From: Jeotgalibacillus malaysiensis
GTDB lineage: Bacteria; Bacillota; Bacilli; Bacillales; Jeotgalibacillaceae
DNA length: 64,000 bases
Direction of reading: 5' to 3'
NCBI GenBank assembly: GCA_000818095.1
Contig: CP009417.1
Span: forward strand, 310,001 to 374,000
Both the position numbers and the translations under genes were made by a program. This document shows positions 1-64,000 of the stretch, one piece after another. Below the pieces are notes generated by a model. The model had not been told where the DNA came from and did not search any database. It saw only the letters and a list, made by a program, of their open reading frames with translations. How positions within the stretch are numbered: the stretch's first letter is position 1; each line of letters opens with the position of its first letter.

Positions 1-342
1 TCCAATCAACGGAATCGCAATATGCGTAAAACGATGTTTTTTCATATACTCACGGAACGAAATGAGAGACATTGTGAGCGTCTCATACGTTGGCTTGTGA
101 TTGTACTTTGCCTTCGTAAACAAGTTCACCACAATTCGTCCACCTTTCGTTATATATGGAATCGCATCGCCGATTTTCGGATTCTGTGCCTTTACGATGT
201 CCGGCATCTCTGGAATGCGTTTACGGAACTCCAGGGCAATACCAGCTCCCATTGCACAGTCTTCACTGACGCAATGAGCCAGCACATAATGCTTATCCAT
301 TAAGAATAAATCCTGTTCTTTCTCCACATACTGTAGCTTCAT
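1..342 (-). CDS. Macro-domain protein, truncated by window edge
   Basis: 114 residues are visible from the ATG at 342; the C-terminus lies outside the window. Residues 23-36 read HCVSEDCAMGAGIA, the ADP-ribose-binding loop of macro domains of the ALC1/TARG1-like type, followed by a FRKRIPE helix. Members of this family bind or hydrolyse ADP-ribose adducts such as ADP-ribose-1''-phosphate or ADP-ribosyl-DNA/protein. The start overlaps the stop of the preceding gene by ATGA, so the two are translationally coupled. Family is clear from the loop; the exact substrate cannot be told. Confidence 0.8.
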   Translation of the reverse strand, partial: MKLQYVEKEQDLFLMDKHYVLAHCVSEDCAMGAGIALEFRKRIPEMPDIVKAQNPKIGDAIPYITKGGRIVVNLFTKAKYNHKPTYETLTMSLISFREYMKKHRFTHIAIPLIG

Positions 343-686
343 TCTGCTTCCTCCTTATACTTACGAGCTTGTCGTAGGATGAACCCATGATTTCGAACGA
401 CCGCCGCTTCAAAATCTTCATCAGAGGTATAATCCAGCTCATGGGCATGCAACACGATTTTCCCATCGTTTGCGTACACATATCCATTCACATACCCTTC
501 CTGATGTTCATTGTCTGCTCCCACCTGAATCGACAGGGTCACATCTTGCTCCCCTTCTGGAATTGAAAAATCAATAGAGAATCCGTCTCCATCGACAAAT
601 CCACCTTGTCCTGCGTCCGGGAACTTCCGGGAAAGCTTCTTGAGGATGAACTCATATTTTTCGTCTACAGTCATTTTCGGTTTCAT
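339..686 (-). CDS. Hypothetical protein, 115 aa
   Basis: Real gene by its AAGGAGG site in front of the ATG at 686 and its 4-base ATGA overlap with the macro-domain gene that follows. The protein is acidic and soluble, with a beta-rich centre (DVTLSIQVGADNEHQEGYVNGYVYANDGKI) broken here only for description and a helical end RNHGFILRQARKYKEE. No family recognised. Coupling suggests a partner or accessory of the macro-domain protein, which is inference. Confidence 0.65.
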   Translation of the reverse strand: MKPKMTVDEKYEFILKKLSRKFPDAGQGGFVDGDGFSIDFSIPEGEQDVTLSIQVGADNEHQEGYVNGYVYANDGKIVLHAHELDYTSDEDFEAAVVRNHGFILRQARKYKEEAE

Positions 687-783
687 AAAAGAAACGCCTC
701 CTTAAAAGTAAATGGTCTAACAAGACTCCTTTGTTTCGTGCTTACCTTATTTTAGATTTCTAAGCAAGAACTTATAACCAGAC

Positions 784-806
784 AAAAAGCAGGGGGTTCC
801 CTGCTC
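784..806 (-). terminator. Rho-independent terminator after the 141-aa gene
   Basis: On the minus strand a GC-rich hairpin GAGCAGGG / CCCTGCT is followed by TTTTTG, just beyond the stop codon at 810-812. Confidence 0.8.
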
Positions 807-809
807 TTA

Positions 810-1235
810 TCATTGAACCAACATTTGATTGTAGCCGTTCATAAATAGATTGGTTGCTTCTGCCATCAAGAACGCTTCATCACGCAATAGACAAGCGAAA
901 TGATAAGGCGTCGCATTACCTCGAATACCAAAGGATTCAAACTCATCAAGTCCGTTAAATAGGTTTTGTGCAAGCAAGAACACAATGGCATCACGTTCAT
1001 CTAACTCACCGATGACAAAACGAGAAACCGCAACATCAACCTTTGGATAGCATCCTTTCGGTTCAAACAGCTCTTCTGGACTATCATAATGAAGTGCCGA
1101 CACCAGATACATCACAGCAATCTCCCGGTTAAAAATCTTTGTTCGGGTCAACATCTGAATCTTCATCAACTCATCAAAACGTGCTTTGTGTTGTTCACTG
1201 ATAAATGTGGTCGTTTCAGCAATTACTGTATTCAT
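810..1235 (-). CDS. Hypothetical protein, 141 aa, helical
   Basis: AGGAGG precedes the ATG at 1235 and a terminator follows, so this is a monocistronic gene. The protein is all-helical and soluble, beginning MNTVIAETTTFISEQHKARF, with a middle part rich in Leu/Phe (AIVFLLAQNLFNG). It reminds me of the DUF6075-type proteins of Bacillota plasmids and phages, but this is a weak impression. Near-copies of the TTGACNNNNGTCAA element lie upstream at 1281-1294 and 1305-1318. Function unknown. Confidence 0.6.
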   Translation of the reverse strand: MNTVIAETTTFISEQHKARFDELMKIQMLTRTKIFNREIAVMYLVSALHYDSPEELFEPKGCYPKVDVAVSRFVIGELDERDAIVFLLAQNLFNGLDEFESFGIRGNATPYHFACLLRDEAFLMAEATNLFMNGYNQMLVQ

Positions 1236-1280
1236 GCTTCAAACCTCCTAGTTTTTTGTAGTTATAGTTTATCATACTTA

Positions 1281-1294
1281 TTGACTCTTGTCAT
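1281..1294. promoter_or_regulatory. Degenerate TTGACNNNNGTCAA element
   Basis: TTGACTCTTGTCAT matches 13 of the 14 positions implied by the TTGAC-N4-GTCAA element seen elsewhere. A half-element (minus strand TTGACAATAGG) lies just beyond at about 1306-1316. Both sit upstream of the 141-aa gene, with TATGAT at about 1273-1278 on the minus strand as a possible -10. Confidence 0.5.
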
Positions 1295-1330
1295 TATTCA
1301 TTTTACCTATTGTCAAATTTTTAAACCTTT

Positions 1331-1546
1331 TCACCGTTCATTTGAGTAATGTCCAAGTCGAATCAAATCATTCCGAATTTCAGCAATCATCAGCTTGCTT
1401 TCCTCCATCTCTTCCACGCACCCTTTTTCTTGAGCCATATGGAGAGCCATCAAGTAATAGTCCATTGAAAACAATGCCAGGTTAATCGCCTTTTGCTTTT
1501 GTTCCGCTTCTGCCTTTGCTAGTCTTGATTGTAATCGATTCATCAT
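1331..1546 (-). CDS. Hypothetical small helical protein, 71 aa
   Basis: The start at 1546 has AAGGAG seven bases upstream. The product is a charged helical protein: an N-terminal coiled-coil-like stretch (RLAKAEAEQKQKA), then a mixed helix. No family recognised. It stands alone between the 141-aa gene and the secreted Ig-like protein and has no obvious terminator of its own. It could be a small DNA-binding or antitoxin-like protein, but nothing in it proves that. Confidence 0.5.
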   Translation of the reverse strand: MMNRLQSRLAKAEAEQKQKAINLALFSMDYYLMALHMAQEKGCVEEMEESKLMIAEIRNDLIRLGHYSNER

Positions 1547-1632
1547 TATCCACTCCTTCTTAATTTTCTGAATATTTTGATTTTATTATAGATGCTCTTC
1601 AAAAGATTATCAATCTTGAAAGGTTCGAGCAA

Positions 1633-1664
1633 GAAAAAAGAAAAGACCCGAATGTTCAGGTCTT
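1633..1664 (-). terminator. Terminator after the Ig-like secreted protein
   Basis: Minus strand: AAGACC / GGTCTT hairpin followed by TTTTCTTTTTTC, directly after the stop of the 183-aa gene. Confidence 0.8.
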
Positions 1665-1667
1665 TAC

Positions 1668-2219
1668 TTACTGTAGGGTGATAGTGACACCGTTATTAAT
1701 AGGAGACGATTTGTCGATTTTCACTTCCCGGGTCATCGTCACAGTGTTTCCAGCCATATCTTCCGCTGTAATGTGAACCGTTGTTTTGCCTTCATTCTTA
1801 ACTGTAAATGGAGCCGTATAATCGGTCAACCCTTGAGTTGTTGCTCCGGATAATCGATATTGAATATTTTTCATTGGAGAGGGAGTATTCGTTCCGTCAT
1901 TTCCCACATAGAAAACCTTCATCTCCATCGCTATGTTACCAGCGTTGTCCGTAGCCGCAACCAAAACGTGTGTCGCCCCTTCTTCCGTCAGTTTTAAATC
2001 AAAACCCGTTGTTGATGTAGCACTTGCCACATTAATCGTTGTCCAATCCTGGTTCATTGCTCCCGTTAATTGATATTCGACCTTTGCAATTCCTGATGGT
2101 ACATAGGTTGCTTGTGGTGTATTTCCCCATACTGTATCTGGATGCTCAAATGCCATGAAGCCTAGCCCTGCTAAAATCATACTGCATGTTATAATTTTCA
2201 CCTTCTTCATCCCTTTCAT
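1668..2219 (-). CDS. Secreted protein with two Ig-like (OmpL47-type) modules
   Basis: Start at 2219 is set by AGGAGG nine bases upstream. Residues 1-30 form a signal peptide or N-terminal anchor (KK, then a hydrophobic run ITCSMILAGLGFMAF). Two tandem modules follow, roughly residues 45-100 and 116-175, each with the pattern YxLxGA...T...G.T.V...A.D.AGN, ending in a VKIDKSSP-like linker. This is typical of the Ig-like/OmpL47 modules found in Gram-positive surface proteins. It follows the Tad-1 cluster in the same orientation and could be an exported or surface-bound partner of it (inference). Binding target unknown. Confidence 0.7.
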   Translation of the reverse strand: MKGMKKVKIITCSMILAGLGFMAFEHPDTVWGNTPQATYVPSGIAKVEYQLTGAMNQDWTTINVASATSTTGFDLKLTEEGATHVLVAATDNAGNIAMEMKVFYVGNDGTNTPSPMKNIQYRLSGATTQGLTDYTAPFTVKNEGKTTVHITAEDMAGNTVTMTREVKIDKSSPINNGVTITLQ

Positions 2220-2303
2220 GATTCTTTTCCTCCTTTTGCTGATGCCTCACAAGACATCCACTATCTATTCTTTTTTTGATATCTTATTCGATTTTCAGCA
2301 AAA

Positions 2304-2334
2304 CAAAAACACTACCTTCAAAAAAGATAGTGTT
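2304..2334 (-). terminator. Terminator at the end of the Tad-1 transcript
   Basis: Minus strand: AACACTATC and GGTAGTGTT arms with a short loop, then TTTTTG, immediately after the stop of the 225-aa membrane protein. Confidence 0.75.
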
Positions 2335-2337
2335 TCA

Positions 2338-3015
2338 TTAATCAATGATAAACTCATAATCATCCCATTTCTCATATACATAATGATAGAAAAGAGAAAG
2401 GATGAACACGCCATGAGCGACCAATGGATTCATCATCAAAGCCATCACCCCTCCAATGAGCAATAATTGAGAAACTTGTTTTGAAAAGCTTGAAATCGTT
2501 TCGTTGTCTTGCTCGGCAAAAGCGAAGAAAAGACTGAGCATCGTGAATCCCACACCTATCATGAGAAATAATCCGGAAAACATCGCTCCCGTAATCATAA
2601 ACCCGAGACCGGCATATCCGATTGCCGTTCGTCTTTCACGAAGGGCTCTCATATTGGCATTCGTATAGGTAGAGGAAAGAACCGATAGATTCCACATCAC
2701 ATGATGAAGACCTTTCGCTTTCATCTCACCACCCAATCGATACGCTAACACAATCGTAACTACATAAGGAATGAAGAAAAGGAACAAGCTGACGTGCCCC
2801 ATGATGCCTCCCACAATGAGGGAGAGGAATGCAAGAACCATATGAATCATATAGAATAGATTCTCTTTTGAAAATGACCAACTTCTTTTTGGTATCACCA
2901 TTTTTGTTTTCTGTGGATTTGTTTTCCCTTCCTCTTTCTTCAATGGAGTTGGGTTTTTAAAATCATTGTCTGTAAAGTCTTTATTGTCTAGCATCGTTTC
3001 ATGGTTAATTTTCAC
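2338..3015 (-). CDS. Membrane protein of unknown function in the Tad-1 cluster
   Basis: About 225 aa. Three in-frame GTG codons lie close together; the one at 3015 has AGGTGG at best spacing, and those at 3021 or 3024 are alternatives. A charged cytoplasmic N-terminus of about 50 residues is followed by four to six hydrophobic segments, arranged as three hairpins (around residues 55-100, 125-165, 185-215). No family recognised. It is the last gene after the prepilin peptidase, with a terminator behind it, so it is probably the distal Tad-1 gene. A role in pilus assembly is inferred only from position. Confidence 0.6.
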   Translation of the reverse strand: MKINHETMLDNKDFTDNDFKNPTPLKKEEGKTNPQKTKMVIPKRSWSFSKENLFYMIHMVLAFLSLIVGGIMGHVSLFLFFIPYVVTIVLAYRLGGEMKAKGLHHVMWNLSVLSSTYTNANMRALRERRTAIGYAGLGFMITGAMFSGLFLMIGVGFTMLSLFFAFAEQDNETISSFSKQVSQLLLIGGVMALMMNPLVAHGVFILSLFYHYVYEKWDDYEFIID

Positions 3016-3039
3016 ACGCACCACCTGCTTTCATTAGAA

Positions 3040-3699
3040 TTAGAAAATACTAGTGAGGAGAACACCGATAATCAAACCGGGTCCAAAGGCGAATTTGCTT
3101 TTCATGCCTGCGTCTGTGAAGAGTAGGAGATAAATCCCGTGAAGAACACCGACGGCAAATCCGAAGAATAAGAGTTGAGGAACTTCATAAAGAGGAAAAT
3201 AGAGCCCAATCGCTCCCATCATCTTAATGTCTCCCCCACCTAGTGGACTGACTATCGCAATCGCCAGGAAGATAGAGAAGAGAAGAATGCCCGAAAGGAG
3301 TGTCCACTCTAGATAAGAACTACCCGTAAAGAAAGACTGGATGACAATCGGTAGACCGAGTATCGCAATGACGAGGTTCATTGCGTCTGGTAGCTCTTGG
3401 TACTTTGCATCGATGAAGAAAAGAAGGGCGAGGATTCCCCAGACTGGGTAGTGAACCATGTTTTGCCCCATATACATATCAAGCAATCCTAGTGCCATAC
3501 CGAATACGATAACTATCCATTTAGATTTGACACTGATTTCATATTGCTCTCCGTATAATCCAGAAAAGAAATAGACCACGAAAGCAATGGTAATAAAGTA
3601 CAAGGATAGAAGTCCAATTCCATGCCATGTATAATCAGCGAGTGCACGAAGACTCATGTTCAATAGTTCAATTAAATCAAATCTTTCTTGTGGAATCAT
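3040..3699 (-). CDS. Type IV prepilin peptidase (A24 family), Tad-1
   Basis: Membrane aspartyl protease that cleaves (and in some relatives methylates) prepilins at the inner face of the membrane. Both signature sites are present: FIDAKYQELPD with its first catalytic Asp, and GGGDIKMM, the GxGD motif with the second. Six to seven hydrophobic segments fill about 219 residues, as expected for the short TadV/CpaA-like form. The ATG at 3699 overlaps the stop of the upstream pseudopilin gene as ATGA, which favours it over the upstream GTG at 3711. Its natural substrates are likely the Flp and TadE-like proteins encoded just upstream. Confidence 0.9.
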   Translation of the reverse strand: MIPQERFDLIELLNMSLRALADYTWHGIGLLSLYFITIAFVVYFFSGLYGEQYEISVKSKWIVIVFGMALGLLDMYMGQNMVHYPVWGILALLFFIDAKYQELPDAMNLVIAILGLPIVIQSFFTGSSYLEWTLLSGILLFSIFLAIAIVSPLGGGDIKMMGAIGLYFPLYEVPQLLFFGFAVGVLHGIYLLLFTDAGMKSKFAFGPGLIIGVLLTSIF

Positions 3700-4298
3700 G
3701 GTTTTATACACCCCTTACAGAAAACAGCTTGGCTAATCCCTACGTGAGTAACAGTTGTAGTACGAAATGAATTTCCATCTTTATCCTTAGAACCACCAAA
3801 TAAACCAATTTTTTTAAATGTCACTTGTGCTTCTACGATTACAGAAGAGTTAGTGATTTTTTCATCGCCTGAAATCGTTTCAACTTTTTGACCATCACGA
3901 TTTAGCCATTCTTCTGGATTTTCCGGGTCAAAGATTCTTACTCTATATTTATCAATAGATTTAATCGCTGATTGTTCAGGGATTTGAAATTCATGCTCTT
4001 GAGTAGTTGGATTCCATCCTTGATACTCAACACCAAGCTTTGAAGAGAAAATCTGATTAGCGACTTTTTCTGCATCAGATTTATTGATATAAATATACTC
4101 ACCATCTTCCGGCATTCCATTTGTTCTTGTTACGGCGGTTGCAGACGCTGTATCTACCGCATCTTTCACTCGTTGATTCATTTCGTATGATTTAGGCAAT
4201 TCAATTCCTACCCAAATCGCAAAGGGTAGAAGGAAAATCATAATGACAAGCGTGAACATGCTAATTCCGCCGTGATTATTCTTTAAAATCTTCAACAT
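3696..4298 (-). CDS. TadE/TadG-like pseudopilin, Tad-1
   Basis: The start at 4298 has AAAGGAGGAG seven bases upstream; an in-frame ATG at 4331 lacks this. The 200-aa product begins MLKILKNNHGGISMFTLVIM: a short basic leader with a prepilin-peptidase-like Gly site, a single N-terminal membrane helix, then an extracellular domain of about 160 residues. This is the layout of minor pilins (pseudopilins) of Tad systems. Two cysteines near the end (VFCKGC) could form a disulphide. Coupled to the prepilin peptidase by an ATGA overlap. Confidence 0.75.
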   Translation of the reverse strand: MLKILKNNHGGISMFTLVIMIFLLPFAIWVGIELPKSYEMNQRVKDAVDTASATAVTRTNGMPEDGEYIYINKSDAEKVANQIFSSKLGVEYQGWNPTTQEHEFQIPEQSAIKSIDKYRVRIFDPENPEEWLNRDGQKVETISGDEKITNSSVIVEAQVTFKKIGLFGGSKDKDGNSFRTTTVTHVGISQAVFCKGCIKP

Positions 4299-4311
4299 GT
4301 AAACTCCTCCT

Positions 4312-4866
4312 TTAGTTACGTTCTGAAACAACTCGTTCTTTTAACACATATGTGTCAGAGACCGTATCATCTTCAACATCAAAGAACCAAAAAGCTCCCA
4401 TTAACCCTTGTTTTTTAGCCGGAACTTCAACCCGAACCTCCATAATAACCTCTTCTGAACGCTTTACGTATCTTGCTCCATCCGCCGAATCGCCTTCTGA
4501 GCGTTTCATTGGGATGGCTACAACACTTAAATTATTCAATCCCATTTCTGTAAATCTATCATCGGAAAACTCCGCTCCGGAAAAGTCCTCTAATTGAATT
4601 GTTACAGCATCCGTTAATTCTTCTTTTTTATATCCGTAAGATTCTAGATTTTGTTTAAAATCCTCGACTTGTTGCGTCGTCAACCCACCATTCAATTTTG
4701 CTGTGCGTGCCAAAATATTTACCTCTTGTTCTAATTGTTGTCTTGGAATCATGTATGTGAAAAATCCGATTGCTAGAATAATGACCATAAGAATTGCTGT
4801 TAAACCAAAAAGTGCTTCTACTGACATAAATCCGTTTTTATTTTTCAATCTCTCGATGACTTTCAT
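4312..4866 (-). CDS. TadE-like pseudopilin (DUF4320-like), Tad-1
   Basis: The ATG at 4866 follows GGAGAGG; the longer frame to 4890 puts the binding site inside the gene. About 184 aa. The N-terminus KNKNGFMSVEALFGLTAILM is a classic class III prepilin leader, Gly then FxxxE, followed by one membrane helix and an extracellular domain. Minor pilins of this kind prime or cap the Flp pilus. Lies between the Flp pilins and the second pseudopilin, 14 bases from the latter. Confidence 0.75.
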   Translation of the reverse strand: MKVIERLKNKNGFMSVEALFGLTAILMVIILAIGFFTYMIPRQQLEQEVNILARTAKLNGGLTTQQVEDFKQNLESYGYKKEELTDAVTIQLEDFSGAEFSDDRFTEMGLNNLSVVAIPMKRSEGDSADGARYVKRSEEVIMEVRVEVPAKKQGLMGAFWFFDVEDDTVSDTYVLKERVVSERN

Positions 4867-4951
4867 TTTTATATCCTCTCCTTCATTCATATCTCTTTTC
4901 GATATACTACTCTATGAGATAAAAAAATATTGAACATCTCTGGTTTTAGTC

Positions 4952-4981
4952 AAAAAGAAAAGAGCTTAGTAGAAGCTCTTT
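4952..4981 (-). terminator. Terminator after the second Flp pilin
   Basis: Minus strand: AAGAGCTT / AAGCTCTT hairpin then TTCTTTTTG. It separates the pilin transcripts from the pseudopilin/peptidase genes and is probably leaky. Confidence 0.7.
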
Positions 4982-5193
4982 TAAGGGTTTGTTCCAGCTG
5001 GGTCATTTTCCCCTGCCATTTCTTTATTGACTGCGTCAAGAGTAGAACCTGCAGTCTTTGACACATCATGAGCCTTACCGTTGAAAAAGAACATAACCAT
5101 CGATGCCAAAACAATTAACGCTCCGGCTACAAATACAACCTCGATAGATACAAATCCTTTTGATTCTTTAATCTTACGGATAATAGTTTCCAT
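4981..5193 (-). CDS. Flp-type pilin 2, Tad-1
   Basis: 70 aa from the ATG at 5193, chosen because GGAG lies eight bases upstream. The N-terminus ESKGFVSIEVVFVAGA holds the processing Gly and the +5 Glu of class III pilins, followed by one hydrophobic helix and a short polar tail (SKTAGSTLDAVNKEMAG). Close in layout to the Flp pilin at 5303-5536, so the two are probably a duplication. Expected to be a pilus subunit after cleavage by the A24 peptidase. Confidence 0.85.
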   Translation of the reverse strand: METIIRKIKESKGFVSIEVVFVAGALIVLASMVMFFFNGKAHDVSKTAGSTLDAVNKEMAGENDPAGTNP

Positions 5194-5270
5194 ATCCATC
5201 ACTCCTTTTTTTCTCTTATGCTATTTCTTGATATATCAAACAACAACTTTAATCGTGTTTTAGATAAAAT

Positions 5271-5294
5271 AAAAAAGAGCGACAATTGTCGCTC
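5271..5294 (-). terminator. Terminator between the two Flp pilin genes
   Basis: Minus strand: GAGCGAC AATT GTCGCTC followed by TTTTTT, eight bases after the stop of pilin 1. It could make pilin 1 far more abundant than the genes downstream. Confidence 0.85.
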
Positions 5295-5302
5295 CTCATA
5301 GA

Positions 5303-5536
5303 TTACTGACCAAAAGTAGTCTTGTCGTAACCGTTAACCGCTGTACCAGTATCTTTAAGTGTTTCAGTAGAAGCATTGTCTACAGCTGTACCCGTCGAGT
5401 TTGATACATCGCTTGCTTTACCGTTTGCGAAGAAGATGATGATACCTGCAAGGATGATAAATGCACCGACTACGAAGATTGTTTCAATTGAAACGAACCC
5501 TTTTGTGTTTTTGATTTTGTTAATTACGTTTTTCAT
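5303..5536 (-). CDS. Flp-type pilin 1 (major pilin candidate), Tad-1
   Basis: 77 aa. KNTKGFVSIETIFVVGAFII carries the prepilin cleavage Gly, Glu at +5 and the membrane helix of Flp pilins; the tail is short and polar (ASDVSNSTGTAVDNAS). It has the AAGGGGGAATT leader in front of its ATG, its own terminator behind, and a 424-bp upstream region with tandem repeats. Those features together suggest it is the strongly expressed major subunit of the Tad-1 pilus. Confidence 0.88.
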   Translation of the reverse strand: MKNVINKIKNTKGFVSIETIFVVGAFIILAGIIIFFANGKASDVSNSTGTAVDNASTETLKDTGTAVNGYDKTTFGQ

Positions 5537-5674
5537 AATAAAATTCCCCCTTAATGGATAATTGTTTTTTGGTTTATTTTTGTTGCCTTTTCGTCAACAT
5601 ATTGTGGACTGCACAAGGGAATTTAAGATGTCGTTTGAGCTCTAAACGATTTCTTCTCCCTCGCACCATCTTCT

Positions 5675-5925
5675 TTATCATAGACTCGTGAATTTTAAAT
5701 ATTCACCCTCGAACACCTCTCGATGTCTTAGCCTTTGACAATTCGAATGTCTGTCTGGTATATTGACTAATTGCACATTTCTTATCATAGATAGTTTAAC
5801 CTTTTATATAACTACCTCAGACGTGCTTAGATGTCGGAGTACCTTGACATTTCGAATGATTTCTGTTGAGAAATTGCATCTGACATTATCATAGATTCGG
5901 CAACAAAAAATATAACTACCTCAAA
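5675..5925 (-). repeat. Tandem ~105-bp repeats upstream of the Flp pilins
   Basis: This 424-base gap (5537-5960) holds no gene. Three units begin at 5675, 5782 and 5886 with TTATCATAGA on the plus strand. The first two share, in order, (C)TACCTC or CACCCTC, GATGTC, TTGACA-TTCGAATG and ATTGCA; the third is cut short after ACTACCTCA. Read on the minus strand each unit ends in TCTATGATAA, a good -10 box, with GAGG(T/G) 28-29 bases before it. Best explained as two to three tandem promoters, or one promoter with repeated upstream binding sites, driving the pilin genes. Confidence 0.65.
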
Positions 5926-5961
5926 CAAAAAAAGAGCGGGTCGATTGTTCGACCTGCTCTT
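5926..5961 (-). terminator. Terminator after tadC of Tad-1
   Basis: Minus strand: AGAGCAGGTCGA / TCGACCCGCTCT hairpin then TTTTTTTG, right after the TadC stop codon. It isolates the machinery genes from the pilin genes. Confidence 0.85.
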
Positions 5962-6911
5962 TATGGTGTTGGTGCGATACCGCTACTAAGCATCGAGAAT
6001 GCATAAACAATAACTGGAACCGCTCCAAGCAAGATAACTCCACCAAATGGGAGCATCATGGAAAATTGAGAGAATAATGTTCCAAGCATTGCTTTTCCAC
6101 GTTTCTTTTCCTGACCTGAGCGAATCAAAAGCTGTAATCCATTCTCTAATACAAGAATCGATTCCTCTTTTGAGTAATCACCCATGTTTTCCAGAACATC
6201 AATCGCATCTTCAAATCCGGTTCCCATAAATTGAGAACGAAGGTATTCATATCCCTCGACTTTATCACGAAGATAAATCCGATACCCTGTTTCGAAGATT
6301 TCACGATAACGATTTTCTGTACGAGATAGCTCGAACAACACCTCTGAAATCGGACGACGTGCACGAAGCATTAAAATGATGGATAGCTGAACAAGTGGCA
6401 AGTCTTGTGAAAACAAGAAATCGTTTCGTTTAGCACGCATACGTAGTAACGTTGTCGGGATAATCATTACCACTAAAAGTGCCATCGCTAGGAATAATCT
6501 TGTATTTTGCAAACCTCCCGGCGTTGTATCGATTGGCATGTTGAACATGAATCCAATCAAAACAAGCCAGGCTTCCAAGCTCACAAATAGAATTCCATAT
6601 ACGAGAAGACCAGCAATTAACAACAGAATCTGCAAACTGATGAACGAACGATAATTCAGCTTTGTGTGAAGTCCAGCTTTGTTAATCAACGTCTGCTGTG
6701 CCTTCACTTTCTTATCGGTCTCGTCCGGATTGATAAACCACACGAAGGGCTTTAAATACGAAAGACCATGTAAGAAGTTTGCTGTTTCATCTTCAAAGAT
6801 TTTTTCGTGTTTCATTCGTTGTGAAAATAACATCGTGGATAAAACAATGACTATTGCGACCATTAAAGGAAGCAAGTATAGAAAGTTGTTTTGAATTAAT
6901 ACATCTGACAT
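5961..6911 (-). CDS. TadC-like inner-membrane platform protein, Tad-1
   Basis: 316 aa. Hydrophobic segments at about residues 10-30, 85-125, 135-155 and a C-terminal pair (LPFGGVILLGAVPVIVYAF). The cytoplasmic stretch between them carries the type II secretion F-domain pattern (DLPLVQLSIILMLRARRPISEVL). TadB and TadC together form the platform that converts TadA ATPase work into pilin extrusion. GGGGG stands 12 bases from the ATG at 6911. It lies 14 bases after tadB in the same operon. Confidence 0.82.
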   Translation of the reverse strand: MSDVLIQNNFLYLLPLMVAIVIVLSTMLFSQRMKHEKIFEDETANFLHGLSYLKPFVWFINPDETDKKVKAQQTLINKAGLHTKLNYRSFISLQILLLIAGLLVYGILFVSLEAWLVLIGFMFNMPIDTTPGGLQNTRLFLAMALLVVMIIPTTLLRMRAKRNDFLFSQDLPLVQLSIILMLRARRPISEVLFELSRTENRYREIFETGYRIYLRDKVEGYEYLRSQFMGTGFEDAIDVLENMGDYSKEESILVLENGLQLLIRSGQEKKRGKAMLGTLFSQFSMMLPFGGVILLGAVPVIVYAFSMLSSGIAPTP

Positions 6912-6925
6912 GACATTGCCCCCTT

Positions 6926-7906
6926 TTATTTCTTAATTTTTGCTAATCGCACGTTTAAGGTAATCGTCCCTAGAATCGTTGCAAAACCACCGATTAAACA
7001 AACCAGTCCGAAGAAGGTTCCAAAGAAGAACTCTTTTCCTTCTGGATTGAATAAGATGTTTGCAATCGCTACGACGACTCCGGCAACAGCCAAAGCGTAG
7101 TTAATCATAATTCCGTATTTACGTTCCGAAGCGAGTTTCACTTTTCCTTCATTCTCTTGATACAAAATGTCACGAAGGTTTCTCAGGTTGTTCATCGTCG
7201 CTTCCTTATCCGCATCTTCCATATAGCTGATAAGCGTGAACGCAAAACTCTTCAACCAAACGTTTTCGTATTCTTTTGAGAACTCCTCTAGCACTTCACG
7301 AGGGTTTCGTGAAATCATACGGCTAGATAAGGTGTCTAGCACACCACGAAGCGGTTCATCCACCACTTTAGACGTTTCGTAGAGAATCGTTTTTACGTCA
7401 TTATGACGAGTGGAAATACGGATGAAATTGTCAATGGCACTTGGCAAGAGACGTTCGACCATCACAATCGAGTCCTGTTTCATTTCTCGCAAAAGGCGAC
7501 GAGCATACCATGCTAATCCAACCGGTGCGAGAATTGCCATCATGTAGACTTTAAACACCATGAATGTCAGCGATACTGCCGCTAAGATTCCGGTAAAAAT
7601 AAAGAATACAGTGTCTGTGATATGTTCTTTTCCTTTACTCGCCATGACGATTTCTAATTCATCGTAGATTTTATTCAGGGCTTTAAATTTCTGAATCAGC
7701 TTCACACCCTTACTCTTCTTCACAACTCCGCTTCGCAAACGGAATCGTTTTCGCTCATTATTTAGATATGTCAGGTAATACCCTAACGCATAGAGCACGG
7801 TTACAAGAAGCATGATGTTGACGAGCATGACCATGATATTGTCTGCATTCATGTACGTCATGGTTGTTTGAATCAAACTGTCTACTTTTGAAGTCACTGC
7901 TTCCAT
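6926..7906 (-). CDS. TadB-like inner-membrane platform protein, Tad-1
   Basis: 326 aa with an N-terminal membrane helix (about residues 24-46), a pair at about 100-135, a cytoplasmic F-domain (RLLPSAIDNFIRISTRHND, then a helical bundle) and two helices at the C-terminus. That is the TadB architecture of the type II secretion F superfamily. AAGGAAG precedes the ATG. It is separated from tadA by a terminator-like hairpin (7925-7955), so TadB and TadC may be made in lower amount than TadA. Confidence 0.82.
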   Translation of the reverse strand: MEAVTSKVDSLIQTTMTYMNADNIMVMLVNIMLLVTVLYALGYYLTYLNNERKRFRLRSGVVKKSKGVKLIQKFKALNKIYDELEIVMASKGKEHITDTVFFIFTGILAAVSLTFMVFKVYMMAILAPVGLAWYARRLLREMKQDSIVMVERLLPSAIDNFIRISTRHNDVKTILYETSKVVDEPLRGVLDTLSSRMISRNPREVLEEFSKEYENVWLKSFAFTLISYMEDADKEATMNNLRNLRDILYQENEGKVKLASERKYGIMINYALAVAGVVVAIANILFNPEGKEFFFGTFFGLVCLIGGFATILGTITLNVRLAKIKK

Positions 7907-7924
7907 TCCATCACTTCCTTTCTT

Positions 7925-7955
7925 TTAAAAAGCAAGGAGAGAACATTCTCTCCTT
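7925..7955 (-). terminator. Hairpin terminator inside the Tad-1 operon
   Basis: Minus strand: AAGGAGAGAATG / TTCTCTCCTT hairpin followed by GCTTTTTAAAAG. It overlaps the tadA stop codon and lies before tadB, so it may act as an attenuator or a polarity point. Confidence 0.7.
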
Positions 7956-9534
7956 ACAGGTCTTGCATCTCCGACATCATGACGCCGTTCTCGTTTAACT
8001 GCGTTTTCAATCTTTGACTCAAACGATTTTCTGTTCGAGCATACGCTCCATCAAGCGGATTCTCAGGGTCAAATGTCCATACATAAAGAGGATTCATTCC
8101 CGCATACTCACCCTTCTCATTGACCAAAATCTCAGAGATGGACTTAATCCGGATTTTATCTCCAACCTTACGCATGATAAGCACGACATCAATCCCTTTT
8201 GTCAATTTGTTCTTGATGTGAGTTGAACTTTCACTCCCTGAATCTGGTGAAGACATATACATATCCACACACATTTCCATGAAGGATTCATCATCCAGGG
8301 CGTGAGCCGTGAACATGTTTCCACGAGTTTTTAAGTTCGCTTCATACAGCTGTTTAAACTCGCCACCACGGGATTCCGGGATGATAACACGGTCAGCGGT
8401 TGTACGGAGAGATGTTCTCAGAAGTTTTTCGAAGGTAAACCCACGCTCTTCATCCACGTTGAACACCCCAACGTCATGCCCTTTCAGCACACGGTCTACA
8501 TCGGTCTCCGCAACAGAGGCGATAACAACTTTTCGCTCAATCGGGTCAGTGTATGTGAGAAGGAAGTTGATGAATGTCGTCTTACCTGTACCCATTGCAC
8601 CACCAATTCCGATATTGGCTTTCCCTCGAACAAGCACGTCCATTAATCGGTCAACAAATTCATCGACTGTTCCGCTTTTTTTCATCATGTCAAGGTTTGG
8701 AATGAAGTTAGTGAATTTTCGAATATTCAGGAGCCAGTTATCTGAGGCGAACGGTGTGACCATGTTTACACGGTCACGGTTAGGGCGAATGGCTTCAATG
8801 ATGGCATTCTCTACGTTGTTCCGTTCTTTTTTGGAGAAGTAGATGACACGGTCGAAGACTTTTTCAAGCTCATTGAGGTTGGAGAAGGTCTTGTCTGATT
8901 TGTACTTCACACCATTCTTGATGTAATACACGTCACAGCTAAATTCCGGGAAGGTGACTGCGTTCACCATAATCTCCCCGACTTCTTCATCATCATCGAG
9001 TTCTTGAAGGGCTCCCATCCCATATAAATCAGCATAAAGCTTATAGGCATAAGACTCTAGTTCTTGACGCTTGACCACATTCCAAGTCGCTAAATATTTG
9101 CGAATCTTACTGAGGACATATTTTCGAGCCCCTTCGTGAACGGTGGTTTCTTTCAGCAACTCTGTATGTTTTTCCACCTCGACAGGTGTTCCTTCCGGAC
9201 GTTCCATGACCTCTTGAAGACGTTTCTTAATTTCTTCATATTTGAGTTCTTCATCTGTTAAAAAAGAAGTTCGTTCATTTGATTTCAACAGCGTAAGCGT
9301 TTCTTCATCCACATACGTCCCGTCTGCTTTTTTATAGACAAACTTAACAATCTCTAGTTCGCCATCTACAGACAAGAGCGGTGTATGTTGAACGTCATAT
9401 CGACCCAAAGGTTTTCGATTTCGGTCATACATCTCCAGGATTTGGAACTCACGCCCCATTTCCCGTTTTAACTCAATTAACTTATATTTCTTACCCTGTT
9501 TTTTGACCACAATCGGGTTCTTTCGTGAACTCAT
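7954..9534 (-). CDS. TadA/CpaF-type secretion ATPase, Tad-1
   Basis: 526 aa. Cytoplasmic hexameric ATPase of the VirB11/GspE superfamily that drives pilin export. Walker A is GGAMGTGKTTFINFLL at about residue 310. The family's Asp box and His box follow (VIIPESRGGEFKQLYEAN; MFTAHALDDE). The N-terminal 110 residues are an unusual extension (KNPIVVKKQGKKYKLIELK...) that replaces the typical CpaF N-domain. The ATG has AAAGGGGGAAC upstream. Sits between the CpaE-like protein and TadB as in other Tad loci. Confidence 0.9.
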   Translation of the reverse strand: MSSRKNPIVVKKQGKKYKLIELKREMGREFQILEMYDRNRKPLGRYDVQHTPLLSVDGELEIVKFVYKKADGTYVDEETLTLLKSNERTSFLTDEELKYEEIKKRLQEVMERPEGTPVEVEKHTELLKETTVHEGARKYVLSKIRKYLATWNVVKRQELESYAYKLYADLYGMGALQELDDDEEVGEIMVNAVTFPEFSCDVYYIKNGVKYKSDKTFSNLNELEKVFDRVIYFSKKERNNVENAIIEAIRPNRDRVNMVTPFASDNWLLNIRKFTNFIPNLDMMKKSGTVDEFVDRLMDVLVRGKANIGIGGAMGTGKTTFINFLLTYTDPIERKVVIASVAETDVDRVLKGHDVGVFNVDEERGFTFEKLLRTSLRTTADRVIIPESRGGEFKQLYEANLKTRGNMFTAHALDDESFMEMCVDMYMSSPDSGSESSTHIKNKLTKGIDVVLIMRKVGDKIRIKSISEILVNEKGEYAGMNPLYVWTFDPENPLDGAYARTENRLSQRLKTQLNENGVMMSEMQDL

Positions 9535-9575
9535 ATTTGTTCCCCCTTTTCCTTACACATCATTGTCCGAGAAAA

Positions 9576-10319
9576 TCAAAGGGATAAACCTTTGAGAATC
9601 TCATCGAATGGTGTCTCTTGTTTTTTTCGCTTAATCAATCCGCTGAATACTTTTTCTTTCAAGTCACGGTTGTCAATCGTATTTGAGGCAAATGGAACGA
9701 CTCCAATAACAGGCAAACCATTTTTTCCGATATATGTGTTGAATTCAAGATTCGAAGATTCATCAAACTGGTTGTAGACAAATTTAACTTCCGCCTCATC
9801 TTTTTTATAGAAATTGATGATGTCCATGGCACTTTCAAAGACCGAATAGCACGTAAAGTCATTTCGGCTAACGAGTACGACTTCGTCTGCATTGAATAGA
9901 GCGGTAGTTGTTCCCGCATTATCGGTGTCAGACGACACGGAAATCAGAACGACGTCATATAGACGGCGTAAAAAAGTCAAGATTTCCTCGATGTGTTTCT
10001 GTTCAATGAAATAATGGTTTTTTCCAAGCTTTGTTCCTTTTAGAACATCAATGCCATTTAACGTGACCATATTTTCTTTGAACAAGTCGTTGTTGAGGAA
10101 TCCCCCATCAATTTTTTCAATCAAGTTATCAACGCCATGCACCTTATCATTGTCAGTCAAATAACCGGCAAGAAACGGGGCACGGAAATCAAAATCGACT
10201 AATGCGATTGTTTTTTCAGGGTGTTGTTCTTTCATGGTATGAGCTACGTTTGTTGCCACATACTTACCACCCACTCCTTGAGTGGCTGGGTAAAACACAA
10301 TTACTTTTGCTTGTTTCAT
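9576..10319 (-). CDS. CpaE-like MinD/ParA-family protein with altered P-loop, Tad-1
   Basis: 247 aa, the size of a bare MinD-like domain without the receiver half seen in other CpaE proteins. The P-loop reads TQGVGGKYVATN instead of KGGVGKTT: the lysine early in the motif is gone and Thr/Ser after the catalytic Lys is Tyr. The switch region (LVDFDFRAPFLAGYL) is intact. CpaE/TadZ proteins place the Tad machine in the cell. The altered site may weaken ATP hydrolysis. AAGGAGGAG precedes the start. Confidence 0.8.
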   Translation of the reverse strand: MKQAKVIVFYPATQGVGGKYVATNVAHTMKEQHPEKTIALVDFDFRAPFLAGYLTDNDKVHGVDNLIEKIDGGFLNNDLFKENMVTLNGIDVLKGTKLGKNHYFIEQKHIEEILTFLRRLYDVVLISVSSDTDNAGTTTALFNADEVVLVSRNDFTCYSVFESAMDIINFYKKDEAEVKFVYNQFDESSNLEFNTYIGKNGLPVIGVVPFASNTIDNRDLKEKVFSGLIKRKKQETPFDEILKGLSL

Positions 10320-10364
10320 AGATTAACTCCTCCTTTTTGGTTACCTATGTTTCGGTAAATCCTC

Positions 10365-11234
10365 TTAGATGGCTGGAACAAGAATCTTGTCTCCCGCTTC
10401 AACATCTGTGATACCATCGTTCATTTCACGAAGTTTTGATTCTGATGTGAAGAAAGTCTCCGCAATTCCAGAAAGCTCTTCTCCTTCTTTCACCGTATAC
10501 TGAACCGTTCCACGATTATCATCTGTTTGAATCGGCTCTTTATCTGAGACTAACTTTGTTTGTCCCGATGCTTCTGTCTCTGACTCACTTTGACCCTTTG
10601 TCGCTTGAACGGCTTCATCACCAATGATTTTCACAGCGATGATTTGACCCGTTGAAATCGCTTCTTCGTACTTCAGTACTTCTTCTTGGTCAAGTTTCAG
10701 ATAAAACTTCATTCCGTCACCTTGTGACTGACTTGCAGATTCTTCAACGACGCCAAAGACCGTATTTTTTGTAAAGACTTTTTTCGAATCAAATAATTCT
10801 TCTACGATGAACTTTCCACCTTCACCCTGGTATTTCTTAAAGATTCGAATATTATCGTTGTCTTTCAGTGGAAGGTTGGATTCAATCTTGACCTCCGTCA
10901 ATAATTCCCCTTCCATGACAGCATCATCTGTCAAACGAGCGGTAGAAAGCAGTTCACCCTTCTTTAACGTTCCAGATAATTTCTTGCCATCCACCGATGC
11001 GATGTTCGTTACGCTTCCAGGAACCACAGAGCGTTCTGTAATCGAGACGCCTTGAAACATCGTGGCATCAACTTCTGTGTAAGCCGGAATGTCATCTCGT
11101 GCGACATAAACAATCGCTTCTTTCTCCATTTCGAAGTTTGGTACATAAATGTTCTGGTAGCCAAATAGACCAACAGATAGGACGGTGAGTCCGGCAAGTA
11201 CCTTCCCCTGCGTGCTCATTCCTTTTTTACTCAT
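10365..11234 (-). CDS. CpaB/RcpC-like protein with C-terminal LysM domain, Tad-1
   Basis: 289 aa. One N-terminal membrane anchor (about residues 10-30), then an SAF domain (YVARDDIPAYTEVDATMFQ at about 43-61) and an RcpC-type beta domain. A linker rich in Ser/Glu/Thr precedes a LysM module at about 243-289 (YTVKEGEELSGIAETFF to AGDKILVPAI). LysM binds peptidoglycan glycans, so this protein could tie the pilus channel to the thick Gram-positive wall. Coupled to the regulator gene upstream by an ATGA overlap. Confidence 0.85.
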   Translation of the reverse strand: MSKKGMSTQGKVLAGLTVLSVGLFGYQNIYVPNFEMEKEAIVYVARDDIPAYTEVDATMFQGVSITERSVVPGSVTNIASVDGKKLSGTLKKGELLSTARLTDDAVMEGELLTEVKIESNLPLKDNDNIRIFKKYQGEGGKFIVEELFDSKKVFTKNTVFGVVEESASQSQGDGMKFYLKLDQEEVLKYEEAISTGQIIAVKIIGDEAVQATKGQSESETEASGQTKLVSDKEPIQTDDNRGTVQYTVKEGEELSGIAETFFTSESKLREMNDGITDVEAGDKILVPAI

Positions 11235-11398
11235 TCTTCATCACCCTTTCGTTGATTCAATTCCGCTCTTTCAAGCCCCACTTGAATCAAGTGGATAATG
11301 GCTTGGGTACGAGTCGTAAACCCTTTATCTTCTTGATATGCATCAATCTTCTTGAGCAACACCACAGGGTATCGCATATTCACCATTCTCTTTTCCAT
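11231..11398 (-). CDS. Ribbon-helix-helix regulator, 55 aa
   Basis: Short gene starting at 11398 behind GGAGG. The translation reads MEKRMVNMRYPVVLLKKIDA, then a GFTTRTQAIIHLIQVGLE helix-turn-helix: a beta strand followed by two helices, the MetJ/Arc/CopG fold. Its stop overlaps the start of cpaB (ATGA). It heads the Tad-1 operon and lies just after an exact TTGACTATTGTCAA element (11453-11466), so it is a good candidate for autoregulation of the operon. Which DNA it binds is inference. Confidence 0.75.
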   Translation of the reverse strand: MEKRMVNMRYPVVLLKKIDAYQEDKGFTTRTQAIIHLIQVGLERAELNQRKGDEE

Positions 11399-11436
11399 AA
11401 TCTGCCTCCTTTTGCTCTATGCGTTCATTTAATACA

Positions 11437-11466
11437 CATATATCATTCTATATTGACTATTGTCAA
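11437..11466 (-). promoter_or_regulatory. Tad-1 operon promoter with TTGAC-N4-GTCAA element
   Basis: On the minus strand TTGACA (11466-11461) is followed at 18 bases by TATATG. The exact element TTGACTATTGTCAA occupies 11453-11466 and covers the -35 box and the first part of the spacer. A repressor bound here would block RNA polymerase. Confidence 0.6.
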
Positions 11467-11581
11467 AATATCAATGATATTTGGTTTGAGCAATAAAAGA
11501 GAATAAAAAAGAGATAATAGTGATGTTGAATAAAAATTAAATCGCTCAACAGAGCCAATTGAAAGACACTTTCGACAAAAT

Positions 11582-11637
11582 GTTGCACATGTGCAACTTT
11601 CCCGAAACATAAACCTATATAATGCATGAAAATTGAA
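11582..11637. repeat. 56-bp dispersed repeat, copy 1, with 16-bp palindrome
   Basis: This gap (11399-11707) holds the operon promoter and this element. It starts with the perfect palindrome GTTGCACATGTGCAAC, continues CTTTCCCGAAACATAAACC and then TATATAATGC and GAAAATTGAA. 52 of 56 bases match copy 2 at 53725-53780. It may be an activator-dependent promoter or a small RNA start reading rightwards (TATAAT at 11617-11622), but no -35 box is seen. Confidence 0.6.
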
Positions 11638-11675
11638 TCCGTTTTGTGCTGTTTTTTCTCCTTTTGAGCAAAATA

Positions 11676-11704
11676 AAAAGAACCATAAAATCTATGGCTC
11701 CTTT
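11676..11704 (-). terminator. Terminator after the 147-aa gene
   Basis: Minus strand: AGCCATA GATTT TATGGTT hairpin followed by CTTTTTATTTT, just past the stop at 11708. Confidence 0.75.
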
Positions 11705-11707
11705 GAG

Positions 11708-12151
11708 TTATGCTAATAGCAAATTTAATATGTTTTCTTTATGAAAGGTTGCATCCAAATGACGAACAATTTGATGAATCTTTTCATCAGATACATAATA
11801 AGGTTTTTCACCATTTAAGTCTGGCTCAGTGTTTGGGTCAAAATCTCTAATGATAACAGTAGGTAGATGTTCTTCGTACAACCATCTATACTCCATTTGA
11901 GCATAGCTAGAGACACCGTCTCCATCTACAAACCAATCTCCTATTTTGATAAACGCATGTTCAGAATGCCATTGACTAGAATCTTTGACAATTTGATAAG
12001 TCTTGACGTCTTCCGAGTCAAACCAAATTTGGAATGCTTTCATTAGTGAACGACATCCTCCATCATTCCAGCCAACATCTTCTAAAATCAAGAGCAGTTC
12101 ATCTGACCAAAGTAGTTTCTTCAATTGATATCTCAAATCCGTGACATTCAT
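11708..12151 (-). CDS. Unknown protein with Cys/His dyad (papain-fold-like)
   Basis: 147 aa, coupled to the CCA-adding enzyme gene by an ATGA overlap at 12148-12151. NDGGCRSLMKAFQIWF places a Cys at the start of a helix, and HAFIKIGDWFVDGDGVSS supplies a His and Asp on beta strands. That order is typical of papain-like, NlpC/P60-like and transglutaminase-like folds in phage and plasmid proteins. There is no signal peptide, so it acts in the cytoplasm. Peptidase or amidase activity is only a guess from the dyad. Confidence 0.6.
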   Translation of the reverse strand: MNVTDLRYQLKKLLWSDELLLILEDVGWNDGGCRSLMKAFQIWFDSEDVKTYQIVKDSSQWHSEHAFIKIGDWFVDGDGVSSYAQMEYRWLYEEHLPTVIIRDFDPNTEPDLNGEKPYYVSDEKIHQIVRHLDATFHKENILNLLLA

Positions 12152-13317
12152 ACGCTTCGTCCCTTAAAAATGTGTTGTTGAATTTCATTTTCATTGAATC
12201 CTAAAAACGAGAGAGCATGAGCTTCATCCAATTGTTGCTTGAATCGTGGTGAAGGTTTCACACCTAACAACATCAACCAATCTCCATTAATCACAAACAA
12301 CACTTGATTCTTTTGATTCACAATTTGACCGAACAAAGAATTCGTCTCAACATCAAACAGGATAGAACGATTTAGATTAATAAACCCTTCCTGTTTTTCA
12401 ACGAAACCACGATGAAGTGATACGGCAAGAGCCATATCCTCAGCTGTTTTCGCCTTACGGATTGCCTGGATAAAGGCACGTGTCGCAGAAGCGAGATTTC
12501 TTCCTTGTTTGTCTTGAATCATGTCATGAACGCACCCTTGGAATGAACTTTCGTCCATATGAAGCGACATCATTACCGTGTTGAAGGTTAAGTCATTTTC
12601 TTTCAACAAGTTTTCTGTTTCCACCTTTTCAAGCGAAGGTAAGATTTTTAGGATGCTAGGATATTTTTTCATTTCCGTGATAAATTTCTTCGGACAGCCT
12701 TTCGTCATCCCCTTTTCGATTTCCATATAAATCCGTTCTTTCGCAAGATGTGTTAACTCCATTTCTTTCATGACCTCCTGCGTATCCCTTTCAATCTCAA
12801 AGCCAAATCTAGCTGAAAATTGAATCGCACGAAGAACACGTAATGCATCTTCCTTGAACGTGACATCATCTACGAGTCGAATGACACGATTTTGGATATC
12901 TTCAACACCTTTGAAGTGGTCTGTGACATCCCCTGTCATCACATCCTCCATAATGGCATTCATAGTGAAGTCTCGACGCTTAGATGCCTCGTATGTGCCA
13001 ATGAATGGGTCTACTGTGACATCAAAGTCCGTATGTTTATCACCTGTCTTCCGTTCGGTACGAGGCATCGCAAAGTCGATATCGACACCTTTGATGAGGT
13101 AGACACCAAACGATTCACCCACCAAGTCAACCTGACCAAACGTCTTGAGAATCTCTACGAGTTGTCTCTCTGTAATCCCATGTACCTCAACATCGATATC
13201 TTTTGATTCTTTTCCAAGTAACCGGTCACGAACAAACCCTCCGACAAAGTACATCTTGCCTCCTGCTTGTTCTACTTTTTCAGCCACTTCTTTTACCAAT
13301 GTCATTTCCTTTTTCAT
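12148..13317 (-). CDS. cca: CCA tRNA nucleotidyltransferase
   Basis: 389 aa, near the usual length of bacterial class II enzymes. GGFVRDRLLGKESKDIDVEV (residues about 26-45) is the nucleotidyltransferase signature with the two metal-binding Asp residues. RRDFTMNAI and the head-neck motif EDALRVLRAIQFSARFGF follow, then LAKERIYMEIEK. It adds or repairs the 3' CCA of tRNAs. A poly(A) polymerase is the close alternative, but the length and motifs favour CCA. AGGAGG stands before the ATG. Unusual on a plasmid, as it duplicates a chromosomal housekeeping gene. Confidence 0.85.
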   Translation of the reverse strand: MKKEMTLVKEVAEKVEQAGGKMYFVGGFVRDRLLGKESKDIDVEVHGITERQLVEILKTFGQVDLVGESFGVYLIKGVDIDFAMPRTERKTGDKHTDFDVTVDPFIGTYEASKRRDFTMNAIMEDVMTGDVTDHFKGVEDIQNRVIRLVDDVTFKEDALRVLRAIQFSARFGFEIERDTQEVMKEMELTHLAKERIYMEIEKGMTKGCPKKFITEMKKYPSILKILPSLEKVETENLLKENDLTFNTVMMSLHMDESSFQGCVHDMIQDKQGRNLASATRAFIQAIRKAKTAEDMALAVSLHRGFVEKQEGFINLNRSILFDVETNSLFGQIVNQKNQVLFVINGDWLMLLGVKPSPRFKQQLDEAHALSFLGFNENEIQQHIFKGRSV

Positions 13318-13330
13318 GATGATTCCTCCT

Positions 13331-13359
13331 AAAATAGAGAGGCAGGAATTCCCGCCTCT
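13331..13359 (-). terminator. Terminator after the 300-aa membrane-anchored protein
   Basis: Minus strand: GAGGCGGGAATTCCTGCCTC hairpin, then TCTATTTTAGG. It lies between this gene and cca. Confidence 0.7.
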
Positions 13360-13365
13360 GACTGT

Positions 13366-14268
13366 TTAATATTTTTTGTTCAATCGGTGATAGTTCGCTC
13401 CGGCAATCAGCACCGCTTCCGCTTCTCTATCACGACTATAATTTTTCTTCGATTCCTCCAGCTTTTGCATGATATCCTGCTGAAGGGTTTCCAGTTTTTC
13501 TTTTTTCTCCGGTGCCACCTCTTCAGATGAAAGCAGTTCGTTAATGTTTTCGATAACGGGGTCTTGCAATGCTTTCGTTCCGGTCTCTTCGTTTTCATCC
13601 AATAGTGGCTTCTCAATCGTTCCTGCCGCTTGACGCAAGCGTTTGAATCCTTCATTGATTTCATTTGCGAGCTCAAATTGGTCGTGGAATTGCTTCAATG
13701 TGAACCTTGTTTCATATCTCATTTCTTGAGCGGCAAAAAAGTCGTACAACTGTTCTTTTAGAACCAACGCCTGTTCGAATTCAGATTCACTTAATGTGTG
13801 TAACCTGAATTCATCAAACCCCTTACCATCGATAACCCAAACGTTATCTCCAATTTCAGATGCTTTCTCGTTTGTGAAAATACGATGTTTTTGTCCTTTA
13901 TTTTCCGCTCTTAGAATTTCTCGTCGAATATCTTCCAACGCTCCTAATTCACGTTCAGAAAAAATATTGTAAATCCCAAGGGGACTCCATCTGCACAAGG
14001 CATCAATCATTAGGTTAATAACGGTGAAGAACAACATGATTGTTGAAATCGCAATCACTATTGGCATTTCCTCTGCAATTGAAAAAAGTAATATGCCAGC
14101 GAATGCAATCGAACCAAGGGCAAGCCCATTCAGACGACCCCCTTTTCTCATCAGGTGTTGCAAATGCAGAGGCATTCGTTTTTTCAAGTCGGACATCTTT
14201 TTCCAATTTCGGATTCCGAGGAAACCAGGAACAACCATTCCCAATCCAATAATCAATCCTGTCAACAT
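13366..14268 (-). CDS. Membrane-anchored protein of unknown function (type A pair)
   Basis: 300 aa, start fixed by AAAAGGAGAG. Hydrophobic segments at about residues 1-18 and 48-95 are followed by a charged cytoplasmic domain of about 200 residues with coiled-coil character near the end (PEKKEKLETLQQDIMQKLEES). The layout matches the neighbour at 14421-15017: anchor, pair of helices, helical tail. The two also share an unusual 5' leader, so they are probably made together and may work together. Family not recognised. Confidence 0.6.
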   Translation of the reverse strand: MLTGLIIGLGMVVPGFLGIRNWKKMSDLKKRMPLHLQHLMRKGGRLNGLALGSIAFAGILLFSIAEEMPIVIAISTIMLFFTVINLMIDALCRWSPLGIYNIFSERELGALEDIRREILRAENKGQKHRIFTNEKASEIGDNVWVIDGKGFDEFRLHTLSESEFEQALVLKEQLYDFFAAQEMRYETRFTLKQFHDQFELANEINEGFKRLRQAAGTIEKPLLDENEETGTKALQDPVIENINELLSSEEVAPEKKEKLETLQQDIMQKLEESKKNYSRDREAEAVLIAGANYHRLNKKY

Positions 14269-14289
14269 ATAACTCTCTCCTTTTGAAAT

Positions 14290-14350
14290 AAATTGTTTTC
14301 CAACTATCTATATAAAGGTCGATTCAATCGACACCAATTTTTACTGTTTT
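14290..14350 (-). promoter_or_regulatory. Leader with GTCGAT-TGA-ATCGAC palindrome, copy 1
   Basis: The palindrome at 14318-14332 lies in the leader of the 300-aa gene. Minus strand: AAAAATTGGTGTCGA precedes it and ATATAGATAGTTGG follows. The same order is found at 15040-15095. Either an operator or an RNA hairpin about 50 bases before the start codon. Confidence 0.55.
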
Positions 14351-14379
14351 CTTATGCTATTCAACTCGCCTGAAAACAT

Positions 14380-14404
14380 AAAAAAGAGAGCTAAATGCCC
14401 TCTT
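14380..14404 (-). terminator. Terminator after the 198-aa membrane-anchored protein
   Basis: Minus strand: AAGAGGGC ATTTA GCTCTCTT hairpin followed by TTTTATG, just after the stop at 14421. Confidence 0.75.
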
Positions 14405-14420
14405 TATCGTGTCTTCACTT

Positions 14421-15017
14421 TTAATTCTTTAATGAAGTTACCTCGACAACTGTATTGCGTTGTTTTTGACGAAAGCTATTCCAGTTGTATAAGAGTGCCT
14501 GCACCAATTCCTCTTTTAATACATCATCTTCTTCCACCAACTCCGCTTCCAGGTTTTGAAGGTTAACCAATCCCATTTTGATAAACAGTGCCTCGTTCAA
14601 CGATTCCGCATCCAAAACAGTCATTAATAAGTCATCCGTTTCATCCTGATTGAGAGCGGTCTTTCCTTGCTCAACATGACTTAATAAAAATCGCATGTCT
14701 TTCATTGTAAAGACGTCTTGAAGGCGAGCATGTTTCATGTCTTGCATTCCCTTCAAGCCTGTCAATACGACTCCTGTAAAGAGTGTGAGCGTCCCTAAAA
14801 TCATCCCATCATACCAAAACATCGACTGAGCGTGAAGGAGAAACGCTGAGCCAAACATCGCTAAACCAGCCAACCATTCTGTCGTTGTCTCCTTGACGAG
14901 AAAATCTTCCATTTCCTCTCCTACCTGCTTTTTCATTTGACGATTTTTGATATCTTTCTTGAGAACGACAAAGAGTGGGAAAATAATCCCGACTAAAATA
15001 ACCAATGTACTGTTCAT
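14421..15017 (-). CDS. Membrane-anchored protein of unknown function (type B pair)
   Basis: 198 aa from the ATG at 15017, which has AAAAGGAG eight bases upstream; the frame is open to 15086 but that part has no binding site. MNSTLVILVGIIFPLFVVLKKD is an N-terminal anchor, a second hydrophobic pair lies at about residues 45-85, and the remaining 110 residues are a helical, acidic cytoplasmic domain. Same layout and leader as the gene at 13366-14268. No family recognised. Confidence 0.6.
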   Translation of the reverse strand: MNSTLVILVGIIFPLFVVLKKDIKNRQMKKQVGEEMEDFLVKETTTEWLAGLAMFGSAFLLHAQSMFWYDGMILGTLTLFTGVVLTGLKGMQDMKHARLQDVFTMKDMRFLLSHVEQGKTALNQDETDDLLMTVLDAESLNEALFIKMGLVNLQNLEAELVEEDDVLKEELVQALLYNWNSFRQKQRNTVVEVTSLKN

Positions 15018-15039
15018 AAAATAGTCTCCTTTTAAAGTA

Positions 15040-15095
15040 AAATGTTTTTCAACCAATCTATTTGAAGGTCGATGACTCGACACCAATTTTTACGT
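15040..15095 (-). promoter_or_regulatory. Leader with GTCGA-GTCA-TCGAC palindrome, copy 2
   Basis: Palindrome at 15068-15081. Minus strand: AAAAATTGGTGTCGA before it and AAATAGATTGGTTG after it, matching copy 1 at 14290-14350 in sequence and in distance to the start codon. Confidence 0.55.
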
Positions 15096-15131
15096 TTCTA
15101 TCATTCTATGCATTCATGGCGTAACCATAAG

Positions 15132-15155
15132 AAAAAGCGTAGATTTTCTACGCTT
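15132..15155 (-). terminator. Terminator after the nuclease operon
   Basis: Minus strand: AAGCGTAGA AAA TCTACGCTT then TTTCTT, overlapping the end of the 144-aa gene. Confidence 0.8.
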
Positions 15156-15582
15156 CTACAGATTTATAGGTCATCTCGAAGTCTTCGAATGAACAGATAT
15201 TGAAGTCATCTTCATTGTGAATCAGGAGATACCCACCTTTTTCTGATGAATACAATGGGCGTCCTTCGTTCCAAGTAGGGATAATATAGAAAGGCTCGTC
15301 CATCTGGTACGCAAGAACTGTCCCTTTTCTTCTGTAACGATTCTCTCCGACCTGCTCATACAATTCATGAAATACTTGACCTTGAATGATATACCCGGCA
15401 GAGGCTCCACCATTGTTTATTACAAGATAATCTCCCGTTCTCCCAATCTCTACTCCTTCTTTTGACTGAACGAAGGTATCCTCTTTCAATTCCACTGCAA
15501 CAATCTCTGTTGTTTTCTTGACGGTTTGAGCATCATGGAGTATTTTCTTCACAAAAGAGGTTGTTACACAGGTTTTATCCAT
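15148..15582 (-). CDS. Hypothetical protein, 144 aa, in the nuclease operon
   Basis: The ATG at 15582 is chosen because a separate coiled-coil gene occupies the upstream part in another frame and its stop overlaps this start. The protein is soluble, beta-rich in the second half (VEIGRTGDYLVINNGGASAG, later YLLIHNEDDF). The GDYLVIN...G pattern hints at a small binding or cap domain, but no family is recognised. Third gene of a three-gene operon with the NucS-like nuclease. Confidence 0.6.
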   Translation of the reverse strand: MDKTCVTTSFVKKILHDAQTVKKTTEIVAVELKEDTFVQSKEGVEIGRTGDYLVINNGGASAGYIIQGQVFHELYEQVGENRYRRKGTVLAYQMDEPFYIIPTWNEGRPLYSSEKGGYLLIHNEDDFNICSFEDFEMTYKSVEA

Positions 15583-15754
15583 GTTCTTTTCCCAATCGTA
15601 TGAGCTTTTCTCGCTCCAATCGCAAAACCTTTTCCACATAACGCACTTCGATGCGATGCCCCGGGCTCTCAAGCTGACGATTTCGGTCTTTGAGTCGTTC
15701 CAATTTCTTTTCCAGCTGTTGTACTTTTTGTTTCTGCTCTTCATATTGATTCAT
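15575..15754 (-). CDS. Small coiled-coil protein, 59 aa
   Basis: Starts at 15754 behind AAGAAGGAG and overlaps the nuclease stop by ATGA; its own stop overlaps the following start. The product, MNQYEEQKQKVQQLEKKLER then a basic helix ending LIRLGKEHG, is a near-continuous charged helix with heptads. Tight coupling on both sides argues that it is real and may bridge or cap the nuclease complex. Function unknown. Confidence 0.6.
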   Translation of the reverse strand: MNQYEEQKQKVQQLEKKLERLKDRNRQLESPGHRIEVRYVEKVLRLEREKLIRLGKEHG

Positions 15755-16728
15755 CCTGCCATCACTCCTTCTTTTTTGAGATGTAATGCTTTCAATGTTG
15801 TTCCCTTCATAACTGCATCAAAGGTGAAAACCTGACAGTGTTTCTTTTCATGTATGCTATTCAAGATGTGAGCCTCATATTTCGGTACAACTGCCATAAA
15901 GCGAACATTCCCTACTCCATACACTTTTTCAATTTCTTTTACGTAATACTCTTCCTGCCACACAAGGTCGGTGTCAGAATCCACTTTTACTTCAATGATG
16001 ACGATATGGTCATTTCTATCTTTTGCCAGGATATCAATACGACCATTTTCAAGACTATACTGTCTCTTGACTGGACGTAATCCGTCTTCCAACAATGACA
16101 GATGCTGATACAGGTATTCTTCCAATCTAGTTTCGGACAATTGTTCCATGTGAGATTCAAATGATAAGTGTGGATGAAGGAGTCGTTCTAGTTTGACTTC
16201 CATTCGAATCGGGAATCTTTCTTCAAGGAAGACGAGATTGTCGATGGAAGCTACTTCGGTGAAGTTTTGGATACGATAAAGGGAGTTTAATTGGTGGAGG
16301 TATTCCTGTTGGAGGATAATGGTGAAGAATGGTTTCTTAGACCACTTGGATTGACGAATTTTAGCTTGTTTTTGAAGGGCTTGCCATTTAAAAAGGATGT
16401 CACGTTCAAAGTCCCCGTCATAGAATAAATAGGCATACCGTTGATGCCAATCAATGCTGATGTTCTGCAGGGATGAGGAAGTTAGTCGAAACGTGTCTCC
16501 CATGAAGGAAACGAGTTGCCCCTCACATTTCCACTCTTCCATGATTGACCGGATGAGATTCCATCGGAGCTGTTTTAAATCGGGATTCGGCACACGTCCT
16601 TTTCGAATCTGTTCTGTGAAGCTCCGAAGCACTAAATACTCATAAAGCTGTCCATCCTTTAACCCATATTGTTTTTCAAGCGTCTCCCAAAAGAGAGCAG
16701 ATAAATCGGATTCATATTGTTGCAAATA
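15751..16728 (-). CDS. NucS-like PD-(D/E)XK endonuclease
   Basis: About 325 aa. A TTG at 16728 has AAAGGAAG seven bases upstream and is preferred; a GTG at 16743 is the alternative. The C-terminal third carries the NucS-type nuclease core: LEEYLYQHLSLLEDGLRPVK, GRIDILAKDRNDHIVIIEVK (catalytic Asp, then ExK) and a QEEYYVKEIEK helix. NucS/EndoMS cut mismatched or branched DNA. The N-terminal 200 residues do not look like the usual NucS dimer domain, so substrate choice may differ. It heads an operon with the coiled-coil and 144-aa genes. Confidence 0.75.
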   Translation of the reverse strand, partial: YLQQYESDLSALFWETLEKQYGLKDGQLYEYLVLRSFTEQIRKGRVPNPDLKQLRWNLIRSIMEEWKCEGQLVSFMGDTFRLTSSSLQNISIDWHQRYAYLFYDGDFERDILFKWQALQKQAKIRQSKWSKKPFFTIILQQEYLHQLNSLYRIQNFTEVASIDNLVFLEERFPIRMEVKLERLLHPHLSFESHMEQLSETRLEEYLYQHLSLLEDGLRPVKRQYSLENGRIDILAKDRNDHIVIIEVKVDSDTDLVWQEEYYVKEIEKVYGVGNVRFMAVVPKYEAHILNSIHEKKHCQVFTFDAVMKGTTLKALHLKKEGVMAG

Positions 16729-16759
16729 ACCACTTCCTTTCACGTTTCTCTCTGTTTTT

Positions 16760-16788
16760 ATTTTATGATATTTTTATACATTAGTCAA
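16760..16788 (-). promoter_or_regulatory. Promoter of the NucS-like operon
   Basis: Minus strand TTGACT (16788-16783), 17-base spacer, TAAAAT (16765-16760). It faces away from the strong rightward promoter only nine bases away, so the two may be co-regulated. Confidence 0.65.
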
Positions 16789-16796
16789 TTTATCAG

Positions 16797-16825
16797 TTGA
16801 CAATTGTTTATATTAGCTCTATAAT
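16797..16825 (+). promoter_or_regulatory. Full consensus promoter of the 206-aa gene
   Basis: TTGACA at 16797-16802, a 17-base spacer and TATAAT at 16820-16825: perfect match at both boxes and optimal spacing. With AAAGGAGAGG before the ATG, very high expression is expected. Confidence 0.9.
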
Positions 16826-16879
16826 TAGAGTATAACAACAAGTTGAAAAAATATTTACCCATAAAGGAGAGGATTCAGT

Positions 16880-17500
16880 ATGGCAAAAGATTACTCGAAG
16901 AAAAACCCACAACAACTCTTGAAGGTGTCTGGTAAAGATACGTTCGTGGAGGTTCTCAACAACGGATTTGAGATTGGCAAAGTGATGATTAACTTCGCCA
17001 AGTATGACGAAAAGAAACCACAAGGTGAACGTATGACAGATAATGTCACGATTTATATGGACATGGACAAAGCGTTGCTTTTGGCGAAAGACATTCTAAG
17101 CGGGAAAATTGCGGCTCTTGCTGAGAAAGAAAAAGCCGGGGGCAAAAAATACCCAGGTGCCATCTTTACAGAAATGGGCGGTACATCTGCGGCGGCGTTG
17201 GCGAACAAAGGGAAATCTCGTCCGGACGGCGGTTCTGAATCACGTCAGTTCAAGATTCAACCAGGTTCAAAAGTTCCGTTCATGTTGGTTGGTGAGCGAG
17301 GTCGTGGTGAAGAAAATGCGACTGGACTTATCGTTCCAAAATCAAGTGAAGTAAAAGTCATGGTTCCGTTTTCGGTAGATGACCTTAAAATCTTCGCCAT
17401 TGTTGTGGAGTCTCATATCAACGCATATCGTGTTGCACGCTATGTAGATGGGTCTGCCATGACGAACTCGTTCCAAGAGAATAAGAACAAAGGAGCGTAA
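16880..17500 (+). CDS. Unknown abundant protein, 206 aa
   Basis: Driven by a perfect consensus promoter, with a strong ribosome site and its own terminator, so it should be one of the most abundant plasmid products. The protein is soluble and basic. It has an N-terminal alpha/beta part (VEVLNNGFEIGKVMINFAKY), a Gly/Ala/Ser-rich flexible middle (AAALANKGKSRPDGGSE) and a C-terminal beta part with a helix (FAIVVESHINAYRVARYV). The layout and likely amount suggest a nucleic-acid-binding or structural protein, but no family is recognised and this is only inference. Confidence 0.7.
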   Translation: MAKDYSKKNPQQLLKVSGKDTFVEVLNNGFEIGKVMINFAKYDEKKPQGERMTDNVTIYMDMDKALLLAKDILSGKIAALAEKEKAGGKKYPGAIFTEMGGTSAAALANKGKSRPDGGSESRQFKIQPGSKVPFMLVGERGRGEENATGLIVPKSSEVKVMVPFSVDDLKIFAIVVESHINAYRVARYVDGSAMTNSFQENKNKGA

Positions 17501-17512
17501 TGCTCTGTTCTG

Positions 17513-17540
17513 CCCCACCATCAGGTGGGGTTTTTCTTTT
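17513..17540 (+). terminator. Terminator after the 206-aa gene
   Basis: CCCCACC ATCA GGTGGGG followed by TTTTTCTTTT, 12 bases after the stop. Strong. Confidence 0.92.
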
Positions 17541-17554
17541 GTCCTAAAACGACT

Positions 17555-17585
17555 AAAAAGGATTATCCCAATGGACAATCCCTTT
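17555..17585 (-). terminator. Terminator after the sigma factor gene
   Basis: Minus strand: AAGGGATTGTCC / GGGATAATCCTT hairpin then TTTAG, facing the rightward terminator of the convergent 206-aa gene. Confidence 0.7.
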
Positions 17586-17588
17586 TCA

Positions 17589-18338
17589 TTATAAATGGAT
17601 GCGTTCGTCTGAATACGTGGCTTCCACATACTTTTTGATTTTATCGATGCAGTTCTTTTGAATTTTTGAGACATTTGCCTGGCTCATATCAATCTCTTCT
17701 GCAATCGTTTTTTGTGTTTTGACCTGCAGACCGTTCAATCCATATCGTGAGTTCATGATATATTGCTCTTGTTCTGTCAGTTGTTCAATCGCCTCCATAA
17801 TAATATCCTTATCTTCAGCGATTTCATATTTATCTTCGATGCTAAGGACTTCTTCATTGGCATGCTCACTCAAGATGTCTTCTAATTCGAAGTTATTTCC
17901 GTTCTTGTCTTGTGAAAGAACCATCCCCATCGAAACAGTATTATCCCGATGCTTTTTCTCTTTGCGTAAGAAGAACTTCACTTCATTTTGCATACAGTTC
18001 ACAGCAAACGTAGAAAGTTTAACTCCACGTTTTTTATCGTAGGCATTGAGAGCTTTTGTAAAGCCCATCATACAGACAGAGAATAATTCATCATATGGAA
18101 GTCGTGTGTTACGGAATTTGTTTGCGACGTGGTGAATCAATTTCTCATTCTCGACGGCATAAATCTCTTTTTCCCACTGTTCAAGTTTCTCCGGGACATA
18201 ATCCTCTTTTGGTTCATCGTCAATAAAAATCAAGATATCCTCTGTGATATCCCCATCCTCTTGCTCCAAAAGCATATCAGCCAACTCTTCTAATCGGACA
18301 GTATCATTTACTACAATTTCTTCTGTATTCACTTCCAA
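17589..18338 (-). CDS. SigK/SigF-like sigma-70 family factor
   Basis: About 249 aa from a TTG at 18338; a GTG at 18332 has better spacing to GGGGG. Region 2 is clear: ENEKLIHHVANKFRNTRLPY, DELFSVCMMGFTKALNAYDK and KLSTFAVNCMQNEVKFFLR. Region 4 is a helix-turn-helix (TQKTIAEEIDMSQANVSKIQ). Overall it resembles sporulation factors of the SigK/SigE/SigF kind, without a pro-sequence and with an acidic N-terminal extension of about 55 residues. It should direct RNA polymerase to a plasmid gene set, possibly the pilus genes (inference). Confidence 0.88.
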   Translation of the reverse strand: MEVNTEEIVVNDTVRLEELADMLLEQEDGDITEDILIFIDDEPKEDYVPEKLEQWEKEIYAVENEKLIHHVANKFRNTRLPYDELFSVCMMGFTKALNAYDKKRGVKLSTFAVNCMQNEVKFFLRKEKKHRDNTVSMGMVLSQDKNGNNFELEDILSEHANEEVLSIEDKYEIAEDKDIIMEAIEQLTEQEQYIMNSRYGLNGLQVKTQKTIAEEIDMSQANVSKIQKNCIDKIKKYVEATYSDERIHL

Positions 18339-18446
18339 TCAACCCCCATCATTTTTTTAGGTCATCAACGTCTGCAACAGATTTCAGGAAAGAAAATCCC
18401 AAAAAGCCACATATTTTATGCGATATCCCGACCAACTATTACCTAT

Positions 18447-18474
18447 AGTATAATTTTATGTTGACTATAGTCTA
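18447..18474 (-). promoter_or_regulatory. Promoter of the sigma factor gene
   Basis: Minus strand TAGACT (18474-18469), 16-base spacer, TATACT (18452-18447). A near-match of the TTGAC-N4-GTCAA element (TTGACTATAGTCTA, 18461-18474) overlaps it. Confidence 0.55.
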
Positions 18475-18532
18475 TTTTGTGCGGTCTAATGCGGTTTGAG
18501 GGGTAACTCCATCAGGGTTAACCTTTCTTTTA

Positions 18533-18561
18533 TTGACTATTGTCAAATTATATTTTATAAT
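18533..18561 (+). promoter_or_regulatory. Promoter of the lipoprotein with exact TTGAC-N4-GTCAA element
   Basis: TTGACT (18533-18538), 17-base spacer, TATAAT (18556-18561). The exact element TTGACTATTGTCAA covers 18533-18546, so it includes the -35 box and eight bases of the spacer. Confidence 0.85.
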
Positions 18562-18617
18562 TTGGTAGACGTGATAGGTTTATATAAGAATAAAACTATT
18601 TAAAAGGAGTGATATGT

Positions 18618-19502
18618 ATGAAACAAAATAAAAGAACGAAGCAAACGAAGAAGTGGGCTGTAGCAGGGCTACTCGGTGCGGTTATGATTACGGGTGTGGC
18701 TTGTAGTAATGAACCGAAAGAACAGGCACCTGGAGCTGACGAACCAGTTCAAATCGCTAAGACGGATGAAAAGAAAGAAGTTGAAAAAGAAGAAGTTCAA
18801 TTAAAAGAGGTTTCCGTTGAAGTGGACTATTCAAAATCCGCACAAGAAATCCTAACGGCTTATTCAGAAGAAGGGATGAGTCGGTTTAAACTTAGCTATC
18901 CTGATACCTACTCTATGGAATATGCCTTAAAGACAATCGGAAGAGAAATGCCGAAGTTTGAAGGAAAAGATTTAAACGGAAAAACTATTACGTCAGACGA
19001 TTATAAGAATAAATCGTATATCGTCAACATTTCCAAATCCACTTGTGAAGTATGTCAAGAACTCGCACCGGTCATTCAAACTCTCGAAAAAGGGGAAGAC
19101 AAGATTCCGGTTATCAACCTCTACCCGATTGATAAATCAGAGGACGTGAAGGCACATCGTGAGAAAACGAAGTGGTCGAAAGACTCTATAGCCATTGTCG
19201 GGGATAAAAACAAGTCCATTGAGAATTTGGCAATCAAAGAGCTTGCCGTAGCAACTGTTCCAACTCTCCTATTTGTTGATAAGAGCGGTAAGATTTCGTA
19301 TATCAATATCGGTTTGACAGATGACGTTCTCTTGTCAGATATGAAGGAGAAAGCATTTGGAGAGGAAAAACTCTATGACTTCGTCCGAAAAGAAATGGTG
19401 AAAGTCGATAAGGATGGAAACGTTGTTAAACAAGAGCCATTAATTGACGAATCGAAAGACGATAAAAAAGTGACAAAGCCAGTAGAACCAAAGAAAGAAT
19501 AA
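18618..19502 (+). CDS. Thioredoxin-like lipoprotein (TlpA/ResA-like)
   Basis: 294 aa from the ATG at 18618, behind AAAAGGAG. A basic signal peptide ends in a lipobox-like TGVAC, so it is probably lipid-anchored outside the membrane. A Glu/Lys-rich spacer precedes a thioredoxin-fold domain at about residues 110-255. The redox motif is CEVC (SKSTCEVCQELAPVI), with the cis-Pro in VATVPTLLFVDKSGK. A charged tail follows. It may form or reshuffle disulphides in exported proteins such as the Cys-containing pseudopilin of Tad-1 (inference). Confidence 0.82.
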   Translation: MKQNKRTKQTKKWAVAGLLGAVMITGVACSNEPKEQAPGADEPVQIAKTDEKKEVEKEEVQLKEVSVEVDYSKSAQEILTAYSEEGMSRFKLSYPDTYSMEYALKTIGREMPKFEGKDLNGKTITSDDYKNKSYIVNISKSTCEVCQELAPVIQTLEKGEDKIPVINLYPIDKSEDVKAHREKTKWSKDSIAIVGDKNKSIENLAIKELAVATVPTLLFVDKSGKISYINIGLTDDVLLSDMKEKAFGEEKLYDFVRKEMVKVDKDGNVVKQEPLIDESKDDKKVTKPVEPKKE

Positions 19503-19504
19503 TA

Positions 19505-19531
19505 GAGGACCGGATATCCGGTTCTTTTTTT
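19505..19531 (+). terminator. Terminator after the lipoprotein gene
   Basis: GAGGACCGGATATCCGGTTC hairpin followed by TTTTTTT, directly after the stop. Confidence 0.9.
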
Positions 19532-19535
19532 GTAT

Positions 19536-19565
19536 AAAAAAGACGCCCATGAAGGACGTCCTTTT
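19536..19565 (-). terminator. Terminator of the Tad-2 distal transcript
   Basis: Minus strand: GACGTCC TTCAT GGGCGTC hairpin then TTTTTTATAC, facing the lipoprotein terminator. Confidence 0.75.
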
Positions 19566-19567
19566 TC

Positions 19568-20323
19568 TTACACATTCGGCTGATTGTTTAACATGCTCAA
19601 TTCAAGATTCACATGGTCAAAGGCTTTTTGCATCTCTTCGTGCATCTTCCCAGTGAGCTCAGGGTCTTCAGGAAGTGCTTCCCATGCTCCGTTTTTAAAA
19701 GAAAGTGCAAATCCAAGCGGTGCAGATAAGCTCTTCACGACATCATTTTCAATATCCATAATAATGACCGTTGCAAACATTGTCATGGAGTGCCGTCTTA
19801 AACGCAAGAACACTCCTTCTCCGACTTGAATGGTCATCCCTTTATTCTTCTGTGGAAGCATCTCTTCCGGTAGATTCTGAATGACAGCCGGCAAGAAGTC
19901 TTTTGGCACTTCGCCAATGTCTGGAGGAAGGTTTTCAGGAGTCAGTACAATCTCTGCCAAGCGATTAAAACGAAGATGTTTGTCATTGATATATGCAAAA
20001 TAGCGTCCACCCACTTCAAGCATAGTCAATAGTGTTGACTCACCAAACGCATTGACGTATTGAATCGTCTTGTTTAATGCGTATTCCGCTCGTTTTTCCA
20101 AGATTTCCTCTGCCATCAATACCTCTTCTTTCGTTGCTGGTCGGTCATACACGCCAGAAATCAGTTTGCCTTCGTCTTCTGGTGACAAGACACCAGGATT
20201 CAGCTGAGTTGCTTGATAATTCTCTAGAATGAAGATGTCGAGACCGATGACACCATCATTTAAAAAATGAACAATCTTCATAAAGTGTAGTTTATCAAAG
20301 TCTGTCATAATAATTTCTTTCAT
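19568..20323 (-). CDS. Hypothetical protein, 251 aa, distal gene of Tad-2
   Basis: Soluble acidic protein with mixed alpha/beta prediction: VGGRYFAYINDKHLRFNRLA in the middle and a long C-terminal helix MHEEMQKAFDHVNLELSML. No family recognised. It follows the prepilin peptidase by 18 bases and ends the Tad-2 transcript, so a cytoplasmic accessory role for that pilus is possible by position only. The start at 20323 has GAAGGGATG upstream at rather wide spacing. Confidence 0.6.
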   Translation of the reverse strand: MKEIIMTDFDKLHFMKIVHFLNDGVIGLDIFILENYQATQLNPGVLSPEDEGKLISGVYDRPATKEEVLMAEEILEKRAEYALNKTIQYVNAFGESTLLTMLEVGGRYFAYINDKHLRFNRLAEIVLTPENLPPDIGEVPKDFLPAVIQNLPEEMLPQKNKGMTIQVGEGVFLRLRRHSMTMFATVIIMDIENDVVKSLSAPLGFALSFKNGAWEALPEDPELTGKMHEEMQKAFDHVNLELSMLNNQPNV

Positions 20324-20341
20324 GTTTTATCATCCCTTCTT

Positions 20342-20848
20342 TTATAAGAAATAAGCTGTGCCATAGAACACTAACGCTCCAATAGCAATAAACGGAGCAA
20401 ACGGCATCAGCGTTTTGCTTCCGAAATTTTTATATACATAAAATGCCCCTACCCAATAGAGTAAGTTTGCGAGTGTCGCAATCAAAAGGACGCCAAGCAT
20501 CGCTTCATATCCTAGCCAAAATCCAACGACAGCTGAAATCTTGATGTCTCCGCCCATCGGTTGATTTTTGATGAATGCAGGAATGAATAAGAACAAGAAT
20601 CCCATGATGAGTCCAGCAACATTACTCCAACCAAATTCCAGTCGAATGGTCTCAAAGGCGAATGCATCCGAAAGTCCAGTTAGTACCATCAAAACAATTG
20701 CCGTAGACAAAAAGAAAATGTTCAGTTTATCTCGAATGAGTTTTGTTTGAAAATCACGAACCCCGGCATACAGCAGAAAGCTGATAAAGATGAATAAAAC
20801 AATGGGTTCATTTAGTAGAGGACTTGCAAATTCCTTGATAAAATCCAT
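20342..20848 (-). CDS. Type IV prepilin peptidase (A24 family), Tad-2
   Basis: 168 aa, a short TadV/CpaA-like form without the methylase half. The catalytic Asp residues are in GVRDFQTKLIRDKLN and in MGGDIKISA (GxGD). Five to six hydrophobic segments fill the rest. AGAGGTGG stands before the ATG. It would process the Tad-2 Flp pilin and TadE-like proteins. Less than 30% similar by eye to the Tad-1 peptidase, so the two clusters have been separate for long. Confidence 0.88.
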   Translation of the reverse strand: MDFIKEFASPLLNEPIVLFIFISFLLYAGVRDFQTKLIRDKLNIFFLSTAIVLMVLTGLSDAFAFETIRLEFGWSNVAGLIMGFLFLFIPAFIKNQPMGGDIKISAVVGFWLGYEAMLGVLLIATLANLLYWVGAFYVYKNFGSKTLMPFAPFIAIGALVFYGTAYFL

Positions 20849-20888
20849 TTTACCACCTCTTTTCTATTCAATATTGTCGCATAAATAA

Positions 20889-20902
20889 TTGACTATTGTC
20901 AA
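20889..20902 (-). promoter_or_regulatory. Exact TTGAC-N4-GTCAA element before the Tad-2 peptidase
   Basis: TTGACTATTGTCAA, 41 bases before the prepilin peptidase start. Read towards the gene it is TTGACAATAGTCAA; no clear -10 box follows at 17 bases, so it may act as an operator or weak promoter. Confidence 0.65.
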
Positions 20903-20904
20903 CA

Positions 20905-20934
20905 TAAAAAGAGCTGGCAGTAAGCCAACCCTTT
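20905..20934 (-). terminator. Terminator after the TadG-like gene
   Basis: Minus strand: GTTGGC TTACT GCCAGC hairpin followed by TCTTTTTATG, just after the stop at 20939. Confidence 0.7.
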
Positions 20935-20938
20935 GTTG

Positions 20939-21592
20939 TTAACGATAAACGAGGCGTGTCACGCTTCGAACAGCTAATGTCTGTTTCCCGTCTTTTGGTT
21001 TATCAATCACTGTCACTTCAAAGTTAGAGCTATTGAAGGAGCTGAACACTTGTGACGTGTAATTGGCTCCTGTATCGAATTGATTCGATGTCTTCACTTC
21101 TAGTTGAACAACAGAGTCAATGACGAATTGTGGACGAGGTGTTGCTTTTTCACCCAACCCTTCATTCGTGTAGCCAAAATCAACATCAAGATTTGTGACT
21201 TGAACACTTGAAATCGTATCGTTTACTTTGATTTGATTGAACAATTCTTCTTTATAAGCATCTTCAATTTTTCGAAGATAATCTTCATCTACAGCCGCTT
21301 CAAGTTCACTTTTAATTTGCTCTTTATTCTTATCTGATGTGAAACGACCGTCTCCAATCTTTTCTTGATAGAGTTCATTCAGGTTGACATGTTTCTTCAG
21401 CGTGTTCCCTCCAGATAAGTCCATGACCGCTTGGACTTCATTGATTGTCCAGCGTTTCGTAATCATGTCTGTGTAAGCGGCAACAGCAATTAGAATAATG
21501 AAAATTAGCATCACCGCAATAATCGAGTAACTTCCTTTCTCATTATTCAATCGGCTCTTCAATCGGGAAGTCGATTTCCCCACTGTTCCCAT
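20939..21592 (-). CDS. TadG-like pseudopilin, Tad-2
   Basis: About 217 aa. The start is uncertain: the ATG at 21592 or, better by ribosome-site spacing, the GTG at 21583; the open frame runs further up inside the previous gene. The N-terminus SRLNNEKGSYSIIAVMLIFI is a basic leader and a membrane helix, as in TadE/TadG proteins. The rest is an extracellular domain with many beta strands (VIDSVVQLEVKTSNQF). It overlaps the end of the upstream TadE-like gene by about 50 bases. Confidence 0.7.
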   Translation of the reverse strand: MGTVGKSTSRLKSRLNNEKGSYSIIAVMLIFIILIAVAAYTDMITKRWTINEVQAVMDLSGGNTLKKHVNLNELYQEKIGDGRFTSDKNKEQIKSELEAAVDEDYLRKIEDAYKEELFNQIKVNDTISSVQVTNLDVDFGYTNEGLGEKATPRPQFVIDSVVQLEVKTSNQFDTGANYTSQVFSSFNSSNFEVTVIDKPKDGKQTLAVRSVTRLVYR

Positions 21593-22313
21593 CTCCCTGT
21601 CCGTCGTCAATAATGTCTTCTTCTTGGTCTGCATCTCCTTCACCTCCTGTGTCTCCACTATCTTCTCCGGTTCCTTCATCTAGGTCAGTACCAGGTTCAT
21701 AGTCTCCGTAATCGGGTTCTTCATATTCATCCAATGGGTCAGAATCATATCTTTCTCCTTTCCAATCATTAAAGTTGTATTTGAACTCGGATACCGAATG
21801 ACGTTCTGCCGTAACTGGACTATCCGGTGCGTTGTCAGCTAAAATAAACCGCATGAGTCTCCATCGATAGCTGGCACTGATTTTCACATCCATCGAGTTC
21901 ATATAATCGACTTTAAAGTTTGTATTCGGCGTCAATCTTCCAGAGCGGATTTCATTCCCTTCATTGTCAAATTCAGTGAGGGTGACAAACCATACACCAT
22001 CTCCGTATTCTCCTAGACCAGAACGCTTCATGCGTTTTTCAATTTTTTGAAGCATTTCGGTACTGGTCAGATAGGCTGTATCACCTCCAGGATAACCTTC
22101 TGGGGTAACGCTCATGACACCACCTTGTTTTGCAAGTGTTCTTGATATATCCGTCGCCTCTTGTCCGACATTAAATCGTTTTCCGCCTACAAGCAGTAAA
22201 TCCACAACGAATGCAACAAAGGTTACAAACAGCAATAGTCCCATTACAAATTCGATGACAGACGACCCTTTTTTATCTTTCATCAATTCCTTAACTCGTT
22301 TATACCAATACAT
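21543..22313 (-). CDS. TadE-like pseudopilin with acidic tail, Tad-2
   Basis: 256 aa. MKDKKGSSVIEFVMGLLLF is the class III prepilin pattern: Gly cleavage site, Glu at +6 region and a membrane helix. After an extracellular domain the last 60 residues are strongly acidic (DPLDEYEEPDYGDYEPGTD and GEGDADQEEDIIDDGQ). Such a tail could bind calcium or lie at the cell surface; this is inference. AAGGCGG precedes the ATG. Confidence 0.75.
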   Translation of the reverse strand: MYWYKRVKELMKDKKGSSVIEFVMGLLLFVTFVAFVVDLLLVGGKRFNVGQEATDISRTLAKQGGVMSVTPEGYPGGDTAYLTSTEMLQKIEKRMKRSGLGEYGDGVWFVTLTEFDNEGNEIRSGRLTPNTNFKVDYMNSMDVKISASYRWRLMRFILADNAPDSPVTAERHSVSEFKYNFNDWKGERYDSDPLDEYEEPDYGDYEPGTDLDEGTGEDSGDTGGEGDADQEEDIIDDGQGDGNSGEIDFPIEEPIE

Positions 22314-22401
22314 TGTCTCACCGCCTTATTGAACATATTGCTGTATTATAGATGCGAGCCTTGGAAAATACACCTAAATGACAGTCGAATCTAGGTACAA
22401 C

Positions 22402-22428
22402 AAAAAAACAGGACAGATTGTCCTGTTT
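22402..22428 (-). terminator. Terminator after the Tad-2 Flp pilin
   Basis: Minus strand: AACAGGACA ATC TGTCCTGTT then TTTTTTG, overlapping the pilin stop. Same arrangement as in Tad-1. Confidence 0.88.
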
Positions 22429-22652
22429 TAGAAACGTCCTTTATCAACATCGAGCTTGCCGTCGTTGACTTGGTCGCTAAGTCCATTTACTGAGTCACCA
22501 GAATCGCTCAAGAATCCTTGAATGTCATCACCAAATGCGTAAAGTGCAAGTGCTAAGATGAATACGACTGAGAACCAGATAATAAGTTCGACGTTAGACG
22601 CCCCTTCTTCCCCACCGCATACAAATTTTGCTCGTTCCATCATGTTTTTCAT
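22428..22652 (-). CDS. Flp-type pilin, Tad-2
   Basis: 74 aa from the ATG at 22652, which follows AAGGGGGAATTTG. GGEEGASNVELIIWFSVVFI gives a leader with the processing site before a +5 Glu and one long membrane helix; the tail is polar and Asp-rich. The leader is longer than in the Tad-1 pilins and contains a Cys. With its own terminator it is likely the main Tad-2 subunit. Confidence 0.8.
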   Translation of the reverse strand: MKNMMERAKFVCGGEEGASNVELIIWFSVVFILALALYAFGDDIQGFLSDSGDSVNGLSDQVNDGKLDVDKGRF

Positions 22653-22779
22653 AATCAAATTCCCCCTTGTTTATATGTTTTATCTTTACTTCCAGCTTTC
22701 GCCTTCCATTTCTGCTATCTTACAATCGTTTCATATCTTTTATAATCGCTCAGACAAGTTTTTCTTGCTCAAGCAAGTT

Positions 22780-23664
22780 TTAGCCACCAAAATTCATCAT
22801 GGCATTTAATGTTGGCAAACCGAAAGCAACAATCATGGTGAGTAGCAAAGGTCCTTGGATAACTGTCGCCATTAATTGACGGTGTCCAATTTTTTCTAAC
22901 ATGACCTCGTATTGCATATCCATAACCTTTTCCCGTTGACCAGAGAAACTTTCTTTTACATCAATTCCTTGTTCCAGGTTCAATTTCACCAAAGAAAAGA
23001 ACTCTTGAATTTCAAAGATATCAACATCATCATTAATTCGTTCAATTGCTTCATGAAGAGAACGCATATTTGTGTTTACCAAGAAAGATTTCATAATACG
23101 TTTCCACTCTGGCGACATATACGGGAATGCTTCCTCAATCGCTTTCGCAAGTGGGATACCTGCAGATAGGTAACCTTGAATGACACGAATGAAATCAGGG
23201 AATGCTTGGAAAACTTTCTTCCGGCGTTCTTTTAATGTATTTTTGAAAAATACATTAAATCCAAAGAATAAAGCAACAAATGCGACAACTCCGAATAATG
23301 GTGCAATCTGATAGACCATGAATCCAACGATAAGACCCAATAGCTTCGTGATGACATTCATCGCCATAAATTGTTCAGGCGTGTAATATACATCCCATCC
23401 TGCCATGCGGAGTTCTTTTTCAAGTGTCTCTCGGTCTTTCATTCGGAATCTTGGCAAGATATGTTTGATAACAGGAGAGGTAATCTTGTCGATTGCCTCT
23501 TTCGTGTCATCATTCACTCGTTTTCCGTCTTCTGTGAATTGAAGTTGACGCATTCGTTTTTGGTGATTTTTATAATTGTCCATCGAGAACAATAGTCCAA
23601 AGAATGAACGGCTAAAGAAGAAAAATAAAACGGCTCCAATCACAACAAATAATACAGTAATCAT
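22780..23664 (-). CDS. TadC-like platform protein, Tad-2
   Basis: 294 aa, AAAAGGAGG before the ATG. One N-terminal helix (ITVLFVVIGAVLFFFFSRSF), a central pair (about residues 105-145) and a C-terminal helix before FGLPTLNAMMNFGG. The F-domain pattern is seen in FPDFIRVIQGYLSAGIPLAKAIEEAF. Works with TadB as the membrane platform. Followed by a 127-base gap and then the pilin gene. Confidence 0.82.
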   Translation of the reverse strand: MITVLFVVIGAVLFFFFSRSFFGLLFSMDNYKNHQKRMRQLQFTEDGKRVNDDTKEAIDKITSPVIKHILPRFRMKDRETLEKELRMAGWDVYYTPEQFMAMNVITKLLGLIVGFMVYQIAPLFGVVAFVALFFGFNVFFKNTLKERRKKVFQAFPDFIRVIQGYLSAGIPLAKAIEEAFPYMSPEWKRIMKSFLVNTNMRSLHEAIERINDDVDIFEIQEFFSLVKLNLEQGIDVKESFSGQREKVMDMQYEVMLEKIGHRQLMATVIQGPLLLTMIVAFGLPTLNAMMNFGG

Positions 23665-23679
23665 TTTCTCGACCTCCTT

Positions 23680-24630
23680 TTAATCAAGCGGTGCTCCAAT
23701 TTTTTTATTGATGAACCAAAAACATCCCAACATGACAATTGCAACACCACTTAGTCCGATTTGCCCCATCTGAGTGTTCAGCATGAAATCAACATACTCC
23801 GGTGAAAAAATGAATTGATAACCAATCATTGCTGGAATAGCACCTAGCATGATAAATGCTTCCCGCTTAGGACCTGCGATTTCTTTACGCAAGGTACTCT
23901 TTAATTTCTCACCTTCACGGTATTGCTTATGAACTTCCTTCATCAACTCATTACGTGAGTCTTTCGTTCCTAGAGAAGCAGAAATTTCATAGAACTCTGT
24001 TAGCAATAGAAGGTATGGATTCCCGATACGACGATGTAAATCACGCATGCCTTCATTGACAGGACGACCGTAATCAAGTTCTGAACGAAGCTTTCTCAAT
24101 TCTGTATACATCGGCTCATGCCCTTTGAAGTCATCCGTCGTGTCTTTCAATGCTTTTGCAAAATCCCCGTGTGAGGAATAGCGTTCAACGACTAACTTAA
24201 TGAATGAACCAACTTGTTTTTCAATCACAATCTGGCGACGGTTTCTGAAAAAGTCAATGACTTGTCCTGGGATAAAGAATCCGACAACGCCAAGCACTGG
24301 CAGTTGATAGATGCTCTTCATGAAAAACAAGGAGAATAGTGGCAACAGAATCGCCAACATAATCGTGACAATGCGATACTCTCCATACGTAGCATTAAAT
24401 CCTGCTTGCAACATCTTTGTCTCGATTTTGTATTTCTTCGACACCTCTACCCGTTCTTCCAGCAATGCCTCTAGTTTTTTCTTCAAGGCAAGTTCTCTCA
24501 AGCTAGTTTGAGATTGTCGCTTACGCATTTCCAAGATGTTTTCATCTTTCTCTTCATCTTTAGACATGACGGTCATCACTATCAGTCCTAACATAATCAG
24601 AACAAACAGTCCTACGAACCAAATCATCAT
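23680..24630 (-). CDS. TadB-like platform protein, Tad-2
   Basis: 316 aa from the ATG at 24630, preceded by AAAGGAGG; the frame is open to 24663. MMIWFVGLFVLIMLGLIVMT is the N-terminal anchor, a pair of helices lies at about 85-125, and a C-terminal pair ends the protein. The cytoplasmic F-domain contains SFIKLVVERYSSHGDFAKAL. It is the first gene of this half of Tad-2 and is divergent from the replication initiator. Its usual upstream partner, tadA, lies on the other side of the replication module. Confidence 0.82.
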   Translation of the reverse strand: MMIWFVGLFVLIMLGLIVMTVMSKDEEKDENILEMRKRQSQTSLRELALKKKLEALLEERVEVSKKYKIETKMLQAGFNATYGEYRIVTIMLAILLPLFSLFFMKSIYQLPVLGVVGFFIPGQVIDFFRNRRQIVIEKQVGSFIKLVVERYSSHGDFAKALKDTTDDFKGHEPMYTELRKLRSELDYGRPVNEGMRDLHRRIGNPYLLLLTEFYEISASLGTKDSRNELMKEVHKQYREGEKLKSTLRKEIAGPKREAFIMLGAIPAMIGYQFIFSPEYVDFMLNTQMGQIGLSGVAIVMLGCFWFINKKIGAPLD

Positions 24631-24805
24631 GCTATCATCCTCCTTTATTAAAATTACCTTCAAGCAGAGAGAACTTTATCGTCCCCCTTGCTGTTTAGAC
24701 AGTTTTTTCTTACTATGGTATGGAGATGATAGATTTAAAAACACTCGAAACGGTCGAATCTATGTTTAACAGTAGACGAAGGTTATTTTGAAAGCAGGTG
24801 ATAGA

Positions 24806-26251
24806 ATGACCGCAAAGAAAGCAGAACGAGATGAGAACAATGAAAAATTGGTCATCTCGATAAGAGAGGTTTTAGAAGAAAAGCAGTTGCTCGAACCATT
24901 GCGAAGGTATTCTGATGCACCCGTTGAAAGTCTAATCGGGTTTCTTTACGAATCACATTACCTAAACAAAGATGAGCAAGCCGTTTACAAACAGATAAAG
25001 AAAGACTCATTCTTCCGGACAAAACGAAGATGGGTAAAAACAGCAATCAAGAATTTGGAAATGTCGAAGGCTCCAAATAAAGAGCTAAGAGCCAAGCAAG
25101 CCTTTTTAAAGAAATACATCCGACAGTTTGGTATCAATCAGTTCCAAAAAGAATTTGAAGTGAAATCGGTTGAAGAATACATGGAAAATACAAAGGAAGA
25201 GCTTGAAAATTGGGCAGACAGTGAAGTGATGCCGATTCACAGTTATCCATATTTTGAAGAGAAAACAGCACGACAGCATAAGACGGCAATTCAAACGGAC
25301 TTGCTCATCGTCATCGGTGAGTTTTTAATCAGCAACACATCATTCTTCAAACCAACCGTTTATCAATCACCAAACATTGCCATCAATACATCCTTCTTTG
25401 GCGTATCAAAGCGAGGAAAAATTGAATTGGATAAGACACCGATGAGAGCGGAATATGATGAATTGGCAACTTCAAAAGAATACTATCCGGCTATCAGGAA
25501 GAACAAAAAGGGAGCCGGGAATGTCAACATTCTGGTCAGCAGTGATTTTGTAAATGATTTAAATAAAAAAGTGCCAGACCTTGACGCAAAGGATTTCGAG
25601 TTATTTCTAGACGTCTTGAATTATCGTGACGCTTCGTTTCAGGCAAGTCGTCGAATTCAGTTCCCTTTGTCAGAGCTTGTCCAACAGATTTATGGTTCTG
25701 ACGGGAGTAAAAACTATGAAATGACCATTGAGCGGCTCCTGAAACTTGCGAATTATCGGGTCACAGAATCTACGGCTGAAGGCGAATACTTTGTAAAAGG
25801 ACTATTTTCTTCGGTGAAGATACAGAATGACACGAAAGATAAAAACGGTGGAAAGATAGTGACAGCCTTTGTATCAGAAGATGTGTACGATGACTATTTG
25901 AGACAGCAGGTCGTCAATATCTATAGTGATAAGGTGAAAGAGTTGAAAGGTCACTATGCCTATCATTTGGTTTTTGTTCTGCAAAAAGAACGACTGCAGG
26001 CACACCAGGCTCAAGAAGAAAATCCCGTGAAACGGAAATGGCTAGACTTTGGCTATTCCATCCGATTCAACCGCCGTTCAAAGAAAGAAAATCTAGAAGA
26101 ATTTGAAGAAGCGGTAAGACTCATAAAAGAACAACAATTTTTAATACAAGATTATTATCGTTCAGGAGAGTACTATTTCTTCACCTTCTTTCCCCTCTCT
26201 CCACTCGAACTTGAAAACGATTCTGACCGTACCAAAACGTATTTGAACTGA
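24806..26251 (+). CDS. rep: Replication initiator protein with winged-helix domains
   Basis: 481 aa from the ATG at 24806 (AGGTGA upstream; the frame is open from a TTG at 24788). Two winged-helix-like parts can be seen: AKDFELFLDVLNYRDASFQA and RIQFPLSELVQQIYG (about 270-320), and a C-terminal unit with KELKGHYAYHLVFVLQKER and a final FFTFFPLS strand. This is the arrangement of Rep_3-type iteron-binding initiators. Seven iterons follow immediately after its terminator, which strongly supports the call. The N-terminal 150 residues are an extra helical domain. Confidence 0.75.
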   Translation: MTAKKAERDENNEKLVISIREVLEEKQLLEPLRRYSDAPVESLIGFLYESHYLNKDEQAVYKQIKKDSFFRTKRRWVKTAIKNLEMSKAPNKELRAKQAFLKKYIRQFGINQFQKEFEVKSVEEYMENTKEELENWADSEVMPIHSYPYFEEKTARQHKTAIQTDLLIVIGEFLISNTSFFKPTVYQSPNIAINTSFFGVSKRGKIELDKTPMRAEYDELATSKEYYPAIRKNKKGAGNVNILVSSDFVNDLNKKVPDLDAKDFELFLDVLNYRDASFQASRRIQFPLSELVQQIYGSDGSKNYEMTIERLLKLANYRVTESTAEGEYFVKGLFSSVKIQNDTKDKNGGKIVTAFVSEDVYDDYLRQQVVNIYSDKVKELKGHYAYHLVFVLQKERLQAHQAQEENPVKRKWLDFGYSIRFNRRSKKENLEEFEEAVRLIKEQQFLIQDYYRSGEYYFFTFFPLSPLELENDSDRTKTYLN

Positions 26252-26275
26252 GGAATTACTCCTCAGTTCTTTTTC
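26246..26275 (+). terminator. Terminator after the initiator gene
   Basis: AACTGAGGA ATTA CTCCTCAGTT hairpin then CTTTTTC; it includes the stop codon and separates rep from the iterons. Confidence 0.85.
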
Positions 26276-26304
26276 AATACTCATTTTTTTGAGTAATGTG
26301 CTCT

Positions 26305-26750
26305 AAATCTCCGTACTGAAATGCAAAAACGCCAATCCTTGCTCTAAAACTCCGTACTGAAATGTCATTTCTGCAGATTTTATGTAAAAGGAGTGAAATC
26401 GTAAAAAAAATATCGAATTTTGGTGTTTTTTTGATGTTTTTTTTAATAGATTTCTGATGGAAAATCATCAGATTTGTTCTAAATCTCCGTACTGAAACGT
26501 CATTTTGCCCTTTTTTGCACTGGAACTCCGTACTGAAATGTAAAACTCTTTATTTTTGCTCCGAAACTCCGTACTGAAACGTCATTTTTTGTGATTGTTT
26601 TTTCAACGATAGCTCGTGAACGTTGTCCTTACGCCATTTCTTCATTTTTGCTCCAAAACTCCGTACTGAAATGCAATGTTTTTTGCCCCTGAAAATTCAG
26701 TCATATCAAGGGGTACAGCGTTTTTGCTCAAAATCTCCGTACCGAAATGT
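26305..26750. other. oriV: Plasmid replication origin with seven iterons
   Basis: The core CTCCGTACTGAAAYG starts at 26309, 26350, 26485, 26526, 26567, 26659 and 26735 (the last has one change, ACCG). All face the same way; several are 41 bases apart. A preceding G(C/T)TCTAAA or GCTCCAAAA and following TCATTTT make units of about 25 bases. A very A+T-rich stretch (26395-26460) between iterons 2 and 3 could be the opening site. The gap 26252-26835 is explained by this origin. Confidence 0.85.
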
Positions 26751-26835
26751 CATTTTGACACCTCGTTTTTTCTTTTCCATAATGAGTACTAGATTACGTT
26801 ACAGGAAAAGTATGTTGCCGTCAGGAGGGACAATC

Positions 26836-27927
26836 ATGAGCGAAACTGGAACAATAATGAATCGACATATCATTCTTTCAAATAAGTTATTAGTTGCACT
26901 AAGTGGGATTAGCACATGGACATCCCGTGACGGTGAATATACATATGAAAAACACAATTACCATATCTCAAAACCCTATTTGGAGCAAAAATGGACGAAG
27001 TCCGCTATTCGACAATTTTTGGCTTATGTATCTCTTGCAAATCCGGAAGGACATATTTATTTTGCGTCGGAAGAAGAACTGTCGAAGCTGATTCATTGTT
27101 CCGTTCGAACGATTCAGGAGAACAATAAATCGTTTGAAAAACATGGTATCATTCAATTCCAGCGTATCTGGGGTGAGTTTCTAGATATCCACATCTGTGA
27201 TTATACAAAAGAAGTACGTGACCTTGACGTGACGGATTCTGGTGAAGTCTCTTCTCGCACCGGATACACGTCTGTTTGGCATGAAGTAATGGGCGAGCTC
27301 TTCAAGATTGAAAACATCAATGAGCTACGTCTTGCTTTGCGTTGTCTTTTGCTTCATGAAAAAGAAGTTCATGTTCAACAGCTGGACGAAGCAATTTTGT
27401 CCTATGACGAAATTAAAGGATTCTTGCCAAAATACATCGGCTACAAGAAAGCGATTAAACAGCTAACTGACAATCTTTCGAACATCTTCCACATCTCCTG
27501 CCTTGAGAGCAAAGAGATGGTAAAAGAATTGTTCCACAGACAAACCAAGAAACGTCCAAGTCTGATGAAAAAACTCGCAAAGCCATTTGCTCTTTCCTTT
27601 GAAATCATGAAATCTGACGATAGTCGTCTCATTCGTGATAAAGAGCGTGGGGAAACGATGATTCACTGGTTTGAATTTAAAAAGACTGCAAGGAATTATT
27701 TGGCTGTAGATAAGGCTGGCATCAACCAGAAAGACCTCAATACATTATCTGATACATATGGTTCATCCGTTGTAAAGGAAGGCTTAGAACGCATCCTACG
27801 AGTCTTTGAACAGAATGAATATGGTCACCGTCTTCACATCTTATATGATGAATTTAAATCTGAACCTTATCAATTCGTCAAAAAACGCATCCACTCTCTC
27901 TATCTTTCAAAATCAGCTCTTATGTAA
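26836..27927 (+). CDS. Unknown protein beside the origin, probable second replication protein
   Basis: 363 aa from the ATG at 26836, which has AGGAGGGAC upstream; the frame stays open leftwards through the iterons but without a binding site. A helix-turn-helix-like unit lies at about residues 60-105 (EEELSKLIHCSVRTIQENNK), as in winged-helix replication proteins. The rest is helical and basic. It is next to the iterons and co-oriented with rep, so a role in initiation or helicase loading is likely but unproved. Not DnaD by any motif I can see. Confidence 0.65.
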   Translation: MSETGTIMNRHIILSNKLLVALSGISTWTSRDGEYTYEKHNYHISKPYLEQKWTKSAIRQFLAYVSLANPEGHIYFASEEELSKLIHCSVRTIQENNKSFEKHGIIQFQRIWGEFLDIHICDYTKEVRDLDVTDSGEVSSRTGYTSVWHEVMGELFKIENINELRLALRCLLLHEKEVHVQQLDEAILSYDEIKGFLPKYIGYKKAIKQLTDNLSNIFHISCLESKEMVKELFHRQTKKRPSLMKKLAKPFALSFEIMKSDDSRLIRDKERGETMIHWFEFKKTARNYLAVDKAGINQKDLNTLSDTYGSSVVKEGLERILRVFEQNEYGHRLHILYDEFKSEPYQFVKKRIHSLYLSKSALM

Positions 27928-27937
27928 GGGCTTTTTT
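27915..27937 (+). terminator. Terminator of the replication module
   Basis: AGCTCTTA TG TAAGGGCT hairpin followed by TTTTTTG, overlapping the gene end. Confidence 0.75.
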
Positions 27938-28116
27938 GTCATGCCTTTTTTCTTCATTTGTTTCATTATTGAGGTCTGTTTTTCTACATTTTAATGTGAG
28001 CACAAATTTTTAAGCTTATTCTGAAACGCTCAACCTGAACGGAATACCTTTTTTTACCTTTTTTCGAAAAAAATCAAATAAAGTCTGTAAGTTTTCATAA
28101 AGGGTGTGTGATTATT

Positions 28117-28251
28117 ATGGAACATCCTAGAGATTTCAAATTTGACGGCAAAAAGAAAAGCCCTCCCCTCTCTTTTTCCAAACCGATAAATCAGCTGAAA
28201 ACAGGATGGGGACAGGCTCTATGGTCATTGTCGTTTTCACAACTTCTTTAA
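28117..28251 (+). CDS. Possible small gene, 44 aa
   Basis: In the 408-base gap 27928-28335 this is the only frame of interest: MEHPRDFKFDGKKKSPPLSF and then a hydrophobic, Trp-containing end (GWGQALWSLSFSQLL). AAAGGG lies 12 bases before the ATG, which is far. A basic start and hydrophobic end could make it a small membrane-bound peptide. The rest of the gap is A+T-rich with no other feature seen. Weakly supported. Confidence 0.3.
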   Translation: MEHPRDFKFDGKKKSPPLSFSKPINQLKTGWGQALWSLSFSQLL

Positions 28252-28335
28252 TTTCTTTTTAACTTCATCTTTAACAGTATTCAATACTATCTAAAAGAAG
28301 ACGAGTTAGATTCGTTTATTTAAAAATGAAAATTA

Positions 28336-29727
28336 TTAGCTCCATCCTTCGACAAAATGTTTGATGTCATCACGTTTTACACCACGACGCAACATTAATT
28401 TTGCTTTTTCAGGATGCATCTTATTTACCATCTTATACTCTTCTGTTTCAAAGTCAAACTCGAAAATCGGCTTTAATGACACTCGTCCTGTTTCATCGTC
28501 AAATGTAACTTCTGAAATAATCGACACTCGACGACCAATACCAGGGATATCATCTTGAATCGCAATGTAATCAATAGCAGAACCGATAATACGCTCAACA
28601 ACATCAATACCTAATGCAGGCATTGCCGATAAGTACTTCGTTACCAGACGGTTGATGATGTTAATTGGCTTCCCACCGTGCATGGTGAAAATCGTAGAGT
28701 GACCAGTCTCTGCGGCTTCTACCGCCGCTTGAGCCTCCTTACCACGAACCTCCCCTACTACGATATACTTCGGCTTCAAACGAAGAGCAGTCAGGATGAT
28801 ATCATATAGCTCTACGGCTAATTGTGGGTTACTGTTTTTATGAGAGACAAGTTCGAGTGTGTGGTCGTTTTGAGGGAATAGCTCCTGTGTATCTTCACAG
28901 ACGAGCATCCGCTTATTAGAGAGGGTAACGTAGTGGTCTAAGAGGGCACGAATCGTTGTCGTTTTACCAGAACCAGTAATTCCGGCATAAATCAGGTTGA
29001 GTTCACCCAAGATGGCTTGTCCTAAAAACTCAGAGATTTCTGGACTTAATACACCTTGCTCGACAATTTGATTGAGGGTGATATGCGATTCTTTGTGCTT
29101 CCGGAAAGTGATGGAAAAATCTTTCGGAGAAACCATTTTGGAAGTCGCTTGAATACGGTCTCCATAGAACTCCGCATCTACAATTTTATTCTCTCCGTTG
29201 TCCACAACCTTACCTACACCAGCTCCCCCATCTCGAAGCACTCGTTCAATAAATTCCTGATAGTGTTTTGGTGAACGGAAGTGATATGGATACTTTTCAT
29301 TCTCCCCGTCTTTTTCAATATAAATCTTGTTCCAACCCATGCAGAAAATATCAGACACTTTCGGGTCATAAAAAGCTTTTGCTAAGACAGAGTAACCGAC
29401 AAATTCTTCCGCCGCCATATCGATAAATAGCTCTGGGTCGTTTTCATATTCACGAACCCGGATGTTCCGACCATATACGACATCCCGGATTTCAGCACGA
29501 CTTTCTTCTAGCACAAGGCGAAGAGCGGCTTTATCTTTCACCACTTCTTCTCGATTCTTCTTATCGCTACCGGTATCGTCATCTGTCAGTTGTTTTTTCT
29601 TTTCTGTGATAAAATGACGAACTTCTTCTAATGCATCCTCAAATGTATAAATGGTTCCGGTCTCCCGAATCCCTTTCATTTTTTGCATGTCTTTTTTAAA
29701 ACTCTTAAAATTTTTCTCGATTGACAT
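28336..29727 (-). CDS. TadA/CpaF-type secretion ATPase, Tad-2
   Basis: 463 aa, start set by AAAGGAGAG. Walker A is GITGSGKTTTIRALL (about residue 250), the Asp box VCEDTQELFP, Walker B region YIVVGEVRGKEAQAAVEAA and the His box HSTIFTMHGG. All are typical of CpaF/TadA. It lacks the N-terminal extension of the Tad-1 enzyme. In most Tad loci tadB follows directly; here the replication module lies between tadA and tadB. Confidence 0.93.
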   Translation of the reverse strand: MSIEKNFKSFKKDMQKMKGIRETGTIYTFEDALEEVRHFITEKKKQLTDDDTGSDKKNREEVVKDKAALRLVLEESRAEIRDVVYGRNIRVREYENDPELFIDMAAEEFVGYSVLAKAFYDPKVSDIFCMGWNKIYIEKDGENEKYPYHFRSPKHYQEFIERVLRDGGAGVGKVVDNGENKIVDAEFYGDRIQATSKMVSPKDFSITFRKHKESHITLNQIVEQGVLSPEISEFLGQAILGELNLIYAGITGSGKTTTIRALLDHYVTLSNKRMLVCEDTQELFPQNDHTLELVSHKNSNPQLAVELYDIILTALRLKPKYIVVGEVRGKEAQAAVEAAETGHSTIFTMHGGKPINIINRLVTKYLSAMPALGIDVVERIIGSAIDYIAIQDDIPGIGRRVSIISEVTFDDETGRVSLKPIFEFDFETEEYKMVNKMHPEKAKLMLRRGVKRDDIKHFVEGWS

Positions 29728-29771
29728 TCAACATCTCTCCTTTGTATCTATTTTTTTATGAAAGAATACGA

Positions 29772-29837
29772 GGTGACGAATCACCCCGCTCCTCTGTCAC
29801 TATTTTCGTTCCTCCGTCTCTATTTTCGTTCCTCCGT
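29772..29837 (-). repeat. Tandem 20-bp repeats with GGAGG between cpaE-like and tadA genes
   Basis: Minus strand: ACGGAGGAACGAAAATAG occurs twice at a 20-base period (ends at about 29837 and 29817), followed by a worn third copy ACAGAGGAG and a GGTGA CGAA TCACC hairpin (29772-29785). It comes directly after the stop of the CpaE-like gene and before tadA. Possibly binding sites for an RNA-binding or ribosome-related protein. Confidence 0.55.
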
Positions 29838-29839
29838 TA

Positions 29840-31270
29840 TTAACGAGAGAAGAATCCTTTTCTCTTCTTGCCGTCAGAAAATTCTTCTTTTTGCTTTTCG
29901 TATTCTTTTTCAAGCCACTCCAAGTTATCAATCTCCCAAATCTGATTCGCAATTCGAGCAAATTCTAATCGAGGCAATAGCGTATACGGAGCACCCGTTT
30001 CATCTAAGACAATTGGTTCAGCAGAATACAGGCGGTTCAAGAATACAGATTTTGGAATCATTGGGAGTGTTCCTGCAAGATTGAAATCACTATCTCGAAC
30101 GTGTTCAGCGGTAAAGACCAATTCTTCGGGTTCTTCCACGCCATACATTTTCATGTATTCCGGAACATAGTCCTCGTTTAATATATATTCGACCTTATGG
30201 AGAATCTCAAGATTTTCAAGTGTCGTTTTATAACGGGTATTATTTCGGACATTATTGAAATCAAGGTTTAGGACGTAATAGGTTTTGGTAGCTAACCGTA
30301 ATAGCGGGTAGGTTGTAACGTGGGCGAGAGAAGAGTTCGTGTCGATGAAGACGATATCGAATTCGTTTGCAATGAGTTCGACAAGGTAGATATATTGGAA
30401 GGGCTGAATGTTTTCAATTTCTTCCATCGTCAGTTTCGAACCTGTCAAAACAAAGAGGTTCTTGACCTTATGATAAGGACGGAAGCATTCTAAAACAAAT
30501 CGGTTCACCGATTCTACTTTCTCCATATCATCTGATAGGTCTCCTTTGTCATTGACAATCGTTGCGATTTTCTCCATCGCTGTCTTTAAATTGTACTTGT
30601 CATCTTCAATAGAAAGAAGTGTACCAAGCGATAGATTCTGCAAGTCGGCTTCAACCAGTGCGACTCGTGGTGCTTTCCCGTCTTTTTTCTTCCCATACTT
30701 TGCGACAATGGTCGAAAGATTGACCGAGATAAAACTTTTCCCTGTCCCTGGTTTAATGGAAGAAATATTGAATACGTTCTTGTAGCCATCCTCTTCAACA
30801 TCATCCTGTTCTAGTTCTTCTTCGAGCTCAAACAATGAGTTGTTTTTCTCTGAAGCTTTTTTGTGGTATTTAAGGAGAAATTCAACATCTTCCCGGCGTA
30901 CAGGATTTTCCATCGCATATTGAATTTGCGTTGGTGTTACACTTTTCTCAATTAAAAACGGATAAATACCTGCTAAAACGAGTGAACCCAGTGCCATGAC
31001 TCGTGGAACATCGTTTGCATTTGGTGCAACCGTCATGTATAAAATTCGAATCGAAGGTTTCTCCATTTTGATTCGTGATAAAATATCGGTCAAATCTTCT
31101 GTTCCTGACAGCATATCAGAAACTAAGACGATATCCGGATTCAAGTTTTTGACGGAAGCAATAAGTTCTCTTCGGTAGTTGACCTGTCCAATAAATTGAT
31201 ATCCTTGGAACTTCGTCACTGTTTCGTCCATTTTTTTAAATCCTGTTGCAAGCAATACATCGTTACGCAT
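29840..31270 (-). CDS. CpaE-like protein: receiver-like plus ATPase, Tad-2
   Basis: 476 aa from the ATG at 31270 (AAAGGGGGAATT leader); the frame is open to 31558 without support. Residues 1-130 form a receiver-like domain without clear phosphorylation residues (NPDIVLVSDMLSGTEDL). The second half is a MinD/ParA-type ATPase with a complete P-loop KPGTGKSFISVN and a VALVEADLQNLSLGTLL switch. CpaE/TadZ proteins set pilus position. Of the CpaE-like proteins here, only this one keeps a standard P-loop. Confidence 0.85.
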   Translation of the reverse strand: MRNDVLLATGFKKMDETVTKFQGYQFIGQVNYRRELIASVKNLNPDIVLVSDMLSGTEDLTDILSRIKMEKPSIRILYMTVAPNANDVPRVMALGSLVLAGIYPFLIEKSVTPTQIQYAMENPVRREDVEFLLKYHKKASEKNNSLFELEEELEQDDVEEDGYKNVFNISSIKPGTGKSFISVNLSTIVAKYGKKKDGKAPRVALVEADLQNLSLGTLLSIEDDKYNLKTAMEKIATIVNDKGDLSDDMEKVESVNRFVLECFRPYHKVKNLFVLTGSKLTMEEIENIQPFQYIYLVELIANEFDIVFIDTNSSLAHVTTYPLLRLATKTYYVLNLDFNNVRNNTRYKTTLENLEILHKVEYILNEDYVPEYMKMYGVEEPEELVFTAEHVRDSDFNLAGTLPMIPKSVFLNRLYSAEPIVLDETGAPYTLLPRLEFARIANQIWEIDNLEWLEKEYEKQKEEFSDGKKRKGFFSR

Positions 31271-31372
31271 AAAAAAATTCCCCCTTTGAATCGTTCTTTC
31301 CAGAATTGTTACTTGTATGATACACAACCCCCACCTTTTTTCATTACAAAATCGTGCTTTAGCAAGAACGAA

Positions 31373-31402
31373 GAAAAAAGAGAGCCCTTTCGGAACTCTC
31401 TT
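31373..31402 (-). terminator. Terminator between the CpaB-like and CpaE-like genes, Tad-2
   Basis: Minus strand: AAGAGAGTTCC / GGGCTCTCTT hairpin then TTTTCTTCG, overlapping the CpaB-like stop. Confidence 0.8.
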
Positions 31403-32186
31403 ATTTGTTTGATTCTGCCATTCCTTCACCAGAGAAGACTTTCGAGAAGTCACCATGGATGTATCCCGGAGAATCGTAGTTTTGTGAATCATTGAAGCGT
31501 CCGACAATTCGAACCTCACCAGTATTGAGTCGAGCCGTAATTTCTTCTGCTTGGTCAAGTGTGACAGCTAAGATAAGTTGAGCAAGCTCGCCTGTATCCT
31601 GTGGCGTTTCTAGTTCTTCACCTTCTTGGACTGCTTGGTCACCTTTCACGTTTTGCGTGCGGTCACGATACTCAAATCCTTCTGATGTTGTCGCCGCATA
31701 AACAAGAACATCACTCATGAATGTCTTCGAGTAGCTGTAGCTCTTCCCGTCTTTAGACTCTTGCCCAACATAGACGAGGTCGATACGGTCACCACGTTTC
31801 ACGTTTCCACCAATACCTTCTGTATATGACACAGGAATCGAAACTTTGCGAAGCTTCGTTAAATCGATGCTTTCAAACGGGTCAATGTTTTCCTTGTTCA
31901 CGACATTTGGTTTCACGACATATTCATTTTTGAATACTTTCGTCGAATTGTACTTTCCAACAATTTCTTTTGGCGATAACTCAAAGGTTGGGTTCACCGC
32001 TTTTTTCGGGATTTCGACTTCGATTAAATCAGAAGCTGAAATCTTTGTGTTCGGAGCGATGTCACGGCTAAATTGATAGACCTTGACTGGCTCAATTTGA
32101 TTCTGTGTGTAAACATAAAATCCACCGGCGAAGAGGATGACCCCCGACGCCTGTAGAAGCATCATTGCAATTTTTTTACCTTTCAT
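31401..32186 (-). CDS. CpaB/RcpC-like protein, Tad-2
   Basis: 261 aa. Membrane anchor at about residues 5-27, then an SAF domain (FSRDIAPNTKISASDLIEVE) and the RcpC domain (VSIPVSYTEGIGGNVKRGDR, IDLVYVG). CpaB proteins line or stabilise the pilus exit channel. Unlike the Tad-1 version it has no LysM domain. AAGGGGGAG precedes the ATG. It is 14 bases after the large CpaE-like gene. Confidence 0.85.
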   Translation of the reverse strand: MKGKKIAMMLLQASGVILFAGGFYVYTQNQIEPVKVYQFSRDIAPNTKISASDLIEVEIPKKAVNPTFELSPKEIVGKYNSTKVFKNEYVVKPNVVNKENIDPFESIDLTKLRKVSIPVSYTEGIGGNVKRGDRIDLVYVGQESKDGKSYSYSKTFMSDVLVYAATTSEGFEYRDRTQNVKGDQAVQEGEELETPQDTGELAQLILAVTLDQAEEITARLNTGEVRIVGRFNDSQNYDSPGYIHGDFSKVFSGEGMAESNK

Positions 32187-32200
32187 TTCCTATCTCCCCC

Positions 32201-33997
32201 TTACAGTTTTTCAATTGCCTGAGCAATTTCCATGAATGATTTTTTCAATTCTTTATGACGACTACCAAGTAAGGCTGGAACCCCTTGATAGTTTGCATTG
32301 ATAAACTCACGATGAGCATTTGGAACGAACAATCGGACATCTGTTTTGAGCCAATCCGAAATGGCACGCTTATCAAGCTCGGTGTCTTCGTATTTGTTTA
32401 CTACATAATAGAGCTTATCGACGAGATTTATGCTCTTGCTAAGCTCTGTTACCTGTCTGACACTATTTCCAATGTGGCAAACATCTTGAGTTAACGTATA
32501 GAAGACGTGCGTTCCAAAACGCAATGCAATTTCTGTATACGGATTGCTCTTCTCTACATCCGCATCCAACACGATGTAGTGATAGCCACCCTCGAACAGA
32601 AGATGCATACAAAGCTCTTTTAACGCTTGTGGGTTACCCGCTGAAATTTCATTAGAAGATTCGGTGTAACTAGGAGAGAAAAAGAGGAAGTCGAGGTTTT
32701 TCGGGAATAGCTTATATGCTTCCAACATCAGGTCGCCACCATTCGTTCGCTCAATGACTTCTTTCATTCGAGTAATCGATTTATCAACACCCGAATAATC
32801 ATTTGTGTCTAAACTGAATAAAGCGGCTTCCAATCCGTTATTTACATTTCGGTGGAGCTGATAGAGATAGTCCACAGTGGATGGACGTTCTTTTAGCTCG
32901 ATGTAAATCGTTTTATATCCATTTGTTGAAAGTTGGATAGCCGTATTGAGGGCAACTTGAGTATTCCCCACACCATGCTCACTTCCGACAAAGGTCAGGA
33001 TTTTTTGCTTGCTGTGATGTGGGAGTTCACGATTGATAAATCGCTCTGCTTCTTGGTTTTTCTGGAGCAGTTCCACCTCACGTTGCAATTCAATGGCTTT
33101 CAATTTTAATTTTTGCGTTTCGCTATCTTCATCTTGACGGCGAAGCATTTCCTGGCGTTGCAACTCCTCAGCTTCCAGACGAGCCGCTTCTTCACGAGCA
33201 CGAATCTTTTCTAACTGTTGTTGATGTTCCATTTCTCTGCGACGTTCTTCTTCCTGTTGTTTCTTCAATGCTTTTTTGTCAACAACAGGTGTTTCCGGCA
33301 CATCCTTAACAGGTTTTTGTTTTCGACCGAATAACCCTTTCTTTACCGGCTCATCTTCTTGAATCGGTTCTTCTACCGTTTTTTCAGGTTCAGATTCTTC
33401 GTTTTCTTTTTTTGTACCGAATAACCCACGAGATTTGCGAGAACGTTTTTCTTTCTCTTCAACAGCCGGTGTTGTCTGCGGTGTTTCTCTTTCTACAAAA
33501 ATAGTTCTCTCGACATGCTTCACGACTTCTCTTGTATCAGGTGCCTGGAATACAACTTCCTTCGATTTTTCATCAATGATAGGCTTTGGTTGAAAATGAG
33601 CAACATGGTGGTATTGGTTTGGGTTGCGAACTAAATCAATAATCTTTTTAGCTGGCACTTTTTCTTCCGCTAAAATATCAAAGATTTGCATATTCACAAG
33701 CATCGCTAAAAGCTGGTCACCAGGATTTCGTGAGCCTGTAACAAAAACGATTCGCACATGCGGAAATTTCATACGAATATCATAGATAATCTCACTAATT
33801 CGTTCATTTCCTTGTAGTTGTTCCCGAAGAATCACAATGTCAGGTGCATTCTGCTCAATATTTTTGAGAACTCCTTCACGATAAGTTGACGTTCCAACAA
33901 AGTGGAATTCCTCACCGAGTTCTTTTTTAAAGTATTCCTCTAATGAACGAACTCCGATAGCTAATAAAATCTTTTCTTTTGGCTTGTTGTAACTCAT
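32201..33997 (-). CDS. Large CpaE-like protein with defective P-loop, Tad-2
   Basis: 598 aa. Three parts: a receiver-like domain (about residues 1-125, QNAPDIVILREQLQGNERIS), a long charged coiled-coil and linker region (about 190-335, rich in E/K/R and with LFGTKKE / LFGRKQK repeats) and a MinD-like domain. The P-loop reads EHGVGNTQVALN, so the catalytic Lys is Asn; ATP hydrolysis is doubtful. It may act as a scaffold that pairs with the intact CpaE-like protein downstream. First gene of this half of Tad-2. Confidence 0.8.
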   Translation of the reverse strand: MSYNKPKEKILLAIGVRSLEEYFKKELGEEFHFVGTSTYREGVLKNIEQNAPDIVILREQLQGNERISEIIYDIRMKFPHVRIVFVTGSRNPGDQLLAMLVNMQIFDILAEEKVPAKKIIDLVRNPNQYHHVAHFQPKPIIDEKSKEVVFQAPDTREVVKHVERTIFVERETPQTTPAVEEKEKRSRKSRGLFGTKKENEESEPEKTVEEPIQEDEPVKKGLFGRKQKPVKDVPETPVVDKKALKKQQEEERRREMEHQQQLEKIRAREEAARLEAEELQRQEMLRRQDEDSETQKLKLKAIELQREVELLQKNQEAERFINRELPHHSKQKILTFVGSEHGVGNTQVALNTAIQLSTNGYKTIYIELKERPSTVDYLYQLHRNVNNGLEAALFSLDTNDYSGVDKSITRMKEVIERTNGGDLMLEAYKLFPKNLDFLFFSPSYTESSNEISAGNPQALKELCMHLLFEGGYHYIVLDADVEKSNPYTEIALRFGTHVFYTLTQDVCHIGNSVRQVTELSKSINLVDKLYYVVNKYEDTELDKRAISDWLKTDVRLFVPNAHREFINANYQGVPALLGSRHKELKKSFMEIAQAIEKL

Positions 33998-34066
33998 TTG
34001 GATTCATCCCCTTCCCTAATAGACAGGTAGCTCTGCCTAAAGAGGAGAGCTAGTCTTATTTCTTCG

Positions 34067-34090
34067 GTATTATATCTATTCGAATAGAAG
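34067..34090 (-). promoter_or_regulatory. Promoter region of Tad-2 with TCTATTCGAATAGA palindrome
   Basis: The perfect 14-base palindrome at 34075-34088 directly abuts a TATAAT -10 box (minus strand, about 34073-34068). A protein bound here would overlap the promoter. Confidence 0.55.
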
Positions 34091-34124
34091 AGTATAAACA
34101 AAAAGCGGTCGTAGGTTTGGTCAA

Positions 34125-34157
34125 CAAAAAAACTCCGACCGGTTGCCCAATCGGAGT
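34125..34157 (-). terminator. Terminator after the XRE regulator gene
   Basis: Minus strand: ACTCCGATTGGGC / ACCGGTCGGAGT hairpin then TTTTTTTG, right after the stop. Confidence 0.85.
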
Positions 34158-34162
34158 ACATA

Positions 34163-35125
34163 CTATTTCTTTTTACTATTTAACTTTTTCTGCAATTTGA
34201 CAATTTTTACGAACAGGTCTTTTCCTTCTGTCCAAACATCCTCATCTTCCCACTCTTCCTGTACGACTTGTTCAACGATGGAAACGAGTAAATTCTTTTC
34301 AACCGTTCCAATCGTTTTTCCTCCAACTTTTAAAGAAGAAACATTCAATAGGTCAAGAAGTTCAACCGGGTCTGATTTTGAAGGAAGTCCAAGGCTATCC
34401 GCACCTTGCCCAATCATGTTTAATACCATTGTTGGGTCATAATCAAGAGCCGTTGCTAGTTTGACCACGATTGGTACAGATGGTGCACGACGTTGGTTCT
34501 TTTCAAAACGATGAATGTAGGAAACTGAGATTCCTGCTTTATCTGCCAGGTCTTTGAGAGTGTACCCTTTTTGCTTTCGAGCAGAATGTAACCAAGTGCT
34601 GAAATCAAATTTTACACTACGTTCCAGGCGTTTTTGATAGATTCGGATACGCTTTTCAAATTCTCTTTCAATCACACTTTGGTATCCTACACCAATTTCT
34701 GTCATGATGTATTCCATGCTTTTCTTGTATTCTTTTTCAAGCTTCTTGATTTCGGTTTCTGGAATTTTCCCTTTATACTTCTCCTCTAGTTCTTCCATCT
34801 TTGACCAAATAGCTTGAACCGGTTCCCAACCTTTTTTATCAATCAATTCTTGGAACAGTTCCCCACGACTTGTTTTAATTCCGTCGTTATGTGCTTTGGC
34901 AAATTTCAACGCTTCTAAACTACGATAAAGCTTGGTAACAAATTCCGATGTAATAATGCGATGCTTCCATTCTTGTTGGATTTTATCAAACTCTTTTTCA
35001 ATTTTCGGGATATTATTTACAGCACCTTCTGCTTCTAACATCTGAATTAATTTGTTCGCTCGCATAATATCCTTTTGCTCTAATTCTTCTGTAACAGAAG
35101 CCCATTTGTTCTCATTTGACATCAT
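34163..35125 (-). CDS. XRE-family regulator with long helical N-domain
   Basis: 320 aa; GGAGG before a pair of ATG codons at 35125/35122. Residues about 175-235 are a Cro/C1-type helix-turn-helix (LHSARKQKGYTLKDLADKAG, SVSYIHRFEKNQRRAPS). Before it stand 170 mostly helical residues and behind it a C-terminal helical region. Lies next to the Tad-2 promoter and divergent from the promoter at 35180, so it could control either. Ligand and site unknown. Confidence 0.8.
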   Translation of the reverse strand: MMSNENKWASVTEELEQKDIMRANKLIQMLEAEGAVNNIPKIEKEFDKIQQEWKHRIITSEFVTKLYRSLEALKFAKAHNDGIKTSRGELFQELIDKKGWEPVQAIWSKMEELEEKYKGKIPETEIKKLEKEYKKSMEYIMTEIGVGYQSVIEREFEKRIRIYQKRLERSVKFDFSTWLHSARKQKGYTLKDLADKAGISVSYIHRFEKNQRRAPSVPIVVKLATALDYDPTMVLNMIGQGADSLGLPSKSDPVELLDLLNVSSLKVGGKTIGTVEKNLLVSIVEQVVQEEWEDEDVWTEGKDLFVKIVKLQKKLNSKKK

Positions 35126-35179
35126 TCATTCCTCCAGTAAACATTTTTCAAAAAACAGAAAAAAGTTTTTAATATTTTA

Positions 35180-35208
35180 TTGACTTTTGTCAAAAACGTC
35201 ATTATACT
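35180..35208 (+). promoter_or_regulatory. Promoter with TTGAC-N4-GTCAA element
   Basis: TTGACT (35180-35185), 17 bases, TATACT (35203-35208); TTGACTTTTGTCAA covers 35180-35193. A 16-base palindrome GTGACGAACTCGTCAC follows at about 35219-35234 and TTGACTGACAGTCAA at 35354-35368. Confidence 0.75.
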
Positions 35209-35399
35209 AACAGTAGAGAGTGACGAACTCGTCACACAATAAAAAACTATATTAACAAAGGGTTTATGCTTTTTCAATTGATGATATTCGCTCTGACCAA
35301 GCCATCTCATGAGAACTAGTATGCCCAGGGGAGATGTCTTTTATTCCATTATTTTGACTGACAGTCAAAAACACCTTCCGTGCGAAGGGGGAATTTATA

Positions 35400-35675
35400 A
35401 TGGAAAAGAAAAAAATGACACGTGGTACAAAAAAATTGGTGGAAGACGCAATCTCTCAATTGGAGCCGTCTAAGAAAAATAATACAAATGCCATTTGCGA
35501 GAAAATGGTTGAAATGCTGGTAGACCGATTTGATGGTGCCAACCTTGATTATCAACTCAAACGAATGGACTTAGAGACGACTGGACGCATTATCGAGAAG
35601 ATTGATGAATACTTCCAAAAACACCCGAACCTTCTTTTTGAAGAAACGGATAGCCAAGAATTAGCGACTACGTGA
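35400..35675 (+). CDS. Hypothetical small protein, 91 aa
   Basis: AAGGGGGAATTT leader before the ATG, and a strong promoter with operator-like palindromes about 190 bases upstream, so it is regulated and probably well expressed. The product is soluble and helical: a basic start (EKKKMTRGTKKLVEDAISQL) and an acidic end. The size and charge would suit a DNA-binding or antirestriction-like protein, but no family is recognised. Confidence 0.6.
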   Translation: MEKKKMTRGTKKLVEDAISQLEPSKKNNTNAICEKMVEMLVDRFDGANLDYQLKRMDLETTGRIIEKIDEYFQKHPNLLFEETDSQELATT

Positions 35676-35776
35676 CCTGGAACGATAACTGTTCGTCATT
35701 CAGGGAAAAAACATCTTGTGAATAGCTGATAGTATCACCCTTTTCATAGTGAGAATTCAATCACGAGATAAAAAGG

Positions 35777-35807
35777 AGAGCTGGAAAATCATTTCTAGCT
35801 CTTTTTC
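35777..35807 (+). terminator. Terminator after the 91-aa gene
   Basis: AGAGCTGGAAA ATCA TTTCTAGCTCT followed by TTTTCTT. Confidence 0.88.
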
Positions 35808-35876
35808 TTATTTACAATACTAAATATTTTTCTACAAAAAGTCAATGAATAAATATTATTTAAAGTGAAATATTTT

Positions 35877-35950
35877 TTGACTGTTGTCGTTTTCTTCTGG
35901 CACTACTGTCGTTTTCTTTGGGCAATGTTGTCCTTTTCATTCGTCGTTGT
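35877..35950. repeat. 22-bp-period direct repeats before the replication-relaxation gene
   Basis: TGTTGTCGTTTTCTT (35882), TACTGTCGTTTTCTT (35904) and TGTTGTCCTTTTCAT (35926) lie exactly 22 bases apart, about two helical turns, with a partial fourth copy after them. The first overlaps a worn TTGAC-N4-GTC element (35877-35890). The gap 35676-36033 also holds the terminator above. A protein-binding array is likely. Confidence 0.65.
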
Positions 35951-36033
35951 TCTACCTGTTGATGGTTGTAAAGGAACCATTCATCACATAAAAAGAGAAG
36001 CGAAGCAATTTATCTTATAAGGAGGGATAGCCG

Positions 36034-37338
36034 ATGCGTAAAGAATTAAGAGACGCAATTAACGAGCTGGAACGAGTGGATATCAAACTCTTGCATAAAC
36101 TGTATCTTTTCCGTTGCTTGACCATCCGTCAGGCATATCGGGTTTTGTATAAAGAGGAATATGATTCATTTCTTGATTTTGAGAATGAGCGATTAAATAA
36201 GTTGATTGAACTGGGTGTTATTGAAAAAGTCGCTTTTCACATTGATAATTTCGCTCTATTTCTGACGACAAACGGAGTGGATATTGTTCGAGAAGCTGTT
36301 CAATTACCGACTCAAATCTTTAATCCTGATACAAAAACGGTAAAGCGAGGTTATTATCGAGCTGGCGAACTGAGAATGAGTCCACGGCTTATCAATCACC
36401 AAGTGCACTTGAATCAGTTTATCCTTGAGTTTTCGAACATTGCTGAAGACTACGGATACACGTTCAATTATTTTGATGAAAAACACGTCTCGCAGTATTT
36501 CACGATTCGTCCTGATGGGTTGATTCAAATTTATGATACCGATTTTTTTATTGAAATGGATATGGGGACGGAAAGTCAAAAGCAATTAACGGAGAAATGG
36601 AATCACTATAGAGACTTCTTCCGCTCTCAAGAATATAACGAGAAAGAAAAGAAAATTGTCGTGCTGTTTATCACACAGACCAACAAGAACCTTGATGCCA
36701 GAAAAGATATCGTTCGCTATACAGCATCACAAGCGATTATTGACGTTTTTGGCGAAGGATTTGATATGCACATTGGTTCCCGTGAAGAATTGTTGAAATT
36801 GGTGTTTGAAGAGCTTATTCCAGATATGGTGCAACAGAATGATACGAAAGCAAAAGTCTTACGTCTTCTTCATCAATATCACGGATTTAGCATTGCTCAA
36901 GGCGAACGTCTTCGTGGGATGCTTCATGATACCACTTACGAGTATTACATTCGTAGACTCAATGATGATGGCGGGATTCGAGCCTTGTTTGGACGTGTTC
37001 AAGAATTTGTTTTGGATGACTACACCACTCAACCGCTATCCGTTCTCCACAAGATTACGTACCACAAACGAAATTCGAATTCGTATCGGTTGAAGATGCA
37101 ACGGGAGATTCCATACATTGTGGTGGCATCGGATGAGCAGACCTTATACAAAGACCTATTGGTGACAGATATTAAGAATCTCGAAAACATATTCTTTACA
37201 ACGGTCGAGCGATTGGAACGCCGTGACTTCCATAGTGCTCTCTTCCAAATCGACATGCAAGGAAACCTGTACCACTTTAAAAATGATGGACTTTCAGAAC
37301 GAGTCTATGAAAGCAACGTTCGTGAAGACCTCATCTAA
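36034..37338 (+). CDS. Replication-relaxation family protein
   Basis: 434 aa; AAGGAGGG before the ATG. The N-terminal 80 residues are a winged helix (DIKLLHKLYLFRCLTIRQAY, LNKLIELGVIEKVAF). FFIEMDMGTESQKQLTEKWN at about residues 170-190 is the hallmark of the Replic_Relax family of plasmid and integrative-element proteins, which has a nuclease-like core. Those proteins take part in plasmid replication, copy control or DNA relaxation. The repeats upstream may be its binding sites (inference). No relaxase His-triad is seen. Confidence 0.75.
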   Translation: MRKELRDAINELERVDIKLLHKLYLFRCLTIRQAYRVLYKEEYDSFLDFENERLNKLIELGVIEKVAFHIDNFALFLTTNGVDIVREAVQLPTQIFNPDTKTVKRGYYRAGELRMSPRLINHQVHLNQFILEFSNIAEDYGYTFNYFDEKHVSQYFTIRPDGLIQIYDTDFFIEMDMGTESQKQLTEKWNHYRDFFRSQEYNEKEKKIVVLFITQTNKNLDARKDIVRYTASQAIIDVFGEGFDMHIGSREELLKLVFEELIPDMVQQNDTKAKVLRLLHQYHGFSIAQGERLRGMLHDTTYEYYIRRLNDDGGIRALFGRVQEFVLDDYTTQPLSVLHKITYHKRNSNSYRLKMQREIPYIVVASDEQTLYKDLLVTDIKNLENIFFTTVERLERRDFHSALFQIDMQGNLYHFKNDGLSERVYESNVREDLI

Positions 37339-37363
37339 TAGGATTGTCTTTCCAACTCCATAA

Positions 37364-37392
37364 TAAAAGACCTCAAATCAGAGGTCTTTTTT
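37364..37392. terminator. Bidirectional terminator
   Basis: AAAGACCTC AAATCA GAGGTCTTT with A- and T-runs on both sides, between convergent genes. Confidence 0.88.
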
Positions 37393-37394
37393 GT

Positions 37395-37574
37395 TTAGCT
37401 AATTTTATCTGCGGATTCTTGAGCGATAGCTTTCTCTAATGCTTCACGGGACGCTTCATACTTTTCATCCCAATGTTTTTTCGCTTGCTTGCTCAACCCG
37501 GGTGTCTTTTTTGTGAGATATGCGACTAGCACCTCTCGTTTTAATTGATGTATCGTCTTCTCTTTCTCTCTCAT
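37395..37574 (-). CDS. Small helical protein, 59 aa
   Basis: Starts at 37574 (AAAGGAGA upstream); an open frame continues into the thymidine kinase gene but without support. MREKEKTIHQLKREVLVAYL and the charged helix EALEKAIAQESADKIS make a small soluble helical protein of unknown role. It follows tdk by 23 bases and shares its terminator, so both are in one transcript. Confidence 0.5.
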   Translation of the reverse strand: MREKEKTIHQLKREVLVAYLTKKTPGLSKQAKKHWDEKYEASREALEKAIAQESADKIS

Positions 37575-37597
37575 GATACATCTCTCCTTTCTGCCTT

Positions 37598-38167
37598 CTA
37601 ACGTTGATTTTTCTTGCTGTAACAGCTTCGGCAAAGAGCTTCATATAAGTCGCTGTGTCCTAGCTCTACAAGTTTATCATTTTGTACTTTTTTATGACTG
37701 ATATAAGCATCTTCTCCACATGACATGCAAACAGCTTTGTGTTTATTGACTTCATCAGCGATACTCATCAACTGTTGAGTAATATAAAACGGATTGCCTT
37801 TAAAATCAAGGTCTAATCCAGCAACATACACTCTCTTCCCCTGTTGAACGAGTTGTTCAATGTCTTCAATGACCTGTTCTTTAAAGAATTGGATTTCGTC
37901 AATCAACACAACATCCGAAGACATAACATCCGAAATGGATAATAGACTACCGTGAATATCTGTACTAATAGCCGGAACCTTGTCTCCATTGTGCGTGGTA
38001 ACTGAAAATTCGTCGTATCGATTGTCTAAATCCGGTTTGATGAACACCGCCTTGATTCCAGCGTATTCATAGCGTTTGCCCTTTCGTCGAATCGCATCAC
38101 TCTTACCACTAAACATTGACCCGCATTCTACCACAAGTCCTTCTTTGATATTTCTTGTCATATTCAT
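37598..38167 (-). CDS. tdk: Thymidine kinase
   Basis: 189 aa, the usual length for the type II (TK1-like) enzyme. P-loop ECGSMFSGKSDAIRR, the DEIQFF motif at about residue 88 that carries the catalytic Glu, and the structural zinc site CMSCG ... CRSCY at the end are all present. It phosphorylates thymidine (and deoxyuridine) for dTTP salvage. GGGGGAAT precedes the ATG. With tmk at 48.3 kb it gives two steps of the same pathway. Confidence 0.93.
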   Translation of the reverse strand: MNMTRNIKEGLVVECGSMFSGKSDAIRRKGKRYEYAGIKAVFIKPDLDNRYDEFSVTTHNGDKVPAISTDIHGSLLSISDVMSSDVVLIDEIQFFKEQVIEDIEQLVQQGKRVYVAGLDLDFKGNPFYITQQLMSIADEVNKHKAVCMSCGEDAYISHKKVQNDKLVELGHSDLYEALCRSCYSKKNQR

Positions 38168-38249
38168 GTTTATTCCCCCGATTCTGCTTAAATAGTCGTT
38201 TTATTATAGTTTTATATGTCGTACTCAATCATTTTTTGATATATAGACA

Positions 38250-38276
38250 AAGAAAAAGGAGTGAAAATTCACTCCT
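38250..38276 (-). terminator. Terminator after the 1053-aa secreted protein
   Basis: Minus strand: AGGAGTGAA TTTTCACTCCT then TTTTCTTTG, about 55 bases past the stop. Confidence 0.75.
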
Positions 38277-38332
38277 ATCTCTTTTTGTGCGATATTATAG
38301 CACGGTATAACATTAGTTGATATTTTCATCCA

Positions 38333-41300
38333 TTACTGAATGATAGTATCCACCAAGTCATCCGTCGCAGAACCTTTGACTTCAAAACGAAGCTCATGGT
38401 TATCCCCTAGCAAGCTAGGCTCATAAACACTTAGTCCATTTACATCGATAAGGTTCTTTGTCGGAATACCATTAATTTGTGGAGTCCACACATTAATCTG
38501 ATATTCGCCATCTTTCACATTTTCTCCAACGTAGACTTTACCTGGCTCCTCGACACCCATATCATTTGATACTTGCATCGTGTAAACGAACAGTTGGTCT
38601 TCTACATTATCGAGCTTACTTGCTCTCGTATCGAGAACGAGCTTTGGAACGGTTCCATTTGCTCCGGTTACCGACATCGCCTTGTCCATTCCTGGCACTT
38701 TGACGAAGATGTCTTGTGGAATGTTTGGCTCCACGTGGTAAGGGCGTACTGAGGTTCCTGTACCGGTACGGCTTAGACGGTTTGCAAAGTTTGGAATGTC
38801 CACTTTGCCAGGCTGAGTGCTGAATGCGTTCGTCTTGTAAGCGACTTCTACTTTCAACTCATAACCATATCCCGCTTTGATTCGTGGTAACTTAGAAGCT
38901 GTCAGCATATCAACCCAGCCGTTTGCATCTGCTCCCACCTGTTCACGATTATCTTTCGTGTACTTCGAACGGAATAAGACACGTTGAATCTTGTAGGATT
39001 CTTCCTGTTCAACTTTTTCCGTCGTAGCAACAGGTTTTTGCGTGTACTTCGTGAAGACATAATCGTTTCCACTCTTCGACTGATACGGAACTCGTACACC
39101 TTTGAAATCTGTTACACGGTATTCTTGTGTCCAGGTGTTCTCTGTGTTTGAGACCCATTCGTCATCACCAGGTGTTAACATGTATCCAGACACATAACCA
39201 GATGTGTTATTGTTTCCATAGTTATCACCTTTAGGTAGAGAAATCAGGCTAAGGTTTTGAAGTGTGGATGCAGAGTTATTTGCTTTCACATTTTCCGTCT
39301 TAGAGAATTCCCAAGCATCGCCCGTATCATTGATATTCACAGTTGCCGCCATCCAATCATGTGGCTTAACATCTGCTTCCATTTCCACAACAACATTTTT
39401 ATTCTTCCCTTCAACCAAGTGTTCTGTGAACGTCTTAGTTTTTCCGTCTAATGTAACGGAGAAGTCAATATCTTCCTGGAAGTTTTTCTTGATGGCTTCT
39501 GATGGTGCATCCTGTGTAAGTGTAAAGCTAACAGCCACTTTCATCTTACCACCAGTTGCAGTACGCTCTGTACGAGGAACCACTTGAAGGTTTTCTACAC
39601 CATAATCATACGGACGTTCCCAAAGTTTCGTGTGAATGTCTGTGCCACTATTGTAACGCTGATAACTATCCGAAATCTCAAAGTCTCCAGTCGCTTTCAC
39701 GTAAGGATTCTCATAAAGAACTGCCTCTTTTGTCGTAAATTGGAATTTGTCCCCATTTGAAACTTGACTCCGAATTCGAATAGTTTCTTGAGAGAAGTCA
39801 GATGAACCACGTGGAAGTTTCCGCTCGATATTTGATTTCACAGAAAGGTCTACCATTGGGTAGTACCAGTAGTCAAAGACCGGATATTTATTCCCATCTT
39901 TATCTGTCGCAGTATAGTATCTTGCTTCTCGAATATCTCCGCCATTGTACTGATACGTATAGCGAACACGGTATTTTTCACCAGGAATCGGTTGTGGAAC
40001 AACTTTTCCGCTTTCATCAATTAACTCAATTTTTTCCATTTGCATGTCCCCTGGTTTTGCTTTTACCGCAATTGGAAGAATTGCCGCATCATCGTCTGTG
40101 TTCAGGTTATCCTGTTGTTTACGATGTTCAGCCCCAATGAGTCCCGTCAGCATAATCGAACGGTCAGCTTGGTCATCCGGGATGATGATATCTCGAAGAT
40201 AGAAGTTCATCGACCCCTTAGCGGCAATTTTGCCACCTTTAACGGCTTTCAGGTATTCGTTTCCGTTTGTTCCACGGAAGTTTGAAGGATAAGCAGTTGT
40301 GGGGTTGTAGTTCTTTTTATAACCAGACTCTACAACCGATTGAGGTACTTTCGTAGCAACATTGTTGAGGTTTTTCACGGTTACTTTCAAATCGTACTTT
40401 GTTTGAGTGTAGAGAACTTTTTCTCCACGATATGAAACGCTTCCCGTTTTCTTGCCTGGTGAATTATTCGTATATACACCTACGATATCCCCTGACGATT
40501 TCTCAATGACTTCCATTCGTGTAATCATCAAGTTACGCTGTTCAACTTCGTTAATAACTGCATATTCCATGTAACGGTAAACGGGGTTGCGAGTTGTCCC
40601 AACGTTCCAAATTCCACGGAATACACCCGTGTCATGCAAAGCAGGGGCTGTTAATGACAGTCTGTCCATCCAGTAACCAATCGAATACGATTTTCCGTTG
40701 TACTTTGTCATCGTTGGATTTTGAGCGAGGAGTTTTTTCACTAAATTGTACTTTGTGTCAAAACGCTTTTTCTCTGCAATCAAACTATCTTTCTCTCTAG
40801 CGGAAGCTTTATCAATTTGAGACTGAGTGATTGGACGAGCGGTATCAAAAGTCGTCCCCGGAACAAAGTTTGGTAGCTTTGAATTCTGCCAAGGTTTTGT
40901 TACATAAGGATGCTTGTGTGGGTGGTACCCATACCCATAATCTTCAGGGAATAACGCATTTCCGGTTGAAGCGGCATCAGAGCTATACCCTAAATAACGC
41001 CATTCTCCATATTTACCAGGAAATTCACCGGTCGTATCCATGTTTACACTTGGTACAAAACCACCTGCAGTCCCTTTTTTTACAGAAGCAATGGATTTCG
41101 CTTTTGTTTTAAAGTTATGGTTGCTACGTGAAGCAAGCAAACCACTTGTCGTCCATGCTCCAACATTTCCTGCTTTCTTTGTATAATAGTTCTCATACAG
41201 ACCTGAATAGTTAGATAATCCCGTTTTCACATCTCTTGGTCGAACTGGTGAGTAAAAGTAAACGCCATTTTTATAAGTCTTGTAAACAAGTGGACTACCA

Positions 41301-41494
41301 AATTTATTGTACCATTCACGACGGTCTTTGTTTCTCGTGCTAAACGACATAGAAGTAGTATCGAACGGGTTTTTATCAAAGCTATTGTCACCACTATTAA
41401 TGTAGTTTTTAGCTAGAACAGGAGTTGTATATCCTGACAGTATCATAGTAAAAGCCACAGCAGAAAGTGATGCTCTTTTTATATTTTTATTCAT
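38333..41494 (-). CDS. Large secreted protein of unknown function, 1053 aa
   Basis: GGAGGGAG before the ATG. Signal peptide: NKNIKRASLSAVAFTMILSG then TTPVLAK. No C-terminal LPXTG motif or membrane anchor is seen, so it is either released or held by other means. It has an N-terminal region rich in Tyr/Asn/Gly (residues 30-260), a Lys/Asp-rich centre and several beta-sandwich-like modules (MKVAVSFTLTQDAPSEAIKK, VVVEMEADVKPHDWM). It resembles surface adhesins by composition only. First of three secreted proteins here; a load or surface partner for a Tad system is inference. Confidence 0.7.
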   Translation of the reverse strand: MNKNIKRASLSAVAFTMILSGYTTPVLAKNYINSGDNSFDKNPFDTTSMSFSTRNKDRREWYNKFGSPLVYKTYKNGVYFYSPVRPRDVKTGLSNYSGLYENYYTKKAGNVGAWTTSGLLASRSNHNFKTKAKSIASVKKGTAGGFVPSVNMDTTGEFPGKYGEWRYLGYSSDAASTGNALFPEDYGYGYHPHKHPYVTKPWQNSKLPNFVPGTTFDTARPITQSQIDKASAREKDSLIAEKKRFDTKYNLVKKLLAQNPTMTKYNGKSYSIGYWMDRLSLTAPALHDTGVFRGIWNVGTTRNPVYRYMEYAVINEVEQRNLMITRMEVIEKSSGDIVGVYTNNSPGKKTGSVSYRGEKVLYTQTKYDLKVTVKNLNNVATKVPQSVVESGYKKNYNPTTAYPSNFRGTNGNEYLKAVKGGKIAAKGSMNFYLRDIIIPDDQADRSIMLTGLIGAEHRKQQDNLNTDDDAAILPIAVKAKPGDMQMEKIELIDESGKVVPQPIPGEKYRVRYTYQYNGGDIREARYYTATDKDGNKYPVFDYWYYPMVDLSVKSNIERKLPRGSSDFSQETIRIRSQVSNGDKFQFTTKEAVLYENPYVKATGDFEISDSYQRYNSGTDIHTKLWERPYDYGVENLQVVPRTERTATGGKMKVAVSFTLTQDAPSEAIKKNFQEDIDFSVTLDGKTKTFTEHLVEGKNKNVVVEMEADVKPHDWMAATVNINDTGDAWEFSKTENVKANNSASTLQNLSLISLPKGDNYGNNNTSGYVSGYMLTPGDDEWVSNTENTWTQEYRVTDFKGVRVPYQSKSGNDYVFTKYTQKPVATTEKVEQEESYKIQRVLFRSKYTKDNREQVGADANGWVDMLTASKLPRIKAGYGYELKVEVAYKTNAFSTQPGKVDIPNFANRLSRTGTGTSVRPYHVEPNIPQDIFVKVPGMDKAMSVTGANGTVPKLVLDTRASKLDNVEDQLFVYTMQVSNDMGVEEPGKVYVGENVKDGEYQINVWTPQINGIPTKNLIDVNGLSVYEPSLLGDNHELRFEVKGSATDDLVDTIIQ

Positions 41495-41574
41495 AGTCTC
41501 CCTCCATTCTTTCTTAATCTTGTTTTATTATAGAATAGGAAGGAAAGACTATTCATCTTTTTGATGTCTTACCA

Positions 41575-41607
41575 AAAAAAATAAAAGAACGATACTAAGT
41601 ATCGCTC
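41575..41607 (-). terminator. Terminator after the SH3b protein
   Basis: Minus strand: GAGCGATAC TTA GTATCGTTC then TTTTATTTTTTTTGG. Confidence 0.82.
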
Positions 41608-41620
41608 TCATTCTTGTAAC

Positions 41621-42640
41621 TTATTTTACTGTGATATAGAAATCAGGGTACACACTTTTGAATTCGACTTTCTTTCCACCGATTGTTTTCGTTACAGATT
41701 TTGCTCCTGAACCGGCGTTTAAAGCAAATTTCTCGAATTCTTTTTGAAGTGTAGAACCATTGTTTTTACCAACAGTTACAGTCGAGAAGGCTTGGATACC
41801 ATCTGTGTACTTAGCGTACATCCGTTTCAGTTCATCCTGAGCTTCTTTTCCAAAGTCACTAGTTCGTCCGTATGCACTATTGAACCACGTAATATCAAGC
41901 ATAAGCAATCCGTTATTTTTTCCGAAGCTCATACCTGCTGATGCAAGCTCATGAGTCTCGCCAGTCTGACTTACATAGTGAGTGAGATTGTAACGCTCTG
42001 TCTGAACTTTCTTAAACACAGATGACATGACCTTATCCTTTTCAGTCGCAGTCATACCTGGAGTTGGCTTAGGTGTTGGCTTTGGAGCAGGCTTAACAGT
42101 AACCGTTTTCTTGTTTCCAAGTGCAGATGTCGGTACATAACCTGTTTTTGAACCATATTTCACTTGCGTCCATGAACCGTAAGACTTCACGTGTGTGACT
42201 GTTTTACCCTTTGGAATCCGAACGATTGGCTTTTGCTTATAGCTTCGAGCTGGTCGAAGGTCAATGTTTTTCTTTGTTGTATACGTCGTTACTGTCGGTG
42301 AAGACGCCGCCACTTTCTTCAAGTAGCTACCCGATACATAACCCGTTTTCCCTTTGTATGAAACTTTGTACCAGTTTCCGATACGGCTGTCAGACGTAAC
42401 CTTCGTTCCTTTCGGGATGTTCGTGATGACTTTATGCTTTGTTGATGCACCCGAACGGACGTTTAGATTTGCGGTTGTCTGATACGTTGTCTTCGCAAAC
42501 TTTGTCACGCTAGACGCATGGTACTGTGTTGGGCTGTCTGATTGCTGAGACATTTCTTGTCCAACAAATACGCCTCCTGTGAGAAGTCCCAAAGACATAA
42601 CCCCGATTGCTAATCTCTTCTTGAATGTTGTTTTACCCAT
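41621..42640 (-). CDS. Secreted protein with two SH3b domains
   Basis: 339 aa. A signal peptide (about residues 1-30, FKKRLAIGVMSLGLLTGGVF) is followed by two bacterial SH3 domains: TTANLNVRSGASTKHKVITN ... KTGYVSGSYL (about 53-108) and NIDLRPARSYKQKPIVRIPK ... KTGYVPTSAL (about 124-175). SH3b domains bind cell-wall peptides. A Pro/Lys linker (KPAPKPTPKPTPG) leads to a C-terminal domain of about 140 residues with no catalytic motif I can name. AAAGGATG precedes the ATG. Confidence 0.82.
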   Translation of the reverse strand: MGKTTFKKRLAIGVMSLGLLTGGVFVGQEMSQQSDSPTQYHASSVTKFAKTTYQTTANLNVRSGASTKHKVITNIPKGTKVTSDSRIGNWYKVSYKGKTGYVSGSYLKKVAASSPTVTTYTTKKNIDLRPARSYKQKPIVRIPKGKTVTHVKSYGSWTQVKYGSKTGYVPTSALGNKKTVTVKPAPKPTPKPTPGMTATEKDKVMSSVFKKVQTERYNLTHYVSQTGETHELASAGMSFGKNNGLLMLDITWFNSAYGRTSDFGKEAQDELKRMYAKYTDGIQAFSTVTVGKNNGSTLQKEFEKFALNAGSGAKSVTKTIGGKKVEFKSVYPDFYITVK

Positions 42641-42804
42641 TTATTATCATCCTTTCTAATTTCCAAATACTGTTGTTTGATATTAGTATACATAAGCTTG
42701 TCAAAATAGTCAACTATTCTTTACTAATTTTAAAATAAATTTTTTTAGACCCCTCGTTAAAGGTCTATACCCATATATTACACCAAAAATTCTTTATTGT
42801 CAAA

Positions 42805-42831
42805 TAAAAAAACGGACTTTTGTCCGTTTTT
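42805..42831 (-). terminator. Terminator after the stalk-domain protein
   Basis: Minus strand: AAAACGGAC AAAA GTCCGTTTT then TTTATTTG, overlapping the gene end. Confidence 0.88.
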
Positions 42832-42837
42832 GTAACA

Positions 42838-44445
42838 TTATTCTTTTGAGAAGGATAACTCAGAGCTATCTGCATCCCAAATCAGTTTATATCCGAATGC
42901 TTTAGACAGTTCGCTCATTTCCACATAGAGAGTTCCGTCTTTCGCTTCTGGAGCGATTCCGATATCAAGCGTTTTCCCCTTGACGACCACGTTTGTACTC
43001 TTCAACTGGTACACTACGCTATCTTTCTCTTTTGTGACGATAAACTTGTCTTCTTTTTGCTCGACTTTCGCCCCTAGTGCAGAGGAAAGTTCTTTTAATG
43101 GAAGAAGAACTCGGTTGTCACGAACAATTGGTGCACTCGTCAATTCTACAGCCTTTCCGCTTACCTTCACGGTTTTAGCTTGCTTGCTGACGATTTGCTG
43201 TTCAAGAGACGTGCTCGTGCCGATACGTGTTTTCAAAATTCGAATATCAATGTTAGGAAATTCTTCAAATAACGCCTCGATTTCACGTTCTGAATAAGCT
43301 TTCTTGATATCTTTCACAATAATCGGCTTCTTGTCAATGACAATTAAAACACGACCATTGTCCTCCACCACATAACCTCCAGATTTAACCGCAATCTGAT
43401 ACAGAACATCTTTGTATTGTTCGTAGCTTGCATTCATATCCTTATCCACACGGAGACCGGTATCAAAATAATATGGATTCTCTGACTGTTTGTCTAATGA
43501 ATATTGAATGGTGAAATCCGATTCTGTATTTTGGTCTTGCGTCAAATAGGCAAGTTTCGCTTTATCCAGATTTAAGAATGGATTCGTACTAGATGCTTGA
43601 GAGTTGATATTCGTACCTGATGGATATCCATATAAATGAGGATACGCTTCTTTGCTCAATTTTTTCTTCCCTGTTTGAACGACTTTTCCGTTCTTATAGG
43701 AATATGTCACTTCATACCACGTATCACCGATTTGAACTTGTTCCGTTCCAGCTCCAATCGAATCTTGAGGTTTAGAAGAGCCTCCTCCATTCGTGCCCGG
43801 CATATTGGTTGATGGTGTCGTTGCAAGTGGTGGAGTTGTTCCTCCCCCTGAAACAGGTTTCTGTTCATCCTTTAAATACTCTTCGTACAGTTCATCGATG
43901 GACTTATCCCAACCTGGTGGAAGTTTAATCGACGGGTCTTTTACCGTCATATAAAAATCCACTTTCCGATTCGCCAAATCCAGCTTTTCTTGAATCGTCT
44001 TATTCTTATTTGTTTCAATCAGGTCGAACAGGTAGTATTTCGTGACACTGTTCAAGGACTTCCGAATTTCATCTGCCCATTTATCTGCCATCAGTGGGAT
44101 ATGCTTATCTTGGAATGCTTTCGGCATCGCATAGAGTGTTGTTTTTAAACGCTCGTAGAGTTTATCCAAGTCATTCCCTTCCTTATAAACGGAAACATCT
44201 TCAATCGACATCTTGTCGGTAATTTTAATGAATGCCTCGTATGCCGCAATTACATCTTTTTCACTCTTCGTCTGCTCTGCTTGGACGACGAGTGGAAGAA
44301 TCTTATCATATTCCGCTTTTGCATCTTGATTAAACGGGAATCCTGATGCCGCATAACTTACTTGTGGCTGTGCAACCGGTGTAAATGCCGATAGAGCAAC
44401 CGCTGTTGCCAATCCGACTGACATCCATTTTTTCTTGCTTGTCAT
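42838..44445 (-). CDS. Secreted protein with copper-amine-oxidase-like stalk domain
   Basis: 535 aa. Signal peptide MTSKKKWMSVGLATAVALSA, then AFTPVAQPQVSYA with a cleavage-like AxA site. A helical N-terminal region (about 30-190), a Gly/Pro/Thr-rich linker and a middle domain precede the C-terminal Cu_amine_oxidN1 stalk unit (about 435-535: VELTSAPIVRDNRVLLPLKE, then LSKAFGYKLIWDADSSELSF). Such units occur in many secreted Bacillota proteins and are not enzymatic. AAAGGATG before the ATG. Confidence 0.8.
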   Translation of the reverse strand: MTSKKKWMSVGLATAVALSAFTPVAQPQVSYAASGFPFNQDAKAEYDKILPLVVQAEQTKSEKDVIAAYEAFIKITDKMSIEDVSVYKEGNDLDKLYERLKTTLYAMPKAFQDKHIPLMADKWADEIRKSLNSVTKYYLFDLIETNKNKTIQEKLDLANRKVDFYMTVKDPSIKLPPGWDKSIDELYEEYLKDEQKPVSGGGTTPPLATTPSTNMPGTNGGGSSKPQDSIGAGTEQVQIGDTWYEVTYSYKNGKVVQTGKKKLSKEAYPHLYGYPSGTNINSQASSTNPFLNLDKAKLAYLTQDQNTESDFTIQYSLDKQSENPYYFDTGLRVDKDMNASYEQYKDVLYQIAVKSGGYVVEDNGRVLIVIDKKPIIVKDIKKAYSEREIEALFEEFPNIDIRILKTRIGTSTSLEQQIVSKQAKTVKVSGKAVELTSAPIVRDNRVLLPLKELSSALGAKVEQKEDKFIVTKEKDSVVYQLKSTNVVVKGKTLDIGIAPEAKDGTLYVEMSELSKAFGYKLIWDADSSELSFSKE

Positions 44446-44596
44446 ATTTCATCCACATCCTTTCTAACTATTCCTAATGATTTTCTATATCCTATATGGA
44501 TTAACAATCCCTCATAACCATTCCAGACGGATTCTCTCTTATTCTACTGACGGAGGGGTGGTCTCGTCTATTTTTCCTTGTCGAAGTAAGAGGAAA

Positions 44597-44625
44597 TAAA
44601 AAAGCCTCCCCTATTGAGGAAGCTT
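44597..44625 (-). terminator. Terminator after recJ
   Basis: Minus strand: AAGCTTCCTC AATAG GGGAGGCTT then TTTTATTTCC. Confidence 0.82.
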
Positions 44626-44649
44626 AATACCGTTATCGAATCAACTCTA

Positions 44650-46371
44650 TTAAGAAGCTGGTCGAATGTGATTTTCCTGTACCATAAATTGGACGGATAC
44701 ATCACCCCGATAAACGTTTAATGCTGGATAGCCGATGGCTTCTACTGTATTCGGTTCTCCTTGCTTTTTGAAGTCTTCAGCATAACTGAACATCACAAGT
44801 GATACCTTTCCATATCCAGAAACTTTTAAGTGATTCTTTTCTTTACCCATATAGAGAACATTCTTGCCCTTGAAGTCTTGCAATTTCAAAACGGGTTTCG
44901 GGAATGCTTGACCAAACGGGCGAAGTGTATCAAGTTCATCGATATAGTCAATCGTAAGGTCGGATGCGTTAACCATTGCATCAATCACAATTTTCGGTGT
45001 CAAATCATCTTCTGACAAGATAGATTCAGCTGTTGCGATAATCCGCTCACGAAGTTCATCTACCTTCTTGATATCGAGTGACATCCCACAAGCTCCAGCG
45101 TGTCCCCCAAAGCCAATGAGGGCGTCCGCATTCGCATGTAACGCATCGTTAATGTGGAACCCTTCAATCGAACGTCCAGAACCTTTGGCAATGCCGTGGT
45201 GTTCTGTGAGGACAATCGCAGGACGATAGAATTTTTCTTTAATGCGTCCGGCAATCAAGCCGACAATCCCTTCATGAAATTCAGGGTTATAAAGGACATA
45301 GACACTCTGTTCCCCCATCTTTTCAATCATTGCCATCGCAATCTCTTCTTGGCGAGCCGTGATTTCTTTACGTTCTTCATTCAAACGAATGAGCTCATCC
45401 ACCAAACCTTCCATTTCCGCTTCATCTTCTGTTAAGAATAAATCAACCGCAAGGTCAATGTCTCCCAGAAGACGGCTTGGTGCGTTGACCATTGGAACAA
45501 ATTTGAATCCAAAAGTCTCTTCATCAATTGTCGTGACGTTTGTTTTTTCTACGAGCTTCGCAAACGCAGGGCGTGTACCCATTTTTACTCGTTTTAAAGC
45601 CTGTTTGACGAAAATCCGGTTCTCATCGAGAAGTGGCATCACGTCACCAATGGTTGCCATGCCGACGATATCGACTAGGTCTTCCACTTCGTCCATGTCC
45701 AAATCCATCTCATAATAGAGAGCCTGCATAAACTTGTAGATAACCGTAGCACCACAAATTCCTTTAAATGGATAAGCATCTCCTGGTCGCTTCGGATTCA
45801 CAATTGCCTCAGCATTCGGCATTTTGCCTGTTGGATGAGGGTCATGGTGGTCAGTGACAACAACACGGACACCTTTCGATACCGCATAATCAATGCCTTC
45901 ATAAGCCACGATTCCATTATCAACCGTCAAGATAAGGTCAACGTCAGGATATTCTTTTAATAGGTCATCCATTCCTTTTACATTTAAGCCATAACCGTGT
46001 TCAAAACGATTGTTGATAAAGTACTCTACGTTTGCACCGGCTTTACGAAGTCCTAGCATTCCGATAGCTGTTGCAGATGCTCCATCACAATCATAGTCTC
46101 CATAAATAACCAATTTCAATTTCTTCTCAATCGCATCTTTAATGATGTCAACGGCTTTTTGCATGTCGGTCATTAAAAGTGGCGAGTGAACCTTTGACGG
46201 GTCATTGTCAAAGAAATCTTCAATGGCTTCTACTGTTTTAAGCCCCCGGTTGTAAAGCACTTCGATGACGCTCTTAGAGAAGTGACGAAGTTCCCGAGCT
46301 TCTTGGAGTTTCATCAATTCGAGTGAGCGAGTCGTTGATTCAGTTGGTCTTGTCCATAGTACGTTTTTCAT
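44650..46371 (-). CDS. recJ: RecJ-like single-stranded-DNA exonuclease
   Basis: 573 aa, the core RecJ length. DHH-family motifs are intact: VIYGDYDCDGASATAIGMLG (motif I), VTDHHDPHPTGKMPNAEAIV (DHH), and GFGGHAGACGMSLD (DHHA1). RecJ degrades ssDNA 5' to 3' in recombination and mismatch repair. The long C-terminal domain of the Bacillus chromosomal enzyme is absent. AAAGGAG precedes the ATG. It joins recD2, topB and the NucS-like enzyme as the plasmid's own DNA-processing set. Confidence 0.9.
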   Translation of the reverse strand: MKNVLWTRPTESTTRSLELMKLQEARELRHFSKSVIEVLYNRGLKTVEAIEDFFDNDPSKVHSPLLMTDMQKAVDIIKDAIEKKLKLVIYGDYDCDGASATAIGMLGLRKAGANVEYFINNRFEHGYGLNVKGMDDLLKEYPDVDLILTVDNGIVAYEGIDYAVSKGVRVVVTDHHDPHPTGKMPNAEAIVNPKRPGDAYPFKGICGATVIYKFMQALYYEMDLDMDEVEDLVDIVGMATIGDVMPLLDENRIFVKQALKRVKMGTRPAFAKLVEKTNVTTIDEETFGFKFVPMVNAPSRLLGDIDLAVDLFLTEDEAEMEGLVDELIRLNEERKEITARQEEIAMAMIEKMGEQSVYVLYNPEFHEGIVGLIAGRIKEKFYRPAIVLTEHHGIAKGSGRSIEGFHINDALHANADALIGFGGHAGACGMSLDIKKVDELRERIIATAESILSEDDLTPKIVIDAMVNASDLTIDYIDELDTLRPFGQAFPKPVLKLQDFKGKNVLYMGKEKNHLKVSGYGKVSLVMFSYAEDFKKQGEPNTVEAIGYPALNVYRGDVSVQFMVQENHIRPAS

Positions 46372-46397
46372 TTAAAACATCTCCTTTGAAATAAATT

Positions 46398-46418
46398 GTG
46401 TCTACAATCAAACGACAC
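46398..46418 (-). promoter_or_regulatory. Inverted repeat in the recJ leader
   Basis: Arms GTGTC and GACAC around 11 bases. The downstream leader ACAATTTATTTCAAAGGAG almost matches that of the 300-aa gene at 14268 (ACAATTTATTTCAAAAGGAG). This points to shared leader control. Confidence 0.45.
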
Positions 46419-46468
46419 ACCTTTTAACTGTTTTTGTATGATATACAGTGTGGTGTGTCGATATAAAT

Positions 46469-46990
46469 TTAGATTGATAAATAGATAGTGGTTGCCGTAA
46501 TCATGACAGCGATGACAGCTACAAGCATGTCGTGTTTTCCAGTTGTAAGTTTTGCGATACGGTAAGATTTCCGAATGAAAGGATATAGGAGCGGAACACC
46601 ACTTTTGGTGCTCATATCGAGGATTAGATGGCTGAGGAAACCAACGGAGATACCGATAGCGAAGTGTGTGTATAGGAAGTAAGGCATCCCGCTTAGCAAG
46701 AAGGATGGAAGCAGTACGAGAATACTGGTGAGGATAAGGGCAATGAGGGAATGTGTTGCCCCACGATGTCCAAACAATTTATTTACGACGTAAGCAATTG
46801 GATAGAGAGCACGTCCCATTTTACTGCCTGGATGGTCAATGTCTGGTAACAGACCGCCGATATATCCTCCTAAAATCATAGGGGCAATGGCAATTAAGGT
46901 ATTTCCCGAATGGATGTCATTCGAATAAAGCAAGGTAGCGGTAATCGTACCTGCACAGACCCCTGCCACTTTGTGGGCTTGATGGTTCAT
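46469..46990 (-). CDS. YdjM-like membrane-bound metal-dependent hydrolase
   Basis: 173 aa from the ATG at 46990 (AAGGAG upstream; a GTG at 47002 is too close to it). The family's metal ligands are seen: His in MNHQAHKVAG, PDIDHPGSKMGR, FGHRGATHSL and HLILDMSTKSG. Four hydrophobic segments place it in the membrane. YdjM/DUF457 proteins are hydrolase-like with unknown substrate; the E. coli gene is under LexA control. Promoter carries the exact TTGAC-N4-GTCAA element. Confidence 0.8.
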   Translation of the reverse strand: MNHQAHKVAGVCAGTITATLLYSNDIHSGNTLIAIAPMILGGYIGGLLPDIDHPGSKMGRALYPIAYVVNKLFGHRGATHSLIALILTSILVLLPSFLLSGMPYFLYTHFAIGISVGFLSHLILDMSTKSGVPLLYPFIRKSYRIAKLTTGKHDMLVAVIAVMITATTIYLSI

Positions 46991-47062
46991 AGAATAATTC
47001 ACTCCTTTTTATCTTTTATCCCATGCTATGCAAAGGATGTGTGGTCTATTGAATGTAAAACA

Positions 47063-47091
47063 AGTCTACTTTTAATTTTGACTATTGTCAA
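47063..47091 (-). promoter_or_regulatory. YdjM-like gene promoter with exact TTGAC-N4-GTCAA element
   Basis: Minus strand TTGACA (47091-47086), 17-base spacer, TAGACT (47068-47063). The exact 14-base element covers 47078-47091. Confidence 0.8.
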
Positions 47092-47106
47092 TAAAAATAC
47101 GAAAAA

Positions 47107-47131
47107 TAAAAAAAGCCCTTTATTAGGGCTT
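47107..47131 (-). terminator. Terminator after the XRE gene
   Basis: Minus strand: AAGCCCT AATAA AGGGCTT followed by TTTTTATTTTTC; it starts inside the last codons. Confidence 0.8.
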
Positions 47132-47738
47132 ATGACGGTTCCTTGATACTTTTGACAACCCGCTGGAATCGTAGTGGATAACGTTCTTGCATATCCTTTT
47201 CGATTGCATCACGAGCCATTTTTTGATAAACACGTTCTTCTCTTCGTCTTACTTTCGCTTCCCGTGCTTTTTCAATCTCCTCATCCAACCGTTGTTCTAG
47301 TGATTGTTCAAGTAAGAGATGATATTGTTCTGCAGAAATGAGGCACTCACTTGTTGTATCCCAATGTTCAACTCCGTGTTCTTCTTCATAGTTCTTCACA
47401 TCGGGACCTTCGATGATTTTCAACTCAGCTAAATCCCAAAATACAGAGCGTCCATCGTTTGTAATCATCGTTTCCCATGCCGAGGCGTTCAGCGAGAAAA
47501 TCTCCTCAACCCGAACATCTAATACTTCAGCAATTTTAAGTGCCAAATCAATTCCAGGCTTCAACTTTCCATTGATGATAGAGCTCATCGTCTGTTTCGA
47601 AATTCCTGTTTTTCTTACTAGTGCCATCGTTGTCATTTGTTTTTTTAACAGCATATCTTCTAAATTTAAAGCAATGGTAGGTTCTTTGCTTTCGATTTGA
47701 TAGCCCATCTCATAAAGTTTCTCTAGTCGTGATTCCAT
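47130..47738 (-). CDS. XRE-family regulator, 202 aa
   Basis: A Cro/C1 helix-turn-helix fills about residues 20-80 (MTTMALVRKTGISKQTMSSI, KPGIDLALKIAEVLDVRVEE). The C-terminal 90 residues are a charged helix ending in basic residues (KAREAKVRRREERVYQKMAR). AAAGGAAG upstream. It sits beside the promoter at 47078 and is one of the candidates to bind the TTGAC-N4-GTCAA element; nothing proves that. Confidence 0.8.
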   Translation of the reverse strand: MESRLEKLYEMGYQIESKEPTIALNLEDMLLKKQMTTMALVRKTGISKQTMSSIINGKLKPGIDLALKIAEVLDVRVEEIFSLNASAWETMITNDGRSVFWDLAELKIIEGPDVKNYEEEHGVEHWDTTSECLISAEQYHLLLEQSLEQRLDEEIEKAREAKVRRREERVYQKMARDAIEKDMQERYPLRFQRVVKSIKEPS

Positions 47739-47842
47739 TATCTATAGAACACTTCCTTTCACCAAAAAGTACGCAATTCGTGCAATCTTATAATATAATT
47801 CTAATCTCATCCTCCTGATTTGTCAAATATATTTTACCGCAC

Positions 47843-47875
47843 AAAAAAAGAACAGATAGTCCATTCTATCTGCTC
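47843..47875 (-). terminator. Terminator of the nucleotide operon
   Basis: Minus strand: GAGCAGATAG AATGGA CTATCTGTTC then TTTTTTTG, 20 bases past the last stop. Confidence 0.85.
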
Positions 47876-47896
47876 TAGTTTGAAATATATTGTTTG

Positions 47897-48265
47897 TTAT
47901 AAGGAGTTGAGTACCCATTCTCTTACAACTGATTCCAAATCATCGATTGAATCATATTGTCGGATGTTTTGAGAAACTGCCTTAACAGAATGTGAGAGCT
48001 CGCTATCCGATTTATGAATGAAAAAGACGGGGATGTCCATCATGTTTGCCCAGCCAATTTCAATACCCAGTCCTAGTGCAGGAAGTGAAATGTCTGCCAA
48101 CATGTAATCACAGGTCGGCAACACTTCTTTTGAAGGGTAAAGCTCAAGGGATTCATCATGTGGGAGAATGAATCGAACACCCATCTCATCTCCAATCTTC
48201 TTTAATACAGGGTACAACTCTTCCTTGTAGTTCATCTGCTTTGAATGACCTACATAGATATTCAT
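47897..48265 (-). CDS. Nucleoside 2-deoxyribosyltransferase-like protein
   Basis: 122 aa. The line CDYMLADISLPALGLGIEIG WANM matches the family pattern ADxS.P..G.G.ExG.A, in which the Glu is the nucleophile, and MNIYVGHSKQMNYKEELYP is the N-terminal strand-loop. The family exchanges bases on deoxynucleosides or hydrolyses dNMPs. Relatives such as YtoQ-like proteins have unclear roles, so the activity is not certain. Overlaps tmk by ATGA; third gene in the operon phosphatase-tmk-this. Confidence 0.65.
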   Translation of the reverse strand: MNIYVGHSKQMNYKEELYPVLKKIGDEMGVRFILPHDESLELYPSKEVLPTCDYMLADISLPALGLGIEIGWANMMDIPVFFIHKSDSELSHSVKAVSQNIRQYDSIDDLESVVREWVLNSL

Positions 48266-48906
48266 GAAGCCAACTCCTTTTTAATTAAATCAGCCATGAC
48301 CTTCATGGCATCTTGATAAACCGTATTAGGTGCTTGTGAGGCGTCAATTGTCACATAAGGATGCTCAGGATAAAAAGTAGGAATCAATTGATACCCTTCA
48401 CGGATTTTCTCATGATAGGAGAGAGGTTTTTGGTCAAAGTGATTCACTTCTCGTCCAGCATCTGCTTGAATCCGAGATAAACCATCTTCTGGCTTGATGT
48501 CCATGTAAAGGGTCAAGTCAGGCATCTTGCCGTCAATGGCTTGCTCGTTGATAGCAAAGACTTTCTTTACCCCTAGTCCTCCAACAACCCCCTGATACAC
48601 AAGGGAGCTGTGAACAAATCGGTCACAAATCACAATCGCACCCCGCTCAAGAGCTGGTATCACTTTTTTTACAAGGTGTTCCCGTCGTGCGGCGGCGAAT
48701 AAAAACGCCTGTGTCGTTGCGTCCATCTCTCCGCTCATGATGACGCCTCGAATATCCTCTGCAACTTTGACACCACCTGGCTCTCGTGTCAATACGACTT
48801 CGAAGCCTTCCTTTTCCAGGGTTTCTTTCATTTTAAGAGCAAGGGTGGTTTTTCCACTACCTTCTCCACCTTCTAAGGTAACAAATAATCCTTTAGAATA
48901 ACTCAT
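48262..48906 (-). CDS. tmk: Thymidylate kinase
   Basis: 214 aa from the ATG at 48906 (AAAAGGAGAG). P-loop LEGGEGSGKTTLALKM, the TREPGG motif, the DR motif ICDRFVHSSLVYQG and a LID start AAARREHL are all intact. Converts dTMP to dTDP. Together with tdk (38 kb) and the deoxynucleoside kinase (56 kb) it covers most of pyrimidine deoxynucleotide salvage on the plasmid. Its first codons overlap the upstream phosphatase by 14 bases. Confidence 0.93.
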   Translation of the reverse strand: MSYSKGLFVTLEGGEGSGKTTLALKMKETLEKEGFEVVLTREPGGVKVAEDIRGVIMSGEMDATTQAFLFAAARREHLVKKVIPALERGAIVICDRFVHSSLVYQGVVGGLGVKKVFAINEQAIDGKMPDLTLYMDIKPEDGLSRIQADAGREVNHFDQKPLSYHEKIREGYQLIPTFYPEHPYVTIDASQAPNTVYQDAMKVMADLIKKELAS

Positions 48907-49702
48907 GTTTACTCTCTCCTTTTTTATCAATTTTGAAAGGTAACGACATTGCACAACCTTGATGTAACGCCTTTATGATTTCAACGATTTCACCACGTTG
49001 AATACGAACGCCATTCAAACAACCAGAACCTCCTGCTCCTCCGTCAATTCCAAATGCGTTTCCGGTACGATTCACCCAGATTGGTGTGGTGTGCTCAGGT
49101 AAATGGTGAGCACTTGTGTGACCGAAAAGAACTCTTTTGCCGGTTTCATTCTTCTGCAGATAGAATTCTTGGCGAATCCACATATAGTCATTTTCAGACG
49201 TAGTATGCTTCCAATCTGGAGAATAGGGTTTGACACCAGCATGGACGAACAAAAAATCATCCATTTCAATCGTTACTGGTAAATGACGCAAGAAGGAAAT
49301 GAGCTCTGCATGTTGTGTGAGGATTTCAGAAGCGATTCGTTGTGGGGTATACCGCATACTTGCCGTAAATCCAAGTCCTTGGTCTGCGTAGAACGATTCA
49401 ATCGTTTCTCGACCTCCTTGATTGAAGTAGAAGAACGCTTGCTCTTCCGGCTCATCTAGAAAGTCTAAAAACATTTGGTCGTGATTTCCGATAACGGCGT
49501 ATGCTTTACCATTCTCAACCAGACGCTTGACCGTGTAGAGCGTTTCAAATGAATCTCTCCCTCTGTCGCAATAATCACCTAAGAAAATGAGTGTTTCATC
49601 GTTTTTCACTTGCTCCAAAAGCGTAGTCAGCAGGTCATATCGACCGTGTATATCAGACATGACGACACAGTTTTGAAGCGGAATTTGAATATGGTGACGC
49701 AT
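48893..49702 (-). CDS. PrpE/ApaH-like metallophosphatase
   Basis: 269 aa from the ATG at 49702 (AAAAGGAG). The phosphoesterase motifs are intact: MSDIHGRYDLL, LGDYCDRGRDS, VIGNHDQMF, LFVHAG and FGHTSAHH. These mark the calcineurin-like group with Ap4A hydrolases (ApaH, PrpE) and small Ser/Thr phosphatases. Either substrate is possible; the nucleotide operon around it makes dinucleoside polyphosphates attractive (inference). Two worn TTGAC-N4 elements lie in its promoter region (49728, 49750). Confidence 0.82.
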   Translation of the reverse strand: MRHHIQIPLQNCVVMSDIHGRYDLLTTLLEQVKNDETLIFLGDYCDRGRDSFETLYTVKRLVENGKAYAVIGNHDQMFLDFLDEPEEQAFFYFNQGGRETIESFYADQGLGFTASMRYTPQRIASEILTQHAELISFLRHLPVTIEMDDFLFVHAGVKPYSPDWKHTTSENDYMWIRQEFYLQKNETGKRVLFGHTSAHHLPEHTTPIWVNRTGNAFGIDGGAGGSGCLNGVRIQRGEIVEIIKALHQGCAMSLPFKIDKKGESKHELF

Positions 49703-49727
49703 CGTAGTCACTCCTTTTATATTTTTA

Positions 49728-49762
49728 TTGACTATTGTATACATAATTATTGACTATTACAA
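49728..49762. promoter_or_regulatory. Two worn TTGAC-N4-GTCAA elements between divergent genes
   Basis: TTGACTATTGTATA (49728) and TTGACTATTACAA (49750) stand 22 bases apart between the phosphatase gene and the small membrane protein. Each keeps one complete half-site. Confidence 0.5.
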
Positions 49763-49853
49763 GTTTAGTCATCCTGATATTCGACCGATTTTTCGTTTAT
49801 TCTTGTTTTTATTGCATAAGATGAAGAAAAAGAGAAAAAAGGGGGAATTACAG

Positions 49854-50201
49854 ATGAAATCTAAAAAAATGTCACTTACCGCTCTATCATTTATGAGCGT
49901 ATTCTTCATGTCTAGCGTTTTTGCCAATGCAAGTGCTACTGACGTCATTCCGAAAGGACTCCTCACTGCCCTTACCAATTTTTATACGGAATATACCATT
50001 TTTGTATATGGATTCATTGCTTTCGGAGTCCTCTCGGGGGTCTTGGCGTTTATTATTTTATTCATGCAACTTGGTGCCGCCAGTACAAACCCTCATGCAC
50101 GAGCGTTCTTGTTGTTTGAGATGACGATGGTCGGAATAACGACAGCCTTGCTTGGAGGATTTGCAGTAATAATGGAAATCTACTTTAAAATGTTTGCATA
50201 A
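49854..50201 (+). CDS. VirB2-like small membrane protein with signal peptide
   Basis: 115 aa from the ATG at 49854, with AAGGGGGAATT leader. A signal peptide (residues 1-24, SLTALSFMSVFFMSSVFANA with AxA-like end), a short loop and two hydrophobic helices (about 45-70 and 88-110) linked by a small polar turn (GAASTNPHARA). That is the layout of VirB2/TrbC-type conjugative pilins. Composition fits, but sequence identity is not evident, so a holin-like or other small membrane protein remains possible. It has its own terminator. Confidence 0.55.
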   Translation: MKSKKMSLTALSFMSVFFMSSVFANASATDVIPKGLLTALTNFYTEYTIFVYGFIAFGVLSGVLAFIILFMQLGAASTNPHARAFLLFEMTMVGITTALLGGFAVIMEIYFKMFA

Positions 50202-50203
50202 GA

Positions 50204-50231
50204 AAAAGACCTCAATTGATGAGGTCTTTTA
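50204..50231. terminator. Bidirectional terminator
   Basis: AAAAGACCTC AATTGAT GAGGTCTTTT with T- and A-runs, between two convergent genes. Confidence 0.9.
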
Positions 50232-51188
50232 TTCTGCCTTGAAATCGGCAATCGCTGTTTGAGCAAGCATCGGTTTGTCTTTTGCTGTTCCAGGAACAGG
50301 TTTTACAAAGCGAAGGAATGCACCCTTCTCTCCGAATTGCTGTTGAATTCGTTCAGAAGTTGTGAGAACAAACCGTTCTACTTCCGTTCCGTTTGTTACG
50401 ACAATCCCTGCGTCGAGAGCCGTGTAGTCATCCTCAGCCATTACAATCAGAATTGGTGGCATTTCAACATCTACATAGTATTTCTTCCATGCTTGCGTTG
50501 TGAAAAGTGGTTCAGCTTTTTGAATCTTATCTTTGAATTGGATATAGGCTTCACCTGTCCGCACCACTTCTCCTACTACATACTTCTTCTCAAATCCAAA
50601 TTTATAAGAGAATTCAAATGCAGGAACGATATTCGAACCACCTGCACGCATTGGTGGATTCTTTTTAAAGTGTTCGACACGGTCTGGAATGGAATCCATG
50701 AGCTGAAGATAAAAATCCGTAATCATAAGGTCTCGTGCCACATTCTCTGAACCTTGAATGTTAACAGAAGAGAACCAGTCGCTTGTATCTTCGTTCGTGA
50801 AGTGAGAAACAATATACTTTCCACCAAAGTCTAAGCAGTAGATAAGCATCGCATCCGGTTCAATACGCTCTGTTTCAAGTTCTCCCAATGAGAAAACGTT
50901 AATCAAGCGATATTGGACGAGCTTTTCAAGGCGGTTTTTAATGCTTTGATAGTTATCCTCTCCTCCAAAGAATTTTTGGATTTGGAGTGCTGTTGCAAAT
51001 GTGTGCTTGAACAAGAAGTGAACAATTTTAATATCTCGTTCAGTTAACGTGCCGTCCATTTTCATTTTGATGACAGAGTTTTTTGAAACACTTGTCACAG
51101 AAAACGGATAGCGGAATGTCTGACGGTAATCATTCGGAATCTTCGAGATGATTCCTTCATCTTTTTGCTTTACATAATTAAATGCCAT
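50229..51188 (-). CDS. Replication-relaxation-like winged-helix protein
   Basis: 319 aa, AAGGAGGGG before the ATG. The N-terminal part is a winged helix (LTERDIKIVHFLFKHTFATA, NRLEKLVQYRLINVFSLGEL) as in the Replic_Relax protein at 36.0 kb. The core (YVVGEVVRTGEAYIQFKDKI, PPILIVMAEDD) has the order of strands of a restriction-like fold, but the acidic signature of the first protein is worn. Likely a paralogue with a regulatory or accessory role. It follows the S1-domain gene by 61 bases. Confidence 0.6.
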   Translation of the reverse strand: MAFNYVKQKDEGIISKIPNDYRQTFRYPFSVTSVSKNSVIKMKMDGTLTERDIKIVHFLFKHTFATALQIQKFFGGEDNYQSIKNRLEKLVQYRLINVFSLGELETERIEPDAMLIYCLDFGGKYIVSHFTNEDTSDWFSSVNIQGSENVARDLMITDFYLQLMDSIPDRVEHFKKNPPMRAGGSNIVPAFEFSYKFGFEKKYVVGEVVRTGEAYIQFKDKIQKAEPLFTTQAWKKYYVDVEMPPILIVMAEDDYTALDAGIVVTNGTEVERFVLTTSERIQQQFGEKGAFLRFVKPVPGTAKDKPMLAQTAIADFKAE

Positions 51189-51208
51189 TAGTATCCCCTC
51201 CTTATTTG

Positions 51209-51238
51209 AAAAGAGGTAAGGAGCCTAAGCCCCTTACC
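51209..51238 (-). terminator. Terminator after the S1-domain gene
   Basis: Minus strand: GGTAAGGGGC / GCTCCTTACC hairpin then TCTTTTC, close to the downstream gene start. Confidence 0.75.
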
Positions 51239-51249
51239 AACTCCTTTGC

Positions 51250-52038
51250 TTACAAGATTTCTTCTTCTTGCTCTTCTGGAAGAACACGAAGGATTTTTCC
51301 ACGGACTTTACCTTCTTCTTTATCCACTTTCGTGATTCGGAATTGGACTTTCATTGCCATGTCAATCTCAGCGTCTTCTGGAACTGGGCACAATGCATCA
51401 AGGTTCGGAGCGATACAAACGAACACACCGAATGGTTTGATGTTACGAATCGTTCCAATAACAACTTGGTCACGCTCGAACATATCAAGGTTCACCACTG
51501 TGTCAGATTTATGCTTTTCAACCGCTTCAGCAAAAAGGTTACCGTTTGGTGTAACACGAAGCAATTTGATTTCAATTTCATCGCCGACATTCTTCACTTC
51601 TGAAATTGTCGTGTAGTCTTCTGCGAAGTATTTGTTTTGAAGTAAGAATGAGATGCCTTCTACTTGAACGTATGCTCCAAACTTCGTAAATGTTTTGATA
51701 CGAGCTTTGAATGTCTCACCCGCCACCATACGCTCTAAGAGCTCAGCACGCTTGTTTTCAAGGACAAGTTTACGTGAGCAGATGACAAGACCATCTTCAC
51801 GAACATCCTTCACTAGAACACGAATTTTGCGTCCTACAAAAGGAACGAATGAGTTTGTTACCGGACGAATATCGAATTCATCACGTGGTACATAAGCAAG
51901 CACCCCGTCAAAGTCGAGCATTAAAACGTCCGTTTGGAGTTCCTCATCAAATTTTGTCATACGAATCGTGGCGGTAAGCACACGACCTTCTTCTTTAAAT
52001 GCTACAAATTTTTCTACTGCTACTGTGTTATTTTCCAT
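51250..52038 (-). CDS. S1-domain RNA-binding protein
   Basis: 262 aa with three OB-fold S1 units: about residues 12-80 (LDFDGVLAYVPRDEFDIR), 95-165 (ARIKTFTKFGAYVQVEGISF) and 180-250 (GTIRNIKPFGVFVCIAPNLD). The second and third keep the F/Y-GA/V-FV core of S1. This resembles a short ribosomal protein S1 or YugI-like protein and should bind single-stranded RNA, perhaps mRNA leaders. Its own ATG follows AAGGGGGAATTTT, the leader shared with several plasmid genes. Acidic tail EEQEEEIL. Confidence 0.85.
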   Translation of the reverse strand: MENNTVAVEKFVAFKEEGRVLTATIRMTKFDEELQTDVLMLDFDGVLAYVPRDEFDIRPVTNSFVPFVGRKIRVLVKDVREDGLVICSRKLVLENKRAELLERMVAGETFKARIKTFTKFGAYVQVEGISFLLQNKYFAEDYTTISEVKNVGDEIEIKLLRVTPNGNLFAEAVEKHKSDTVVNLDMFERDQVVIGTIRNIKPFGVFVCIAPNLDALCPVPEDAEIDMAMKVQFRITKVDKEEGKVRGKILRVLPEEQEEEIL

Positions 52039-52062
52039 TTTAAAATTCCCCCTTTAAGGTGT

Positions 52063-53523
52063 TTACTTTTTGAATAAGCTTCTGACAGAACCGAATAATC
52101 CACCGCTATCTACGTCTTTATCCGTTTGTCCTCTTTGAGTTTCACCTGTTTGCAATGTCCGTTTAGGACGAGGTGGAACCAATGAGACGAATTGTCCGTT
52201 CTTCGCTGTAAATCCTTCATCTGCCTTTGTCCATTCTGATTTCTCATCATAGACCATCGTTTTATCGAATATATCTTTTTCTTGTTCGAGGTCGGGCTTA
52301 GGTGGTTGTAGCGTGCGAGAACCGTTGATTTCAAGCGGTTTTAAAGTTGTCGTATTCGATTCGGTAGCGAGTTGTAGCTCATGAGTCTCTTCACTTTCTT
52401 CCAAATCTTCTTCAACCATCTCGTCTAGCTCTACCGATTCAATCGGCTCAGTGGACAACATCAAGTCATCAGAAACATATGTTTCTTCCGTATCAACTGA
52501 TGCTTCCTCTTCTTCCGTATCGGTCACAACGAATTCGTCTTTCTCCATAGTGGTCTCTTCCTCAGCTAGAAAAACTTCTTCATCTTCCAGTTCGAATGGG
52601 ATAACCCCTTGTTCTTCATTAACGGATTCCTCTACCGGCTTTGGTTCTTCTACGAAAGGTTCTGTTATCCGTCCTTGTTCTCGCTCAACATCGAATGATT
52701 CATTAATGACAAAGAAGCTTTCCGAAGACGTTTCTCCATTCACACCATCGTTCGTTCCATCGTCTTCGTCTTGAATCAAATCGAATGGCATATCTTCTTC
52801 ATTTACAGTCTCGACATCCTCTTGAGATGACAGCTGGTTAGGAATCTCAACCTCATCCTCTTTAATCAGGAAACCACTTACCCCTATTTCTTCATCCTCT
52901 TCTTCTACTACTAAGACAGGAGATGGAACAACTGGTGAAGTAGTTGGCTTTGGATAAGATGCAAATGGGTCAAAATCATCCTCGTCGTCATCGTCCGCAA
53001 TGATGACTGGACTAGAAGGGTGCGAAACATTCGGTACTGATTCATCTTGTTTCACGTGAAACGTATGTTCGTACTTCTCTGAATCTTTTGACTCTTCATT
53101 GACTTCCTCCTCAGCAGGTTCCGAATACAGAGTGTCGATTCCCTCTTTTTCTTCGATATCGTTCATCGCTTCCTCAAGCTTTGACCACAATACAGGGTTC
53201 CGGACGGGTTTATCGATGACATAGAAAGCACCATGTTCAAGTGGTGTCCGGTCTGCGTATCGATGGTGAAGCGAGATAATACGAATAGTTGGATATTCTG
53301 CTAAAATCTGTTTGATAAAATCGTTGTGTTCTTTCTTTGAAAACGTGCTGGACAATAATAAGATAGAAACGCCTAGCCGAAGAGTATCCAACAACTCTGA
53401 TTCATCCTTTGCAACATGAAAGGAACCCATTCTATCCGAAGTCGGGCTCTCCATTACGGCTCGGTTTAATAATCCTTGGATTGTAAGACGTTCTTCTGCT
53501 AATACAACAATATGCCTGTTCAA
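52063..53523 (-). CDS. Receiver-like protein with long acidic tail
   Basis: 486 aa from a TTG at 53523 behind GGAGGG. Residues 1-125 are a receiver-like domain (HIVVLAEERLTIQGLLNRAV, VSILLLSSTFSKKEHNDFIK, IRIISLHHRY) similar to the N-domains of the two CpaE-like proteins of Tad-2. Residues 130-440 are disordered and very acidic (EEDEEIGVSGFLIKEDEVEI, many Glu/Asp/Ser/Thr). The C-terminus is basic. There is no ATPase domain. It may be a partner or decoy for the CpaE proteins (inference). Confidence 0.65.
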   Translation of the reverse strand: MNRHIVVLAEERLTIQGLLNRAVMESPTSDRMGSFHVAKDESELLDTLRLGVSILLLSSTFSKKEHNDFIKQILAEYPTIRIISLHHRYADRTPLEHGAFYVIDKPVRNPVLWSKLEEAMNDIEEKEGIDTLYSEPAEEEVNEESKDSEKYEHTFHVKQDESVPNVSHPSSPVIIADDDDEDDFDPFASYPKPTTSPVVPSPVLVVEEEDEEIGVSGFLIKEDEVEIPNQLSSQEDVETVNEEDMPFDLIQDEDDGTNDGVNGETSSESFFVINESFDVEREQGRITEPFVEEPKPVEESVNEEQGVIPFELEDEEVFLAEEETTMEKDEFVVTDTEEEEASVDTEETYVSDDLMLSTEPIESVELDEMVEEDLEESEETHELQLATESNTTTLKPLEINGSRTLQPPKPDLEQEKDIFDKTMVYDEKSEWTKADEGFTAKNGQFVSLVPPRPKRTLQTGETQRGQTDKDVDSGGLFGSVRSLFKK

Positions 53524-53724
53524 TGTTATCCCTCCTTTTTCAAGCTTTAGAAAGCCTGATGCATAGTCTCATTATCCTAAACAAGCGACCTCAATCTTAA
53601 AACTCGATGACATGCCAAGGTGTGTTTAATGAATCAGAATGACACATAGATTCTAAAATTGTTTGATGATTAGCTATGAGAAAATAGCTTAGCAGAGCCG
53701 AATAGGATGACATTCCGATAAAAA

Positions 53725-53780
53725 GTTGCACAAAGGCAACTTTCCCGAAACATAAACCTATATAATGCGTGAAAATTGAA
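53725..53780. repeat. 56-bp dispersed repeat, copy 2
   Basis: The gap 53524-53978 has no gene. It holds this copy (52 of 56 bases equal to 11582-11637), which begins GTTGCACAAAGGCAAC, and the recD2 promoter. The stem GTTGC/GCAAC is kept while its centre has changed, which suggests that the hairpin or dyad matters. Confidence 0.65.
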
Positions 53781-53890
53781 ATGATACGCAATGGTCTTTT
53801 TCCATGGATAAAAACACATTTAATAAAGCTGTATATGTCTTCAACGCATAGAGCAAAATGGTCAAAAATTAACTATAAAATAACTTGTCT

Positions 53891-53918
53891 TTGACAATAG
53901 TCAATGATAAGATAAAAG
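53891..53918 (+). promoter_or_regulatory. recD2 promoter region with exact TTGAC-N4-GTCAA element
   Basis: TTGACAATAGTCAA at 53891-53904. As a -35 box, TTGACA has TAAAAG at 16 bases, a weak -10. A hairpin GGTGA / TCACC (about 53930-53951) follows in the leader. Confidence 0.65.
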
Positions 53919-53978
53919 AACAATGAACGGGTGAACCAAAGATGTCACCTTTACAGACAGAAAAAGGAGTGGTGACCA

Positions 53979-56273
53979 ATGAGTGTACGTGCAACAACCG
54001 CAACGTCTAAATCTGAAAATGAGACGTTTCGTGTTCAATTTGAAATCAAAAAAGTCATGTATATGGATGCGAAAACCAAATTTGCCATCGTCAAAACAAG
54101 AATCATCTCAAACACAAAGAGTGGAGAACCTCTCCCAAAAGAGATGACGATTCAAGGGACGATGGTTTCACCATTTGAAGGAGATATTTATGAAGGAGAA
54201 GGCAGTATTTCACTTCATTCCACATTTGGTCGCTTCATCAAATTAAAAGGTGTTCCTACTTCTTCGCTCCCTCAAGTTGAAGCTCAAGTGGTTGAGTTCA
54301 TCAAGAAAAAGATTAAAGGCGTCGGCAAAAAACGAGCAGAACATATTGTGAAAACCTTAGGGGTCGATGCGATTTCAAAGATTGCGAATGACCATCGAGT
54401 CCTTCTCTCATGTGGGTTTAATGAGCTGACATCTCTCAGTATTCACGAGAAATTGGCTGGACATCGTGAATTTGAATTACTTGTGGAATTTTTGCAAAGC
54501 TTAGCCATGGAATCAGATATCGCTAATCCCATTTACAATCAGTTAAAACGAGATTGTGTCAAGAAGGTAAAGGCAAATCCTTATATCATCTGCCCTATCC
54601 CACAGCTCAACTTTTTGGATGCTGAAAAAATTGCCTTTTCTTTGCATCATGACCCTGTAAACCGGAATCGATACCGAGAAGCCATTCTATATTATGTGAT
54701 TTGGAGAATGGAACGTTACGGGGATATCTGCGTTCCAAAGGATGTGCTTGTAAATGAATTTGCAACTGGTGAATTCCTGCATAAAATCAGCCCTTATAAA
54801 GAGGGAAATGCTGTTGACAAAGAACTTGTGGAAGAATTAATTCAAGAACTACTTACAGAACGCTTCTTGATTTCAGATGAATCGGTCTTCAATAAGAAAA
54901 CGTATTTATACGACCCTGGTTATTACCATATTGAAGAGCATATTATTAAAAATTTGATTGAGATTAAAGAAACACACGTTAATCCCTTTACCGAACGGTC
55001 TGAAATTGATGATTTCCTTTTCTTCTATGAACGAAAACACCTAAAACTGGCAACACGCCAACGAGAAGCCGTGTATATGGCACTAGAAAATCGTTTTTCT
55101 ATCCTAACCGGCGGTCCCGGCACCGGAAAGACACAAACAACCAATACCATCGTCAAATGCATTGAAGAAATCAATCCGAAAGCTCGGATTCGCTTACTCG
55201 CTCCAACTGGAAAAGCGTCCAAGCGTATGACAGAGGTTTCTGGAAAAAAAGCCGGTACAATTCACCGGACATTAGGGATGAAGGGGTTCGGGCACGCAGA
55301 AGAATTAACCCCAATCACCGAAGATTTTGCCATCATTGATGAAAGTTCCATGATTGATGCGTATTTATTCTCCAAACTTCTCCAAAATATTTCTCCTCAA
55401 ACACGTCTTCTCTTCGTAGGGGATGTCAACCAATTGCCTTCCGTAGGACCGGGGTTGGTTTTACGTGACCTCATTAATAGCAAGAAAATTCCTTGTGTTG
55501 AATTAAACGAAATCTTCCGTCAAGCCGCAAAGTCACAAATTGTGACAAATGCCCATGCCATCATTAAGGGAAAAACAACAAAAGATGTCGATGGGTTAAC
55601 ATTTGACCCGACAAAAGGAGACTCTTATTTTGTCCAACGTCTTGATACCCAGAAAATTCAACAAGATATTCTGGAGTCGATTCGTCGTTTCATGAAAAAG
55701 GGATTCAAGATGGAAGATATCTTAATCCTTTCTGCGATGCGTGGGGGAGATTTAGGGGTGGAAGAATTGAACCGCATGATTCAATACGAGTTTAACCCTC
55801 CAACAAGTTATATTGATGTTGTAAAAAGTGATGGAATGATTCTACGTGTGGGTGACCGTGTGATGCAGACAGAAAACAACTACGACCTCGATGTGTTCAA
55901 CGGAGATATTGGAACGATTGCTAGTGTCTTTGTACGCCGGACATCAGGCAAAGAGGAAACGGTCATTGAAATTGAATACCCGGACAAAGATGACCTTGTC
56001 GAATATACCGATAAGGTAATTGAACAGTTGGAACTCGCTTATGCGATTACGATTCATAAGTCACAGGGGAGTGAGGCTCCTATTGTTATTATCCCGATTC
56101 ACCCGACACAGGAAATGATGTTGGATAAGAACTTGATTTACACCGCTTACACACGTGCGAAAAAAGTCGGAATCTTCTTCGGAGATGAGGCATTGCTAAA
56201 CCGAAGCGTAAAACGTGTCAATACCAACGACCGCCATTCGTTGATTAAAGAAAAAATTGTGGCAAATCTATAA
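53979..56273 (+). CDS. recD2: RecD2-type DNA helicase
   Basis: 764 aa. N-terminal OB-like region and a helix-hairpin-helix array (KKKIKGVGKKRAEHIVKTLG), as in RecD2. Walker A is LTGGPGTGKTQTTNTIV at about residue 372; Walker B IDESSMIDAYLF; helicase motif with FVGDVNQLPSVGPGLVLRDL; and the C-terminal AITIHKSQGSEAPIVIIPI and YTAYTRAKK motifs. Superfamily 1B 5'-3' helicase acting alone, without RecBC. AAGGAG before the ATG. First of the rightward DNA-processing block. Confidence 0.92.
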   Translation: MSVRATTATSKSENETFRVQFEIKKVMYMDAKTKFAIVKTRIISNTKSGEPLPKEMTIQGTMVSPFEGDIYEGEGSISLHSTFGRFIKLKGVPTSSLPQVEAQVVEFIKKKIKGVGKKRAEHIVKTLGVDAISKIANDHRVLLSCGFNELTSLSIHEKLAGHREFELLVEFLQSLAMESDIANPIYNQLKRDCVKKVKANPYIICPIPQLNFLDAEKIAFSLHHDPVNRNRYREAILYYVIWRMERYGDICVPKDVLVNEFATGEFLHKISPYKEGNAVDKELVEELIQELLTERFLISDESVFNKKTYLYDPGYYHIEEHIIKNLIEIKETHVNPFTERSEIDDFLFFYERKHLKLATRQREAVYMALENRFSILTGGPGTGKTQTTNTIVKCIEEINPKARIRLLAPTGKASKRMTEVSGKKAGTIHRTLGMKGFGHAEELTPITEDFAIIDESSMIDAYLFSKLLQNISPQTRLLFVGDVNQLPSVGPGLVLRDLINSKKIPCVELNEIFRQAAKSQIVTNAHAIIKGKTTKDVDGLTFDPTKGDSYFVQRLDTQKIQQDILESIRRFMKKGFKMEDILILSAMRGGDLGVEELNRMIQYEFNPPTSYIDVVKSDGMILRVGDRVMQTENNYDLDVFNGDIGTIASVFVRRTSGKEETVIEIEYPDKDDLVEYTDKVIEQLELAYAITIHKSQGSEAPIVIIPIHPTQEMMLDKNLIYTAYTRAKKVGIFFGDEALLNRSVKRVNTNDRHSLIKEKIVANL

Positions 56274-56291
56274 AACAAGGAGTGTGTTGAA

Positions 56292-56951
56292 ATGATGATT
56301 GTTGTATCTGGAATGATTTCAGTAGGAAAAAGCAGTGTATCAAAAGCAGTAGGGGAGGCGTTAGGATTAGAGGTGTTTTACGAAAGTGTAGATGATAACC
56401 CCATTCTACCGCTGTTTTATACGTCAACACCGGAAGAGCAGGAGCGGAACCGATATCCGTTCCTCTTGCAATTACACTTCCTTTATACCCGTTTCAATGC
56501 CATCAAGCAGGCAATAGCGTGTGGTCAGGCGATTTTAGACAGAAGTTTGTACGAGGATTATTACTTCGCAAAAATCAATCACAAATTGGGACGCATCAGC
56601 GATTTGGAACTTCAAATCTATGAGGGAATCCTGGCTTCAATGATGGAGGAAATTAAAGGGATGCCAAAGAAAGCACCAGATTTGAATATTTATCTGAAAG
56701 CAAGCTTTGACACCGTCATGAAACGCCTTCATATGCGTGGTCGTGAGTTTGAGCAAGATGAATCACTTGTTGAATATTACCGTCTTCTATGGGCAGGGTA
56801 TGATGACTGGGTGAACGAAGAGTATAAAGCGAGTGATGTGTTAATTATTGACATGGATAAGCTTGACGTTGTTCACAATCAGGACGACCATGACTGGCTG
56901 ATTCAAAATGTAAAAGGAAAATTAGAAACGTTAGAGCTTAAGACCGCTTAA
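56292..56951 (+). CDS. Deoxynucleoside kinase (dCK/dGK family)
   Basis: 219 aa. P-loop SGMISVGKSSVSKAV, the ERS/DRS-type motif ILDRSLYEDYYF, and the LID Arg cluster KRLHMRGREFEQD are present. The family phosphorylates deoxyadenosine, deoxycytidine or deoxyguanosine; substrate choice cannot be read. CAAGGAG before the ATG, 18 bases after recD2, so both are in one transcript ended by a terminator. Confidence 0.87.
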   Translation: MMIVVSGMISVGKSSVSKAVGEALGLEVFYESVDDNPILPLFYTSTPEEQERNRYPFLLQLHFLYTRFNAIKQAIACGQAILDRSLYEDYYFAKINHKLGRISDLELQIYEGILASMMEEIKGMPKKAPDLNIYLKASFDTVMKRLHMRGREFEQDESLVEYYRLLWAGYDDWVNEEYKASDVLIIDMDKLDVVHNQDDHDWLIQNVKGKLETLELKTA

Positions 56952-56955
56952 AAAG

Positions 56956-56982
56956 AGACCCTGAAACAGGGTCTTATTTTTT
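56956..56982 (+). terminator. Terminator after the deoxynucleoside kinase
   Basis: AGACCCTG AAA CAGGGTCT then TATTTTTT. Its T-run flows into the next promoter element. Confidence 0.85.
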
Positions 56983-57030
56983 GACAATAGTCTATATAAA
57001 TATATTCAAAAGTGTATATTCGTGATATAC
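56981..57030 (+). promoter_or_regulatory. topB promoter region with near-exact element and second palindrome
   Basis: TTGACAATAGTCTA (56981-56994, two changes), with TATTCA at 16 bases. It is followed by GTATAT TCGTG ATATAC (57014-57030), an inverted repeat that holds TATACT and could be an operator. Confidence 0.5.
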
Positions 57031-57083
57031 TGAAAGGGTATAAGTGATGTAATACGGTTTGATAGGAGAGGGGAAGTAACGTA

Positions 57084-57119
57084 ATGTTTATCCCATTCTG
57101 TGTAAAAATATGCCATTAA
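57084..57119 (+). CDS. Possible 11-aa leader peptide before topB
   Basis: ATG with GGAGAGGGGAAG upstream, reading MFIPFCVKICH and then a stop. It lies in a 449-base leader (56952-57400) of which 57120-57360 is A+T-rich without other features. A GGGCA TC TGCCC hairpin (57362-57375) comes just before the topB ribosome site. May be an attenuator; evidence is the good binding site only. Confidence 0.3.
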   Translation: MFIPFCVKICH

Positions 57120-57400
57120 TAAAAAGATTTTCATTAAAACGAATTAAATTTTCTATTTCAAGTTATTTTATTTCATCTTGTGACTTTAAATGTTACAAAA
57201 AAATAAAAAATAGCACAAAATGCTTTAAAAGAGTGAATGCATTATTTTTAGACAAAATAAGAACATATTCTGCTATGAAAATGATTTGATTCTTCTCCCT
57301 TGTACACTCACTCACTTATGATTCCCAACGTGGAACATAGTATAGACACATCTGTTTCATATGGGCATCTGCCCAAATTTAAATTAAAGGAGTTGTTGAA

Positions 57401-59755
57401 ATGAGTCGTAAAAAAGCCATTTTAATTGCAGAGAAACCGAGCCTGATGCTCGAAATTCAAAGAACCTATAACGGGAACCGTTCCTCCATTCCTTATGATA
57501 TCGATTTCACGACGTTCGCAGGTCACGTCATGGGGTTAGTTCAACCTTCGGATTACAATCCAGCATGGGAAAAGTGGGATATGGCTCATCTTCCGATGAT
57601 GCCAGACACGTTTATTTACAAGCCGACACGTGATAAAGCCAAGATGTATAAAGAAGTGAAGGAAATTGTTCAAAAAGGCGGATATGACTTCGGTATCGTC
57701 GCAACTGACCCTGGTCGTGAGGGTGAGCTCATCGCATGGGCATTCCTTGATGAAATCAAAGTGAAGTTCCCGTTCAAACGTTTGTGGTTCTCAGACTTAA
57801 CGGAAGGGGAGCTATTGCGTGCTCTTCAAAATCTTCGAGATTATGATGCCGTATTAAACGGGATTAAGGAGGCGAGCTATAAACGGTCTCAAATGGACTG
57901 GCTGATTGGGATGAACTTTTCACGTGCCTACGGTCTATTAACTGGGAAGAACGCCCCTCTAGGTCGTGTAATGACCCCCACACTTAAAATCGTTGTTGAC
58001 CGAGAACTTGAACTCCGCAACTTTGTGCCGAAACCGTTCTGGGAAATTGAAGGTGATTTCGGGAAATACAAAGGAATTTACCTAGACGAAGAAGGAAATA
58101 GTTCATTCTTAGATAAAGCGAAAGCAGAAGCCTTGATTCCTCAATTCGGTTTGAAAGGTAAAATTATTGATGTTACGAAGAAAAAGGAGACGAAATACGC
58201 TCCAGAGCTTCACAGCCTCGCAAACCTTCAAAATGAATGTAACCGTTTGTTTGGATACACAATGTCCGAAACGCTTGCAGTGGCTCAATCCCTCTACGAG
58301 AAAAAACTTCTTTCCTACCCTCGTACAGACTCCGCCTATTTAACAGAAGCTATCGCTAAAGAGTTTAACAAGATGTTAAAACCTCTTACACAACTCCCAG
58401 AATTAAAAGCAGAAGCCGATGCGGTTATCGTCAACACTTCATTGCTTTCAACGACAGCAAAAAACAAGAAGTATGTCAACGATAAAAAGGTTTCTGACCA
58501 CTACGCTATCACTCCTACCGGTATGATTCCCGACTTAGGAAAGTTAACGAAAGATGAGGTCAATGTCTACATGACGGTTGCCAAACGTTTCCTAGCGATT
58601 TTCCTTCCGCCAATGGAAACACAAAAGACAACGATTTTGACCGATGCAAATGGTCACACGTTTAAGACAAACGGTAGTTTGCTTCAAGACCTTGGATATA
58701 TGCGTCTTTATCCAACGAACAGCAAAGATACGTTGTTGCCTGCTGTTAAGAAAGGCGATGTCGTAGACCTTGTCAATACCCGTCTCATTGAGAAGAAGAC
58801 AAGTCCTCCGCCTCGTTACAATGATGAAAGCTTAAACCGAATCATGGAGAATGTCGCCCGCCTCATCGAGGATGATGAACTAAAAGAAGTCATGAAAGAA
58901 GCAAAAGGAATCGGGACGCCTGCGACACGAGGTAGTATCGTTGATAAACTGGTTGAGAAGAACATGATTGAACGTAAGAAGAAATCGTTCTACGCAACAG
59001 ATTATGGTATCAGCCTCATCGAGGGAATCGGTGACCTTGACATTGCTTCCCCGCTCCTTACGGCACATTGGGAAAGCAAATTGACTGAGATGGAAAAAGC
59101 GAATTACAACCCTGTCGATTTTGACAAAGAAATGCGGTCGTATATTGCGGAAACCGTTGAGAAAATTAAACATCTCAAGGTTCGTATCTCAAGTGACAAA
59201 CCTTCTTTGGGAGCATGTCCGAAGTGCGGCTCAAAAGTGGTGGACGGGAAAGACTATTACCTCTGTGAACAGTATAAAAACACGTGTGATTTCATTGTGG
59301 GACATACTGTTTGGGGAGCAAAACTTACCAAGACAGAGCTCAAAAAGATTTTGGACGGAAAAGAAACAAAGAAAATGAGTTTCGACAATGGGAAGAAACA
59401 ATGGGAAGCGACACTTGTCTTTGATAAGGCAAAGGGAAATCTCACATTCGGAAATGGCAACAAAGGTTCATCCTCTAAAGCATCCGGCACTTCATCAGGC
59501 AAACATGTCGGGAAATGTCCAAAATGTGGAGGGAATGTCACAGAGGCAGAGAAATTCTACGCTTGCGAGAATAATCGTAAGACTTGTGACACAATTATCT
59601 GGAAACAGGTAAGCGGAGCCAAGGTCACGCTAACAGATGCCAAACAACTTCTTGCAGGAAAAGAAACTGCTGAGAAAGAGTTTACATGGAAGTCCGGCAA
59701 AAAAGGAAAAGCGAAGCTAAAGTACACGAACAAAGTTGAGTTTGTCTTTGATTGA
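57401..59755 (+). CDS. topB: DNA topoisomerase III
   Basis: 784 aa. Toprim domain from ILIAEKPSLMLEIQ to the metal site VATDPGREGELIAWAF; the active-site Tyr is in LLSYPRTDSAYL (about residue 305); KGIGTPATRGSIVDKL is a further family motif. The C-terminus has two zinc-ribbon repeats (CPKCGSKVVDG ... CEQYKNTC, and CPKCGGNVTEA ... CENNRKTC), each followed by a WGAKLT/VSGAKVT domain. Type IA enzymes separate linked DNA, for example in plasmid replication or transfer. AAAGGAG before the ATG. Confidence 0.94.
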   Translation: MSRKKAILIAEKPSLMLEIQRTYNGNRSSIPYDIDFTTFAGHVMGLVQPSDYNPAWEKWDMAHLPMMPDTFIYKPTRDKAKMYKEVKEIVQKGGYDFGIVATDPGREGELIAWAFLDEIKVKFPFKRLWFSDLTEGELLRALQNLRDYDAVLNGIKEASYKRSQMDWLIGMNFSRAYGLLTGKNAPLGRVMTPTLKIVVDRELELRNFVPKPFWEIEGDFGKYKGIYLDEEGNSSFLDKAKAEALIPQFGLKGKIIDVTKKKETKYAPELHSLANLQNECNRLFGYTMSETLAVAQSLYEKKLLSYPRTDSAYLTEAIAKEFNKMLKPLTQLPELKAEADAVIVNTSLLSTTAKNKKYVNDKKVSDHYAITPTGMIPDLGKLTKDEVNVYMTVAKRFLAIFLPPMETQKTTILTDANGHTFKTNGSLLQDLGYMRLYPTNSKDTLLPAVKKGDVVDLVNTRLIEKKTSPPPRYNDESLNRIMENVARLIEDDELKEVMKEAKGIGTPATRGSIVDKLVEKNMIERKKKSFYATDYGISLIEGIGDLDIASPLLTAHWESKLTEMEKANYNPVDFDKEMRSYIAETVEKIKHLKVRISSDKPSLGACPKCGSKVVDGKDYYLCEQYKNTCDFIVGHTVWGAKLTKTELKKILDGKETKKMSFDNGKKQWEATLVFDKAKGNLTFGNGNKGSSSKASGTSSGKHVGKCPKCGGNVTEAEKFYACENNRKTCDTIIWKQVSGAKVTLTDAKQLLAGKETAEKEFTWKSGKKGKAKLKYTNKVEFVFD

Positions 59756-59758
59756 CCT

Positions 59759-59783
59759 AAAGGGAGCAATTGCTCCCTTTTTT
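59759..59783 (+). terminator. Terminator after topB
   Basis: AAAGGGAGC AATT GCTCCCTTT then TTTAT, right after the stop. Confidence 0.9.
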
Positions 59784-59864
59784 ATAAGGTCAAATAAGTT
59801 TGACTAATGAACTGTATTGAGATTAAATAGAATAAAGATAACATGCTAAAAAGGAGATGATTTG

Positions 59865-60830
59865 ATGAATAAAGATAAATGGGTATTGATTGGTGGAGGA
59901 GCTGTTTTAGGTCTAGGAATGATTGGCTCAGCTGTTTTTCTTATGAGCGACGTACTTGACCCGAAACCCAAAACAGAAGAAACTGCTTCTGTAGTCAAAG
60001 AGCAATCGACAAGCAAAAATGTGAAGAATGACAATGGAAAACAGGAAAATCAAACCATTGTAACGGGATATACAAAACTCATTACTCCAGTTGGATATGG
60101 AGAGAAAGAATTCCCTCTTGAACAATCCGACACGTTTAAAGAGCAGTTGTTGATTGAAGCAGAGGGTGGAGAGGTTGACAACATTCTAAAAGAGATGGAG
60201 AAGCGAATCGCAACCCATCGTTTCAGTGAAGGGAAGAACTTGGAAATTGCAGGTTTGTATGCTGACGCAACCTTCGCCAAAGGGTTGGTTGATAAAACTC
60301 CGGAAGAAATGAGAAAGTTGTTGCCTGGCGGATTTAAAACCCCGGAAATGTTGGCAATTCTCCCCCTTTATTTCCCAGAAGAAGCACGACGGACGCTTTA
60401 TAAAGATGTCAATTCGTTAACACCACTCAACCCGGGTCCTTGGAAGATTAAAGACTATCGTATGATTACGAATCGTGTAGAAGCAGATGCGGACGAAGCG
60501 TACCAAGACAATGGTGTGGCTATCAGTATGTATAACGTGATGGACGGTCTTCATCAGATTCACGTTATTGAGCTTATCCGTGACCAAGACCCAGGAGTTC
60601 CAGTTAGAGCTTATGTTGGGGAAATGACGAATGGTACGCTTGAATTGTATGGCTACTATGTTCCAGACGGTATTACTCATTATTACCAGACAGTTTCATT
60701 CTTCGAGGACATTGAAGAGCAATATCTAAAACCAAATGATGAGTACCAACAAGAACAGATTGAGAAAGAAATTGAAGACGGAAATATCCCTGAAGAAGTA
60801 TGGGATGAGTTCTTGAATCCGACTCAATAA
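59865..60830 (+). CDS. Membrane-anchored extracellular protein of unknown function
   Basis: 321 aa from the ATG at 59865 (AAGGAG; a TTG three bases before is also open). One N-terminal anchor (WVLIGGGAVLGLGMIGSAVF, about residues 6-27) with no cleavage site, a Lys/Glu-rich spacer, then a soluble domain of about 260 residues outside the cell (AGLYADATFAKGLVDKTPEE ... IHVIELIRDQDPGVPV). No family recognised. Lying alone with its own terminator between topB and the coupling ATPase, it might be a transfer component (inference). Confidence 0.65.
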   Translation: MNKDKWVLIGGGAVLGLGMIGSAVFLMSDVLDPKPKTEETASVVKEQSTSKNVKNDNGKQENQTIVTGYTKLITPVGYGEKEFPLEQSDTFKEQLLIEAEGGEVDNILKEMEKRIATHRFSEGKNLEIAGLYADATFAKGLVDKTPEEMRKLLPGGFKTPEMLAILPLYFPEEARRTLYKDVNSLTPLNPGPWKIKDYRMITNRVEADADEAYQDNGVAISMYNVMDGLHQIHVIELIRDQDPGVPVRAYVGEMTNGTLELYGYYVPDGITHYYQTVSFFEDIEEQYLKPNDEYQQEQIEKEIEDGNIPEEVWDEFLNPTQ

Positions 60831-60856
60831 GAGCGGCAGTTGCCGCTCTTTTTTTG
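60830..60856 (+). terminator. Terminator after the anchored protein
   Basis: AGAGCGGCA GT TGCCGCTCT then TTTTTTTG, at the stop codon. Confidence 0.92.
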
Positions 60857-60965
60857 TTGGACAAAATGCGTCATTTGAATATGAATATCGACAACTCCTT
60901 GCAAGTAGGATAGCAGGAAATGACCACGGTGTGGTTATGGAAACTATTTAAAAGGAGTGATGTAG

Positions 60966-63164
60966 ATGAAAACATCCGTAGAAAATGTTTTAAAATCCGA
61001 CACGATGAAAATGCTCGGAAAAAACATTGTTGGTGTCATGCTTGCGTTGTTCGGAATTCAACTAAGCATGTATGTAACCTCTCTGTTAATGAAAGAAAGT
61101 CTTTTTGTCGTTCATGTACTGGCACTGATTATGACGATTTTTGCGTTTACCGTGTTTAAAGACTATGCAGACGACAAAGAAAAACGATTTGGAGCTTCAT
61201 TGTTGAAACTGGGCATCCTTATCGGGATTATGGCAATTGTGAGCCATTTCTTCTTCGTGGGGATGGACAAGGTAGATAACGATAGTCTGAGAAGTTCCAT
61301 TACGACGGTTATGCTACTCGTGAACCTCTTTCTGTTGATTGCTTCATTCGGGTTTTGGCGTCAAGAATCAGTTAAAGAAGCATTTGATGTCTATCTTGAT
61401 ATGAAACTAGAAGATTTGTTAAGAAAAGAAGAAGAAATTAAATCAGGGGATGCTGTCATGGGGAAAAGCATTGACAACAAGAAGCCTGTCATTGTACCTC
61501 TAAAAGACCGATACCTCCACATGCTGGTGCTAGGACCTACGGGGTCTGGTAAAACCTCTCAAACTATCATTCCGATGATTAACCGTGATATGCAAGTTCC
61601 GGAAATCGGGATTACCGTTATTGAGCCAAAGGGTGACCTCGCTGAAAAAATTTGGGCGATGGCGAAACACTATGGTCGTGAAGTACAATACTTTAACCCT
61701 ATCCTTCCGGATTGCCCGTACTTTAACCCGCTGTACGGAGACGAAGGCGATGTAATTGAGAACATGGCGATGACCTTCAAAATGTTAAACCCCGATTCAC
61801 CGCAATTCTTCCTCGACATGAACGAAAACCTCGTGCGTAAATCCCTTAAAGTACTCAAACGACTTTACGGAAACGACGCAACGATGCTCCAATTAGATAG
61901 CCTCATCCATAATACAGGCGGAGCGGGAGAAAAAATGATTTTGGAGTTTTCTCGAATTAGCTCTCCAAACGAAACGATTCAAAAAGAAAATTCGGATATC
62001 GCTCTTTGGTTTATGCAAGACTACTTTACGGGAGCAAAGGGAGCTCGTACCGCAACGAAAACGTATGAACACTGTTCTGGTATTCGCTCTCAAGTTGCAA
62101 AACTTACTTCCAATGAGTACCTTCGCAAAGTGTTAAACCCGCCACCAGGTCGTGGTAGTGATGTTGATTTTGATGCGGCACTTGAAAACGGGACGGTCAT
62201 CACGATTGCGACTGCACAAGGAAAGCTTCGTGAATTAGGACGTTTCCTTGGTTTCTTTATCATCCTTCAGCTACAATCAGCTGTATTCCGTCGTCCGGGC
62301 AACGAGTTCACACGTAAAGGGAACATGCTCTATATTGACGAATTCCAGGTTTATGCTAACCCAGGATTTGAAGACATGCTGACACAAGGTCGTTCGTATC
62401 GTGTGGCATCCCACTTGGCAACGCAATCTCGTGCCCTTATCGGTCGTGGTGGTCAGTCAGGGAAAGATTTCCTAGAAGTTGTATCTACGAACTGTCGTAA
62501 TGTTGTTGTTTATCCTGGTGGTTCTCAAGCAGATGACCAGTATTTTGAAAAATACTTTGGTGAAATTGAGGAAACACGTGTGGACAAAGGAATTTCCCGT
62601 AAGAAGTTCAGCTTTTTCCATGATGGTGGAGCGAAGACAGAAACAAGCCGTGAAGTAACAGAACGTAAATCTCGTTTCTCTGCTACAGAAATTCATTTCC
62701 GTCCATTCGGTCAAATCACGTATGCGTTAATGAAAAACAACAGTGTACAAGCTCCTGGTGTAAGTGAAATTGAGTATATCCCACGGGAACTCAATGAATT
62801 GCTTGACAACATGGTAGCGGAATACAATGAGGCACAACTCGTGAAACGAGAGAAAATGCTACAAATGTCAGGACTGAAAGCTCCAGAACCAACGACTCCA
62901 GCACCAGCCGTATCGTTTGAAGATGAACATATGACGGTTCCAGACCCGCTCTCAGGTGAAGAATATGAGGTCTTCCAACCTCCTGTGACACCTCCGACAC
63001 CAAAGCCAAAACGTCAAGAAACTGACGAGATTTACTTTGATGTCGATGAGGAATCGCCTAAGAAGGTAAATGCTCCGGTTGCGGACGAAACGACACATAC
63101 TCGTGGCGGAACGACCATCGGACAACCCGATATTTTCTTCAATGAAGACAACGATATCTTGTAA
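60966..63164 (+). CDS. VirD4/TraG-type coupling ATPase
   Basis: 732 aa. Four N-terminal hydrophobic segments (about residues 20-42, 44-62, 75-95, 108-130), then a RecA-like motor: Walker A LVLGPTGSGKTSQTIIPMI at about 188, and Walker B NMLYIDEFQVYA followed by THLATQSR-like SHLATQSRALIG. C-terminal tail is Pro- and Asp-rich and could bind substrates. Coupling proteins bring DNA or protein to type IV secretion channels. No VirB4-type ATPase was recognised in the window. AAAAGGAG before the ATG. First coupling protein of this block, next to topB. Confidence 0.9.
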   Translation: MKTSVENVLKSDTMKMLGKNIVGVMLALFGIQLSMYVTSLLMKESLFVVHVLALIMTIFAFTVFKDYADDKEKRFGASLLKLGILIGIMAIVSHFFFVGMDKVDNDSLRSSITTVMLLVNLFLLIASFGFWRQESVKEAFDVYLDMKLEDLLRKEEEIKSGDAVMGKSIDNKKPVIVPLKDRYLHMLVLGPTGSGKTSQTIIPMINRDMQVPEIGITVIEPKGDLAEKIWAMAKHYGREVQYFNPILPDCPYFNPLYGDEGDVIENMAMTFKMLNPDSPQFFLDMNENLVRKSLKVLKRLYGNDATMLQLDSLIHNTGGAGEKMILEFSRISSPNETIQKENSDIALWFMQDYFTGAKGARTATKTYEHCSGIRSQVAKLTSNEYLRKVLNPPPGRGSDVDFDAALENGTVITIATAQGKLRELGRFLGFFIILQLQSAVFRRPGNEFTRKGNMLYIDEFQVYANPGFEDMLTQGRSYRVASHLATQSRALIGRGGQSGKDFLEVVSTNCRNVVVYPGGSQADDQYFEKYFGEIEETRVDKGISRKKFSFFHDGGAKTETSREVTERKSRFSATEIHFRPFGQITYALMKNNSVQAPGVSEIEYIPRELNELLDNMVAEYNEAQLVKREKMLQMSGLKAPEPTTPAPAVSFEDEHMTVPDPLSGEEYEVFQPPVTPPTPKPKRQETDEIYFDVDEESPKKVNAPVADETTHTRGGTTIGQPDIFFNEDNDIL

Positions 63165-63170
63165 TAAGAA

Positions 63171-63199
63171 AACACCTTCCTAGATGGAGGGTGTTTTTT
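63171..63199 (+). terminator. Terminator after the coupling ATPase
   Basis: AACACCTTC CTAGAT GGAGGGTGTT then TTTTAAC. Confidence 0.82.
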
Positions 63200-63233
63200 A
63201 ACTGGTTTATTATCATTCGGTTCGTGATGTGCA

Positions 63234-63263
63234 CAAAAAAGAAGGTGAGAAATTCCCACCTTC
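63234..63263 (-). terminator. Terminator after the hibernation factor
   Basis: Minus strand: GAAGGTGGGAA / TTCTCACCTTC hairpin then TTTTTTGTGC. Confidence 0.85.
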
Positions 63264-63269
63264 CATCAA

Positions 63270-63797
63270 TTAATAGGTTGTTTCAATGACTCCGAAATCA
63301 CCATCTTTACGTGTGTAGAGCAAACAGATGGTATTCTGCATATCTGCATTGGCGAAGATAAATTGTTCGTGTCCCAGCATTTTCATCTGAAGGACAGCTT
63401 CTTTTTCGGACATCGGTTTCATCTCAAAACGTTTTCGCTTTGTTACCTCTGCCGAAACCTCGATGTCTTCTACTTCTTGAGACATCGGTGTTTTGTCCTG
63501 TAGGGTTTCCTTCTTGAATGCACGACTAAGTTTCTCAATGCCTCGAAGGTGTTTCTTCAGTCGTTTAGCAAGCTGAGGGAAGAGGACGTAAATGTCTCGA
63601 CCATTCTGTTCCAATCGCACAACGTCTCCATTGTGGTAAAATAGGACACTTGCCTTGTGTGTAGGGTTTGCCTCGATAGTGACCGTCACCGGTTTATCTT
63701 CTGGAAGCACCTCCGTTAAAAATGCGAGTTCTTCCTCCACCATGTGTTTCATGGCATCTGTTAATTCGAGTTGTTTGCCAGTAATGACTAGATTCAT
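63270..63797 (-). CDS. hpf: Long-form ribosome hibernation-promoting factor
   Basis: 175 aa. The N-domain (MNLVITGKQLELTDAMKHMV, beta-alpha-beta-beta-beta-alpha) ends in LKKHLRGIEK; a linker follows; the C-domain KRKRFEMKPMSEKEAVLQMK ... NTICLLYTRKDGDFGVIE is the dimerising part of long HPF. Long HPF pairs 70S ribosomes into inactive 100S dimers. A chromosomal copy is expected in the host, so this is a plasmid-borne second copy. GGGGATG before the ATG. Its promoter carries the exact TTGAC-N4-GTCAA element. Confidence 0.9.
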   Translation of the reverse strand: MNLVITGKQLELTDAMKHMVEEELAFLTEVLPEDKPVTVTIEANPTHKASVLFYHNGDVVRLEQNGRDIYVLFPQLAKRLKKHLRGIEKLSRAFKKETLQDKTPMSQEVEDIEVSAEVTKRKRFEMKPMSEKEAVLQMKMLGHEQFIFANADMQNTICLLYTRKDGDFGVIETTY

Positions 63798-63830
63798 AAA
63801 GAATCATCCCCTTTCTCTTTCTATGCTCTT

Positions 63831-63859
63831 ATCATAGTTCAACTTTTGACTATTGTCAA
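63831..63859 (-). promoter_or_regulatory. hpf promoter with exact TTGAC-N4-GTCAA element
   Basis: Minus strand TTGACA (63859-63854), 17-base spacer, TATGAT (63836-63831). The exact 14-base element is at 63846-63859. The rest of the tail, to 64000, has only a TATAAT at about 63972-63977 (plus strand) and no gene. Confidence 0.82.
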
Positions 63860-64000
63860 TAAATAAGGTGTTCAATCACTTATCCGTTTCTAGTTTATTC
63901 CCTAATTCATTTTATTGAAACGTTGTCAGATGCTGAGCACTACAACGATTGACGCTTCTTAATTTTGACAAAAGTATAATTAATAAATGGACAATATAAT

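Follow-up and report, generated by a model that had tools for sequence, protein, structure and literature searches.

RK2 KorA, a small plasmid helix-turn-helix repressor, is described as binding a short palindromic site in numerous promoters of the backbone and as controlling the whole replicon, with seven operators of a 12-bp consensus given in the portion of the account drawn on here (PMC4889941). In SPbeta, the sections cited present MrpR as the master repressor that binds SPBRE, an element found again and again in the promoters of a single mobile replicon (PMC10516654). Cluster A mycobacteriophages carry stoperators, which the excerpted description gives as dispersed 13-bp repressor sites, up to 30 per genome and mostly in one orientation relative to transcription (PMC6550527), and which part of a second account characterizes as asymmetric sites that stop elongation (PMC9283540). 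A further report, again in the part cited, predicts TTGACnnnnGTCAA as a site of the CRP/FNR-type regulator HcpR (PMC1274295).

The locus that we compare with these systems lies upstream of a topB-like type IA topoisomerase gene (57401-59755, + strand, ATG at 57401) within a 64-kb window, the whole stretch of DNA analyzed, which corresponds to positions 310001-374000 of the 603,070-base second contig (C2) of a two-contig genome of 4.12 Mb; the host chromosome contig is termed C1. Relatives of C2 were plasmids of Aneurinibacillus (W01), Brevibacillus halotolerans (W02), Paenibacillus polymyxa SC2 (W03), P. thiaminolyticus (W04) and Geobacillus (W05), together with the 739-kb contig 1 of Bacillus sp. 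M6-12. The gene order recD-like helicase, topB, VirD4-like gene (plus raiA where shown) is kept on W01-W05, and 89 of the 790 called ORFs of C2 match all three of W02, W03 and W04 (tblastn, E 1e-4); judged by this gene order and these common ORFs, C2 thus belongs, as a plasmid-like replicon, to a family of megaplasmids. Its conjugation-type genes include the VirD4-like gene, named from relatives, and a PrgI-family match above its Pfam cut-off, whereas a T4SS-pilin match was weak and fell below its own. The raiA-like gene of the window (ribosome hibernation; 63270-63797, - strand), whose name we take from its location and its resemblance to genes on relatives, belongs to the backbone of the plasmid family, with raiA annotated on W01-W03 and an S30EA-domain gene on W05. 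Unusual cargo with matches on relatives comprises PARP with a WGR domain, Thg1-like, KASIII-like and RlaP-family proteins (C2:286895-288166, C2:41036-41854, C2:26910-27899 and C2:455544-456341), with three KASIII-like proteins among the C2 ORFs scanned.

An earlier note on the topB leader had drawn attention to a near-exact TTGAC element, which is present as TTGACAATAGTC at 56981-56992 and lies very strongly beyond chance. Within the window, TTGACAATAGTC occurs at 26 places with up to two mismatches, against 9.0 expected and with none of 100 shuffles reaching 26, and the whole genome holds 160 places with up to one mismatch compared with 30 for the reversed pattern; every exact place among the matches listed is on C2. 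The element is a copy of a 14-base palindrome, TTGACWATWGTCAA, of which C2 carries 94 exact copies, 43 with one mismatch and 45 with two, whereas one Markov-randomized copy of the replicon carries 0, 2 and 20, so that 137 sites with up to one mismatch stand against two. The exact count for the entire genome is also 94, and C1 therefore has no exact copy. The note was thus right that the TTGAC element matters, in the capacity of a replicon-wide promoter or operator element: a single palindrome recurs at many promoters of the replicon and is absent from the chromosome, as for a plasmid global repressor. Among 397 genomes of the order, 43 had a match, the host included, and the 396 genomes other than the host held between none and two each. 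The promoter form of the motif was found in 21 stretches of viral contigs, with one or two sites each within the stretch examined, and in 109 stretches of genome contigs, the 80 listed including three on M6-12 contig 1 and one on the Aneurinibacillus plasmid. Five promoter-form matches among those listed fell on different contigs of Parabacteroides sp. PF5-9, where they may belong to some other, unrelated regulon whose box is similar. A literature search with three exact 14-mers returned no match, and shorter or degenerate forms led, by title and abstract opening, to one relevant paper, the HcpR prediction (PMC1274295).

The association of the palindrome with promoters is close. A strict -10 box (at least four of the six TATAAT bases, with A2 and T6 required) lies 16-18 nt downstream in at least one direction at 124 of the 137 sites, compared with 71 of 542 in a shifted control and 93 of 896 for other TTGACW words, the latter counted on one strand only. 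At 116 of these 124 sites the strand of the -10 box has an ORF start no more than 800 nt away (median distance 66 nt, 98 of the 116 within 150 nt), and only 10 of the 137 sites lie inside an ORF of at least 100 aa. The logo, built from 75 sites with a 17-nt spacer in the first 464 kb read, shows TTGACWATWGTCAA, followed by an A/T-rich spacer and by a TATAAT whose tail is weak. Motif-wide, this is a TTGACA-like -35 box separated by 16-18 nt from a TATAAT-like -10 box, a promoter of sigma-A type whose -35 box and early spacer lie under the palindrome. The -35 box is where repressors act, and a dimer bound there would normally exclude sigma; by covering it, the palindrome sits where a repressor would.

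The copies in the window illustrate this arrangement. Exact copies at 11453-11466, at 47078-47091, where -10 boxes face both directions, and at 53891-53904, upstream of both the recD-like helicase gene and ORF 52063-53523 (- strand; in position, the counterpart of the response-regulator gene of relatives), are joined by exact copies on the - strand at 20889-20902, 54 nt before an ORF, and at 63846-63859, 62 nt before the raiA-like gene. A divergent region between a sigma-factor gene (17589-18338, - strand) and a thioredoxin-fold gene (18609-19502, + strand) holds two putative operators with -10 boxes aimed at one gene each: a one-mismatch copy at 18461-18474 (- strand) points to the former and an exact copy at 18533-18546 (+ strand) to the latter. 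By Pfam the product of the former belongs to the sigma-70 family, one of two such proteins encoded on C2, the other at C2:208638-209789 (- strand).

The motif recurs on related replicons and at some orthologous promoters. Whole records contain 3 (W01), 2 (W02), 6 (W03), 7 (W04) and 0 (W05) exact copies of TTGACWATWGTCAA, with none for the reversed control in any, and the genome of Bacillus sp. M6-12 contains 16, of which 15 are on contig 1 and one elsewhere, again with none for the reversed control; contig 1 also holds the topB and XRE orthologues (see below). With up to one mismatch, the whole records of W02, W03 and W04 hold 22, 34 and 33 sites, against 0, 0 and 1 in one Markov copy each, and 80 kb of W01 hold five. 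The W05 record holds none at this threshold and four with two mismatches (Markov copy, none). A figure of 17 sites in 80 kb of M6-12 overstates the density and was set aside as evidence, the stretches there, like some of those of W04, having been picked around known exact sites. De novo counts of 9-mers put TATAGTCAA (TTGACTATA) at the top in W01, W02 and W04; in W03 it comes second, after the overlapping CTATAGTCA. Ahead of the recD block, C2, W02 (Brevibacillus) and W03 (P. polymyxa) all have exact copies in the same stretch between genes, and a TTGACTATA-type site stands upstream of topB on W01-W04, as TTGACTATAGTATAAT on W02-W04 and TTGACTATAATATA on W01; no such site was seen upstream of topB on W05. 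C2 also has another dispersed element, TTTCAAAGG[AG], in 56 copies compared with 8, 6, 0 and 1 on W02-W05; examples lie at 46381-46393 (- strand) of the window, L082:1591-1603 (+ strand) and L081:19217-19229 (+ strand). A possible start codon follows 4-14 nt downstream in 50 of the 56, often behind a small hairpin, and the preceding 32 nt fold at -4 kcal/mol or below at 29 of 50 such sites, compared with 94 of 264 other ribosome sites.

Taken from the letters and their distribution, the likely reading of these observations is that the roughly 137 copies constitute an operator to which a dimeric repressor encoded on the replicon would bind, over the -35 boxes, and so keep many promoters down at once, much as a plasmid global repressor or a prophage repressor does, and that the topB promoter has been altered. 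The leading candidate for such a protein is an XRE-family (HTH_3) product encoded at 34163-35125 (- strand), found by Pfam, which gives three HTH_3 matches on C2, and by a profile search. A profile built from C2, W01, W03 and W04 matched all seven replicons over 212-298 of its 298 positions, including independent finds on W02, M6-12 and W05 and two copies on W01, whereas the rest of the two genomes gave HTH-level matches only. A conserved gene for a 91-aa protein (35400-35675, + strand) diverges from the XRE gene; the pair is back-to-back on C2, W01, W03, W04 and M6-12 and, from cut pieces, also on W02 and W05. A predicted binding site lies in this divergent promoter region: on C2 it is a one-mismatch variant, TTGACTTTTGTCAA, with an altered centre (35180-35193, + strand), 17 nt before TATACT. 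Putative operators with up to one mismatch occupy the same interval on C2 and W01-W04, and one with two mismatches was seen by eye on M6-12; the distance to the TATAAT that follows is 16 nt on W02 and 17 nt on both W03 and W04. In the recognition-helix region, the sequence is SVSYIHR for C2, SxSYINR for the five other motif-bearing replicons and TASYLYR for W05, which has both the XRE and 91-aa genes yet no site with up to one mismatch. These features form a suggestive, circumstantial link between the XRE protein and the palindrome, and we assign the operator to it tentatively, at somewhat short of an even chance.

The helix argument is not unique to the XRE protein, because an HTH_26 protein (47130-47738, - strand; Pfam, conserved), the second candidate regulator, also differs in W05, with an SRQN- or SKQT-type sequence in place of SRQQV. 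That the palindrome is bound by a replicon regulator other than the XRE protein is accordingly a serious possibility, which we rate as less likely than not. It could be the HTH_26 protein, the 91-aa protein, a sigma factor, or an MrpR-like degenerate tyrosine recombinase encoded at C2:55821-56849. Both the HTH_26 and the 91-aa proteins are conserved, and the Pfam scan for regulators, which covered 60 of the 89 ORFs common to W02-W04 and gave several of them no hit, leaves room for others. The structure model of the 91-aa protein, four helices at a pLDDT of 51, is of low confidence and was left out of account; a relative was found in one viral contig, with no sites at up to two mismatches in the 8.2 kb of it examined. 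Two tyrosine-recombinase-family proteins of C2 were aligned at the catalytic positions of the family: the protein at C2:1064-2143 (- strand) keeps them, and that at C2:55821-56849 (+ strand) lacks several. A recombinase fold acting as a repressor has a precedent in MrpR, as outlined in the part of the source cited (PMC10516654), and no counterpart of the degenerate protein was detected on W05, matching the absence of the motif there. However, its best matches on W02-W04 fit the intact XerD-like paralogue better and keep catalytic residues, and MrpR (8A0A) was not among its four matches to solved structures at E 0.1.

A replicon protein bound to the palindrome might instead help polymerase, as an activator or anti-silencing factor, acting at topB from about two helical turns upstream. 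Such a role would suit a palindrome found at very many promoters, and it would account for a topB region that keeps all 14 bases although its -10 box has moved, but the palindrome covers the -35 box itself at the 124 sites with a -10 box, and we regard activation as improbable.

At topB, a probable member of the replicon-wide regulon, the arrangement departs from that seen motif-wide. The putative operator TTGACAATAGTCTA (56981-56994, + strand) contains a TTGACA that would be the -35 box, and TATACT (57026-57031) follows 39 nt after it, compared with 17 nt in the M6-12 relative, where the topB promoter consists of the full 14 bases TTGACAATAGTCTA, a 17-nt spacer and then TATACTGAAAG. TATAT flanks the extra 22 bp on both sides (56993-56997 and 57015-57019), a hint of insertion or duplication. 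TG stands one base upstream of TATACT, so that TG-A-TATACT (57023-57031, + strand, read directly) is likely an extended -10 box, with a poor -35 box TATTCA (57003-57008) and a start near 57038. In DNA with a G+C content of 28%, chance alone can produce an extra 22 bp and a hexamer resembling a -10 box. The topB site is one of the 13 of 137 without a -10 box at the proper distance and therefore may be a relic. On each of five related replicons, the promoter of the topB orthologue has either the whole operator or a half of it, and for this reason topB would be an old member of the regulon. Here it is probably transcribed from a weak promoter of the extended -10 type, with a start near 57038, and displacement of the operator by about two helical turns upstream may have loosened its repression. 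Between this -10 box and the topB start lie some 370 nt of AT-rich sequence, including a mini-ORF and a hairpin, for which the relatives seen show no counterpart; on W04, too, a long gap (~520 b) precedes topB, but the TTGACTATA site there is close to the topB start.

The earlier note had described a leader of unusual length with a mini-gene and hairpins, which implies a regulatory device. The letters it described are all in place, and such a device is not supported. A GTATAT-TCGTG-ATATAC dyad does occupy 57014-57030, overlapping the likely -10 box, at a chance level of occurrence: 6-bp dyads with gaps of 3-8 nt number three in the leader, against a shuffle mean of 1.7, and 25% of 1000 shuffles reach three. 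Nor does its recurrence point to an operator, with one exact copy in the window and four with up to two mismatches, against 1.7 expected and with 7 of 100 shuffles reaching four. The 11-codon ATG...TAA frame stands at 57084-57119 (+ strand), 10 nt by direct reading after the ribosome-site-like letters AGGAGAGGGG at 57064-57073, with no evidence of function and a fold score for its stretch of z 0.03. The TGGGCA/TGCCCA hairpin TGGGCATCTGCCCA at 57362-57375 (+ strand), which includes the GGGCA/TGCCC pairing of the note and does precede the topB ribosome site, folds in its context at shuffle level (z -0.44), as does the leader RNA 57037-57420 as a whole (z -0.56). The leader is long, as claimed, without being exceptional: its 449-b gap is the sixth longest among 55 between the 56 called ORFs of at least 80 aa in the window, and some of these gaps may contain shorter genes. 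Beyond chance is the fold at 56955-56975 (+ strand, pattern-listed on both strands; z -4.0), an intrinsic terminator, unnamed in the note, of the upstream gene (56292-56951), whose product, from its sequence, may be deoxynucleoside-kinase-like; the terminator runs straight into the TTGAC element. The terminator-like pattern scan gave three sites against 0.2 expected, namely the small hairpin and this terminator on both strands. A pattern search for a standard sigma-70 promoter on either strand found none, compared with 2.6 in shuffles, and no Rfam family matched at gathering score within the 64-kb window. In a DNA search of 56900-58400 against 72,556 plasmid records, two matched, both solely inside topB; in viral contigs no topB relative was confirmed. 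By eye, none of the six relatives has a counterpart of the leader upstream of topB.

It is thus very unlikely that translation of the 11-codon mini-gene and the leader hairpins control topB as an attenuator, leader peptide or riboswitch. The letters are present, and the hairpin, terminator-like by pattern, lies close to the topB ribosome site, but the structures are of shuffle stability, Rfam is blank and the relatives lack a counterpart; folding, Rfam and relatives give an RNA switch no support, and the topB leader as a device is probably ordinary. About as unlikely is a CRP/FNR-type regulator of the host chromosome, for which TTGAC-N4-GTCAA, identical to the HcpR box as predicted in the cited part of that report (PMC1274295), and two HTH_Crp_2 matches above cut-off on C1 would speak, since the host chromosome lacks the motif and 396 other genomes of the order rarely have it, yet plasmids of several genera carry it, and since HTH_Crp_2 is missing from C2 (no PF13545 match at E 0.001, the 10 of the genome all being on C1), gave nothing above cut-off on W02-W05 and one match on W01.

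A more far-reaching proposal, which we put forward as rather doubtful, is that this conjugative-type megaplasmid is run like a temperate phage, one divergent XRE/91-aa switch using a single operator to control upwards of 120 promoters, the same switch, with operators that drift slowly, serving a whole family of Bacillales megaplasmids, and topB escaping here. If true, the plasmid would be silent throughout in established hosts, would be expressed in a burst when it enters a new cell, and related megaplasmids would show immunity to one another. Known plasmid-wide repression concerns small backbones with a handful of operators; one operator at more than 100 promoters of a 600-kb replicon, and again on relatives from several genera, would help to explain the low cost of giant plasmids and would offer an immunity-like test, in which one megaplasmid silences another. 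A reading confined to the single leader would have missed the replicon-wide element, and we suggest that the TTGAC element before topB is the marker of a replicon-wide regulon worth testing.

Among described systems, the KorA network of RK2 works in the same way as proposed here, a likeness in mode of action, and the seven KorA operators of the account cited (PMC4889941) compare with ~137 sites over -35 boxes on the 603 kb of C2. By titles and abstract openings, a literature search returned no description of a megaplasmid-wide repressor of this kind. The MrpR/SPBRE system of SPbeta, as far as the cited sections describe it (PMC10516654), is alike in having a repeated promoter element on one mobile replicon. 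When the same k-mer method was applied to 100 of the 128 kb of phi3T, it recovered a AATAAAAATAAAAT-type element, also upstream of aimR (L346:18663-18886; elsewhere in L345/L346), a useful positive control for the method. We infer that this element is SPBRE; on that footing TTGACWATWGTCAA, which is unrelated to the AATAAAAATAAAAT type, is not SPBRE. Cluster A stoperators, in the excerpts available (PMC6550527, PMC9283540), are alike in being dispersed repressor sites and differ in being asymmetric, whereas on C2 the site is palindromic and goes with -10 boxes. Compared with the HcpR box, as the part of the prediction cited gives it (PMC1274295), the C2 motif has a fixed WATW centre and lies over -35 boxes, on a replicon in which no HTH_Crp_2 protein was found. 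As far as the cited portions of these accounts allow comparison, the C2 system differs from RK2 kor, MrpR and the stoperators in the number of its sites and, where this was tested (phi3T), in their sequence.
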